From positions 1 to 42,814 of the forward strand of contig JASMMD010000009.1 of the NCBI GenBank assembly GCA_030748335.1: a DNA stretch of 42,814 nucleotides, written 5' to 3'. Source of the DNA: Candidatus Thalassarchaeum sp. GTDB lineage: Archaea > Thermoplasmatota > Poseidoniia > Poseidoniales > Thalassarchaeaceae. Below the pieces are notes generated by a model, which saw nothing but the letters and a program-made list of their open reading frames with translations, searched no databases and was not told the origin of the DNA. How positions within the stretch are numbered: position 1 is the stretch's first letter; each line of letters opens with the position of its first letter. Made by a program: the position numbers and the translations under genes. This document shows positions 1 through 42,814 of this stretch, piece by piece.

Positions 1-570
<570 letters not shown>

Positions 571-595
571 CATCCAAATAAAATCTACAACACCA

Positions 596-624
596 AGGCC
601 CTTGTGGGCCTCTGTCCAACAGAG
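596..624 (+). other. Two hairpins in the 23S-5S spacer
   Basis: The spacer holds two adjacent inverted repeats. AGGCCC (596-601) pairs with GGGCCT (606-611) around a TTGT loop, and CTCTG (610-614) pairs with CAGAG (620-624) around TCCAA. They share two bases, so the second is either an alternative to the first or stacks on it. Likely roles are pre-rRNA processing or protection of the 23S 3' end; this is inference. I see no clear bulge-helix-bulge motif and no T-run that would make them a terminator. Confidence 0.45.
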
Positions 625-652
625 CATATCAATTCACATTCGAAGGAAGAGT

Positions 653-774
653 TGTGCACGGCCACAGCGGAGGGGTTCTACCCGGTCCCATACCGAACCC
701 GGAAGTCAAGCCCTCCTGCGTCGATTCCTGTACTGTGGCGCGAAAGCCCACGGGAAAGTTCGTCGCTGTGCCAC
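653..774 (+). rRNA. 5S ribosomal RNA
   Basis: The sequence follows the archaeal 5S pattern: a 'GGCCACAGCGG' start, the loop 'CCCATACCGAACCCGGAAG' (about 688-706), 'AAGCCCTCCTGCGT', and a central 'GTACTG...GCGCGAAAGCCC' region. The terminal stem closes: GCACGGC (656-662) pairs with GCTGTGC (765-771), with one G-U pair. That gives a gene of about 120 nt, the usual size. It lies in the same direction as the 23S gene and is probably cotranscribed with it. Ends are accurate to a few nucleotides. Confidence 0.95.
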
Positions 775-839
775 TCTCCTTCACCCCCGCACAAATACCA
801 GATTACTGGCGGAGCCATAGCGAAACGGCAGGTAAGGAA

Positions 840-1502
840 ATGGCAATCAGCACTGGAGACATTCTAGGCCACGCCCAAGTCGGCGTCTATCTGTCGGTAG
901 TCGACAAGATTCTGTTCCACCCTAGGTCCCTCGACGATGCGGCAATAGGGGAGTTGCAATCAGCGTTCGATCTGGAGATGCATCCCTTCCTCGTCGGCGG
1001 CTCCTCGCTACTCGGAAGTCTACTTACTGGGAATGACAAAGGCATAGCCGTCGCCGACATTGCCACCGAGGAAGACCTCGATGAGCTGACGAGCTTCAGC
1101 GACGTGGTCGTAATGGAGAGTGGTATGAATGCCGCAGGCAATCTGATGGAATGCAATGCCCACGGCGCCGTAGTTAGCCCCGTAGTCCCTCAAGAGGGGG
1201 TGGACATGATTTCAGAGGTTCTCGGTGTTGATGCTATCCGAAGCAAGGTAGCCGGGCATGACACCGTCGGCAGCATGCTGGTCGCCAATGGAAACGGGGT
1301 GCTGGCGCACCCTGACGTCTCCCGGTCAGAGGCTGAATCCATTGAGTCGGTGATGCAGGTCCCGGTGATGGTCGGCACAGTCACGTTCGGCTCACCATAT
1401 GTTGGCGCTGGATGCGCTGCTAGCGATACCCATGCTCTGGTCGGCTCTGGTTCCACCGGCCCGGAGCTGAATCGAATCGAAGACGCACTCGGCCTAATCT
1501 AG
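840..1502 (+). CDS. eif6: Translation initiation factor 6 (aIF6), ribosome anti-association factor
   Basis: This 220-residue protein has the normal length for archaeal IF6, which binds the 50S subunit near L14/L24 and blocks premature 30S joining. The family signatures are visible: 'GGSSLLGSLLTGNDKG' near residue 50, 'NGNGVLAHPDVS' near 150, and the highly conserved C-terminus 'GSTGPELNRIEDALGLI'. These fit the pentein fold of five repeated beta-beta-alpha units. The frame stays open upstream into the 5S gene, so the ATG at 840 was chosen: it follows GGTAAGGA and gives the canonical N-terminus. It begins about 66 nt after the 5S gene and could be cotranscribed with the rRNA. Its stop overlaps the stop of the convergent threonine synthase gene. 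Confidence 0.93.
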   Translation: MAISTGDILGHAQVGVYLSVVDKILFHPRSLDDAAIGELQSAFDLEMHPFLVGGSSLLGSLLTGNDKGIAVADIATEEDLDELTSFSDVVVMESGMNAAGNLMECNAHGAVVSPVVPQEGVDMISEVLGVDAIRSKVAGHDTVGSMLVANGNGVLAHPDVSRSEAESIESVMQVPVMVGTVTFGSPYVGAGCAASDTHALVGSGSTGPELNRIEDALGLI

Positions 1503-2728
1503 CCAAACATCCGGTAGTCAATCTTCGAATCTTTGTTGATGGTCGAGGCCACCTGTGGCATCGGGTACTTCAGGCCGGTAGCGGTGTTGAATAGGACCAC
1601 GGTGTCGTCAACACTGATCAAGCCCCTCTCAAGCGCCACTTTGTAAGCCGCTGCAGTAGCGGCCCCTTCGGGGCACATCAGCAAACCCTCCTCTCGACCT
1701 ATGCCCTCTGCCATGATGTGTATATCTTCGTCACTGACCGCGATGGCGAAGCCACCCGACTCACGCACAGCCCTCAGAATCAGGAAGTCACCGAGGGCAG
1801 CAGGAACTCTGATTCCCGACGCATCAGTTTCGGCGTTCTCCCAGAACTCGGCGAATTCCAGACCTTCCTCCCAGGCCTTGACCATCGGTGCGCACCCAGT
1901 CGACTGTACTGCGACCATCCTAGGGAGCTCGCATTCTATCCAGCCCAATTCGATTAGTTCTGCGAACGCCTTCCACATTCCGATGAGCCCTGTCCCACCC
2001 CCGGTTGGGTAGAATATGACGTCAGGCAGCTCCCATCCCATCTGCTCGGCCAACTCGAGACCCATGGTCTTCTTGCCCTCAATTCGATAAGGCTCCTTCA
2101 GCGTGGATACAGCGAACCAACCGACATCGTCAGAACCCTCTGCGATTATCCTACCACAATCCCCAATCAGGCCGTTGACGAGGTGAGTGTCGCCCCCCTG
2201 TGCCTCGGTCTCCCTAGTGTTGATCTCCGGAGTGTTGTCAGGGCACAGTACAGTCGCCCTGATGCCAGCCCTGCTAGCATACGCAGCAAGCGCAGAACCC
2301 GCATTGCCATTGGTTGGAACAGCGAGGTGCTCGACACCCAGCTGCTTGGCCATTGATACAGCGAGCCCCAGACCTCTGGCCTTGAAAGAGCCTGTCGGCA
2401 ATCTGGATTCGTCCTTGACAATCACCTTTCCGGGAGTGGCTCCAAGCAGCCTGGCCGACCTCTCAAGGCTCACTAAGGGAGTGATTACCTCGCCCAGCGA
2501 GACCCGGTCTTCCGGCTCCGCTACGGGGAGCAGGGGAGAGTATCTCCAGAAACCCGGCTCAGAGGAGGCTTCTATGTCAGCCCTGCTGATCTCTCTACGC
2601 AATCGCCCCAGATCGTACCTGACCAGCAGTGGCTTACCCTCATCTGAGACCGAGTGAATGCCATCAGACGAGTAGTGTTTACCAGTGTAAGAACACTCAA
2701 GATGGGTGACGTAGGAAGCCACAGTCAT
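1499..2728 (-). CDS. thrC: Threonine synthase
   Basis: A 409-residue PLP-dependent fold-type II enzyme that converts O-phospho-L-homoserine to threonine. The PLP lysine is K116 in 'DESRLPTGSFKARG'. 'PTNGNAGSALAAYA' (around 138-151) fits the phosphate/asparagine loop and 'YPTGGGTGLIGMW' the glycine-rich phosphate-binding turn. The N-terminus 'LECSYTGKHYS' resembles the small Cys motif found at the start of many archaeal threonine synthases, but only one Cys is left. The family also contains threonine dehydratase-like and cysteate synthase-like members; the N-terminal module and length favour threonine synthase. It is the last gene of the minus-strand run that starts with the carboxylase subunits, and it converges with aIF6 with a 4-nt overlap. 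Confidence 0.85.
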   Translation of the reverse strand: MTVASYVTHLECSYTGKHYSSDGIHSVSDEGKPLLVRYDLGRLRREISRADIEASSEPGFWRYSPLLPVAEPEDRVSLGEVITPLVSLERSARLLGATPGKVIVKDESRLPTGSFKARGLGLAVSMAKQLGVEHLAVPTNGNAGSALAAYASRAGIRATVLCPDNTPEINTRETEAQGGDTHLVNGLIGDCGRIIAEGSDDVGWFAVSTLKEPYRIEGKKTMGLELAEQMGWELPDVIFYPTGGGTGLIGMWKAFAELIELGWIECELPRMVAVQSTGCAPMVKAWEEGLEFAEFWENAETDASGIRVPAALGDFLILRAVRESGGFAIAVSDEDIHIMAEGIGREEGLLMCPEGAATAAAYKVALERGLISVDDTVVLFNTATGLKYPMPQVASTINKDSKIDYRMFG

Positions 2729-2760
2729 CCTTCCAATGCCGATTCGATGAACCTACCGCA

Positions 2761-2991
2761 TCATATCGCAGTGGGAGCGACATGATCGTCGCCCTTGTCC
2801 TCCGAGTCTCTTACGCGATTCCAGACCGAGGTCATCAGCTCGTCATGGTGCTCCTTGCAGTAGTGGAAGCGCTTGTAGGCCTCCCTGAACGAGTACGCCT
2901 TGCTACCAGTCGCCACCAGGAATCCCTCAGGGGATAGGCGACTAATCTGCTCGCCCTCACTAGCGCACTTCGGGTAGTCGCATCCGGGCAT
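2761..2991 (-). CDS. Small protein with a probable zinc site (unknown function)
   Basis: A 76-residue protein that I do not recognise. C4, C9, C45 and H48/H49 form a Cys-x4-Cys ... Cys-x2-His-His pattern that could hold one zinc ion. Between them is a basic and aromatic stretch ('FREAYKRFHYCKEHHDEL'); the C-terminal third is acidic. It lies 44 nt after the biotin carrier gene and 32 nt before threonine synthase on the same strand, so it is probably transcribed with them. The pattern resembles small treble-clef or HNH-like zinc miniproteins, but no function can be assigned. Confidence 0.6.
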   Translation of the reverse strand: MPGCDYPKCASEGEQISRLSPEGFLVATGSKAYSFREAYKRFHYCKEHHDELMTSVWNRVRDSEDKGDDHVAPTAI

Positions 2992-3035
2992 GGACAGGCC
3001 TGCTAATCACCACTCTTGAACTCTGTGAATCATGA

Positions 3036-3440
3036 TTACGACTCTTCAGGAGGTTCGATAATGACGAGAGGGACATTGGCTTCGACGCTGTCTCCCGACT
3101 CGCAATTGATCTCGCTGACAGTGCCCTGAATCGGGGCTTGAATTTCATTTTGCATCTTCATGGCCTCAAGGATGAGCAGCACCTCTCCCTCCTCCACTTG
3201 GTCACCGATTGCGACGTGCATCGTCACCACCTTGCCAGGGATAGGCGAGGAGATGGTCCCGGACCGCTTCCTCCTCCTACTTCTTCCTGCGGAGCCCCTG
3301 TCTGCCCCACTGTGCCCTCCACCGTCCACTTGGATTGAGTACTCCTTGCCTCCGACCAAAACCCTCCAGGTATCGCCTTCACGTTCGACATCGACCTCGA
3401 ACTCCTCCCCGTCGACGGTGACCTTCCTCTTCTCTCCCAT
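3036..3440 (-). CDS. Biotin carboxyl carrier protein of an acyl-CoA carboxylase/decarboxylase
   Basis: A 134-residue protein ending in a biotinyl/lipoyl domain. The biotinylation motif 'LEAMKMQNEI' places the acceptor lysine at K95, the usual ~35 residues before the C-terminus. The N-terminal part (1-40) contains 'KVTVDGEEFEVDVEREGDTW', a short beta domain common in carriers of propionyl-CoA and methylmalonyl-CoA enzymes, joined by a Gly/Ser/Arg-rich linker (41-62). An earlier in-frame ATG exists, but the ATG at 3440 follows GAGGTGA with good spacing and starts the conserved region. The stop of the small upstream gene is 4 nt away. A biotin ligase that could modify K95 is encoded as part of a fusion at 18080-19471. 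Confidence 0.9.
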   Translation of the reverse strand: MGEKRKVTVDGEEFEVDVEREGDTWRVLVGGKEYSIQVDGGGHSGADRGSAGRSRRRKRSGTISSPIPGKVVTMHVAIGDQVEEGEVLLILEAMKMQNEIQAPIQGTVSEINCESGDSVEANVPLVIIEPPEES

Positions 3441-3444
3441 TGGT

Positions 3445-3645
3445 TCACCTCGGGGTGCTCCTTCGCGTGCGTGCGCGGAACAGATTCCTCCTTCCAATCA
3501 AGACTCTTCTGTGGTCTCGTGACCACGGATCTCCGGACTTCCTCTGTCCCGTCGGACCCATGGCTTCACCTTGTTCGGACACTAGCAACACTGCAGCCAA
3601 GGCAGCAGCCAGCAATCTGGATTCGTCATCGGATCCCTTCACCAT
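3445..3645 (-). CDS. Small acyl-CoA carboxylase subunit, epsilon-like (tentative)
   Basis: A 66-residue protein between the carboxyltransferase and biotin carrier genes. Its N-terminal half is an Ala/Leu-rich helix ('DDESRLLAAALAAVLLVSE'), followed by a basic tail with one Trp ('SGDPWSRDHRRVLIGRR'). Short-helix-plus-Trp/Arg-tail proteins at this place occur as the AccE/PccE epsilon subunit of actinobacterial acyl-CoA carboxylases; the match here is by position and pattern only. Start: ATG at 3645 follows GAGGCGGA; a GTG at 3657 overlapping the carboxyltransferase stop (GTGA) is the alternative. The stop lies 4 nt before the carrier ATG, which suggests translational coupling. A single-helix OadG-type gamma subunit of a decarboxylase is the main alternative. 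Confidence 0.55.
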   Translation of the reverse strand: MVKGSDDESRLLAAALAAVLLVSEQGEAMGPTGQRKSGDPWSRDHRRVLIGRRNLFRARTRRSTPR

Positions 3646-3653
3646 ACTCCGCC

Positions 3654-5207
3654 TCACAGTGGGATGTTGCCATGCTTCCTAGCAGGACGAATCTCCTCTT
3701 TCTCGAGTAGTGCTCCTAAGGCGCGAATTAGAACCGTCCTGCTCTGATGCGGCTGTATGACGTCATCGAGGTAGCCTAGGGCCGCCGCTCTGTACGGGTT
3801 GGCAAATGTCTCCTTGTAGTCGTCGACCAACCTCTCCCGCTCTTGCTCGGGGTTTCCCGAGGTGCCGATTCTGCGTCTATGGATTATCTGGACTGCCCCG
3901 TCCGCCCCCATCACTGCCAGTTGGGCGGTTGGCCAAGCTATGTTGTAGTCTCCCCTGATATGCTTGGAGGACATCACATCGTAAGCCCCTCCATACGCCT
4001 TTCTGGTAATTACAGTGAGCTTCGGGACGGTGGCCTCGGCATATGCATATAGCAACTTGGCACCGTGTCTAATGATGCCACCCCACTCTTGGCTCGCGCC
4101 GGGCAGGAATCCAGGAACATCAACAAAGGTCAGCAGCGGTACGTTGAACGCGTCACAGAAGCGCACGAACCTCGCACCTTTAATCGAGGCATCGATGTCG
4201 AGGCACCCTGCCAACACCTTGGGCTGATTCGCTACCACTCCCACGGTTTGTCCACCCAGTCGCCCGAACCCAACGACTATGTTGCCAGCGAAGTCCGCCT
4301 GCACTTCTAAGAATCCTCCATCATCTAGAACGGCCTCGACGGCCGTGACTATGTCATAGGGTTGGCTAGGATTCTCCGGAACGAGAGAGTCGAGGTCCTC
4401 GCACTCTCTGTCATGTGGGTCGGAGGTTGGAACTACAGGAGGACTCTCAAGGTTGTTGGACGGGATTAGGCCGACTAATTCCCTGACTATGTCCAACGCC
4501 TCCTCATCATCACCCGCAGTGAAATGCGTCACCCCTGATCTAGTAGCGTGTGTCGAAGCACCGCCTAGGTCCTCGAAGGTCACTTCCTCGTTGGTCACCG
4601 TCTTGATTACCTCGGGTCCGGTAATGAACATGTGAGCGGTCTGATCGACCATCACTACGAAGTCCGTGATTGCTGGGGAATATACCGCTCCGCCTGCGCA
4701 CGGGCCCATTATCACGGAAATCTGAGGGATGACTCCGCTGGCCCGCACGTTCCTGAAGAAAATCTCAGCATATGAACCCAGACTGGCAACTCCTTCCTGT
4801 ATCCTAGCGCCACCGCTGTCATTCAAGCCGATGACAGGTGAACCGGTCTTGAGCGCCATGTCCAGTATCTTGCATATCTTGAGCCCATGCATCTCACCTA
4901 GGGAGCCACCGTAGACAGTGAAGTCCTGAGCGAAGCAGTACACGGTCCTGCCTCCTATAGTTCCGTGTCCGCAGACGACTCCGTCGCCCGGGATGACGTT
5001 ACGGTCCATCTCGAAGTCCCTGCATCTGTGCTCAACTAACGTGTCCACCTCCATGAACGAGTTCTCGTCGAGCAGCAGCTCGATTCTCTCCCTAGCGGTC
5101 ATCTTGCCCTTGGCATGCTGAGCCGAGACGCGGGCCTGCCCACCGCCGCCCTCTGCTTGCGCTTTCCTGCGGCGGAGCTCCTCGACACGCTCATCAGACT
5201 CAGCCAT
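3654..5207 (-). CDS. Acyl-CoA (propionyl-CoA) carboxylase carboxyltransferase subunit
   Basis: A 517-residue crotonase-fold carboxyltransferase, the usual length of PccB/AccD5/MmdA. It moves the carboxyl group from carboxybiotin to an acyl-CoA, here probably propionyl-CoA to methylmalonyl-CoA. Signatures: '[14 protein letters not shown]' near residue 35, the first oxyanion glycines in '[12 protein letters not shown]', '[13 protein letters not shown]', and in the second half '[21 protein letters not shown]' region and '[15 protein letters not shown]'. The ATG at 5207 starts the canonical '[21 protein letters not shown]'; an ATG further upstream would run into the divergent promoter region. It heads a minus-strand operon with the epsilon-like and biotin carrier genes. 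No biotin carboxylase is in the window, so a decarboxylase role is not excluded. Confidence 0.9.
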
Positions 5208-5319
5208 GGTGCGCAAAGGTAGGGAAACCCCGCCAATGAGCATTCCCGTCAGTTATGCTGCTATGCTCACGCGTCATCGGTTGCTTGAAGTCTGTCCGCC
5301 AACTCCCAGTTTCGTCGAA

Positions 5320-5757
5320 ATGCGCATCGTGATTGCCAAACCGGGGCTCGACGGCCATGACAGAGGGGCGAAAGTCGTAGCTCGTGCCCTCAGGGACGGT
5401 GGCCATGAGGTCGTGTACACGGGTTTGCGCAAGACTCCCGGGGAGATAGTCAGGATAGTGATGGACGAGGACGCTTCGGCATTGGGACTCTCCACCCTGT
5501 CTGGCGCTCATGATGCCCTAGTCCCAGCCGTGTGCGAAGGCCTCAGGGAAGAAGGGCTTTCGGAGGTCATCGTCTTCGCTGGCGGCATAATACCGTTCGA
5601 TGACCGTGACTCACTCCACGATCAAGGGGTCAGGGCCATTTTCGGACCGGGTGCCCGCACCTCCGAGATCCTCGAGTTCCTTGAGGCGGCATCCGGCAGG
5701 ATAGAGTCAGGCGAGCCTGTGGGGGTCGGGGAGAATTCAGGATGGCGATGGGGTTGA
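5320..5757 (+). CDS. mcmA2: Methylmalonyl-CoA mutase, B12-binding subunit
   Basis: A 145-residue stand-alone cobalamin-binding domain. The 'IAKPGLDGHDRGAKVVARAL' start contains D-x-H-x-x-G, whose His replaces the benzimidazole ligand of cobalt; 'LSTLSGAHDALVP' and 'VFAGGIIPFDD' are the other B12 loops. In archaea the mutase is split, and this is the small subunit that converts (R)-methylmalonyl-CoA to succinyl-CoA together with a catalytic subunit. That large subunit is not in this window. The ATG at 5320 gives the canonical N-terminus; the frame is open further upstream but overlaps the divergent carboxyltransferase start. The downstream meaB overlaps by 16 nt, so the pair is translationally linked. 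Confidence 0.92.
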   Translation: MRIVIAKPGLDGHDRGAKVVARALRDGGHEVVYTGLRKTPGEIVRIVMDEDASALGLSTLSGAHDALVPAVCEGLREEGLSEVIVFAGGIIPFDDRDSLHDQGVRAIFGPGARTSEILEFLEAASGRIESGEPVGVGENSGWRWG

Positions 5758-6608
5758 GTGAATCTGATACCATGAGTTCTGCCCTATCGGGCAGTCGTAG
5801 AGACCTATCGAGGACGCTAACGGCCATCGAGAATGGCGCCAGCTTCAATTTCACTGCTGCAGATCCGTGGACGCTGGGAGTTACAGGACCTCCTGGGGTC
5901 GGTAAATCCTCGTTGATTGGCAGCTTGATTTCGAAGTGGGTCGACAAAGGGGAGAGGGTCGCTGTACTAGCCGTAGACCCGTCTTCACCCAACAGTGGAG
6001 GTGCCCTTCTAGCCGATAGGATGAGGATGCAGGCGGCCGACTCTGCCGACTCGGTTTTCGTCAGGTCGCTGGCAACTAGGAACCATCCAGGCGGGCTGGC
6101 CTCTCGCATCTCCCCGATGATCGACTGTCTGCATGCATGTGGTTGGAGCCGGATAGTTATCGAGACGGTGGGCTCCGGCCAATCTGAGATTCGAATAGTG
6201 GCATTCACAGATCGGGTGCTTCTGGTTGATGGGCCAGACCGAGGGGACGTGGTTCAAGCCGAGAAGGCAGGTATCTTGGAACTGGCGGACATCATTGCAA
6301 TCAACAAGTCCGACCTTCCTAATTCCGAACAGGCCGCGGACTCCGTTCGCACTGCTATAGGGCTGGCCAATGGCCCTGACACCTCCGTGCATCTTGTGTC
6401 GGCGCATGACGGATCAGGTGTCGATGATTTACTGGAGGAGATAGAGTCCTGCTCGGTCTCGTCCGGGAGGAATCGTCTCAGGGCAAGGGAGAGATTGCTC
6501 TCGGCATGGGATTCCCGGCTGCTCGACCACCCCGGTCTAAACGAGGTGCTTGATTCCTTGGAAACCGGAAGTATAACGCTCGATGAGGCCGTGGAATCTC
6601 TGAGATAG
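5742..6608 (+). CDS. meaB: MeaB/ArgK-type GTPase, methylmalonyl-CoA mutase chaperone
   Basis: A 288-residue G3E-family P-loop GTPase that protects and reloads B12 in methylmalonyl-CoA mutase. The Walker A motif 'GVTGPPGVGKSSLIGSL' is at about 46-62, 'VLAVDPSSPNSGGALLADR' is the MeaB signature, 'ETVGSGQSEI' is the switch region (usually ETVGVGQSE), and 'NKSD' is the guanine-specificity motif. It begins inside the last codons of the B12-subunit gene, which supports a shared function. The ATG at 5742 follows GGGGAGAATTCAGG; a later ATG at 5772 is possible. It is slightly shorter than bacterial MeaB (about 320 residues), mainly at the ends. Confidence 0.92.
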   Translation: MAMGLSESDTMSSALSGSRRDLSRTLTAIENGASFNFTAADPWTLGVTGPPGVGKSSLIGSLISKWVDKGERVAVLAVDPSSPNSGGALLADRMRMQAADSADSVFVRSLATRNHPGGLASRISPMIDCLHACGWSRIVIETVGSGQSEIRIVAFTDRVLLVDGPDRGDVVQAEKAGILELADIIAINKSDLPNSEQAADSVRTAIGLANGPDTSVHLVSAHDGSGVDDLLEEIESCSVSSGRNRLRARERLLSAWDSRLLDHPGLNEVLDSLETGSITLDEAVESLR

Positions 6609-6629
6609 GGGCTAGGAGGGGGCTTGGTA

Positions 6630-7283
6630 ATGGATGAGTCTGAGGCTAGATTCGATATCGACCACGTCGAACACTCGGTAGGAGGGTTTGGTGGCCATGC
6701 GTTCAGGCGCCTGACGCACCTTTCCATGGCAGCAATTCCAATTCTGTATTACACCCGTGGAGAAGAGATTGCTGACGTATTCTCGCTCAGTCCGGATGAG
6801 TTCGTCAGTTACGTCTTCCTCGTGATACTAATCATCGAAGCCATCAGGCTTCGCTTTGGCATAGTTATCGTCGGCCAGAGGGAGTACGAGTCGAGCCAGA
6901 TATCTGCCTTGGCGTGGGGGGCCTTCGCTGTGTGTCTAGCCCTGCTGGTGACCGGGATGGTCCCGTTCGCTACAGGTACCGGGCTTGAAGCTGGGATCTA
7001 CGGCATACCTCTCATTTTCGGTCTGACCTTCGTGGACCCACTGATGGGCGAGATTAAGCGGCAGAAGCAGGACCTGAGGCTGGCTATTGCGGCCGGTATG
7101 GTAGCATCGTACGCAATTTGGGTGGGATGCAGTTTCTGGCTGGGAACCCCTCTTTGGGTCTGCTTGCTCCTAGCGCCCCTGACGGTGCTCGGTGAGTTGC
7201 CGAGGGTCAAGTACATCGACGACAATGCCACGATGATCCTGTTCCCCCTGTCTGCCCTGCTGCTGCTCGGCCCCTTCTTGTGA
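6630..7283 (+). CDS. Polytopic membrane protein, dolichol/phytol kinase-like
   Basis: A 217-residue integral membrane protein with about six hydrophobic helices. 'GGHAFRRLTHLSMAAIPILYY' near the start and 'YIDDNATMILFPLSALLLL' at the end match the layout of CTP-dependent polyprenol/dolichol/phytol kinases, whose first helix follows an R(K)-x-x-H motif and whose last loop has a conserved DDN. 'LTFVDPLMGEIKR' occupies the place of the family's GD-x-x-(A/S) loop but is degenerate. The family call is by pattern; the substrate could be a polyprenol, geranylgeraniol or another lipid alcohol. The ATG at 6630 follows GGAGGGGG by 7 nt, better than the TTG at 6624. It lies 21 nt after meaB in the same operon. 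Confidence 0.6.
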   Translation: MDESEARFDIDHVEHSVGGFGGHAFRRLTHLSMAAIPILYYTRGEEIADVFSLSPDEFVSYVFLVILIIEAIRLRFGIVIVGQREYESSQISALAWGAFAVCLALLVTGMVPFATGTGLEAGIYGIPLIFGLTFVDPLMGEIKRQKQDLRLAIAAGMVASYAIWVGCSFWLGTPLWVCLLLAPLTVLGELPRVKYIDDNATMILFPLSALLLLGPFL

Positions 7284-7332
7284 ATACGAACCCGTCATCT
7301 TTACAATCCGGTTTCCTCTGGCCGCTGATAGC

Positions 7333-7452
7333 ATGACCGAGGGGGATTCGAGCGGAGATATCGTAGAATCGCCGCTGTCACAGAATGCGTACGTCCTGAT
7401 TTGGACCGTGGCCTCGTTGGTTTCGTTCGCTATCTTCGTAGCCTACTTCTGA
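7333..7452 (+). CDS. 39-residue single-pass membrane miniprotein
   Basis: An ATG at 7333 opens a 39-codon frame ended by TGA at 7450-7452. The N-terminal half is acidic and polar ('MTEGDSSGDIVESPLSQ'); the C-terminal half is one membrane helix ('YVLIWTVASLVSFAIFVAYF'). The split into polar head and clean hydrophobic tail argues for a real gene. An AT-rich TATA-like stretch 'TTTACAAT' lies about 25-30 nt upstream, so a leaderless mRNA is plausible. It sits between the kinase-like gene and asparagine synthetase on the same strand. No function is recognised; small tail-anchored partners of membrane enzymes look like this. Confidence 0.55.
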   Translation: MTEGDSSGDIVESPLSQNAYVLIWTVASLVSFAIFVAYF

Positions 7453-7467
7453 TTACCCCCTACCTAG

Positions 7468-7473
7468 TTTAAT
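7468..7473 (+). promoter_or_regulatory. TATA box for asparagine synthetase gene
   Basis: TTTAAT lies 24-29 nt upstream of the GTG start at 7497. This is the distance expected between an archaeal TATA box and a transcript that begins at its own start codon. No ribosome site precedes the GTG, which fits a leaderless mRNA. Confidence 0.5.
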
Positions 7474-7496
7474 GGCGGGCTGTTTCTGGAACCTTC

Positions 7497-9299
7497 GTGT
7501 GTGGCATCACTGGCATGCTTGGAAGCGCCGACGCGGAAACCGCCTTGGCGATGGCCTCCTGCATTAGCCACAGGGGTCCTGATGGGTACGGTGGGTTCTA
7601 CGACGAGTTTGAGCACGGATCGGTGGCTTTCGGGCACGCTAGGCTCTCGATAGTCGACCTAGAAGGCTCCCCGCAACCCATAGGCTCCGACCACGGGGCG
7701 GTGTTGGTTCAGAACGGTGAGATATACAACCAGTCCGAACTGCGTTCTCGATGCAATACCTATCCGTGGCGTACCTCAGGTGACAGCGAGACCATCCTGG
7801 CCATGCACAGGGAGGTCAAGACTGCAGCTAGGACTCCAAGCGACAATCCGGCCGATGACCATGCGGGATGGGTCTCTAGGCTCGATGGGATGTGGGGCTT
7901 CGCGATTTGGGACCCAATGAGGCGCGAATTGCTGCTTTGCAGGGACTCTGTGGGCGTTAAGCCGCTGATGAGGACGTTGCTGCCGGATGGCACTCTGCTG
8001 TTCGCATCAGAAGTGAAGGCATTCCACGCTCATCCCGAATTCTGCCCTAGGCCGGATGTCGACGCTCTGGCAGTCAGGCTCGCGTATGAGTACCCACTAG
8101 ACATGACTACTCTATTCCGAGACGTCACTCAAGTAGCCCCCGGGACAGTCGAGTCATGGTCTTTGGATGAACAGGGCAGAGCGGTTCTGAACGGAATCTG
8201 CAAGTACTCGAGAATCATTGTCTCGCCTGAGGACCGCTGGGATCCCTCGACGCAAGCCCGCATCCTACTCGACAGCTTCCGTGAAGGTCTCGAAGCTAGA
8301 ATGATGTCGGATGTACCAATCGGAGTAGTCCTCTCGGGAGGATTGGATTCCAGTTTGGTCGCCGCCCTGGCCCGCGAGGTCTCGCAAAGCTCCGGAAAAC
8401 CGGTCCCGGAGTGCTGGACTGTCGCCAGTAGTGAGGACAATCCGGATTACGTAGCCTCAGTGATGGTGGCCCAGCATCACGATCTGGGCCACCATGCCAA
8501 AATCATCGAGGAGGAGGCGTTCTGGAAAGGGTTGCCTAGATTCGTCTGCAGTGGCGAGGACCTCGACATCACGGTTCTGTTCTGGCAGTCCCTGTTCGAG
8601 GAGATGACGAAGCGAGTGCGAGTGGGCCTATGTGGACAGGGGGCGGACGAGCTCCATGCGGGATATGCCCGGTATCGAGAATTGGACGATCACTCACGAT
8701 TGGTGTCGAATAGACTCTCGCTCGTCGAGGGTTTCGACCCAAGTCGTCTGTCGACCGGCCCGGGCGAGCCTTGGAACGACAACGTGATCCATCCGAAAAG
8801 TCACCTCAAGGACCTCCGAACCGCCCTGCAATTCGAGCTTGAGAGGGGCCAACTGTCCAACTTCCAACTGCGACTGGCAGATAGGCACAGCATGGCGCAT
8901 GGCATGGAGGCAAGAGTCCCCTTCCTCAGCTCCCAGCACAGGGTAGAGTCAAACCGGCTGCCGATGAGCTGGAGACTCTCGACTGAAATCGAGAAACTGG
9001 CTTTGCGTGAGGCAGCGGCTCTGACCGACCTACCTGATAGCATCGTTAGGCGCCCGAAGCTCCCAGCTGGAACCGCAACCGCCCCGGACCTTGTCTCATC
9101 CCTTATTGAGGAGCTAACTCCTCACGCCATGGAGTGGGCCAAGGAGTACGGTAGACTGAGCCAGCAACTCGCCAATCAGCCGGACATGGCCATAGGGATG
9201 AGGCTGTTTCACTCGATACACCTGACCGATGACCCACGCAGCAGATCCTCAAAGCCGATGATGGACATTCTTGAGGATGTCAGTGAATGGCCCTGTTGA
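7497..9299 (+). CDS. asnB: Asparagine synthetase, glutamine-hydrolysing
   Basis: A 600-residue class II amidotransferase that makes asparagine from aspartate, glutamine and ATP. The catalytic Cys2 directly follows the initiator Met ('MCGITGML'), and 'SHRGPDG', 'FGHARLSIVD' and 'QNGEIYN' mark the glutaminase domain (1 to about 210). The synthetase domain has the PP-loop 'VLSGGLDSSLVAALA' near residue 278 and 'GQGADELHAGYARY' near 380. The GTG start is fixed by the requirement for Cys at position 2. A TATA box 24-29 nt upstream implies leaderless translation. Related family members amidate other substrates, but no such pathway genes are nearby. Its stop abuts the stop of the convergent alkyltransferase gene. 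Confidence 0.88.
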   Translation: MCGITGMLGSADAETALAMASCISHRGPDGYGGFYDEFEHGSVAFGHARLSIVDLEGSPQPIGSDHGAVLVQNGEIYNQSELRSRCNTYPWRTSGDSETILAMHREVKTAARTPSDNPADDHAGWVSRLDGMWGFAIWDPMRRELLLCRDSVGVKPLMRTLLPDGTLLFASEVKAFHAHPEFCPRPDVDALAVRLAYEYPLDMTTLFRDVTQVAPGTVESWSLDEQGRAVLNGICKYSRIIVSPEDRWDPSTQARILLDSFREGLEARMMSDVPIGVVLSGGLDSSLVAALAREVSQSSGKPVPECWTVASSEDNPDYVASVMVAQHHDLGHHAKIIEEEAFWKGLPRFVCSGEDLDITVLFWQSLFEEMTKRVRVGLCGQGADELHAGYARYRELDDHSRLVSNRLSLVEGFDPSRLSTGPGEPWNDNVIHPKSHLKDLRTALQFELERGQLSNFQLRLADRHSMAHGMEARVPFLSSQHRVESNRLPMSWRLSTEIEKLALREAAALTDLPDSIVRRPKLPAGTATAPDLVSSLIEELTPHAMEWAKEYGRLSQQLANQPDMAIGMRLFHSIHLTDDPRSRSSKPMMDILEDVSEWPC

Positions 9300-9797
9300 C
9301 TACTTGGACCGTACTCCGGCCCCCAGAACTCCACTTTCGTGCTCGAGCAGCCACGCCTTGGTCTCAGGGCCGTTGCAACCGCTGTAATTTCCGATTCCCC
9401 CATCTTGGCGGATTACCCTGTGACACGGTATCAGTAGGGCCCATGGATTTCTCGCCATAGCAGAGCCCACTGCTCTGCTTGAGTTCTCGCAGCCAGCGGC
9501 TATCGCGAGCTCGCCGTAACTGACGACTTCGCCAAACCTCGCTACCTCTGGTAGGGCCGCCAGGACCTTCTTTTGGAATGCCGATAGGCTGCTTCTGTCG
9601 AGTGCTGGAGTAGGAGGGGCCTCACGTCTCTGGAAGAAAGCCCTCACCCACTCTCTGGTTGCCTCGACGTGCTTCCTGCCAATCTGCGAGTCGTTCCCGG
9701 GCTCGTCACTCCACTCGAGCCTGCGAATCCCATCCTCGCTGGCAGTCACTACCATCCTGCCTAGAGGGGTGTCAATCACACCCCTGCCTACGGGCAT
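9300..9797 (-). CDS. ogt: Methylated-DNA--protein-cysteine methyltransferase (O6-alkylguanine repair)
   Basis: A 165-residue suicide repair enzyme that moves alkyl groups from O6-alkylguanine to its own cysteine. The active site 'IPCHRV' puts the acceptor at C125. 'SAFQKKVLAALPEVARFGEV' and 'SYGELAIAAG' form the helix-turn-helix DNA-binding part; 'SSRAVGSAMARNPWALL' and 'GGIGNYSGCNGPETKAWLLEHE' complete the C-terminal signature. The ATG at 9797 was chosen over one at 9872 because it follows GGTGA by 5 nt, just after the stop of the upstream gene. It is the last gene of the respiratory operon, with which it has no obvious functional link. Confidence 0.9.
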   Translation of the reverse strand: MPVGRGVIDTPLGRMVVTASEDGIRRLEWSDEPGNDSQIGRKHVEATREWVRAFFQRREAPPTPALDRSSLSAFQKKVLAALPEVARFGEVVSYGELAIAAGCENSSRAVGSAMARNPWALLIPCHRVIRQDGGIGNYSGCNGPETKAWLLEHESGVLGAGVRSK

Positions 9798-9798
9798 C

Positions 9799-10137
9799 TT
9801 AGTCACCCAGACTTTCCCACCAGTTGCCGGGAGTTCCTGTCTCACCAGTGGAGTCGGAATGCGACTCGTCATCCCCCAGTGTCACCTCGTCCATCCCGAC
9901 AATCTCATAGTTCGAGGGGAAAAGTGCGATTATGACTCCTGCCACCATGCACCCCAGCCCTAGGTAGAACGCCTGCTGTACCACCATCAGTTCGAGTCCA
10001 ATCGCGAACAGTACCAGTCCGCCTAGGTTGGAAACCCATACTAGGGTCTTGAAGGTAGATAGGGAGACTCCGCTGGAGCGATTACTCCTCTTGGGGCCAA
10101 ACTCCGCCCCGAATCTCACAGGCTCCTTGTCGTCCAT
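9799..10137 (-). CDS. Small two-helix membrane protein of the respiratory operon
   Basis: A 112-residue protein with two hydrophobic helices (about 31-49 and 55-73), a basic N-terminal segment ('GPKRSNRSSG') and an acidic, Ser/Thr-rich C-terminal tail ending '...WWESLGD'. No motif is recognised. The stop of the alkyltransferase start region is 1 nt away and the ferredoxin gene ends 8 nt upstream, so it belongs to the same transcript as the cytochrome/HdrD operon. A small accessory subunit of the membrane complex is the natural guess, but this is inference from position only. Confidence 0.65.
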   Translation of the reverse strand: MDDKEPVRFGAEFGPKRSNRSSGVSLSTFKTLVWVSNLGGLVLFAIGLELMVVQQAFYLGLGCMVAGVIIALFPSNYEIVGMDEVTLGDDESHSDSTGETGTPGNWWESLGD

Positions 10138-10145
10138 GATAATCC

Positions 10146-10499
10146 CTACCTGTCAATCATGATTATCGCATCGGTGGGGCAACCAAGGACGCATAGCTTA
10201 CATCCCGTGCACTCGTCTCTGAGTATTCTGGCCTTGCGATTGACCTCCACCTCCATGATGGGGCTTGCCAGAGGGGTGTCGTACAACTCTATGGCGTCGT
10301 CATCACACACGATGGTGCATTGGTCGCAGCCTATGCACAGCTCCTCCTTCACCCACGCGACAGCATCATCCCCTCCCTTGATCTTGGCTTCCTCCTCGGC
10401 TCTCATTGAATCGAGCATGATGCGGATGCGCTTCTGCTCAGCGGCCCGACGGGCCAGTAGGTCCGGAATCTCCGTCACGCCCGGCAACTGGTGGCTCAC
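10146..10499 (-). CDS. 2[4Fe-4S] ferredoxin-like electron carrier with helical N-terminus
   Basis: A 117-residue protein with two four-Cys cluster motifs: C55-C58-C61-C65 ('CIGCDQCTIVC') and C97-C100-C103-C107 ('CTGCKLCVLGCP'). The first motif is followed by Asp instead of the usual Pro. Residues 1-50 are a charged helical extension ('LLARRAAEQKRIRIMLDSMR'), absent from simple ferredoxins, and could dock onto a partner. The two cluster halves are separated by a longer-than-usual 31-residue insert. The GTG at 10499 is the only good start. It lies 34 nt downstream of the HdrD-fusion gene on the same strand, so it is the likely soluble electron partner of that subunit. Confidence 0.82.
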   Translation of the reverse strand: MSHQLPGVTEIPDLLARRAAEQKRIRIMLDSMRAEEEAKIKGGDDAVAWVKEELCIGCDQCTIVCDDDAIELYDTPLASPIMEVEVNRKARILRDECTGCKLCVLGCPTDAIIMIDR

Positions 10500-10533
10500 A
10501 TTCTCAATGTATGCTTGCCGAGCTTTCGCCTCA

Positions 10534-13341
10534 TTACCTTGAGTTAACCTGTCGAGCTAGGAAGCTGACCACGTCAAGGATCTCAAAGTCGTGACGGGGA
10601 TCTCCCTCAAACTTCAGGCACTCGAAGTGGGCTACGCACTTCGGACAGGTAGTCAGCATGACCTCAGCTCCTGTCGCCTTCACCTCATCGAATCTTTGCA
10701 GGCGCAGGGCCCTACTGTTCTCATTGCAGGCCATCATGCTGGAGACGCCGCAGCACAGAGCATCCTCACCATGGTGCTCCATCTCAACAAGGCTGACCCC
10801 GTCGACTGACTCCACTAGGTCCCGGGGCTTGTCGTACAGGTCCATCTGACGTCCGAGGCGGCATGGGTCGTGGTAGGTGACGGTGACGTCGTCCTCAACC
10901 ATCAAATCCATGTCGAAACCCTTCTCGACTAGGTATTCGGTGGTGTGCATTACCTTCATCCCCTCCAACTCGTAGTCGAGGGCGAAAGTCCGGAAGCACT
11001 CGGCGCAAGACGTCACTAACGTGTCTATCCCACTGTCACCCAGTTTCTTCTGGTTGTACGCCTTTAGCTTCTCAAAGACCTCGGACAGGCCCTGCCACTT
11101 CTGATCATGGCCGCAACACTTCAGGAAGTCACGACCGAGATAGGTGACGTCATTGTCCATCTCATTGAACAGCGTGAATGCAGCGGTTGTGGTCTCACCC
11201 AGATTCATCTCACCCTCGTTAACGTGACTGAATATCATCTCCTGATCGATGTAGTCGACACACCCTGGGTAGTAACCAACGTTGGAGTCTATCGGGTAGT
11301 CTTCGACTGCCACGAAGGCGTCGTCGGAATCCTCCTCGGCTTCGGCGGCAAGGACCGCTTGGAGCAGCGTGTGCGGAATCTCTGTGGCAGGCGGACCACC
11401 GACTATCAGGTTCCGGCGAATGTCGACGTAGGAGTCGTAGTCCACCAACTGAGGGCAGGCATTGGTGCACGCAGTACACGTCAGGCACGAGTACAGGGGA
11501 ACTCCATCATCCTCGTTGTTCCATGTGTTGTAGATTATGTTGAGCTTGTCACCGGCATTGAACAGCCTGACAGGGCAGGCGTCGTCGCAAAGGTCACAGC
11601 CGTAGCACTTATTCATCTCCCATTCGTATCCTCGAGCCATGCTGCGCATGACCAAGAAAACGATTGCCCCTACGCCCAAACAAGGGATGAACATGCTGTA
11701 GATGAGCTTGGCATCGAGTCCCTTGGGATTCTTGTGGTATGTCGGGTTTTCAAGCGAGAGCGCTGTTAATTCATCAAGACCTAGGGTTGATTCGGACCTG
11801 ACTAAGGCCGTCCCATCATCACCCAGAAGGAGTGGCTGGTAGGCTACCGCAGAGAAGTCGGTGGCCATGGAAATCGACTCGTTGACGTCCTCCGAGGTGA
11901 ACGAGAAGCTCACCGTATAGCTCGCTCCGGCTAACAGGTAAATCTCAGTGGACTCGCACGTGTCTCCCTCGTTCTCCCACAGCACCGAACCAGAAGAGTC
12001 CAGCAAACTGATACTCTGAGAGTGCACCCCGATGTTCCGGGCGGAGTCGCCCGTATCACTGTAGACCGTCCGGAATGAGCAACCCACATCAGTAGGAACT
12101 CTTGAGATTCCGAGATCCTCCACTTCAAACGTGCTGCTGTCGGAGACAGCGATTGGCGACTCGTCGAAATTACCTAGGTAAGTAACGGTGGAACCACCAG
12201 CGTTCCTACCTATCTCGGAGTCAGCATGGCCGTTGTCCCCGGCGAAGTCTATGATGGCCTTCTTGGTCGGCTGGTGGATTCCCCAATTAACCCAATTTGC
12301 AGCCGCTATCACACACCAGTCGGAAGTATCCTCGTGCTCGAAGTCAAAGTCTTCCCACACAGCCAAAGTCTGCGTCTCAGAGTAGGGCAGGCAGTCATCC
12401 TCCCATTCCGCCCATACGTTGCCCTTACCTTCGTGTACAAGGGTGTCCGAGGGCTGACCACGCATCGCATCGAGATCCTCATATTCGTCCATTGCACCAA
12501 GGCCACCGTAGTCCCAGAACCCACTATCGTAGATTGGCCACGTGACCACCGAGATGATTACAGCGGCAGCAATAGAACCGATTGCAATCTGCCTCCCAAT
12601 AATCGGACTGAGTCTAGCGCCGATTGAATTGAGGACGAACCACCTGACGCCGAAGTAGATCACGGCGAATAAGAAAATCCCCGTCAACACCCATGGTATG
12701 GCATTGAACACGTCAGCGGTCCAAGGAGCCTGTCGGCCGCAGAACAGGTAGTTGTGAGAGTCTGACCAGCAGTAATTGGTTAGGTCCTTGGAGTATAACT
12801 CTAGGAAGATGTTGATCGAGAATACCGAGATGAACCAGACATGAGCGAGATACACAGCGCCCGCTGTGGCGAACCACGGGTCCTCCACGCCCCGCTTCTC
12901 CCTCTTGCCGATTATGAAGGGCGGGAGAGCGAGGATACCGACGGGAATGCCAGTAAGGGCCGCCCCCCACCAACCAGCGTTCCAAGCGATTACCGGCGTT
13001 CCGAAGAAGTCCCCTATCGGACCGGCGGGGATGATGAACTGAGGGAGGTACTCACCCCACCTCAGGTATCCGTATGAGAACAGGACGTACCAGTCTGGGA
13101 ACACGAAACCGGCTTGTGCGAACGGGTCTGCCGCACTGTGCAGCGGCGGTGGGATGATCCAAGAGTAGAATGAGATTACCGCCATAATCGCGGCCAGAAT
13201 TATGCTGTCCCTGATGATCTCCGTCGGCCAGAAGGCGTGACCCACGAAGACACGTCGCCTCTCCTCATCGGCCTCGAGTAACTGGTCTCTTTCCCTCATG
13301 TAGGTGTCAGCGATCCTTCCGAACCTGTCGATCATTCCCAT
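10534..13341 (-). CDS. Fusion: cytochrome b subunit IV + ectodomain + HdrD-type iron-sulfur/CCG module
   Basis: A 935-residue three-part protein. Residues 1-270 are a cytochrome subunit IV-like domain: a first helix (44-62), then 'PPPLHSAADPF' and 'PDWY' (82-85, the Qo-site PEWY), and four further helices (about 121-144, 158-180, 211-235, 250-270). Residues 271-545 are a polar, beta-rich domain with C317, C343, C421 and C462. A last helix (546-567) leads to an HdrD/GlpC-like part: clusters C579/582/585/589 and C619/622/625/629, then two CCG motifs (C694, C742-743, C779/782; and C827, C863-864, C899/902). Positive loops (146-150, 233-250, 566-570) put the iron-sulfur part in the cytoplasm and the beta domain outside. 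The ATG follows GAGGTAATC. It sits between the b6-type gene and a ferredoxin gene. Confidence 0.88.
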   Translation of the reverse strand: MGMIDRFGRIADTYMRERDQLLEADEERRRVFVGHAFWPTEIIRDSIILAAIMAVISFYSWIIPPPLHSAADPFAQAGFVFPDWYVLFSYGYLRWGEYLPQFIIPAGPIGDFFGTPVIAWNAGWWGAALTGIPVGILALPPFIIGKREKRGVEDPWFATAGAVYLAHVWFISVFSINIFLELYSKDLTNYCWSDSHNYLFCGRQAPWTADVFNAIPWVLTGIFLFAVIYFGVRWFVLNSIGARLSPIIGRQIAIGSIAAAVIISVVTWPIYDSGFWDYGGLGAMDEYEDLDAMRGQPSDTLVHEGKGNVWAEWEDDCLPYSETQTLAVWEDFDFEHEDTSDWCVIAAANWVNWGIHQPTKKAIIDFAGDNGHADSEIGRNAGGSTVTYLGNFDESPIAVSDSSTFEVEDLGISRVPTDVGCSFRTVYSDTGDSARNIGVHSQSISLLDSSGSVLWENEGDTCESTEIYLLAGASYTVSFSFTSEDVNESISMATDFSAVAYQPLLLGDDGTALVRSESTLGLDELTALSLENPTYHKNPKGLDAKLIYSMFIPCLGVGAIVFLVMRSMARGYEWEMNKCYGCDLCDDACPVRLFNAGDKLNIIYNTWNNEDDGVPLYSCLTCTACTNACPQLVDYDSYVDIRRNLIVGGPPATEIPHTLLQAVLAAEAEEDSDDAFVAVEDYPIDSNVGYYPGCVDYIDQEMIFSHVNEGEMNLGETTTAAFTLFNEMDNDVTYLGRDFLKCCGHDQKWQGLSEVFEKLKAYNQKKLGDSGIDTLVTSCAECFRTFALDYELEGMKVMHTTEYLVEKGFDMDLMVEDDVTVTYHDPCRLGRQMDLYDKPRDLVESVDGVSLVEMEHHGEDALCCGVSSMMACNENSRALRLQRFDEVKATGAEVMLTTCPKCVAHFECLKFEGDPRHDFEILDVVSFLARQVNSR

Positions 13342-13350
13342 GTGATTACC

Positions 13351-14217
13351 TCAATGCGGCTCCGCGATGCCTTGTACCCAGACAATGAATAAGTGAGCCA
13401 GAATCAGGCCGGTCACCACCACAGGGAGGATGAAGACGTGTAGGAAGTACATCCTAGTCACTGTCTGGCCAGAAAGAGTGGTTCCTGCGAACATCGCCTT
13501 GGCCACCCAACCGCCTATCAACGGGGTCGAGTTGGCCATGTTGATGCCGATGGTAGCTGCGCCGAAGGCCAGACTATCCCATGGCAGCAGGTAACCCGAG
13601 TATCCGAAGAAGATGGTGAAGAACATCAACGCCACGCCAATCAGCCAGTTCAACTCGCGTGGGTTACGGTACGCCCCGGTGAAGTATACTCTACACATAT
13701 GCAGGAAGACCGCTGCCACCATGAAGTGCGTCGTCCAGTGGTGTATCGACCTCAGAATGTACCCGAAGGGCAACTCCACCATGATGAACTCCATGCTGAG
13801 ATAGGCAGGCGATGGAGTCCCTTCTCCTCCCGGGACGTAGTAAAGCCCCAGCACGGTACCGGAGATCACTAGTATCACGAAGGCGAGGAACGAGATTCCC
13901 CCGAGGCAGTACAGGGGGTACCAGTACCATATGATTCGCAACTTATACTTCTCAGCGTGCGTTAACGGCATCTGCCTGTGCATGTGATGATATGCGTCCT
14001 TGCTCATGCCCCAGTAGTCTTGAATCCTGAATCTGGTATCGAGCCAAGAGAATGCCCACAGGAACCCCTTCTCCGCTAGTCCCATGCTGCCAGCACTGGT
14101 CTCGACGGCCCGGAGGATGTCGGTCCTGGGCATGTCGTCCCGCTCCTTTCGAAGAGTGAAGGCAACTAGGACGACCACGATGGCGATGAAAAGCCAGAGG
14201 AACCAGAATTGAATCAT
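13351..14217 (-). CDS. Cytochrome b6-type subunit of a quinol:acceptor oxidoreductase
   Basis: A 288-residue haem b protein covering the N-terminal four-helix half of cytochrome b, plus an extra N-terminal helix (2-20). Haem ligands by alignment to b6 are H159/H260 and H173/H275; 'RSIHHWTTHFM' and 'FLHMCRVYFTGAYRNPREL' carry the first of each pair, and 'YFLHVFILPVVVTGLILAHL' the second. The second-helix spacing of 15 (260 to 275) is the b6 type. 'YCLGG' puts C104 where b6 proteins bind the extra haem cn. The ATG at 14217 follows AGGTGAT, better than the TTG one codon before. It lies directly between the Rieske gene and the subunit IV fusion, so the complex has the split b6/IV layout. Confidence 0.92.
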   Translation of the reverse strand: MIQFWFLWLFIAIVVVLVAFTLRKERDDMPRTDILRAVETSAGSMGLAEKGFLWAFSWLDTRFRIQDYWGMSKDAYHHMHRQMPLTHAEKYKLRIIWYWYPLYCLGGISFLAFVILVISGTVLGLYYVPGGEGTPSPAYLSMEFIMVELPFGYILRSIHHWTTHFMVAAVFLHMCRVYFTGAYRNPRELNWLIGVALMFFTIFFGYSGYLLPWDSLAFGAATIGINMANSTPLIGGWVAKAMFAGTTLSGQTVTRMYFLHVFILPVVVTGLILAHLFIVWVQGIAEPH

Positions 14218-14225
14218 CAAATCAC

Positions 14226-15083
14226 CTAATCACAAAATGTGTACCAGTCAACGAAGTCGTCGAGGGCCTCGATGATTCCCGCCCCGTTGACCTCGAATGG
14301 AATCAGCGGCATACCCATCGGCGCAGGGCCACCGGTTCGCTTGACCCCGATGAACTCGAACTCTGTGCCATTGGTCCTGTTTCTGTTACGGTTCTTCTCG
14401 ATCACAGTCGGGTCGTACCTGCTAGAGTGGCAGATGCAGAACAGCTTGTTGCCGCCCGCATCGACCCCTCCGGGCATCCATTGATCACTGGTGAAGTCAT
14501 TGCTCACCAACTGCCAGCCAGGAATGCAGCACAGATGCGGGCACCTAGCGAAGATGATAATCATGTTGTCATGGATAGAGAGTGCCTCGTACTCGGGCTT
14601 CTCCTCGACCTCGTAGCCGGATCCCACGTACCCCCCACTCTCGTCGTAGCCGTCCATTAGTTGAAATCGCGGCTTGTTCTCCGCCGGCGGAGTCGGGGCG
14701 TTCTCATCGTGAGGGACGTAAATCACTAGGACAGGAAGGCCTGACCAGACTCCTGATGCCCCCGCCATCCCAGTCGCCGAGGTCGCAGCGGCATCCACGA
14801 AAGACTGGTACTGCATCTGCTCTAGGTGCATGTCGCCGTACCAAGCCGAATCCTCAGCTCCGGTTGGGACCCAGAACCTCACCGACGAGTCACCTCCGTC
14901 GGAATCTGATTGCCCCATCAGTAGCGAAGCGAAGCCAATCGCCCCTAGGCTCGCCATCGTGATGACTCCGGCGGCGGTGTTGAAGGAGTGGCGCATGAAC
15001 TCCCTACGGTCGATGAGATTGGGCGTCTCGGGAGAGTAATCGGACTCGCCCGAGATTGATCTAAGTCTAAATCTCCTAGCCAT
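14226..15083 (-). CDS. Rieske [2Fe-2S] protein with Tat-type N-terminus
   Basis: A 285-residue protein. Cluster motifs are 'CPHLCC' (C181, H183, C186) and 'CICHSSRYD' (C216, C218, H219); C181/H183/C216/H219 bind the cluster and C186/C218 would form the stabilising disulfide. C185 replaces the usual Gly. The N-terminus has 'DRREFMRHS' followed by a hydrophobic helix ('GVITMASLGAIGFASLLM'), a Tat-type anchor, so the Rieske head faces outward. Residues 65-170 are a long, Gly/Ser/acidic-rich insert before the cluster fold. Two adjacent ATGs overlap the stop of the upstream gene; the second (15083) has the better distance to GAGGTG. It would take electrons from quinol at the Qo site of the two cytochrome b subunits. 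Confidence 0.92.
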   Translation of the reverse strand: MARRFRLRSISGESDYSPETPNLIDRREFMRHSFNTAAGVITMASLGAIGFASLLMGQSDSDGGDSSVRFWVPTGAEDSAWYGDMHLEQMQYQSFVDAAATSATGMAGASGVWSGLPVLVIYVPHDENAPTPPAENKPRFQLMDGYDESGGYVGSGYEVEEKPEYEALSIHDNMIIIFARCPHLCCIPGWQLVSNDFTSDQWMPGGVDAGGNKLFCICHSSRYDPTVIEKNRNRNRTNGTEFEFIGVKRTGGPAPMGMPLIPFEVNGAGIIEALDDFVDWYTFCD

Positions 15084-15085
15084 CA

Positions 15086-15535
15086 TCACACCTCGTACTG
15101 TCTCCAACCGTCTGGATCATTGGAGGTGATGTACTTGTTTCCCCTATGCTTGACGATAACGACATCCGGCATCACGAACTTCAGGTACACCATGCCTAGA
15201 ATCATAATTGTCAGCATGAGCATGCCAAAGTTGAACGAGAGCAGTTGCTGGTCCCATCCGTTGAACAGCCCGTAGGTCAGACCTCCCGCCCAGTACAGGC
15301 TCCATACGACTCCCCAGAGCGATAGCAGGAGTATCAGGATGGATTCGCCGAAGGGAGAGACCGAGGCCCGCACGACCGTGCCTGCCTCTGGCTGGTTGAA
15401 CACCCCGTGGTCGACAGCAGCACTGAACTCCTCCGTGGTCAGGACTGTGCCCTCCAAGGCGACTCGAGCGTCCTCTACGCTGACTTCGCCTGACTTGACC
15501 TGCCTGAGCAGTTTCGTCACTACGTCTTCCTTCAC
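15086..15535 (-). CDS. Two-helix membrane protein of the respiratory operon
   Basis: A 149-residue protein of no recognised family. Residues 1-50 contain two short amphipathic helices ('VTKLLRQVKSGEVSVEDARVAL'), similar in style to small SHOCT-like oligomerisation segments. Two membrane helices follow (about 64-84 and 97-118), then a charged tail ending 'DGWRQYEV'. It starts with GTG overlapping the stop of the exported CxCH protein gene (GTGA), preceded by GAGGTGA, and its own stop overlaps the Rieske start. Such coupling suggests stoichiometric subunits; an assembly or structural subunit of the cytochrome complex is inferred. Confidence 0.75.
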   Translation of the reverse strand: MKEDVVTKLLRQVKSGEVSVEDARVALEGTVLTTEEFSAAVDHGVFNQPEAGTVVRASVSPFGESILILLLSLWGVVWSLYWAGGLTYGLFNGWDQQLLSFNFGMLMLTIMILGMVYLKFVMPDVVIVKHRGNKYITSNDPDGWRQYEV

Positions 15536-16365
15536 AACTGGTCACCTCTTCGAAGATGCTTGATCCTGAGACGCAGTAGATTGCTCCTACCGGTGTAGTG
15601 CCTTGAGAAGCCGTAACGCAGGAACAGGCCGCAGAAGAGCAACACGATGATTACTGCTGCGAACCCGAGCAGGCCGAGCCAGTGCGCTCTCAATCCGGCC
15701 CCCATCTCGTGAATGTCCACGCCATGCTCGGCTGCGGCCGGTGGCTCAATATCCCCGTTACCGGAGAATACAGTACGCGTACTACCGTCGTCAGCACCCT
15801 CTTCGATGGTGGTCGAGAGCCTGTTCCAGTTGTCTAGGGCACTGGGGGCCTGATCACCGTTGACTGAGTTACCTGCGAGCCAGATCGTGACGGCCCCAAC
15901 ACCCGTTGCAGGTGCGGTCCAGAGGACGTGCCACGACCTGTCCTCGGTCTGTGCTCCCGAGCTGGTGTGAGTTAGCCGGGATAGATCATCCTCCCAGTTC
16001 TGCACCATTGTTTCATACCCTTCCCCCGCACCTAGGGTCCCTGAACTGACCATCATCGAGAAACCGGCTGTGTTCGACGTGGTATCCGGATCAGGACCTC
16101 CTATCAACTGGATTGTGAGATCGTACTGTCCTCCTGCCTCGTAATGGTAGGGCAGGCCTTCGATGAGAACCGTGACTGAGTTGTCAGGCTCCTCGCTGTG
16201 GCAGGTGCACCCTGCTATGGAGACATCTCCTACCTCGTCCGCATTGCCTCCGATGCCGAGGTGAGATGCCTGCGTGCCTCCCGCTACGAGTAGGGCTATC
16301 ATCCCCAGTACGAAGACTCTCTGGGAGTATGCTTGAACCCTGCTCACACTAACCCCCCAAGGCAC
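15532..16365 (-). CDS. Exported, C-terminally anchored protein with a CxCH motif (choice-of-anchor V-like)
   Basis: About 277 residues: signal peptide ('VFVLGMIALLVAGGTQASH'), then 'AGCTCHSEEPDNSV', a beta domain with 'YHYEAGGQYDLTIQLIGGPD', and one C-terminal helix ('WLGLLGFAAVIIVLLFCGLFL') with a basic cytoplasmic tail. The Cys/His motif followed by this reeler-like beta domain matches proteins called choice-of-anchor V, which normally carry CxxCH; here it is Cys-Thr-Cys-His, one residue short of a c-haem site. It heads the operon, so it may sit where cytochrome c1 or f would. Start is uncertain: GTG 16365 fits a TATA box ~26 nt upstream, GTG 16347 follows GGGGGG, and GTG 16377 is the outermost. 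Confidence 0.72.
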   Translation of the reverse strand: MPWGVSVSRVQAYSQRVFVLGMIALLVAGGTQASHLGIGGNADEVGDVSIAGCTCHSEEPDNSVTVLIEGLPYHYEAGGQYDLTIQLIGGPDPDTTSNTAGFSMMVSSGTLGAGEGYETMVQNWEDDLSRLTHTSSGAQTEDRSWHVLWTAPATGVGAVTIWLAGNSVNGDQAPSALDNWNRLSTTIEEGADDGSTRTVFSGNGDIEPPAAAEHGVDIHEMGAGLRAHWLGLLGFAAVIIVLLFCGLFLRYGFSRHYTGRSNLLRLRIKHLRRGDQL

Positions 16366-16388
16366 GGACGAAGCCACCTAGAATAGGG

Positions 16389-16395
16389 ATATTAA
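16389..16395 (-). promoter_or_regulatory. TATA box of the cytochrome/HdrD operon
   Basis: Read on the minus strand, TTAATAT at 16395-16389 is the only AT-rich element upstream of the first gene of the operon. Transcription would start near 16366, next to the GTG at 16365. Confidence 0.45.
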
Positions 16396-16437
16396 CGTTC
16401 CAGTTTGCCCCTTTCACAAGGACTCGCATCCACTGCT

Positions 16438-16454
16438 CTAATGATTCTCATTAG
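16438..16454. promoter_or_regulatory. Perfect 7-3-7 palindrome, possible metal-regulator operator
   Basis: CTAATGA and TCATTAG flank a TTC spacer, a perfect inverted repeat in the 119-nt gap between the cytochrome/HdrD operon and the TPR/FtsZ-like genes. The sequence resembles iron-regulator boxes of the Fur/DtxR type (AATGAT...ATCATT). It is about 45 nt upstream of the operon's TATA box and about 43 nt upstream of the GTG of the TPR gene, so it could act on either side. A DtxR-family regulator is encoded at 34448-35104. Confidence 0.45.
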
Positions 16455-16496
16455 GAATTCGCGAAACCTCAAACGACAGCGCTGGTTGCGACCGTC

Positions 16497-16802
16497 GTGT
16501 CAGGGCCCCAATGGCGTAATGTCTACCGCCTCTCGGAGGAGCAGTTGAGGTTGCTCGAAGAGGCAGAGGGGTGTATGGAGATGCTTGACATCAACCAGGC
16601 TGAATCTATACTGTTGGCTCTTCTAGAGGAGGATTCGGACTGTGTGCCCGTGCTCAACAACCTCGGTCATATGTATGGCCGCTACCTATCCGAGTGGGAG
16701 GCCGCCATAGAGTACTACGACCGCGTCCTGCATATAGAGCCGGACAATGCATGGGCACGAGATGAGAGACGCAGATATCAACGCCTGCTGTCCTATGATT
16801 GA
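16497..16802 (+). CDS. Small TPR-repeat protein
   Basis: A 101-residue, mostly helical protein with tetratricopeptide features. The clearest repeat, 'VLNNLGHMYGRYLSEWEAAIEYYDRVLHIEPDN' region (about 52-84), shows the TPR pattern W/L-x2-L-G...Y...A...F/Y...A...P; an earlier degenerate repeat lies around 18-48. TPR proteins are scaffolds for protein binding; the partner is unknown. The GTG at 16497 is the only suitable start and has no ribosome site, so the mRNA may be leaderless. The FtsZ-like gene begins 37 nt downstream, so the two may form an operon. Confidence 0.7.
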   Translation: MSGPQWRNVYRLSEEQLRLLEEAEGCMEMLDINQAESILLALLEEDSDCVPVLNNLGHMYGRYLSEWEAAIEYYDRVLHIEPDNAWARDERRRYQRLLSYD

Positions 16803-16839
16803 GCACAATCTAAACGGCCCCTGCCACGAGGGGCGCCGC

Positions 16840-17745
16840 ATGGACGAAGGCTCGATTCTGGTTGTTGGCGTCGGGGGGGTCGGTTGCACCTGGGCCGAGA
16901 GGGCCCACAAGAGTTGCACCGAACTGGCCGATTTGCTGCTCATCGACGCCGATGAGACCTCGTTCGCTGGAGCGGCAACAGCTCACTGCCTGCACCTCGA
17001 TGCGGGTGGGGACGGACGGGGCACGGCAGCGCTTCCCGAGCTCGCGGCCCACCGACTCAGGGACGGCATCGGCTCCGTGGCCCCGTTGCTTGAGCGAGCG
17101 GAGCTTATACTCATGATGACGGGACTGGGAGGCGGGACAGGTTCCGGGGCCTCTGCCGAACTGGCCTTCTTGGCGCGAGAGAGCGACTGCCTAGTGATCA
17201 CTATTGCCGGGCTGCCCTTCGCCGAGCAGCCCTTGCGCTGCAACATCGCCGAGGCCGCCATGCCAGCGCTCGAGCAGAACTCCCATGTCTGCATCAGAGT
17301 CAGCATGGAAAGGCTCGCTTGGCAGGCCCGCCGCAGGGACGAGGATTGGAGGGCCGGCTCGGGTTGGATAGGGGAACTGGTCGAGGGGTTGGTAACCACA
17401 CTCGCGAAGGTGGGCAAGATAAACCTCGATCTGATGGATCTCAGGACCGTCATCAACAGGCCCGGCAACGCCACACTGATTGTCGGGACAGGGACCACAG
17501 ACAAACCGGAGCAGGTCGTGCGCGAGGCTCGCAAGTCGCCGTTATCCGACCTCACCGTGGATGGGGCCAGTGGCTGCATGATCCAGGTCGAGGGCGGACC
17601 TGACATGACCTTGTCCCACCTGAACGAGGTCACCGACGCTTTCGTCTCTTCCCTCGATCCCGACTGCCAGGTCATCATGGGAGCGAGGGCCAGTGACGAA
17701 ATGGTTGGCCGTATTAGGCTGGTAGCTGTGGTCAGCGGACTTTGA
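16840..17745 (+). CDS. Divergent FtsZ/tubulin-family GTPase
   Basis: A 301-residue protein with the FtsZ fold. The N-terminal nucleotide-binding loop is 'ILVVGVGGVG' (6-15), the tubulin signature 'GLGGGTGSG' is at 95-103, and the T7 catalytic loop 'GKINLDLMDLRTVI' (about 191-204) keeps N-x-D-x-x-D, so GTP hydrolysis on polymerisation is possible. The end 'VIMGARASDEMVGRIRLVAVVSGL' matches the last strand of FtsZ. It lacks any C-terminal tail for membrane-anchor partners and is shorter and more divergent than standard FtsZ (about 350-390), so a role other than main cell division is likely. The ATG at 16840 follows GAGGGG; upstream in-frame ATGs overlap the TPR gene. CetZ-like is less likely given the T7 loop. 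Confidence 0.8.
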   Translation: MDEGSILVVGVGGVGCTWAERAHKSCTELADLLLIDADETSFAGAATAHCLHLDAGGDGRGTAALPELAAHRLRDGIGSVAPLLERAELILMMTGLGGGTGSGASAELAFLARESDCLVITIAGLPFAEQPLRCNIAEAAMPALEQNSHVCIRVSMERLAWQARRRDEDWRAGSGWIGELVEGLVTTLAKVGKINLDLMDLRTVINRPGNATLIVGTGTTDKPEQVVREARKSPLSDLTVDGASGCMIQVEGGPDMTLSHLNEVTDAFVSSLDPDCQVIMGARASDEMVGRIRLVAVVSGL

Positions 17746-17779
17746 CCAATCCGATATAGGTGCACCTCGTCGTGCAGCC

Positions 17780-18076
17780 ATGGCAGGGCTGGGCAAGGCC
17801 GCTAGGGGTAAGCGCAGGTGGATAGGCCTGAGGATTCCCAACGGGGCGGCTAGCAGGGCTTCTTGTGAGGGACTTCTCAAGGCCGTGCTGGAAGGATTAC
17901 AATGGAAGATGTACGACCACAATCCCGGGCCCGACGGGTCGGCCACTGCAATAATTAGGGTCCCTCTATATGATTGCGAATCGGCCACTTCCAGAATCAA
18001 CTCAGAGGAGGGATGGCGCACGCTCACCAGATCGGGAAAAATCAAATTGGTTAGGGAGAGGCTCAAGGTCGATTAG
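17780..18076 (+). CDS. rnp2: RNase P protein component 2-like (Pop5/Rnp2)
   Basis: A 98-residue basic protein resembling archaeal Pop5, a subunit of RNase P that helps the RNA cleave 5' leaders from pre-tRNA. It has the small alpha/beta layout: 'RRWIGLRI' as the first strand, a helix ('EGLLKAVLEGL'), 'GSATAIIRVPLYDCESATSRIN' as strand plus helix, and the ending 'TRSGKIKLVRERLKV', matching the family's SGTIKKAR-type end. The N-terminus is rich in Lys/Arg. The match is by pattern and is not certain. The ATG at 17780 is 34 nt after the FtsZ-like stop, and the gene converges with the fusion gene at 18080. Confidence 0.6.
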   Translation: MAGLGKAARGKRRWIGLRIPNGAASRASCEGLLKAVLEGLQWKMYDHNPGPDGSATAIIRVPLYDCESATSRINSEEGWRTLTRSGKIKLVRERLKVD

Positions 18077-18079
18077 GCG

Positions 18080-19471
18080 CTACTGAACAGGTGCCCACTC
18101 CAGTCCTCCAACTGCACTGACCTCTCGTTCCTCTCCAGCAGTCTCGGTAAGCAAATGCCCTTCCGGACTCAATCCCACTGCTCTCAAACTCTCTCCTTCT
18201 AGACTGATATCGACTCCCCTAGAGAGTGATTTCGACAGAGCTCTCCAGGAAAGCGCAACCAATTCATCGTCATTGACGCATGGGACCAGTGGGTGATCCT
18301 CAAACAATGATGAGATGGAGGAATCGAGCAGCTTGAAGACCTGCATTGCTGACATCCCCTCTGTGTACTCATCCCATCCGGCCACAGGCTCGCCGTCCAC
18401 GCTCCCCTTGCTTCGGTTGAGTCCGATACCGACCCTGATACACCGATCCTCCGAACCGGCCTCTAGAAGGACACCGCCCAGTTTCCTGCCATCAGGGGTC
18501 ACTAGATCGTTGGGCCACTTGGCATGGCAATCGAGGGTATTCGAGATGGCCGCGCCGATTGCAGTCTGGATGAGCCCAGGGGAGTGCCTGTCTAAGCAGC
18601 TTCGCGGTAGGTTCCAAGTGCATGCCAGCCCTCCCTCCAGTGTCTCCCAAGAATTGCCCCCCCGGCCCCGGCCGGATGTCTGAGTTTGAGACAGTACCCT
18701 TTGCCAACCCCCCTCAGCTAGGCGCTTCGCCTCGTCCATCGTTGACTCGCACTCTTCCACCACCGTCACAGACTCCCCAGCCGCCGGCCTCCAGTAGCAC
18801 ATCACATCCAACCTCTCGTCACCGATCCTCATTCCGTCCAAGCACCTACATGACCAGCCGTCATCGATCCAGTCTAGGGGCATGCTCGGACTATCGGGAT
18901 CTGTCCTGTGGAGCATTACAACGAGGCACCCTTGGTCAATCGAGCCATCATGCATGAGGCCCAAGAGCCGATTCGACCATCCCTCGGGAACGTCGGACAC
19001 GGAGGCTTCTTCGATTGGCTCGAGCGTCGGAGAATCAAGTTCGGGAGGGCTCAGGTAGGGCAGGTTCCAGACCACGAGCGACACACCCTGTTGCAATCGC
19101 CAATCTGGTTCCCCAAGCCCCCCTTCATCCACGCTAACGAGATTCTCAAAACCTGCCCTCTCCACATTGCCCCTAGTCGCTGCTACGGCGAACGGGTTCA
19201 CATCGCAGGCACTGACATCCCAACCCATCGATGCCAGCAGTATGGATATCGCGCCACTACCGCAACCGATCTCGCTCGCGCTCCCTTGCGGACCCGACAG
19301 CCGAAGCAGTGCCCGGCCGAGCAATTCGGTGTCTTCACGAGGCGGGTAGACGGTGTGTGGCACCGTCAATTCCCATGGGCCAAAACCTCCAATCGCGAAC
19401 CGAGACGAGGTCGATTCGTCACTCGTTCCGGCAAGGCGTCGGCTTCGTGCGTCGACCATCTGAACCCACAC
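18080..19471 (-). CDS. Fusion: HemK/Mtq2-like methyltransferase + biotin--protein ligase
   Basis: A 463-residue two-domain enzyme. Residues 1-230 are a Rossmann methyltransferase of the PrmC/Mtq2 group, which methylate glutamine in release factors: 'VYPPREDTELLGRAL' (41-55), SAM motif 'EIGCGSGAISILLA' (67-80) and 'NLPY' (136-139) in place of NPPY. Residues about 235-463 are a BirA-type biotin ligase: 'SGRGRGGNSW' near 266 for biotinyl-AMP, 'AKWPNDL' near 317 and 'KLGGVLLEAG' with the catalytic Lys, plus a small C-terminal beta domain. There is no DNA-binding HTH, so it would be a pure ligase. Likely substrate: the carrier at 3036-3440. The GTG at 19471 lies 25 nt from a TATA box, suggesting a leaderless mRNA. 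Confidence 0.85.
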   Translation of the reverse strand: MWVQMVDARSRRLAGTSDESTSSRFAIGGFGPWELTVPHTVYPPREDTELLGRALLRLSGPQGSASEIGCGSGAISILLASMGWDVSACDVNPFAVAATRGNVERAGFENLVSVDEGGLGEPDWRLQQGVSLVVWNLPYLSPPELDSPTLEPIEEASVSDVPEGWSNRLLGLMHDGSIDQGCLVVMLHRTDPDSPSMPLDWIDDGWSCRCLDGMRIGDERLDVMCYWRPAAGESVTVVEECESTMDEAKRLAEGGWQRVLSQTQTSGRGRGGNSWETLEGGLACTWNLPRSCLDRHSPGLIQTAIGAAISNTLDCHAKWPNDLVTPDGRKLGGVLLEAGSEDRCIRVGIGLNRSKGSVDGEPVAGWDEYTEGMSAMQVFKLLDSSISSLFEDHPLVPCVNDDELVALSWRALSKSLSRGVDISLEGESLRAVGLSPEGHLLTETAGEEREVSAVGGLEWAPVQ

Positions 19472-19490
19472 TGCAGGTGGATTCTGAAAA

Positions 19491-19500
19491 CCTTTATTCG
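19491..19500 (-). promoter_or_regulatory. TATA box for the methyltransferase-biotin ligase gene
   Basis: On the minus strand CGAATAAAGG is centred about 25 nt before the GTG at 19471, the distance expected for a transcript starting at the start codon. Confidence 0.45.
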
Positions 19501-19631
19501 TACAGGCCTCCGACGTCAGAGTGGCATCTCCGCCCCCTTGGAGGAGTCACAGCGCCTCAGAGCGTAGCGGTGCTGTTACAGAAACGTTTTTCAACCCCCC
19601 TTCGGTCGGCTGGAGGCCCAGCACTTGCTAT

Positions 19632-19705
19632 GGGCCTGTAGCTTAGTCAGGTAGAGCATCCGGCTTTTAACCGGACGGCCGTGGGTTCGAATCCCATCAG
19701 GCCCG
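19632..19705 (+). tRNA. tRNA-Lys (anticodon UUU)
   Basis: A complete cloverleaf of 74 nt. The acceptor stem pairs GGGCCTG (19632-19638) with CAGGCCC (19698-19704); the anticodon stem is TCCGG/CCGGA around the loop CTTTTAA, giving anticodon UUU at 19666-19668; the T arm is GTGGG-TTCGAAT-CCCAT; the D arm contains TTAGTCAGGTAGA. The discriminator is G19705 and CCA is not encoded. There is no intron. It lies 49 nt upstream of rpoH, with no terminator between, so it may be cotranscribed with the RNA polymerase operon. Confidence 0.95.
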
Positions 19706-19754
19706 CCTGACAACGCCTCAGGCTTGCGGTTTTTGCTGAGCAGGGGGGCGTGAA

Positions 19755-20342
19755 ATGGCAGTGAAGAGTTCCACGAAAAAGCGTCTGATGGAACTCGGAA
19801 TCTCCGAGACCCACGCGCACCGGCTGGCCGACGATGCGAACATGGATGCAATCAAGCGCATGACGGTCGACCAGGTGGCAAAGAAGCTTGAGCTCGAGAC
19901 GGGCGATACTGATCTCGAGAATGTCATGGCAGTCATCAGGGAGCAGATGGCCACCCGCAAGAGGACGCGAACCGGTAGAATCACCATCTCTAGGAAGGCC
20001 CTGTTGGACGCGGATATCCCGACTGGTGACGACAGGTTCAACGTCCTCAACCACATACTGGTCCCGCATCATGAATTGGTGCCCGTGGACGAGGAGGAGT
20101 CTGCTCTGGCCCCGTGGGGTCTGTCTCAAGAGGGCCCTGACGGCACCACCCGTTTGGCCAAGGAACTGCTCCCAAAGATTCTGATTACGGACCCAGCCGT
20201 CCAAGCCATCAAGGAATCTGTCGAGGTTGGAGACGACGAACTTCCGGCCGGTTGGTTGGCCAACAGGGTCGTGAGGGTAGTTAGGTACAGCCGCTCAGCA
20301 GGATCCAGCACAGCATTCAGGCTGATAGTCGAGAGCGCATGA
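19755..20342 (+). CDS. rpoH: DNA-directed RNA polymerase subunit H (Rpo5) with extra N-terminal domain
   Basis: A 195-residue protein whose C-terminal ~85 residues are archaeal RpoH, the counterpart of the eukaryotic Rpb5 assembly domain: 'VLNHILVPHHELVPVDEEES', 'LLPKILITDPAVQAI', 'VVRVVRYSRSAGSSTAFRLIV'. Archaeal RpoH is normally only about 75-85 residues. The first ~75 residues are an added domain starting 'MAVKSSTKKRLMELGISE', followed by a basic linker ('ATRKRTRTGRITISRK'). That domain is clearly similar to the start of RpoA'' in the same operon. The ATG follows GGGGGGCGTGAA. It is the first protein gene of the RNA polymerase operon, with rpoB 9 nt downstream. Confidence 0.9.
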   Translation: MAVKSSTKKRLMELGISETHAHRLADDANMDAIKRMTVDQVAKKLELETGDTDLENVMAVIREQMATRKRTRTGRITISRKALLDADIPTGDDRFNVLNHILVPHHELVPVDEEESALAPWGLSQEGPDGTTRLAKELLPKILITDPAVQAIKESVEVGDDELPAGWLANRVVRVVRYSRSAGSSTAFRLIVESA

Positions 20343-20351
20343 GGTGATCAA

Positions 20352-23300
20352 ATGAAGGAGATAGTAGCGAGTTACTTCAAGCAGAGGAGTCTAGTCAACC
20401 ACCAGCTGATGTCTTACAACGACTGCATCCCCTCGGGTGACGGTCGCATCAGCAGGATGGAGAAGATAGTCCGCAGCATTCGAATCGGGACCGACGAACT
20501 GGTGGAGGACCTTCCGGGCGGAGAGGACGCCGGCGGCTGCATCAAACTAGACGTTCTCGACAAGGAAATCATCGTGCGCCTCAAGGGGATTAGGCTGGGG
20601 CGCCCGACAATCCGAGAGGCTAACGGCGCCGAGCACCCGGCCACACCTCTGGAATGCAGAATCCGGAAGCTGACTTACTTCTCTCCCGTGTACATGGACT
20701 TCCGCATCTACCGGGACGACATAGAGGGTCCATCCGAAGGCGGCCTAGGCTGGATCGAGGAGGAAGGCGTCCATATCGGCAACCTTCCGATTATGGTTCG
20801 CTCGGCACGATGCAATCTGCACTCGGACCATATCGACGAGAACAGGAAACTTTCTCCTCAGACCTCGGAAGAGGATGCTGAGTACTTGAACGAGCTACTC
20901 AGGAAATCGGGCGAGGACCCTCTCGACCCAGGCGGCTACTTCATCATCAACGGTACTGAACGCGTACTCATCTCGATGGAAGACCTCGCCCCCAACAGGG
21001 TCACGGTCGAGAAGAACAAGAAGTACGCGCACGAGACCGAAGTCGCCAAGATCTTCTCCCAGCGCGACGGTGTCCGCAAGCCCATCAACGTCGAGAAGCG
21101 ACGCGATGGAATGCTGATGGTGAAGATTCCAAGCGCCGGCACCACAGCGATTCCAGTCGTCCTGCTGATGCGAGCCTTGGGTATGGAGAACGATCAGGAG
21201 ATTTTCGCCTCAATCGCCGGTCCGGTTGAGGCAATGAAGTACACTGTAGCTAACCTCAATGACGTCAAGGACAATGATGAGTACGGCGTCGAGACGGAAG
21301 AGGAGGCGGTTGCCTGGTTGGAGAAGAAGTTCGCGGCCGGACAGCAGAAGGAGTACCGTGAGTCGAGGATACAGAACCTGCTGGACAAGGAACTACTCCC
21401 TCACCTTGGCTCGTCGGGAGAACATCGTGAGAAGAAGGCGATATTCCTCGGTCGCATTGTGAGACAGGTCCTTGAGATGGCGATTACCGATCGCGACCCG
21501 AACGACAAGGACCACTACGCCAACAAGCGCGTACGACTCGCAGGAGATTTGATGGAGGATCTGTTCCGAGTAAGCCTACAGCAATTGGCTAGAGACCTCA
21601 AGTACCAACTGGAGAGGCACCACAACCGAAAGCGGGAGTTGAAGATCAACTCCTGCCTCAGGCCCGACGTCCTCACTTCCAAGATTATGCACGCTCTAGC
21701 AACGGGCAATTGGGTAGGCGGCCGCTCCGGCGTCAGCCAGCTGCTGGACCGAACGACGTTCATCGCAGCCCTTTCTCACATGCGCAGGGTGACTAGCCCT
21801 CTAGTGCGCAGCCAGCCACACTTCGAGGCCCGCGACCTGCATCCGACCCACTGGGGCAGGCTTTGCCCCAACGAGACGCCCGAGGGTCAGAACTGCGGTC
21901 TGGTCAAGAACGCAGCACAGATGATCGACGTCGCCGAGGAGGTCTCGGAGGACGATGTGAAGGAACTGCTGTCGGAAGCCGGGGTCGACTCATCCCCCGT
22001 CCAGTGGGCCGACGGCTCGAGGATTCACGTCAACGGCGACATCTTCGGGCTGCACAAGAGGCCCGCGAAGTTGGTGGCCAGAATCAAGAGGAGCCGTCGC
22101 TCCGGCAGACTGAGGCCCGAGGTCTCCATACGTCACGATACCGCTAACAAAGACGTGTTCATCAACACCGACAGGGGCAGGGTACTGCGTCCTTTACTGG
22201 TCATCGAGCACGGTAGCCTGAACCTCACGAAACTCCACTTGGAAGGCCTGAGGTCTGGAGAATTGACCTTCTCGGACCTAGTGTCCTCTGGCGTGGTCGA
22301 GTGGGTGGATGCGGAAGAGGAGGAGGATCTGCTAATCGCCCCTCGCCCCTTCGACCTGCCTCAGGTCTCGCCCAAGCACGGCAGACCAATCAACCCGGCC
22401 AAGATAGAGTGGACCAACCTCGGGGAGCAGGAGATATCTGAGGCCAAGCTCAGGGCCGAGGTTCAACTCTCCAACGGCGATACCGTGTTTGAGGAGTTCA
22501 CGAGACCCCTGAACTACTACCAAGACAACATCGACTCCTTGAAGAGGAAGCAGTCCAAGGGCAACACCGTCCTGATTTACACTCACGTAGAAATCGACCC
22601 TCAACTGATTCTCGGTGTGTGCGCGTCACTAGTCCCTTACCCAGAGCACAACTCTACTCCGAGGGTTACCGGAGGAACGGCGATGGTCAAGCAGAGCCTT
22701 GGTCTTCCGAGTGCCAACTACAGGCTCCGTCCGGACACGCGTGCCCACATCATGCATTACCCTCAACAGTCTATAGTCGGCACGCGCGCGATGGAATCGA
22801 CCAACTTCAACAACAGGCCAGGCGGTCAGAACCTCGTCGTCGCCATCATGAGTCATCATGGGTACAACATGCAGGACGCCGTCATCATGAACCGCGCTTC
22901 AGTCGAACGCTCCCTAGCGCGTTCCGCCTTCGTCAGGACCTACAACGCCGAGAACAAGAGGTTCCCTGGTGGTCAGGAGGAGCGCATAGAGGTACCCGGA
23001 ACCGGACTCGACGAGATCAAGGGACTGAAGTCGTTCGACAGTTACTCTCACCTCGAGAGGGACGGCCTACCTGTTCCCGAAGAGTTCCTGTCTACTTTGG
23101 ACAAGTCGGATAGGGCTGTCTTAGTGGGCAAGACCAGTCCTCCGAGATTCCTCGAGGAGGCTCACGGCGCCTTCCTGCAGGCACAGGAGAGGAGAGAGTC
23201 GTCGATGCTGGTGAGACACGGCGAGGAGGGATGGGTCGACAATGTATTCGTGACCGAGTCACTCGATTCGGGACGTCTCGTCAGGATTACCCTGCGCACC

Positions 23301-24062
23301 AATAAGATTCCTGAGCTCGGCGACAAGTTCGCCAGCCGCCACGGCCAGAAGGGCGTCATCGGCCGTCTCGTGGACGAGGAGGACATGCCCTTCACAGTCG
23401 ACGGCGTGATACCGGACCTGCTAATCAACCCGCACGCCATACCGTCGCGGATGACCGTGGCCCACGTGCTGGAGATGGTCGGCGGCAAGGTTGGTTCAAT
23501 GGAGGGCCGCAAGATTGACGGAACCGCGTTCACCGGCGAGAAGGAGGATTCCTTGCGCGCCGGACTGCTACGCAACGGATTCAATCACACCGGTCGCGAG
23601 TCGATGGTCAACGGAGAGACCGGCGAGGAGTACACCGCCGAAGTCTTCGCCGGAGTAATCTACTACCAGAGACTGCATCACCTAGTGAGTAGTAAGTTGC
23701 ACGCCAGAAGCAGAGGTAGGGTGCAAATCTTGACTCGCCAGCCGACTGAGGGCCGGGCCCGTCAAGGAGGTCTGAGATTCGGCGAGATGGAGCGTGACTG
23801 CCTAATCTCCCATGGCGCATCCATGGTCATCAAGGACAGGCTGTTGGACGAGTCTGACGGCTGGGACCTCATGGTCTGCAATACCTCTGGATGTGGTCAC
23901 ATAGCCTACTACGACTGGAAGCGTCGGACTACGGTCTGCCCGTACTGCGGCGATCGCTCCGACGTCCACAAGGTGCAGACGTCGTACGCGTTCAAACTAC
24001 TGCTTGACGAGATGAAGAGTCTCGGGGTGGCGATGAGGCTCGAACTGGAGGACCGAAGATGA
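20352..24062 (+). CDS. rpoB: DNA-directed RNA polymerase subunit B (unsplit)
   Basis: A 1236-residue second-largest subunit, encoded by one gene rather than split into B'' and B'. It forms half of the active-site cleft. Signatures: '[20 protein letters not shown]' region at about residue 495, '[20 protein letters not shown]' with '[14 protein letters not shown]' near 820-860, the catalytic lysine segment '[15 protein letters not shown]' near 990, and a C-terminal zinc site (CNTSGC ... CPYC) ending '[20 protein letters not shown]'. It is slightly longer than most archaeal fused B subunits. The ATG is preceded by GAGGTGATC, a near-perfect ribosome site. Its stop overlaps the A' start (ATGA). 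Confidence 0.97.
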   Translation: [1236 protein letters not shown]

Positions 24063-27000
24063 GCGCTCGCGATGCAGCCAAGATCCCAAAGAGGATCGAG
24101 TCCATCAAGTTCGGATTGATGGACCCCAACGAGATTCGCAAGATGTCGTCAGTGGAGATTAAGACCGCTGATACATACAAGGACGACGGGCACGCCTACA
24201 AGCAGGGCCTGATGGACCCGAAGATGGGAGTGATAGACCCCGGGATTCGCTGCGAGACCTGCGGCAATAAGCACGAGGAGTGCCCGAGCCACTTCGGCCA
24301 CATAGCCCTCGAGCTGCCCATCATGCACATAGGCTTCACCAACCTGATCAAGACTTCTCTCAAGTCGACGTGCAACACCTGCAGCAAGGTCCTGCTTCAC
24401 AGTTCGGCCGAGACGCACCCCCTAGATCCGGAGAAGTCCGAACAGGACTTCTATCGCGACAGGGTGCACGACATCATCATCAAGCACGGAGTCGGTTCTC
24501 GCGAGTTCAAGACCATCATCAAGGACATCGAGAAGGAGTGCTCCAGCAAGAAGAGGACCATCTGTATGCATTGCGGCTCCGAGCAGGGCAAGATCCTGCT
24601 TGACAAACCATCCACCTTCAAGGAGAAGAAGGCGGACAAGGGCGAACACAAGCTCAACGCCAGGGACATCAGGGAGTGGCTCGAGAGGATTCCCGACGAG
24701 CATCTCATCTTCTTGGGCATGGACAAGGACTCCAGTCGCCCGGAGTGGACCATCATGAAGGTCCTGCCAGTGCCTCCAATCACCGTCCGCCCCTCGATCA
24801 CTCTGGATAGCGGGGACCGCTCCGAGGACGATCTGACCCACAAGCTGGTTGACGTCCTGCGAATCAACCAGCGTCTACGGGAGAACCGAGACGCCGGCGC
24901 ACCTCAGTTGATCGTTGAGGACCTGTGGGAGCTTCTGCAGTACCACTGCACCACCTACTTCGACAACCAGACCAGCGGGATCCCTCCTGCTAGGCATCGC
25001 TCGGGACGTCCTCTCAAGACCCTAGCACAGCGTCTCAAGGGTAAGGAAGGCAGGTTCCGCAGCAACCTCTCGGGCAAGCGAGTCAACTTTTGCGCTCGCA
25101 CAGTAATCAGCCCCGACCCCAACCTCGGCATCAACGAGGTTGGTGTGCCCGAGAAAACCGCGAAGGAGCTGACAGTTCCAATCAGGGTGACCAGCCGTAA
25201 CAGGGAGCAGTTGCGACAGATGGTCCTGCGTGGTCCGGACGTGCACCCGGGTGTCAACTACATCATGCGCGGAGACCACTTCAGGGTCCGAATCACTGAC
25301 AAGACCAAGTACATCTGGGCCGGATTCCGATGCCTCAACCCCGAATGCCACTCCGGAAGCGAGGATGAGCCCTATGCTGGCTACAGACCCGATCTCAACG
25401 AGGTCCTCCCTGCCCCGAACTTCCTACCCGGGCTGGAGTTGAAGAGGCAGATGCGCAGGAATGCAATAGGGGACCTCGAGGAGGAGTGGGGCGTGGACCT
25501 CGAATCCACCATTTCGAACCTGAAGGGAGAGGACGCCCGTGGGCAAGCACTGAAGGAGGACGACTCCAACGCGATAATCCACAACAGGTGGAAGTGGGAG
25601 CACTCCAATCCCGGCGAGTACTTCCCGGATCACCTTGAGGTGTCGTGCCCGCACTGTGGCAGTCCCGAGATTGAGGACGAGTACGGCGCTACTTACTCGA
25701 CCGATATCGAAGACAGGCTAAGCACGCTCGACAGAGAAGGTAACCCGAAGCCCGGTGTCATTGTCGAGAGGCACCTCATCGACGGCGATGTCGCGATTTT
25801 CAACCGCCAACCGTCTCTGCACAGGATGTCCATGATGGTGCACGAGATTCGCGTGATGCCCGGCAAGACCTTCAGATTCAACCTAGCTGACTGCACCCCC
25901 TACAACGCCGATTTCGACGGCGACGAGATGAACCTGCACGTCATCCAGAGTGAGGAGGCGCGCGCAGAGGCAAAAATCCTCATGCGCGTTCAGGAGCACA
26001 TCATCACCCCGAGGTACGGAGGCAGTGTGATAGGGGGAATCCACGACCACATCTCGGGCGCCTACTTGCTGACTCACGGTGACCGCATCCTACCCAAGAA
26101 TCTGGTAATGGAGATATTGGGCTCCATCGGATGGGTCGGCGACCTACCCGAGGAGGTGCAGGAGAATGGCATTGTGGGATACCGCGGGGCCGACGTTCTG
26201 AGCCTCATCGTCCCGGCCGGCTTCAACCTTCAGTATACAAGCAGGTCAGGCGATGAGGTTAGGGTCTCGGAAGGGGATGTCAGGGGCACCATAGATAAGC
26301 GCGGCATCGGAGCTGAGGATGGCCGACTCCTCGACGCCGTGGTCCAGACCCACGGCTCCGACTCCGGTGCCGAATTCCTCAACAGAATGACCAAGATGAC
26401 CATAGCAATCTGCTCCGCCATGGGCTTCACCACGGGAATCGACGATGAGGACCTCCCGCTCAGCGCCAAGGAGAGGATTGCTGAGATTAACACCTTGGCG
26501 AGCGAGGAGGTGGACGCCGAGCTAGAGAAGTTCGGCAAGGATGGCCGCCGTTACGAGAGCCGCCCTGGCCGAACCCCTCTAGAGACTCTTGAGGAGAACA
26601 TTCTGGGTATTCTGGACCGTGGCAAGGCTGATTCCGGGGAAGTCGCAAAGGATCACCTTGGGTCGGACAACCCCGCTGTGATGATGGCTGTCTCTGGAGC
26701 ACGAGGATCGATGGATAACCTAGCAATGATGGCCGGCTCCATCGGTCAGCCGAAGGTTCGAGGAAAGCGTCTTGAGAGGGGCTACCAGGACCGTGTGCTA
26801 CCACACTTCCCGAGGGGCGTCAAGGGTGCGGAGGAGAAAGGATTCGTCTCTTCCTCGTTCAAGCGCGGACTCGAACCAACCGAGTTCTTCATGCTTTCCG
26901 TATCGGGCCGCGAGTCCTTGGTAGACACAGCCGTCAGAACCAGTAAGTCCGGATACATGCAGCGCCGCCTGATTAACGCCATGGACGACCTCAAGGTCTC

Positions 27001-27151
27001 TGACGACGGCATGAATTCGGTGCGCAACACGGCTAATCGAATCATACAATTCGAGTACGGAGAGGACGGCATCGATCCTGCTCGGAGTCGCAAGGGATAT
27101 CCCATCGATATCCCACAGGTCTTGGACGACGCGTTGGGAGGTGAGGCCTGA
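24059..27151 (+). CDS. rpoA1: DNA-directed RNA polymerase subunit A' with zinc-site insertion
   Basis: A 1030-residue N-terminal part of the largest subunit. The catalytic magnesium loop '[13 protein letters not shown]' is intact near residue 620. N-terminal zinc sites are visible ('[17 protein letters not shown]', 'CNTCSKVLL', '[10 protein letters not shown]'), as are '[20 protein letters not shown]' near 325 and '[17 protein letters not shown]'. Usual archaeal A' is about 870-910 residues. The excess is a ~140-residue insert (about 420-565) between '[17 protein letters not shown]' and '[12 protein letters not shown]', with two CxxC-like pairs ('CLNPEC', 'CPHC') that may bind zinc. Start overlaps the rpoB stop (ATGA); its stop overlaps the A'' start. 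Confidence 0.96.
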
Positions 27152-28722
27152 TGGTCGTCAAGAGTGCCACGAAGAAGAAACTCATGGACCTCGGTGTCGC
27201 CGAGGAGTATTCGCATAAGCTCGCGGACGACCGTAAGTGGGACGATGTGAAGATACTCACCTCGGGCCAGATAGCCCAGATTTGCGGCATTGACTCAGGC
27301 ACCGCTCAGGAGATATTCAACGTCATGGAGGCCTCGGCCAAGCCATCCCGTGCGTCCGCATCGACCGAGAAGACCATCGTCAGGAGAAGGACGGTCTCGA
27401 GGCGACGCAAGAAGAAGGCTCTACCGCTTCAGGACTACGATGAGGAGGCCAAGATGAGACAAATCCTCCGGGACATCGACACCGACGACGCGATTTACCA
27501 ACAGTTGCGGGACGCCTCAATCGACATGGATATCTCGATTACCCCTCGTGTTCTCGGCGACCTAGTCGATGGAATACGATCTAGGGGTCATAGCAATCTG
27601 AGTCGCACCGACGCGGAGAAGGTACTGAATTCCTCGCAGAGCTTCTTGGCCTCGGCTAGGGCCGATCCGCACGAGGCCGTGGGCATAACCACCGCCCAGT
27701 CGATTGGCGAGCCGGGAACCCAGATGACGATGAGGACCTTCCACTATGCAGGGGTTGCTACGGTCAACGTGACTCAAGGACTCCCGAGAGTCATTGAGAT
27801 TGTCGATGCTAGGAAGGTCCCGAAGACTCCGACGATGCTAATCTACTTGGATGAGCTGAACTCCAAAGGCAAGCCACTGAACACCAATGAGAAGGCCGTT
27901 CGCAAGATTGCTGCAGGACTTGAGATGACAACGACTCCCGACATAGCCAGAATCAACGTCGAGGTAACGCAGCGACACATCACTCTCGAACTCATCAACA
28001 AGAACATGCGAATCAAAGCCATGACCGGGGCTGAGGTCAGGGACAAACTGTCAAGGGCACTACGGCTTTTCATCCAAGCCGATGACGAGGACCGCCCAAA
28101 GGTTCTCACCATCATTCCCGGGGTGTCGAAGGAGGATGATTTGCAGACACTGACTTCCGACCCCCCTACCTACACGGCACTGCTCCAGCTTGAGGAGAAG
28201 ATCAAGAAGTTGAGACTCAAGGGTCTAGCCGACATTACCAGAGCCAATGTGCAGGGTCCCAGCAAGGAGACAGGCGAGTACTACATCTCGACAATTGGCT
28301 CCAATCTAGCTAAGGTCAGCGAGTTTGCCGGAGTCGACAGATCTAGGACCTACACGAACAACATCTCTGAGATCAGTCAGTATCTGGGTGTCGAGGCGGC
28401 AAGGCAGGCGATAATCAACGAGATGTATGACACACTCGAAGGCGCCGGCCTCGAAGTAGACATCCGCCACCTCCTGACCGTCAGCGATGTGATGACCAGC
28501 GAAGGCGCGGTTCGCGCCATTGGTAGGCACGGCGTCAGCGGCACCAAGCACAGCATCTTAGCACGCTCGGCCTTCGAGGTCACCGTGACCCACCTCCTGC
28601 AGGCAGGGGTGATAGGTGAGAGGGACGAGCTCCGTGGTGTCACCGAGAACATCATCGTAGGACAGCCTGTCGCCTTGGGGACAGGTAGCGTTGACCTCTA
28701 CTACATCCCGGAGAACGTTTGA
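27151..28722 (+). CDS. rpoA2: DNA-directed RNA polymerase subunit A'' with extra N-terminal domain
   Basis: A 523-residue C-terminal part of the largest subunit, against the usual 380-400. The polymerase part begins near residue 90; the trigger-loop region is '[20 protein letters not shown]' near 190, then '[17 protein letters not shown]'-type bridge sequence and the jaw/cleft region, ending '[21 protein letters not shown]'. The first ~55 residues ('[20 protein letters not shown]...') form an extra domain that matches the start of RpoH, joined by a basic linker ('[16 protein letters not shown]', about 74-90). The start ATG overlaps the A' stop (TGATG). rpl30e follows 13 nt later. Confidence 0.96.
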
Positions 28723-28735
28723 TGGAGGGTTACTC

Positions 28736-29032
28736 GTGGACATAGCTAGGCAACTCAAACAGAGCATGGGAACAGGCAGTGTGCTGTTCGGACAGAGGCA
28801 GACAATCAGCGCTTGCTCAAAGGGAGATGCAAGGCTGGTTATCGTGGCTGCCAACTGCCCTCCCAACTACATCTCCCAGCTGAGCGATTCTCATCCCGAT
28901 GTCCCAGTACATCAGGTCAGTATGGTAAACAGCCAGTTGGGTGCGGCATGCGCCAAACCGTTCCCCGTCAGCGCCCTTTGTGTAATCGACCCCGGGCAGA
29001 GCGACCTGCTCTCGCTTTCTCCCAATGTCTGA
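28736..29032 (+). CDS. rpl30e: Ribosomal protein L30e
   Basis: A 98-residue large-subunit protein of the L7Ae/L30e RNA-binding family. The sequence follows the family closely: 'GTGSVLFGQRQTISACSKGD', 'ARLVIVAANCPPNYISQL', 'VPVHQVSMVNSQLGAACAKPF', 'PVSALCVIDPGQSDLL'. L30e after rpoA'' is a conserved archaeal arrangement. The GTG at 28736 follows GGAGGG by about 7 nt and is the only good start; it lies 13 nt after rpoA''. In many archaea nusA, rps12 and rps7 come next; here they do not, and an uncharacterised gene follows instead. Confidence 0.92.
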   Translation: MDIARQLKQSMGTGSVLFGQRQTISACSKGDARLVIVAANCPPNYISQLSDSHPDVPVHQVSMVNSQLGAACAKPFPVSALCVIDPGQSDLLSLSPNV

Positions 29033-29065
29033 CTGCCATCGTCTCACGGGCTAAAGCCAGTGTTT

Positions 29066-29081
29066 ACGCCTCTACAGGCGT
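29066..29081 (+). other. Hairpin after rpl30e
   Basis: ACGCCT and AGGCGT form a perfect 6-bp stem around CTAC in the 82-nt gap between L30e and the next gene. It could be an end-of-transcript structure of the RNA polymerase operon or an mRNA element of the following gene. There is no T-run after it, so a terminator is not certain. Confidence 0.35.
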
Positions 29082-29114
29082 TCGCTTCAAGTTCCCATCA
29101 CCGTCGCTGGCCTC

Positions 29115-30050
29115 GTGGATGAGGCGGTGCGTGACCTGCTGGCCCTGCGAGCCGTCAAGCTCCACCCCGCAGAGGATGCCCCGCAGATTCACGGCTTCAG
29201 GTGTTTAGGTGTGGCTGAGAGGATCCCTGAGCTTGGGCAGACCCCGGGCTCGACCGTACAGGTATGGCACGTTCCATCCGACATCTTACCCATATCATCC
29301 GCCGAGCTAGAGAGGTGGAGCGTCGACGCCCCGGGAGGAAGGCACTGGATTCTCAGCGAACGCCCGTATGACGATGCCATAATGGATTCTCTGAAGTCCA
29401 TGGAGGTAGTCATATGGGGGCCTGAGAGGATGGCAAGGTGGATTGGAGATGCCGTTCTCGCAGGAGAGTTAGTCGCTCATTCTTCCGCGTCCGACGATGT
29501 GTTGCCGAAGGAGCAGGACGAGGTGGTTCTTGAGCCGGATATCGAACTGACCGCGCTCAGACCCGTCGTGGATATCGGATCCTGGCTCATCCAGAGAGGT
29601 TGGGAGGATGCTGACGCGTCTCCAGTGCTGCTCTCGGCTAGGCTATGGACCGTGGAAGGAATCCTGAGAGGGCCCGAAGGAGATGGTGAGGCAGGCATTT
29701 GGAGAGTAATTGAGGACCCCTGGTCCAAATCTCTCTACCCGCACGAGCCCGAGGAGATGCTGCCACACGCACCCAGACTGCGAGTATTGGAGCCCGATGA
29801 GGAAGACTGGTCGAACATCAGATCACTGCCCGATGAACTACTCAAGCTCCTAGATCGGCGTAAGAGGGGCGAGCCCGATGACCAAGATGGTCCAGTCAGC
29901 AGCATCATGCTGGAGTGGTGGCGATTGGATTCAGATACAGCAGTCCTTAGTAATGCCCCGATTGTCATCCCTGGTTGGGTAATCGAACCCGAAGGGACAA
30001 CCTCACAGGTCCTTCACGGCAGGAACGGCAGACTCTACAGGTCCGACTGA
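29115..30050 (+). CDS. Uncharacterised acidic protein, possible nuclease-like N-terminal fold
   Basis: A 311-residue acidic soluble protein of no recognised family. The first ~125 residues alternate strands and helices: 'GFRCLGVAERIPEL', 'VQVWHVPSDILPI', 'HWILSERPYDDAIMDSLKSM', 'VVIWGPERMARWIGDAVLAG'. That order resembles a restriction-endonuclease-like (Mrr/NERD-type) core, but I cannot find a full catalytic D...E-x-K set, so this is only a hint. The C-terminal part has many Trp and Pro residues and short strands ('IMLEWWRLDSDTAVLSNAPIV'). The GTG at 29115 is the only start in the frame. It lies 82 nt after rpl30e, where archaeal genomes often have nusA, and converges with a coiled-coil gene. 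Confidence 0.65.
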   Translation: MDEAVRDLLALRAVKLHPAEDAPQIHGFRCLGVAERIPELGQTPGSTVQVWHVPSDILPISSAELERWSVDAPGGRHWILSERPYDDAIMDSLKSMEVVIWGPERMARWIGDAVLAGELVAHSSASDDVLPKEQDEVVLEPDIELTALRPVVDIGSWLIQRGWEDADASPVLLSARLWTVEGILRGPEGDGEAGIWRVIEDPWSKSLYPHEPEEMLPHAPRLRVLEPDEEDWSNIRSLPDELLKLLDRRKRGEPDDQDGPVSSIMLEWWRLDSDTAVLSNAPIVIPGWVIEPEGTTSQVLHGRNGRLYRSD

Positions 30051-30935
30051 TCAGTTGCGCCTCAGGGCCATGAGATCATCCGTCGACAGGTCCTCACCCG
30101 ACATCAGTCTCGACATCAGGTCAGTCAACTCCACCTTCTCATTCCCGTCGGACCCATCTTCCTTCTTCTCTCTCGACTCCATGGCCTTCACCATGTCCTG
30201 TATCGAGTGTATGCAGCGCAGTGAAACTATGTATTCGCGATGCAGCGAGTCGGCCTCTCTCTTCGACTTGGTCAAACTGTTGTGGGCTGTATTTGCCTTC
30301 TCCCTTAGACGGTCTACCTCCTCGGAGAGCTCTACCATCAGGTCGTGCGCCTCCTGCGCTCTGGTGACAGCCTTCTCCACTGACTTGTGAGCGTCCTCTT
30401 GCAACCTCTCCGCCTCCCTCACGGAATCCTTGAGCTCTCGCATACCACCTTCTCTCTGTGACTCAGTGGCCTCCTTTAGAGCCTCGGACAACTCCTTCAT
30501 CTTCTTGATGAAGGCTCTCTCACCACCACTGAACCGACCAGTCATATGACTCATCTCTAGCCTCTCCATATCCGCTCTAATCTTACTTGGAGGGGGTCCA
30601 CGTCTGCGCCCGACCTGCTCCTGGGAACCCTCTCGCTGCTCTTCCAGTTTCGCCCGCAGCACATCCCTGATTTCCTTGAGGTGTTCCGAGCGCTCGGCCC
30701 TCACATCCTTGAGTTCCTTGACCTTCTGGTTAATCTCGTCCCTGATTGCCTTCTGTGCCTGCACCTCGTTAATCAACTCCTTCACATGGCGGTTAATCTC
30801 GTTCCTCTCGTTGAGGAACTCCTTGACCTTAGCGTTCCACTCATCCCTATTCTCTTTGTGACTTGAGGACTTGCTACCTATGGATTCGTGCAGAGGTAGT
30901 AGGACGCCTCGAACCTCGTCGAATTCCATTGCCAC
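30051..30935 (-). CDS. Coiled-coil protein (COG1340-like), copy 1
   Basis: A 294-residue, almost wholly helical, highly charged protein. Two long coiled-coil segments (about 20-105 and 140-245) with many E/K/R and repeated 'EINxxVKEL' units flank a short basic break ('GRRRGPPPSKIRADM'). The C-terminus is a short separate motif, 'LMSRLMSGEDLSTDDLMALRR'. This is the style of the uncharacterised archaeal COG1340 coiled-coil family. It has no membrane helix or nucleotide site. It lies 58 nt downstream of a second coiled-coil gene on the same strand, and two more relatives are encoded nearby. A structural or SMC-accessory-like role is possible but unproven. Confidence 0.75.
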   Translation of the reverse strand: MAMEFDEVRGVLLPLHESIGSKSSSHKENRDEWNAKVKEFLNERNEINRHVKELINEVQAQKAIRDEINQKVKELKDVRAERSEHLKEIRDVLRAKLEEQREGSQEQVGRRRGPPPSKIRADMERLEMSHMTGRFSGGERAFIKKMKELSEALKEATESQREGGMRELKDSVREAERLQEDAHKSVEKAVTRAQEAHDLMVELSEEVDRLREKANTAHNSLTKSKREADSLHREYIVSLRCIHSIQDMVKAMESREKKEDGSDGNEKVELTDLMSRLMSGEDLSTDDLMALRRN

Positions 30936-30993
30936 CCGAATTCCTCCCTCTGCCGAACTTGAATACTCATTTAGGGCTGATGGGAGGTCCGGA

Positions 30994-31971
30994 TTACTCG
31001 TCTCCCTCTCTGCGAGCTGCCATGGTGCCCCTTCTGGAGCCTCCTCGAGTCACACCGAGCCTCATCCCCTTCTTCTTGCGGGCAGGCTTCGGCTTGGCCT
31101 TGGGCCGTTCCTCCGTCTCCTCGGAGCCGGCTATCTCTGACAGCCCCCCTGACCTCAGTAGGGCATCCAACTCGCTTGCGTCGAGCGAGCCACCGCTTTG
31201 GACACGGTCTTTGACGTCGGCTAGGCGTATCGCCCTGCCTCCTCTGAGGGTGATTTTCAGATAGGCCTTGATTCTGCCTAGCCGCCTGCGAATATTCTTC
31301 CTCTCGGAACTGAGTCCGTCGAGTCGCTTGTCGATCTTGTCGATGCGGCTACTAGTCTTCCGGATGTCCCTGCGCGAAATGCTGCCCGAATCCAGTTCAG
31401 TCTCTCCCAAAGCGTCGTCTACCTTGTCCTTACCACTCTTCTTAGTGGCATCGAGCTTCGTCGTCACCTCTCTCATCTTCTTCACCTGCGTGACATACTC
31501 GCTGTGAGCTTTCTCGGAGTTCCGTTTCCTGACGATTGCGGCCTGCAATTCGAAGAATCGACCGAAGGAGTCCAGCTCCCTAGCTAGGGTAGGGACGGCA
31601 GTCAGGTCGTTGTCGATGGTGACCAGCCGGCGGTGGGTCTCTCGAAGCCATTCCGCGAGAACATCCGCAGGAGGTGGTATGCAGGAGTTCACCGAGTCCC
31701 TTCTACGGCGAGCCTCCTCCGCGAGCTTCCTTGCAGAGTGAAATTCCCTGAGAAGTCCCTTGCGAGCACCATCCGCCGATCTCATCTCGCCAATTGCGGA
31801 CCTCAGCGAACGCACCAAATCGACTTGGTTCCGCCTCTCATCCCTTAGTTCCCTGTGCTGCCTTTCCACGGAACGCAGCTCACGCTCAAGGTCGCCTTTC
31901 ATCTCATCTATGTCCTTGTGATCCATCTCCTCGAGATCGTCGAAGGACCCGTTCTTCGCATCCGAGATCAT
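30994..31971 (-). CDS. Coiled-coil protein (COG1340-like), copy 2
   Basis: A 325-residue charged helical protein. Coiled coil covers about 15-100 and 130-245, with a Pro-containing break ('CIPPPADVLAEWLRETHRRL', about 97-116). Near the C-terminus a short helical motif 'GGSLDASELDALLRSGGL' precedes a strongly basic tail ('KPKPARKKKGMRLG', then R/G-rich), which could bind nucleic acid. The tail resembles that of the copy at 36706-37689 (Lys-Lys-x-Arg-x-Ile/Leu-Gly followed by Arg/Gly). The ATG overlaps the stop of the upstream coiled-coil gene (ATGA), so the two are translationally coupled and may form a hetero-oligomer. Confidence 0.75.
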   Translation of the reverse strand: MISDAKNGSFDDLEEMDHKDIDEMKGDLERELRSVERQHRELRDERRNQVDLVRSLRSAIGEMRSADGARKGLLREFHSARKLAEEARRRRDSVNSCIPPPADVLAEWLRETHRRLVTIDNDLTAVPTLARELDSFGRFFELQAAIVRKRNSEKAHSEYVTQVKKMREVTTKLDATKKSGKDKVDDALGETELDSGSISRRDIRKTSSRIDKIDKRLDGLSSERKNIRRRLGRIKAYLKITLRGGRAIRLADVKDRVQSGGSLDASELDALLRSGGLSEIAGSEETEERPKAKPKPARKKKGMRLGVTRGGSRRGTMAARREGDE

Positions 31972-32798
31972 TCCTCTTCGCCCCCATCGTTACCCTTGTT
32001 GCGCTTTTGCTTAGGATTGCGAGCGAAGGAGGACCTGCCTCCGTCGGAGACGCGCTTGTTGGCCACCATCAAGTCGGGGAAACCGCCTCCGATGTCTCCG
32101 AAGCCATCCTTCAGCCTCCTTTCCCAGTGGGCGATGGCATGATCGGACTGGGAGAGCAGTTCTCTAGCCCTGTCCAACTGCCTCCTGATTTCCCTCAGAT
32201 CGGCATTCAGTGCCACCTTCTTCTCATACATGGGCTGGGCCTTCTCGACAATCTCCAACATGCTCCGATGGGCCTTGTCGGCCTCTTTGTACAGACTGTT
32301 CATCTTCGTTCTGGAGTCGATAAAGGTCGCCATCTCGGGATTGGAGTCGCGCCTTGACTTGAGCCAACGGTCATTCTGCTCGAGCAGTTTCTTCCTACGG
32401 TCGAGCAGCTTCCTCTCGGACTTGTGGTCCAGAGCCGACGTCTGTATGTTGTGCTCAATCTGCTCAAGCTCCTCGAACAGCTTCTCCTTCTTCCAGTCGG
32501 GATCCAGATTGACCATCTTGCCGCTTTCAGCGAGACTGTCTCTTGCCTGCCTCACTGACTTCAAAATCGACCCTGCCTCTTTCTGCGCCGAATTGCGCTT
32601 CTCCTTGAGTTGAGCCACTCTCTCGTTGCTTTCCCGGTGCGAGTCCACAATCCGCTGCACCCTAGGTTCCAGTGTTTCCTCCTCTGCTTCAAGAGTGCGA
32701 ATGACGTTCGGCAACTCTTCCTTCAGCACCTGCCGCCTCAACAGCAGGGCCTGAGCCAGCTCCTCGGGCGTCACTGCCAACAGGGCTTCAGAGTCCAT
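31968..32798 (-). CDS. Coiled-coil protein (COG1340-like), copy 3
   Basis: A 276-residue helical protein, the first gene of the minus-strand coiled-coil operon. It opens with 'LLAVTPEELAQALLLRRQVL' and continues as long coiled coil to about residue 235. The segment 'EADKAHRSMLEIVEKAQ' (around 172-188) matches 'EADSEHKAMLDANKEAD' in the coiled-coil protein at 36706-37689, showing common origin. The C-terminus has a Gly-rich stretch and basic residues ('ARNPKQKRNKG') before an acidic end. The ATG at 32798 lies 26-31 nt from a TATA box, so the mRNA is probably leaderless. A palindrome directly upstream of that box may control the operon. Confidence 0.75.
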   Translation of the reverse strand: MDSEALLAVTPEELAQALLLRRQVLKEELPNVIRTLEAEEETLEPRVQRIVDSHRESNERVAQLKEKRNSAQKEAGSILKSVRQARDSLAESGKMVNLDPDWKKEKLFEELEQIEHNIQTSALDHKSERKLLDRRKKLLEQNDRWLKSRRDSNPEMATFIDSRTKMNSLYKEADKAHRSMLEIVEKAQPMYEKKVALNADLREIRRQLDRARELLSQSDHAIAHWERRLKDGFGDIGGGFPDLMVANKRVSDGGRSSFARNPKQKRNKGNDGGEEE

Positions 32799-32823
32799 AG
32801 CGTCCGGGGCACAGGAGAACCCG

Positions 32824-32830
32824 CATTAAA
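32824..32830 (-). promoter_or_regulatory. TATA box of the coiled-coil operon
   Basis: On the minus strand TTTAATG at 32830-32824 lies 26-31 nt before the ATG at 32798. The spacing fits a leaderless transcript. Confidence 0.5.
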
Positions 32831-32845
32831 GGTCACTATGTGACC
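32831..32845. promoter_or_regulatory. Palindrome GGTCAC-TAT-GTGACC, probable operator
   Basis: A perfect 6-bp inverted repeat with a 3-nt spacer, immediately upstream of the TATA box of the minus-strand coiled-coil operon, at the position of the TFB-recognition element. A dimeric protein bound here would affect that promoter directly. The binding protein is unknown; the DtxR-type regulator at 34448-35104 is a candidate by proximity only. Confidence 0.5.
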
Positions 32846-32864
32846 TTGGTCAGGGGTTTCATTC

Positions 32865-32880
32865 ATACCCCCGGGGGTAT
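32865..32880. promoter_or_regulatory. 16-bp perfect palindrome ATACCCCCGGGGGTAT, probable operator
   Basis: A perfect palindrome with no spacer, ending 12 nt upstream of the ATG at 32893. If that gene has a leaderless or short-leader mRNA, the site overlaps its core promoter and binding would block transcription. The layout (AT-rich ends, C-run then G-run) resembles operators of the CsoR/CstR/RcnR repressor family, which sense copper, persulfide or nickel. No such repressor is in the window; the resemblance is from memory of the family's sites. Confidence 0.5.
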
Positions 32881-32892
32881 CGAGAACTCGCG

Positions 32893-34455
32893 ATGGTAAT
32901 TGCCCGTGCGGCTATACTGTTGCGGAAAATCGCTGTGCTGACCATCGTTCTCACCTTATTCTCAGTCCCCGTTTCGGCAGAGGGAGAGAAGATGTTCTAC
33001 CCCGCCGGTTCATCGGAGATTACTATCGTCGGTGAGCCAGTTCATGTTGGTGACCAATTGACGGCGTCAATACTGGTGAACAACCGGGGTTCTGACCCCG
33101 GCTCCGTCAGGTTGGTGCTCTCCGATCGTTCAGGGAGCAATCTTTCCGTCGGCGAGGACGTACTCATCAACCCCGGTTCGAGCCGCGAAGTCTCAACCCC
33201 CTTCACTCCGGTGTCGGCAGGGGCACTCGAACTGAGTTGGCACGTCAGCAGCGAGGACGGCGGAGTCTCCTCGGAATTGAACGGGTCGTTCGATGTGCAA
33301 GTGCACGAGCCCCAGACGCTAGGGTTGTCATTCGATTCGGTGCAGTGGACCCTGTCGGACGGACTCGACTGCCAGATATCGATCTCGTTGACGGAGGGCA
33401 GGTCGCGCGCTGCCAACGTCTCGGTATCGCTAATCAGCCAAGGCGAGTCTCAAGAGGTCCAGAGGTTCGCGATTACATTGGATCCGGGACTGAGACAGTT
33501 GTCCATAGGTCTGGAGCAGCCCGAGGCTGAGCATGTCTCATTGACTCTCGAGACTAATGGCTGGACTCCCTCGAACTCCGCTGCGAACCTAACTTGGCAG
33601 ACCAGCCTGACACCCCCCTCGATCAATCCATCGGTAGCGATCGGCGCACACGAACCCGAAATGCCCGAGTCTGGAGGTTTCGTCAGCCTGCCTTACTGGC
33701 TCAACAACTCGGGGACGTCAGCAACCCTACAAGGAACTCTGAGGGTGGTGAGCACCTCTGATGGCATGGTACTGGCTCAGATTTCAACTCCGGCAGTACC
33801 CGCAGAAGGCTCTTCCTCAGGGACACTGAGCTTGGGTCCTTGGCCCGAGTCTCCGATGGTCCAGACCGAGGTGGTGTGGTCAATGAGCAGTTCAGAGACG
33901 TCCATCCCGCTCACGGTGTTCACGCAATCCGAGGGCGGAGGTGGATGGGAGTTGCCGTTCGACGCGATGGCGGCTGCGTACGGTGCCTTGATGGGACTCG
34001 CCGTGGTCCTGATAGGTCTGGTCGTAATGAGAGCGGTGTCTGAGAGGACTCCGAGTACGGAGAGCGACTCGAGAGCCCTGAGGAAGTCGAGGATTACTCG
34101 CAGGATGGAGCAGGCACCTAGTAAGAGAGAGGTCAAGTGCCCGAGTTGCGAGCAACGGCTGAGTATACCGTCCGCGCACACCGGTTCTGTGAGATGCCCC
34201 GCTTGCACGACACAGTTCTCCGTGACCGAGGTCAAGGAGGGAGGTGAACCGAACCCCGAGCAAGATGACGAGGAGACGACGACTCCTGAAACCACGTCTG
34301 CCGACGAGCCGGTAGCGAGATCCAACGAGGAGATACTATCCTGCCCCCAGTGCGAACAGAGGCTCAAGATACCCCTGGAGCGCAGGCCAGTGCGCTCAAG
34401 GTGCCCGGCATGCAGGACCGAGTTCATGGCCGAGGTCGGTGAGTCGAATGAGTGA
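32893..34455 (+). CDS. Exported, membrane-anchored protein with two cytoplasmic zinc ribbons
   Basis: A 520-residue protein. A signal peptide ('IAVLTIVLTLFSVPVSAEG', about 12-31) is followed by ~320 residues of beta-rich Ig/CARDB-like sequence ('VGDQLTASILVNNRGSDPGS'), one membrane helix (about 358-380, 'YGALMGLAVVLIGLVVM'), a basic stretch and two CPxC zinc ribbons, near 415-440 ('CPSC...CPAC') and 483-510 ('CPQC...CPAC'), joined by an acidic linker. Basic residues after the helix put the ribbons in the cytoplasm. This joins an outside binding domain to inside zinc ribbons, as a sensor or receptor might. The stop overlaps the regulator start, so the two are cotranslated. Function unknown. 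The ATG is the only start compatible with the signal peptide. Confidence 0.75.
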   Translation: MVIARAAILLRKIAVLTIVLTLFSVPVSAEGEKMFYPAGSSEITIVGEPVHVGDQLTASILVNNRGSDPGSVRLVLSDRSGSNLSVGEDVLINPGSSREVSTPFTPVSAGALELSWHVSSEDGGVSSELNGSFDVQVHEPQTLGLSFDSVQWTLSDGLDCQISISLTEGRSRAANVSVSLISQGESQEVQRFAITLDPGLRQLSIGLEQPEAEHVSLTLETNGWTPSNSAANLTWQTSLTPPSINPSVAIGAHEPEMPESGGFVSLPYWLNNSGTSATLQGTLRVVSTSDGMVLAQISTPAVPAEGSSSGTLSLGPWPESPMVQTEVVWSMSSSETSIPLTVFTQSEGGGGWELPFDAMAAAYGALMGLAVVLIGLVVMRAVSERTPSTESDSRALRKSRITRRMEQAPSKREVKCPSCEQRLSIPSAHTGSVRCPACTTQFSVTEVKEGGEPNPEQDDEETTTPETTSADEPVARSNEEILSCPQCEQRLKIPLERRPVRSRCPACRTEFMAEVGESNE

Positions 34456-35104
34456 GTTGAGCGAATTCGAGGAGATGTACCTCAAACGGCTGTTCGAGGC
34501 GCACGTTGACGAGCCGAGCGCCATCGTCAAGACCACTCAACTGGCCGAGATGATGAACGTGAGCGCGGCATCGACGACCGAGATGATCCAACGACTAGCC
34601 GGACGCGATCTCGTTACTCACATCCCTTACAAGGGCTGCCGACTCACGCCAGAGGGATTCCAGCAGGCTGCTACAATCAAGCGTCGCGAGGGACTCATCG
34701 AGATCCTGCTGACCGAGGTCATAGGGTACGAGGGCGACGTCCTTGGGGCGGCATGCAAGATCGAGCACGCCATTGACGAGGACCTGGAATTGGCCCTCGA
34801 CAGGATGCTGGGATACCCTGAGAGGACCCCTAGCGGTGAGCGCATACCCGTGATCGAGAGGCATTTGGAGCCGATGCGCTCCGGACTCCTCCTGCCCCTT
34901 TCGGCCCTGCCGGTGGGCTCCACCGCCACGATCGAGCTGATGGTGATGAGGCCTACGGACATCAGGACCCTGGAGATGATCGGGATAGGCGTCGGTACCA
35001 AGATCAGTTCGACCGAAGAGGGAATCTGCAGTGACGACTCCCTAATTGATTTGTCCAAAGCTGTTTCCTTACGTATCCTCGCTAGGACGGATGAGGTGAT
35101 ATGA
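34448..35104 (+). CDS. DtxR/MntR-family metal-dependent transcription regulator
   Basis: A 218-residue regulator. The N-terminal winged helix has 'TTQLAEMMNVSAASTTEMIQRLAGRDLVTHIPYKGCRLT', the dimerisation helix carries 'AACKIEHAIDEDLELAL', where the Cys, Glu and His of C-x2-E-H are the primary metal ligands, and the C-terminal ~75 residues are a FeoA/SH3-like domain ('LPLSALPVGSTATIEL'). The His of the usual RRH motif (ancillary site) is replaced ('KRREGLIE'), so the second metal site is altered. The ATG at 34448 follows GGTGA by 5 nt; a GTG at 34439 is less likely. Genes on both sides overlap it by a few bases. It may act on the palindromes upstream of its own operon or the iron-box-like site at 16438. 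Confidence 0.88.
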   Translation: MSELSEFEEMYLKRLFEAHVDEPSAIVKTTQLAEMMNVSAASTTEMIQRLAGRDLVTHIPYKGCRLTPEGFQQAATIKRREGLIEILLTEVIGYEGDVLGAACKIEHAIDEDLELALDRMLGYPERTPSGERIPVIERHLEPMRSGLLLPLSALPVGSTATIELMVMRPTDIRTLEMIGIGVGTKISSTEEGICSDDSLIDLSKAVSLRILARTDEVI

Positions 35105-36666
35105 TGCAAGGCAGCGAGGATGATCTTGAGGCGCTGGCCGACTCTCTGGAAGATAACGTCCCCCCCGCTCCCGAGATGCCACCGATGTCGATATCCGAGT
35201 CGCAGCGCGTATGGGGCGGTGTCGAGGAGATCAGCAGGCTCAAGTCGCAGGAAGAACTCCTCCTCAGGGCAGACAGACTACTCATCAGCGACGGAGCGAG
35301 ACTGGTCCAGTTCCTGCCTCTAATTGTGATAGCTTTGTATGGGCTAGCTCAGACCTTCACCGATTCAAACCCACAGTGGTGGACCGATCACATCGAGGAG
35401 GCCGCAGGAGGAGTCAGAATGTCCTCAGGGATATACGGGATGTCACTGCTCATGATGGTGGCTGACACCGCGCTACTCTTGGTACTCCTGAGGTTGATGA
35501 CCCTGACGAGGGCGATATTCAGACTCGAGGCGAAGCAGTTGACTACGATTGGCCTGACCTTCAACAGCGCTCATGGGTATGCCGAGATGAGAGCCACCAT
35601 AGACGGGGCGATTAGACAGTTGGGAGTCACCACGTTGCTGATTGCAATGGCCACGACACTCCTAGCTGCGAGCTTCTGGGTTCCGGACGATGTCATCTCC
35701 ACTCCGATACTGCTGGCCTTTTCCACCGGAGCTCTACTTTCGGGTCATGGCGTACATATGGTATCGGATCGCCCTCGGTTCAACACTAGCGAGCCATGGG
35801 GGATGCTGGAGGCCTTCTCGCCACCCATCCACCCCGCTCTGCTAAGCCGTCCGTTCACCGATGTGATCAGGGCACACATAGACCCCCTACTGGCTGTCAG
35901 GATCTCTCAGTATCTAGGGGCCATCGACTCGAAGATTCACGAGCACAGCAGCAGGAGGGAGCTACAGGAGACCCTGCTTCACCTCCTATACCTGCGTCGC
36001 TCCTCGCTGATTGACGAGGAACAGTTCAGGTCCGCTCTGGAGCCGATGGTCGACTCATCCACAATCGAGGGCCTGTTCAGCCACCCCGAGCTCGGCGAGG
36101 AGACTTGGGACAGACTACTTTCGCGCGCACGCGCTGAATGCCTACCGTTCTTCAGGCTGCACGATAGGATCAGGATGCGACGCACCGACGGGCGTGGGGG
36201 CGACGGAATCTGGCTTGACGTGGACATGGAGAATCTGGTGGTGAGTCAGGCTAACCTCTTTGCATTCGTCCTGAACGAGGGAGATGTGTCCCGTGACGTG
36301 GTTCTCAGGGTGCAGACACCGGACTTCAGGCCAAACGAGTGCGTTTACAGCCTGAGGATAGATCCAATCTCATTGGATTCAGAAGGCAACTTTGCTGATA
36401 ATCCGTCTTCCCTTCTTGGCATGATTTCTGCGACCAGTATAGTCTGGCAGAGCCTGCTGCCTTCGGCGATGGGTGAGGCGACGGTGACCGTTAGGCTAGA
36501 GGACGACGCTGGCAACCTGATTTCAGGAAGAGTGCTTACGGTTCAGGTCCGCTCCGACCTGCTCACTAGGATCAAGATGACCCTCGGGGGCCTGTTCATG
36601 GTCGGTGCCGCCATCGTCGTGTTCTCACCGATGCTCCCGTTCATGCTGAATCTCCTAGGCTTGTGA
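35101..36666 (+). CDS. Multi-pass membrane protein, unknown function
   Basis: A 521-residue protein that I do not recognise. It has an acidic, Pro-rich cytoplasmic start, four membrane helices in the first 220 residues (about 68-85, 111-132, 175-193, 200-217), a soluble middle (220-490) with charged helices, then a strand-rich segment ('VVLRVQTPDFRPNECVYSLRI'), and one last helix (about 495-518, 'LGGLFMVGAAIVVFSPMLPF'). No transporter, protease or kinase motif is visible. The start overlaps the stop of the DtxR-type regulator (ATATGA) and follows GAGGTGAT, so the regulator and this protein are coupled. A metal-related membrane role is a guess from context. Confidence 0.7.
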   Translation: MMQGSEDDLEALADSLEDNVPPAPEMPPMSISESQRVWGGVEEISRLKSQEELLLRADRLLISDGARLVQFLPLIVIALYGLAQTFTDSNPQWWTDHIEEAAGGVRMSSGIYGMSLLMMVADTALLLVLLRLMTLTRAIFRLEAKQLTTIGLTFNSAHGYAEMRATIDGAIRQLGVTTLLIAMATTLLAASFWVPDDVISTPILLAFSTGALLSGHGVHMVSDRPRFNTSEPWGMLEAFSPPIHPALLSRPFTDVIRAHIDPLLAVRISQYLGAIDSKIHEHSSRRELQETLLHLLYLRRSSLIDEEQFRSALEPMVDSSTIEGLFSHPELGEETWDRLLSRARAECLPFFRLHDRIRMRRTDGRGGDGIWLDVDMENLVVSQANLFAFVLNEGDVSRDVVLRVQTPDFRPNECVYSLRIDPISLDSEGNFADNPSSLLGMISATSIVWQSLLPSAMGEATVTVRLEDDAGNLISGRVLTVQVRSDLLTRIKMTLGGLFMVGAAIVVFSPMLPFMLNLLGL

Positions 36667-36705
36667 TGCAGGTCGGTTCAAAGGGCACCTCCCTGTGCGC
36701 ACCCC

Positions 36706-37689
36706 GTGCCTGATGACGAAGCGAGGCCGGATGATGACCTTAGGACCAGGCTGCATGCCATGGAGACCAGACTCAGGCGGATGCGCGAGCAGAGAAACAG
36801 TCACAATGAGAATGCGCGTCGAGCAGCAGACTCACGCGACTCCGTGCAAGAGCAATCGAGGGAGCTCAGGGAACGCATCAAGGAGCGCTTGGACGAACAG
36901 AAGGAGGTCCGTACGAGGGCCAAGCTGCATCAAGCCAAACGTGACGAGATACAGAATCAGATGCGCGAACTGATAACCCAGCGTCGAGGCAAGAGGAGTG
37001 ACGAGGGAACTAAGTCGGTGGTCATCCAACTCTCCGAGACGATTGGCGAGATAGACCGCATAGAGAGTCGTATAATGACCGACGGTTCGTTGTCTCTGGA
37101 CAAGGAGAATGCGATGCTGAAGAAGCTGAAGACACTGATTGCCAAGCGCGATGAGTTGTTGCCCGCAGCCGAGGAGTTTCAAGTCATAGAAATAGACCTC
37201 GGCGACATGGAGGGGTCCATCCAACTCTTGAGGGCCGAGGCAGACTCAGAGCACAAGGCCATGCTGGATGCCAACAAGGAGGCGGATGCGATATGGGAAG
37301 AGGTCAAGCCGATACTCGAGGAGAGGGACTTCTTGAGGGCCGAGGGAGACAGGCTGCACAACGCCTTTGTCTCCTCTAGGGAGGCTGCAGACAGCATCCA
37401 TTCTGAAATCAAGATACTACTGGATCAAGTCAACGAGATTCGCGACGAGCTCAAGGCCCAACGCGAGGAGAGGGAGAGGCTAATCAGGGAGCACAACCAG
37501 TCTGTACGGGACGCCTTGAAGACACCGGACGAGGACGAGGAGTTGGCATCATCGCTTGCCGACGAGCTCCTCAAGAAAGGGTCGATAACCCTGGGCGGGA
37601 CGAGGACTACCGACGACCCCAGGCCCCATAGGGGCAAGAAGAGGAAGAAATCCCGTAAGATTGGTACCAGAAGGGGCAAGCGGAACTGA
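36706..37689 (+). CDS. Coiled-coil protein (COG1340-like), copy 4
   Basis: A 327-residue charged helical protein, nearly all coiled coil (about 10-275), with long E/K/R-rich runs such as 'LRERIKERLDEQKEVRTRAK' and 'NEIRDELKAQREERERLIRE'. The segment 'EADSEHKAMLDANKEAD' matches a segment of the coiled-coil protein at 31968-32798. At the C-terminus a short motif 'LASSLADELLKKGSITLGG' precedes a basic tail ('GKKRKKSRKIGTRRGKRN') like that of the copy at 30994-31971. It starts with GTG, 39 nt after the membrane-protein gene and on the same strand, so it may be in the DtxR operon or have its own leaderless mRNA. The stop abuts the stop of pdxS. Confidence 0.77.
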   Translation: MPDDEARPDDDLRTRLHAMETRLRRMREQRNSHNENARRAADSRDSVQEQSRELRERIKERLDEQKEVRTRAKLHQAKRDEIQNQMRELITQRRGKRSDEGTKSVVIQLSETIGEIDRIESRIMTDGSLSLDKENAMLKKLKTLIAKRDELLPAAEEFQVIEIDLGDMEGSIQLLRAEADSEHKAMLDANKEADAIWEEVKPILEERDFLRAEGDRLHNAFVSSREAADSIHSEIKILLDQVNEIRDELKAQREERERLIREHNQSVRDALKTPDEDEELASSLADELLKKGSITLGGTRTTDDPRPHRGKKRKKSRKIGTRRGKRN

Positions 37690-38682
37690 CTACCAACCAC
37701 GCTCTTCCATGCGGACCTCGAGCTTGTCTATCTCCAGTCCGTCCATGGGTTTCCCAGCCATCATAGAAGATGCTTCAGTGATCTTCTCGGGGTCGTTGAA
37801 GTGGTGCGTGGCCATGACTATTGCAGAGGCGGTGGTCGTCGGGTTTTCCGACTTGAAGATTCCCGAGCCGACGAATACCCCGTCCATTCCCTGCCTCATC
37901 AGCAGGGCGGCATCAGCGGGAGTGGCGATTCCGCCCGCGGAGAACGTCACCACGGGGAGCCGACTCATCTCCCTGACCTCGCCCATTATCTCGACGATCT
38001 GATCGTGGCAGGCGTCCATGCTACCGAAGGGAGTGCTCTGTACTGTTATGTCGTGCTCGCTCTTCATTTCGATTCTACGGAAGCCATCCGACATAGTGCG
38101 CGCGATGACCTCAAACTCGGCGTCGTTAGCACTCTGCAGCAGGGAGATCTCCTCGGCGACCAGCCTAGCATGCTGTATGGCGCTGACGACGTTACCTGTC
38201 CCCGCCTCGCCCTTGGTCCGAATCATCGCCGCCCCCTCCATAATCCTGCGACACGCCTCGCCTAGGTTGGTGCAACCGCATACGAAGGGTATGGTGAAAT
38301 CATTCTTGGCAATATGGTAGAACGGGTCTGCTGGCGTCAGGACCTCACTCTCGTCGACCATGTCGACGCCGAGCGTCTGTAGCACTCGGGCCTCCTCGTC
38401 ATGCCCGATACGCGCCTTGGCCATCACCGGTATGCTGGTGGTCTCGATAATACCCCTGATTAGGTTTGGATGGCTCATTCTGGCCACGCCTCCGTCAGCC
38501 CGAATATCGGCCGGAACCCTCTCCAGAGCCATAACCGCTGTCGCACCCGCGTCTTCGGCGATGTGGGCTTGCTCCGGAGTGACCACGTCCATGATGACGC
38601 CCCCCTCTTGCATCTTCGCGAATCCGCGCTTCAGCAACTCGGTGCCATGGCGCATCTCACTTAGGTCGACCAACTTGGACAC
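37690..38682 (-). CDS. pdxS: Pyridoxal 5'-phosphate synthase, PdxS subunit
   Basis: A 330-residue TIM-barrel enzyme that builds PLP from ribose 5-phosphate, glyceraldehyde 3-phosphate and ammonia. The catalytic lysine is K89 in '[11 protein letters not shown]'; the second is in '[11 protein letters not shown]'. Other signatures: '[21 protein letters not shown]', '[10 protein letters not shown]', 'ARMSHPNLI', and the phosphate-binding '[19 protein letters not shown]' and '[15 protein letters not shown]'. The GTG at 38682 follows GGAGG and starts '[20 protein letters not shown]'; a GTG at 38700 is the alternative. The glutaminase partner PdxT, often adjacent, is not in the window. The enzyme supplies PLP to enzymes such as the threonine synthase here. 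Confidence 0.95.
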
Positions 38683-38732
38683 GGCCGGCCCTCCGGGCAC
38701 ACACTCAAGAACCTATTCAGGCCGATAGAGAC

Positions 38733-39011
38733 TCATGAATCCGCCAAGACCGGAGAATCGCCCTCCGCTATCGGCAGATCAGGAGCCTCGTCCTCGTTCT
38801 TGTCCAACCAACTCATCTCCTCCTCTGGCAAATCGGTGTCAGCGTAGATGGCCTCGACCGGGCACTCCGGCACACAAGCCGCGCAATCGATGCATTCGTC
38901 GGGGTCTATGACGAGATACTCCTCGGCTTCCCTGAAGCACTCGACGGGGCAAACCGCAACGCAGTCTTGGTATTTGCAGAGAACGCACGCACTGGTTACA
39001 ACATGAGTCAT
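38733..39011 (-). CDS. fdxA: 7Fe ferredoxin ([3Fe-4S][4Fe-4S])
   Basis: A 92-residue ferredoxin of the FdxA type. C9, C12, C17, C21 ('[15 protein letters not shown]') and C40, C43, C46, C50 ('[16 protein letters not shown]') fit a [3Fe-4S] cluster (C9, C17, C50) and a [4Fe-4S] cluster (C21, C40, C43, C46), with the typical C25 just after the first motif. '[11 protein letters not shown]' between them is typical. The C-terminal ~35 residues are acidic. A TATA-like AT-rich element lies about 30-40 nt upstream of the ATG, so it is probably a single-gene transcript. It is a likely general electron carrier and could serve the respiratory operon, but it is not linked to it. Confidence 0.92.
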
Positions 39012-39040
39012 ACTTGTTCGTCCCGGGGATATCTGAATTG

Positions 39041-39050
39041 GTAATAAATT
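39041..39050 (-). promoter_or_regulatory. TATA box for the 7Fe ferredoxin gene
   Basis: On the minus strand AATTTATTAC (39050-39041) is a strong TATA-like element about 30-38 nt before the ATG at 39011, giving a very short leader. Confidence 0.5.
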
Positions 39051-39068
39051 GCTCGGGAGCCACGTGGA

Positions 39069-39509
39069 CTACCGCTTCTCTAGCATGGTTCGGATGGTCT
39101 CGGAGATTACCTCCGATGGCTCATTGCCCGGATAGGACTCGATTTTGAACTGGCCCTTGGCAGTTGCCACGGAATCGTCGTCGGAGACTATGGAGACCTC
39201 TCCACGCACGAGGTCGGACAGTCTGATTCTGACGTGCATAACCTTCTCATCATCTATCCTCCTCGCGACTCCTTCATCTAGCAGCGTGCGTAAGGCCTCT
39301 TCACCCAGTCTAGCCAAGACCCCCATGGCGACCTTCTTCCTCTTGGTCGTGGCTTCGATTGTGGTCTGGTGGGAGCCGTGCCACGACTTACCACTCTCCA
39401 CGGACAGCTCGCAATCGTCACCGACCAACCAGTACAGGCTCTGCTCCAACAGGCCGACGTCGTCGACAGCGCTGGCGTGGACCCTCCAGGTCGCGCTATG
39501 CAGCCCCAT
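39069..39509 (-). CDS. RNA-binding protein of the COG1325 (exosome-associated) family
   Basis: A 146-residue small protein resembling the archaeal COG1325 family, linked in other archaea to exosome and ribosome genes. It begins 'MGLHSATWRVHASAVDDVGL', with the usual H-x-x-x-W-R-x-H-A start, and continues 'SGKSWHGSHQTTIEATTKRKKV' and 'DDEKVMHVRIRLSDLVRGEVSI', the pattern of an alternating alpha/beta fold with basic residues on one face. The first in-frame start is much further upstream and would cover a hairpin and promoter, so the ATG at 39509 at the start of the conserved region was chosen. It is divergent from the S3ae gene. Family call is by pattern. Confidence 0.7.
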   Translation of the reverse strand: MGLHSATWRVHASAVDDVGLLEQSLYWLVGDDCELSVESGKSWHGSHQTTIEATTKRKKVAMGVLARLGEEALRTLLDEGVARRIDDEKVMHVRIRLSDLVRGEVSIVSDDDSVATAKGQFKIESYPGNEPSEVISETIRTMLEKR

Positions 39510-39560
39510 GGCCCGAGCACAGGTGACCAGCCCTTGAATGCGACTACTGCTCAGGCACGC

Positions 39561-39577
39561 AGCCCCCTGCGGGGGCT
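39561..39577. other. Inverted repeat AGCCCCC-TGC-GGGGGCT
   Basis: A perfect 7-bp G/C-rich inverted repeat with a 3-nt loop, in the gap between the divergent COG1325 and S3ae genes. On the minus strand it would lie in the 5' leader or promoter of the COG1325 gene. It could be an operator or an RNA hairpin. Confidence 0.4.
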
Positions 39578-39579
39578 TT

Positions 39580-39590
39580 GATTCAAATAC
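39580..39590 (+). promoter_or_regulatory. AT-rich promoter element between COG1325 and S3ae genes
   Basis: GATTCAAATAC is the only AT-rich element in the gap. For S3ae it would give a leader of about 35 nt that includes the ribosome site at 39634-39640. Read in reverse (TATTTGAATC) it could also serve the divergent gene. Confidence 0.4.
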
Positions 39591-39646
39591 TGGGGGCAGG
39601 TCGGACGGCCCGCATACGGGGTAGCCCCCGATAGGAGGTCGTTGTC

Positions 39647-40534
39647 TTGGCGAAGGGAGCAGCAGCAAGGGCAGCGGCACGCAAGCAGCGGGACAAGTGG
39701 AAGTCCAAGCGCTGGTTCACCATCCGAGCGCCTCGCCATCCGTGGTCCTTCAGAGTCATTGGGGAGACCATTGCGGAGGACGAGGAGCAACTCATTGGCC
39801 GGCATTACGAGATGATGCAGAACGAGCTTGATGGGGACTTCTCCAAGATGCACGTGAAGGTGCAGTTCAGGATCTCTGGCGTAATCGGGGCGGACGCCCT
39901 GACTGAGTATATCGGTCACGAGCTCCTGAAGGACCACATCCGCCGTCAGGTCAGGCGCGACCGCGGTAAAATCGACGACACTGTCGACGTGGTGACCGAG
40001 GACGGCTTCTACATCAGAATCAAGCCCCTGATGATTTCGAGGCATCGTATCAAGGGGAGTCAGAAGCAGCAGATGCGAACTCTAGCTCGCGACATCATCC
40101 TGAAAGCCGGAGCCACATCCACCTGGGTCGATTTCCAGAAGGCCACTCTGGATGGAACCCTAGAGGCTCAGATAAGGGAGGCTACAAGCAAGATTCAGCC
40201 AATCAGAGACGTGATGATTAGGCGCACCCAGTTGATGCAGTCGGGAGTGGTCACCAAGGATGGCCCCACGCTGGAGCAGGTAATCGAGGACGAGAGGGCA
40301 GCCCAGGAGGAGGCCAAGAGCGTCAACGAGGAGATTGGGGAGGACGAGGAAATCGAGGTCGAGTTGAGTCTCGAGGAAGAGGTCCTCGAGGTCGAGGAAG
40401 AGGAATCTGGTGAATCTGCAGCAGAGGTGGACTACGAATCCATGACCGTCGCGCAACTCAAGGAGCTGCTGAAACAGGCCGGGAAGCCCGTATCTGGCAA
40501 GAAGGCAGAGCTCATCGAGCGCCTCAAGGAGTGA
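39647..40534 (+). CDS. rps3ae: Ribosomal protein S3ae with C-terminal acidic linker and SAP motif
   Basis: A 295-residue small-subunit protein. Residues 1-205 are S3ae (S1e): a basic start ('AARAAARKQRDKWKSKRWFT'), 'GRHYEMMQNELDGDFSKMHV', 'VQFRISGVIGADALTEYIGH', 'RRQVRRDRGKIDDTVDVVT', 'RIKPLMISRHRIKGSQKQQM'. Archaeal S3ae normally ends near 200-220. Here a ~45-residue acidic linker (about 215-260, Glu-rich) leads to 'MTVAQLKELLKQAGKPVSGK' and 'KAELIERLKE', a 30-residue SAP helix-extended-helix motif known for DNA or RNA binding. The TTG at 39647 follows GGAGGTC by 6-7 nt. The phosphorylase gene begins 4 nt after its stop. Confidence 0.92.
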   Translation: MAKGAAARAAARKQRDKWKSKRWFTIRAPRHPWSFRVIGETIAEDEEQLIGRHYEMMQNELDGDFSKMHVKVQFRISGVIGADALTEYIGHELLKDHIRRQVRRDRGKIDDTVDVVTEDGFYIRIKPLMISRHRIKGSQKQQMRTLARDIILKAGATSTWVDFQKATLDGTLEAQIREATSKIQPIRDVMIRRTQLMQSGVVTKDGPTLEQVIEDERAAQEEAKSVNEEIGEDEEIEVELSLEEEVLEVEEEESGESAAEVDYESMTVAQLKELLKQAGKPVSGKKAELIERLKE

Positions 40535-40538
40535 TCCG

Positions 40539-41297
40539 ATGGCCCGCATAGCGGTGCTTTGTGGAACCGGCATGAGCGCTTTCGCATCGCACCTAGCATC
40601 CACATCCGAGTCCGAATCCAGCACTTTGAAAGTCGACTCCGAATGGGGACAGGTCCCTGTTACTATGGTCAGCTTTGGTGAAGACGAGGTGATGGTGATT
40701 GACAGGCATCACTCAGACTCCGACTCAAGGACCCCTCCGCACCAAATCGAGCACCGTGCTAACGTGCATGCAGCCGTTAGCTGCCTGCCTAATCTAATTC
40801 TCAGCATCAACTCCGTGGGCAGCATGCGTGAGGACCTACCTCCCGGGACCATAGGTGTTGCAGCTGACGTGCTTGACCTAGCTGAGAGGCCATGGACGTT
40901 CCACGATGAGCACGCCACACACGCCGACAGGACCTCCTGCTTCGATTCGCAGGCGAGTGAGACCTGCACCGGAGTCCTTCACTCAATCCAGGGGCAGGTC
41001 GCCGGTAATCTGGTAGTGGCGCAGTGCGTTGGTCCCCAGTTTGAGACTCCCTCAGAAATCGACGCGCTCGAGCGCCTTGGTGCAGATGTGGTGGGCATGA
41101 CGCTCGGCCCAGAATCCAGACTGGTCGCAGAGCACAGGTTCGCGCACGCCGCTTTGGCGTGCTCGTCTAATTGGGCTGCAGGCAGGACCCCGGACTCCCC
41201 GGAAGCCGAGATAGACCACGATGCGGTCAATGAGATGGCCGCATCGATGAGGGAGAGTGTGGCCGAGTGCGTGAAGGCACTGCTATCCAGCTGGTGA
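40539..41297 (+). CDS. MTAP/PNP-family nucleoside phosphorylase
   Basis: A 252-residue protein of the trimeric purine nucleoside phosphorylase family (methylthioadenosine phosphorylase group), which splits 5'-methylthioadenosine or purine nucleosides with phosphate. 'IAVLCGTGMSAFASHL' is the phosphate loop, 'IDRHHSDSDSRTPPHQIEHR' plus 'ANVHAA' the RHG-x-x-H...PP...NYRAN motif, with the Gly replaced by His, and 'GPQFETPSEIDALERLGADV' and 'VGMTLGPESRLVAEH' the base-binding motifs. The order and spacing fit MTAP, but several motif residues are changed, so the substrate is not certain. The ATG is 4 nt after the S3ae stop and the genes are coupled. Confidence 0.82.
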   Translation: MARIAVLCGTGMSAFASHLASTSESESSTLKVDSEWGQVPVTMVSFGEDEVMVIDRHHSDSDSRTPPHQIEHRANVHAAVSCLPNLILSINSVGSMREDLPPGTIGVAADVLDLAERPWTFHDEHATHADRTSCFDSQASETCTGVLHSIQGQVAGNLVVAQCVGPQFETPSEIDALERLGADVVGMTLGPESRLVAEHRFAHAALACSSNWAAGRTPDSPEAEIDHDAVNEMAASMRESVAECVKALLSSW

Positions 41298-41301
41298 TCC
41301 C

Positions 41302-41634
41302 TTGGAAGATGACACCAAGAGAGGATTTGTCCTCATCGCACTCGCAGTTGTGATGTTTCCCGTGATGATGGATATGATGCAGCAGCACGACGATGCGGTG
41401 AGCGAGCATGAGCGCGAGTGCGACATGGAGTACAGGTTACTGGTGCTTGATACCATCGAGTCTCCCGACGCAGTACTCTGCGGAGAACTTGAGGACGAGA
41501 AGTCGGTCAGAGTGTCTTACTTCCTCGGTTCAATAGCCCTGTTCGTACTATTCGGGATTGGAGGACTGGTTCTCGTGCTCCCGTATGACAACAACGACCC
41601 TAAGCAGCCCCCTATGGGCGGAGAACTACGTTGA
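41302..41634 (+). CDS. Two-helix membrane protein, unknown
   Basis: A 110-residue protein with a membrane helix at each end of an acidic middle: helix 1 about 8-24 ('GFVLIALAVVMFPVMMDMM'), helix 2 about 73-93 ('YFLGSIALFVLFGIGGLVLVL'). The middle (27-70) has two Cys (C40, C60) and many Asp/Glu; since the N-terminus carries Lys/Arg, this loop is probably outside, where the two Cys could form a disulfide. The start is TTG at 41302, just after GGTGATC of the preceding stop region, and therefore uncertain. It lies 4 nt after the phosphorylase stop. Confidence 0.6.
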   Translation: MEDDTKRGFVLIALAVVMFPVMMDMMQQHDDAVSEHERECDMEYRLLVLDTIESPDAVLCGELEDEKSVRVSYFLGSIALFVLFGIGGLVLVLPYDNNDPKQPPMGGELR

Positions 41635-41659
41635 TGGGTCTCCTTGCCCAGCCATCTCC

Positions 41660-42061
41660 ATGGCAAGGCCGGTGAGTGTGGACGATTGGATTCAGATAGA
41701 GGCAGAGGATAGCCCCAACGGCTCGTGGCTGACGATGATGTCTAGAGTGGCCGCCTTCCACCACAAGCACGCGTTCGCCTCCGAGGAGAACCACGGTCAC
41801 GACATGGGCTACCGAGTGGCCCTGACTGTCGAGGAGTTGGGCGAGTTCGCAGCGGCGATTACCAAGGGCAAGCCCGACGAGGAGGCAGCCGAGGAGCTGG
41901 CTGACCTTCTGATACTGATTCTGGGCCATTCTCTGGCGATGAAGGTAGATCTCGAGTCTGAGTTCCACAAGAAGATGGATCGGATAATGACTAGAGAGGC
42001 ACGCAGAGGTAGGCTCGGAATACGCGTCACCGAGTACACAGGGGACGAGTCAGAGGGTTAG
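41660..42061 (+). CDS. MazG-type nucleotide pyrophosphohydrolase
   Basis: A 133-residue all-alpha NTP pyrophosphatase of the MazG family. The metal-binding motif E-E-x-x-E ... E-x-x-D is present as 'VEELGEFAAAITKG' and 'EEAAEELADLLILIL', with the normal gap. It opens with 'MMSRVAAFHHKHAFASEENHG' and ends with 'FHKKMDRIMTREARRGRLG'. Such small MazG proteins hydrolyse (d)NTPs to monophosphates and may clear damaged nucleotides; the exact substrate cannot be read from sequence. The ATG at 41660 ('MARPVSVDDWI') starts 25 nt after the small membrane protein; the frame extends upstream into that gene but without support. Confidence 0.85.
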   Translation: MARPVSVDDWIQIEAEDSPNGSWLTMMSRVAAFHHKHAFASEENHGHDMGYRVALTVEELGEFAAAITKGKPDEEAAEELADLLILILGHSLAMKVDLESEFHKKMDRIMTREARRGRLGIRVTEYTGDESEG

Positions 42062-42100
42062 GTGCCCACCCTATGATTCACGGCACTAGGCGGGGCATTG

Positions 42101-42367
42101 CTATTGTCTTAGAGCGGCTCCCAGCGACCACAGACCGAGAGCAGCGGCAGCGAACCAGACTACCTCCAGTATGAAGAAGGCCCACTCGTCTATGAGGTAC
42201 GCCCGGACGGCAAGGAGCCCGGAGCCGAGGGCCATGAGTATCAGGTAGGGGGGCCTCTTGCTGTGCAGGATGTCCCGAGTCTCAAGTAAGAAGGCACTGA
42301 GTATGAGAATCATCCCGAAGTAGGCCACCAACTCGCTGTGTGCTAACTCGATTACGGAGTCAAGCAT
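42101..42367 (-). CDS. Small three-helix membrane protein (CBU_0592-like)
   Basis: An 88-residue integral membrane protein with three helices (about 14-30, 39-56, 61-84). The order 'LVAYFGMILILSAFLL', 'YLILMALGSGLLAVRAYL' and 'FFILEVVWFAAAALGLWSL', with the charged loop 'ETRDILHSKRPP', matches the small CBU_0592-type membrane family, whose function is unknown. The longer open frame upstream runs through the stop of the redoxin gene and is not used; the ATG at 42367 gives a compact protein. It follows the redoxin gene by 29 nt on the same strand and converges with the MazG gene. Confidence 0.72.
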   Translation of the reverse strand: MLDSVIELAHSELVAYFGMILILSAFLLETRDILHSKRPPYLILMALGSGLLAVRAYLIDEWAFFILEVVWFAAAALGLWSLGAALRQ

Positions 42368-42396
42368 CTGGTGACTCTCCCTCGAAATCCCATTAT

Positions 42397-42814
42397 TCAG
42401 AGAATCTTGGCTGCGGTAGTGAATACTCTCGCATCGGGGTAGTCTGAGCAGTATTGGTAGGCATAGGTGCTGCGAATCGTGCCTGAGGGGTCTACGAGGA
42501 ACTCGCCGGGGGACATCCACGGATTGTCGACTAGGGGGCGATTGATGGCACGCCTTGCCTCCTGGAAGTCAAGTCCGATCTCCTTCGAGTGACACCATGT
42601 TTCCTCGGGGGCGTCATAGAGGACCTGTTCGACGCCAAAGTGTGCTAGGCCGTAGGCGTTGTAGGCTTCGAAGTCAGGATCGCAGAGAATGGGGCAAGAG
42701 ATGTCGTATTTTTCGCGATATTCGGCGGCTCGCTCCGGCTCCCCCTGGCCGATGATGACTGGATTGATACCGGCGTCTAGGTAGTCGGCGTATTCCTCAT
42801 TGAGTCTTGATGCT
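42397..42814 (-). CDS. AhpC/TSA peroxiredoxin-like (redoxin) protein, C-terminal part
   Basis: The stop codon is at 42397-42399, and the gene runs off the right edge of the window, leaving the last 138 codons. The visible part fits the thioredoxin fold of AhpC/TSA-type redoxins: 'YADYLDAGINPVIIGQGEPE' (strand-helix), 'AAEYREKYDISCPILCDPD', 'EAYNAYGLAHFGVEQVL', and 'GEFLVDPSGTIRSTYAY', the usual beta strand before the last helix. Two Cys are near each other in 'SCPILCD'. The N-terminal part with the peroxidatic Cys or CxxC lies outside, so peroxidase or thioredoxin activity cannot be decided. It is likely cotranscribed with the small membrane protein at 42101-42367. Confidence 0.75.
   Translation of the reverse strand, partial: ASRLNEEYADYLDAGINPVIIGQGEPERAAEYREKYDISCPILCDPDFEAYNAYGLAHFGVEQVLYDAPEETWCHSKEIGLDFQEARRAINRPLVDNPWMSPGEFLVDPSGTIRSTYAYQYCSDYPDARVFTTAAKIL

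Follow-up and report, generated by a model that had tools for sequence, protein, structure and literature searches.

HdrD-type iron-sulfur modules are known from methane-forming archaea, and they work in both directions. The structure of EtfD shows an HdrD wire able to supply haem b and menaquinone with electrons from the cytosol (PMC13083937). Among the Rieske/cytochrome b enzymes, the petABC products of haloarchaea resemble the b6f complex; the haloarchaeal members, like the complex described here, do without cytochrome f/c1, and halocyanin is their probable acceptor (PMC8305020). Complex III of Marine Group II (MGII) has already been remarked upon as peculiar, and the fusion protein reported below was not described on that occasion (PMC6336850).

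The window analysed in the current study, a stretch of 42,814 nucleotides from a MAG of the Poseidoniales (MGII), contains seven tightly packed ORFs on the minus strand between positions 16377 and 9799 (Table 1). Their successive gaps of -4, -22, +5, +9, +34, and +8 nt bear out the tight operon of an earlier note made from the sequence alone. That note had also proposed one membrane complex, with a quinone site in the membrane, the Rieske protein outside, and HdrD inside. The predicted topology, the cofactor ligands, the gene order, and alternative fusions in relatives all speak for this arrangement, and we infer that the subunits assemble as a single complex. Its composition, predicted topology, cofactor ligands, and conservation can be read from the sequences, as set out in the following.

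Subunits and cofactor sites

Table 1. Genes of the operon and regions of the fusion protein
Feature	Position	Strand	Basis or remark
GCxCH Reeler-fold exported protein	15532..16377	-	C-terminal TM
DUF7318-like two-TM accessory subunit	15086..15535	-	PF24002, conserved position
Rieske [2Fe-2S] protein	14226..15107	-	TIGR01416 E=6e-10
Cytochrome b6	13351..14220	-	PF00033 E=7e-40; extra N-terminal TM
Subunit IV-HdrD fusion, 935 aa	10534..13341	-	PetD + 2 TM + ectodomain + TM + HdrD
PetD part of the fusion	12787..13341	-	profile match to b6f subunit IV
Qo motif PDWY	13087-13098	-	invariant in alignment of 40 fusions
TM4 + TM5, MGII forms only	12526..12726	-	alignment, hydropathy
Outside beta-sandwich ectodomain, MGII only	11722..12525	-	AF2 pLDDT ~88
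TM6, running straight into first [4Fe-4S] motif	11638..11721	-	AF2 helix 541-568, hydropathy
HdrC-like 2[4Fe-4S] domain	11392..11637	-	eight Cys invariant in 40 fusions
HdrB-like CCG pair	10546..11289	-	PF02754 x2; five-Cys set in both
2[4Fe-4S] ferredoxin, RnfB-like	10146..10499	-	PF14697 E=1e-12
Two-TM protein, last operon gene	9799..10137	-	hydropathy

The exported protein matches choice_anch_V (E=4e-26), and the best folds for its AF2 model (pLDDT 81) are F-spondin Reeler domains. Its GCxCH motif (16198-16212) is kept in 69/69 homologues, and Ccm genes are present. A cytochrome f or c1-type acceptor subunit was not found in the operon, which instead encodes this GCxCH Reeler protein, the predicted electron carrier on the outside. 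The product of the second gene lies slightly under the family cut-off of PF24002 (E=3e-5); clear DUF7318 matches occur at the equivalent position in MGIII, in cold-seep MAGs, and in genome G119, and Haloferax volcanii, used as a control, gave a match. The ligand boxes of the Rieske protein are CPHLCC and CICH, and across about 100 loci they read CPHLCC or CTHLCC and CICH or CPCH, in agreement with the general pattern CxHxxC plus CxxH.

In cytochrome b6, alignment to 1q90_B recovers the four haem-b histidines as RSIH/LH and LH/H pairs with spacings of 14 and 15. Cys105 (13906-13908) aligns over Cys35 of Chlamydomonas b6 (1q90_B), and the presence of this haem-ci Cys in 107/114 loci suggests that a haem ci is covalently bound; its replacement by Ser in three MGIII loci counts against the reading that we prefer. 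Distance matrices agreed only poorly with cytochrome b (r=0.40); we suspect wrong picks of the cytochrome b ORF and base no conclusion on this value.

A profile was built from 40 fusion proteins. One end matches b6f subunit IV 2e74_B (E=5e-5, profile positions 31-97), with further matches of the PetD part to 7r0w_J and 1q90_D, and the other end matches EtfD (9ojn), HdrC, and HdrB. The Qo motif PDWY has been described as a form that goes with a low-potential chain (PMC6349771). Six TM helices with positive-inside loops are predicted, which would place PDWY and the ectodomain outside and HdrD inside; the AF2 confidence of the fusion is poor right at the PetD/[4Fe-4S] interface. The ectodomain of ~270 aa, located between TM5 and TM6, has a Foldseek match to the GOLD domain 5azx (E=9e-5) and is missing in MGIII, G135, and G130.

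For the HdrD part, two CCG domains (E=2e-21) and Fer4_8 were detected in the 935-aa protein. The CC pair is retained in the first CCG domain of 121/128 proteins and in the second of 127/128, and the five-Cys set of the second domain is invariant among the 40 fusions. Variants of the CCG cluster cysteines are confined to MGIII and a few MGII, and the first site is partly degraded in MGIII (CS or CxxG). With a mean pairwise identity of 96% and a dN/dS of 0.00-0.02, the Fe-S part is the most conserved region of the fusion. Neither an HdrE-type cytochrome nor an HdrA partner is encoded in the MGII operon, where the partner is PetD/b6.

The operon ferredoxin is the top match to the RnfB model in its own genome, with scores of 43-45 bits that are far under the 68.7-bit cut-off. 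RnfACDEG has been reported missing from MGII (PMC6336850), and the orphan "RnfB" reported in this group is likely the ferredoxin of the present operon. The MGIII counterpart is fused to flavodoxin (PF00258 E=7e-27). The ferredoxin gene is non-adjacent in some MGIIa, an observation that we count against our preferred reading. The two-TM protein encoded by the last gene has a homologue in G119/G141 (hhalign probability 94%) that carries a cytoplasmic glutaredoxin-like domain (PF05768 E=5e-15).

Conservation and rewiring among relatives

The fusion of subunit IV with HdrD is genuine, since 42/60 genomes align end to end in a single open frame; a further nine of the 60 contain a frame of 935-943 aa. 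Gene order and fusion were compared within the Thermoplasmatota, following a suggestion of the earlier note, and the genome scan covered the best 80 of 509 relatives. The order proved to be conserved, and relatives carry alternative fusions. In MGIII, a PetD-HdrC protein is accompanied by a separate HdrB and a flavodoxin-ferredoxin. The cold-seep (CSMAG) MAGs encode an exported Big_5 ectodomain together with cytochrome b in one ORF, followed by PetD-HdrD and an overlapping HdrA-FlpD; in CSMAG_327, the HdrA-FlpD gene overlaps the PetD-HdrD stop codon, and HdrA is limited to this lineage. A groundwater MAG contains 4TM-PetD-HdrD. G119 and G141, which represent another family, have an unfused b6 operon without HdrD and with the glutaredoxin-bearing two-TM protein, and in G119 a halocyanin-type copper protein takes the place of the GCxCH protein. 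The arrangements in MGIII, the CSMAG MAGs, and the groundwater MAG are independent wirings of the same parts and, like the halocyanin-type protein of G119, count in favour of the reading that we prefer. The relatives also show that a Rieske/cytochrome b enzyme can take up Hdr modules, which have been rewired across the phylum with ferredoxin, flavodoxin, HdrA, and glutaredoxin.

The earlier note had considered the complex possibly new. This holds for the union of Rieske/b6 with HdrD, of which we found no description in the open-access literature searched (subscription papers and supplements lay outside this search), but not for the oddity of MGII complex III as such, which was known before (PMC6336850).

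Direction of electron flow and competing readings

The ligands of the Qo site, haem b, haem ci, the Rieske cluster, and the HdrD clusters are all kept, which indicates that complex III of MGII is of the b6 type and that its Hdr module probably forms an additional port for electrons on the cytoplasmic side. We see about an even chance that this enzyme oxidises menaquinol and that its subunit IV serves as the membrane anchor of an HdrD (HdrC plus HdrB) iron-sulfur wire bringing cytoplasmic electrons to the inner quinone site. Menaquinol, which we infer to be the substrate, would be oxidised at the outer Qo site. The first electron would then pass via the Rieske protein and the exported GCxCH Reeler protein to the terminal oxidase, whereas the second would traverse the haems b and reach the inner quinone site, which is placed at haem ci. 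On this same inner side, the HdrD clusters would end and most likely import low-potential electrons from the cytoplasm, delivered by the operon ferredoxin (by flavodoxin or HdrA in relatives) and possibly via a thiol. The haem chain and the cytoplasm would thus each contribute one electron to the reduction of the inner quinone, a scheme resembling some models of ferredoxin-driven cyclic flow through b6f. For b6f, a model in which electrons enter on the n-side at haem cn/ci has been published (PMC9720722).

Genes for 2-oxoacid:ferredoxin oxidoreductase were found in 10/11 genomes, and NuoF is absent from 9/11, with NuoH present in 11/11; for aerobic heterotrophs of this kind, electron input appears at least as likely as output. 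We count two points against input: the NuoF-less complex I is an existing ferredoxin outlet, and HdrD homologues also act as disulfide reductases that are fed by a membrane carrier (HdrDE). A broader reading, plausible but somewhat short of an even chance, is that one enzyme couples quinone bifurcation or confurcation at Rieske/b6 to cytoplasmic Hdr chemistry and represents a new respiratory complex in several lineages of the archaeal phylum. A ferredoxin or thiol couple and quinol would then exchange electrons via haem ci and the HdrD clusters.

The strongest competitor, which we regard as rather unlikely, is the reverse use put forward in the earlier note, in which bifurcation at Qo would send the low-potential electron through the haems b and HdrD to a disulfide, or to ferredoxin with the help of HdrA or the membrane potential. 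The five-Cys sets at both CCG sites resemble catalytic HdrB and fit thiol/disulfide chemistry better than a plain wire, and the HdrA-FlpD gene of CSMAG_327 and the glutaredoxin-like domain in G119/G141 point in the same direction. However, the MGII operon does not encode HdrA, DsrC as a known HdrD-type partner is absent from all 11 genomes examined, electrons would have to move toward the negative side in opposition to the membrane potential, and aerobes presumably have other thiol reductants at hand.

It is improbable that the HdrD module is a receiver for ETF or another cytosolic dehydrogenase, in the manner of EtfD, GlcF, or LutA, and merely fused to complex III. EtfD (9ojn) is the nearest solved structure, EtfAB is present in 11/11 genomes, and MGII degrade fatty acids (PMC6336850), but a role in ETF oxidation is unlikely because a much closer EtfD homologue of 713 aa (9ojn E=1e-106) is encoded elsewhere in the same genome; moreover, the first CCG site is CC instead of the CT of EtfD, and the operon lacks a dehydrogenase gene. 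Just as doubtful is an ordinary complex III whose HdrD part does not turn over and has a structural or redox-sensing role. Such a role would agree with the HdrD-free b6 operon of G119/G141 and the degraded first CCG site of MGIII, but it is opposed by the invariance of the eight ferredoxin-type cysteines and the second CCG set, by the extreme purifying selection, and by the repeated recruitment of redox partners. An error of sequencing or assembly that fused two separate genes at 11700-11760, named in the earlier note as a possible objection, is practically negligible. Nothing was found in its favour, and it is refuted by the frame being unbroken in about 50 of the 60 relatives, which belong to two families, and likewise in named records of many independent projects.

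In the surface ocean, few archaea are as abundant as the Poseidoniales. Their complex III, so far listed as non-canonical or missing, is now identified. If electrons flow in the direction that we favour, it would be a naturally occurring b6-type enzyme with a covalent wire from the cytoplasm to its n-side, and thus an example of the n-side entry that has been proposed in some models of cyclic electron flow and was hard to test so far.

Relation to described enzymes

The complex shares the split cytochrome b (b6 plus subunit IV), the Rieske protein, the haem-ci Cys, and the Qo motif with b6f, the b6c complex of Firmicutes, and haloarchaeal petABD, and the DUF7318-like subunit is common to it and haloarchaea. 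It differs by the absence of cytochrome f/c1 from the operon, which the haloarchaeal members lack as well, and by the GCxCH Reeler protein, the subunit IV-HdrD fusion, and the ferredoxin in the operon. Like HdrDE and HdrABC, it has an HdrC-like 2[4Fe-4S] domain and two five-Cys CCG domains, with HdrA encoded next to it in one lineage, but its membrane partner is a Rieske/b6 complex in place of HdrE, and methanogenic CoM/CoB is not known here. In QmoABC and DsrMKJOP, Hdr-type subunits are coupled to the menaquinone pool, as proposed for the present complex, yet via NarI/HdrE-type cytochromes and without Rieske protein or Qo bifurcation. The top match in both fold and sequence is mycobacterial EtfD (9ojn), likewise a membrane-anchored HdrD wire to menaquinone (PMC13083937). 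Its anchor is a 5-TM haem-b domain without Rieske protein or Qo site and its linear [3Fe-4S] site reads CT, whereas the fusion protein has CC at that site and subunit IV as its anchor.

Conservation and layout of the fusion protein

The window corresponds to contig C62 in a MAG (1.16 Mb, 81% complete) whose relatives carry the names Candidatus Poseidoniales/Thalassarchaeaceae, i.e., Marine Group II (MGII). The tight minus-strand operon described in the earlier note was recovered as seven abutting genes, and a divergent FtsZ/tubulin-family gene is located near its start on the opposite strand (16747-17745, +). The fusion is not an assembly join of two genes: a single open frame aligned from end to end in 42 of 60 genomes, and a further nine genomes carry a frame of 935-943 aa; in the remaining ones the fusion is mostly interrupted at contig ends. 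The gene order, whose recurrence elsewhere had been proposed as a check, was found in full (CxCH protein, two-TM protein, Rieske, b6, PetD-HdrD, ferredoxin, two-TM protein) in 57/123 loci, some of them from the same species; most others are partial, many being cut by contig or locus ends.

The N-terminal part of the fusion is b6f subunit IV (PetD) with the Qo motif PDWY. The whole protein has six predicted TM helices and an outside beta-sandwich, and its C-terminal part consists of a 2[4Fe-4S] domain and two CCG domains in the layout of HdrC+HdrB or HdrD. Since the loops follow the positive-inside rule, PDWY and the ectodomain are predicted to lie outside and the HdrD part in the cytoplasm, in agreement with the earlier placement of the HdrD clusters. 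Mean pairwise identity is highest in the [4Fe-4S] domain (96%; PetD, 81%; ectodomain, 47%), whose dN/dS is 0.00-0.02 with dS close to saturation. The eight ferredoxin-type and the CCG cysteines are invariant across 40 aligned proteins; in a wider set, the first pair is CC in 121/128 and CS in seven.

Features of the operon and of related loci (L, locus; G000, the window's own genome)
Feature	Position	Strand	Remark
Seven-gene operon	window 16377 to 9799	minus	no real gaps
PetD-HdrD fusion, 935 aa	window 10534-13341	minus	subunit IV start, HdrD-type end
Invariant GCxCH motif	window 16198-16212		exported Reeler-fold protein
Two-TM protein with glutaredoxin-like domain	L081:4728-5174, L082:5026-5481		end of unfused b6 operon; homologous to window's last two-TM gene
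Full EtfD homologue	L002:964-3102 (G000 contig C11, about 40970-43100)		9ojn, E=1e-106
Flavodoxin plus succinate-dehydrogenase-type Fer2_3 domain in one protein; adjoining HdrB/SdhE-like CCG protein	L004:1743-3227 and 883-1740 (G000 contig C7)

Cofactor sites and wiring in relatives

In an alignment of the operon's cytochrome b6 to that of Chlamydomonas, all four haem-b histidines are kept and a cysteine falls on Cys35, the haem-ci anchor (Cys in 107/114 loci, Ser in three MGIII loci); the Rieske ligand boxes are intact. The exported Reeler-like sandwich has GCxCH in 69/69 homologues. Because System I Ccm genes are present (10/10 genomes examined), a covalent haem is possible on this candidate non-canonical haem-c site, whose CxCH differs from the canonical motif.

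Among 390 Thermoplasmatota genomes, the PetD-HdrD fusion was detected only in Poseidoniia and small cold-seep and groundwater lineages. In MGIII, subunit IV is joined to the HdrC part only, with HdrB encoded by a gene of its own and a ferredoxin that is flavodoxin-fused or four-cluster. In the cold-seep MAGs CSMAG_327/707, a Big_5 ectodomain is joined with cytochrome b in one protein; its N-terminal sequence, CGNTEGCHG, is a possible counterpart of the GCxCH domain, but the choice_anch_V model did not match it. Their PetD-HdrD (606 aa) lacks the ectodomain and, at its stop codon, overlaps with an HdrA-FlpD gene. A groundwater Thermoplasmata MAG encodes a 789-aa 4TM-PetD-HdrD. In two genomes of another family, subunit IV is unfused, the last two-TM protein bears a glutaredoxin-like domain, and a halocyanin-type copper protein gene takes the place of the GCxCH gene, a swap that points to the GCxCH protein as the electron acceptor on the outside. 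The strongest evidence that all these parts make up one complex is that they have been re-joined repeatedly.

Electron supply

NuoH occurs in 11/11 Thermoplasmatota genomes, NuoF in 2/11 and POR/KOR in 10/11; from this gene content, MGII and MGIII are predicted to produce reduced ferredoxin, probably without using an NADH-type complex I. The absence of NuoF from 9/11 genomes contrasts with the MGII complex I termed canonical in PMC6336850. The same study reported cytochrome b and Rieske without canonical bc1, plus an orphan RnfB, which is probably the operon ferredoxin, since this is the top RnfB-like match in the window's genome. ETF is present, yet a separate full EtfD homologue is also encoded in the same genome, which probably gives the electrons of beta-oxidation a separate route to menaquinone. 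DsrC is absent from the genomes examined. The flavodoxin of L004 is, by eye, similar to the one fused to the MGIII complex III ferredoxin.

Direction of electron flow and relation to known complexes

Very probably, the operon encodes a b6-type complex with a functional Hdr module. Most likely, this complex would act as a protonmotive menaquinol oxidase in which a second electron source feeds the inner quinone site; we give about even chances to this inward direction, from the cytosol toward that site. The EtfD structure shows a way for an HdrD wire to pass cytosolic electrons via clusters on to haem b and then menaquinone (PMC13083937). For cyclic flow in b6f, a published model has electrons enter from the n-side at haem cn/ci (PMC9720722). 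Conversely, quinol may serve to reduce a disulfide or ferredoxin in the cytoplasm, for which the HdrB-type five-Cys sets kept at the CCG sites, HdrA in one lineage and the glutaredoxin domain in another speak.

Each part of the complex is already known. No description of a Rieske/b6 complex and HdrD in one polypeptide was found in the open-access literature consulted; their union occurs in several lineages of one phylum and in several wirings. Nearly all ligands checked mark the core as that of an ordinary b6-type enzyme, and we infer the new function; for these reasons, we regard the complex as a variant of complex III and not as categorically new.
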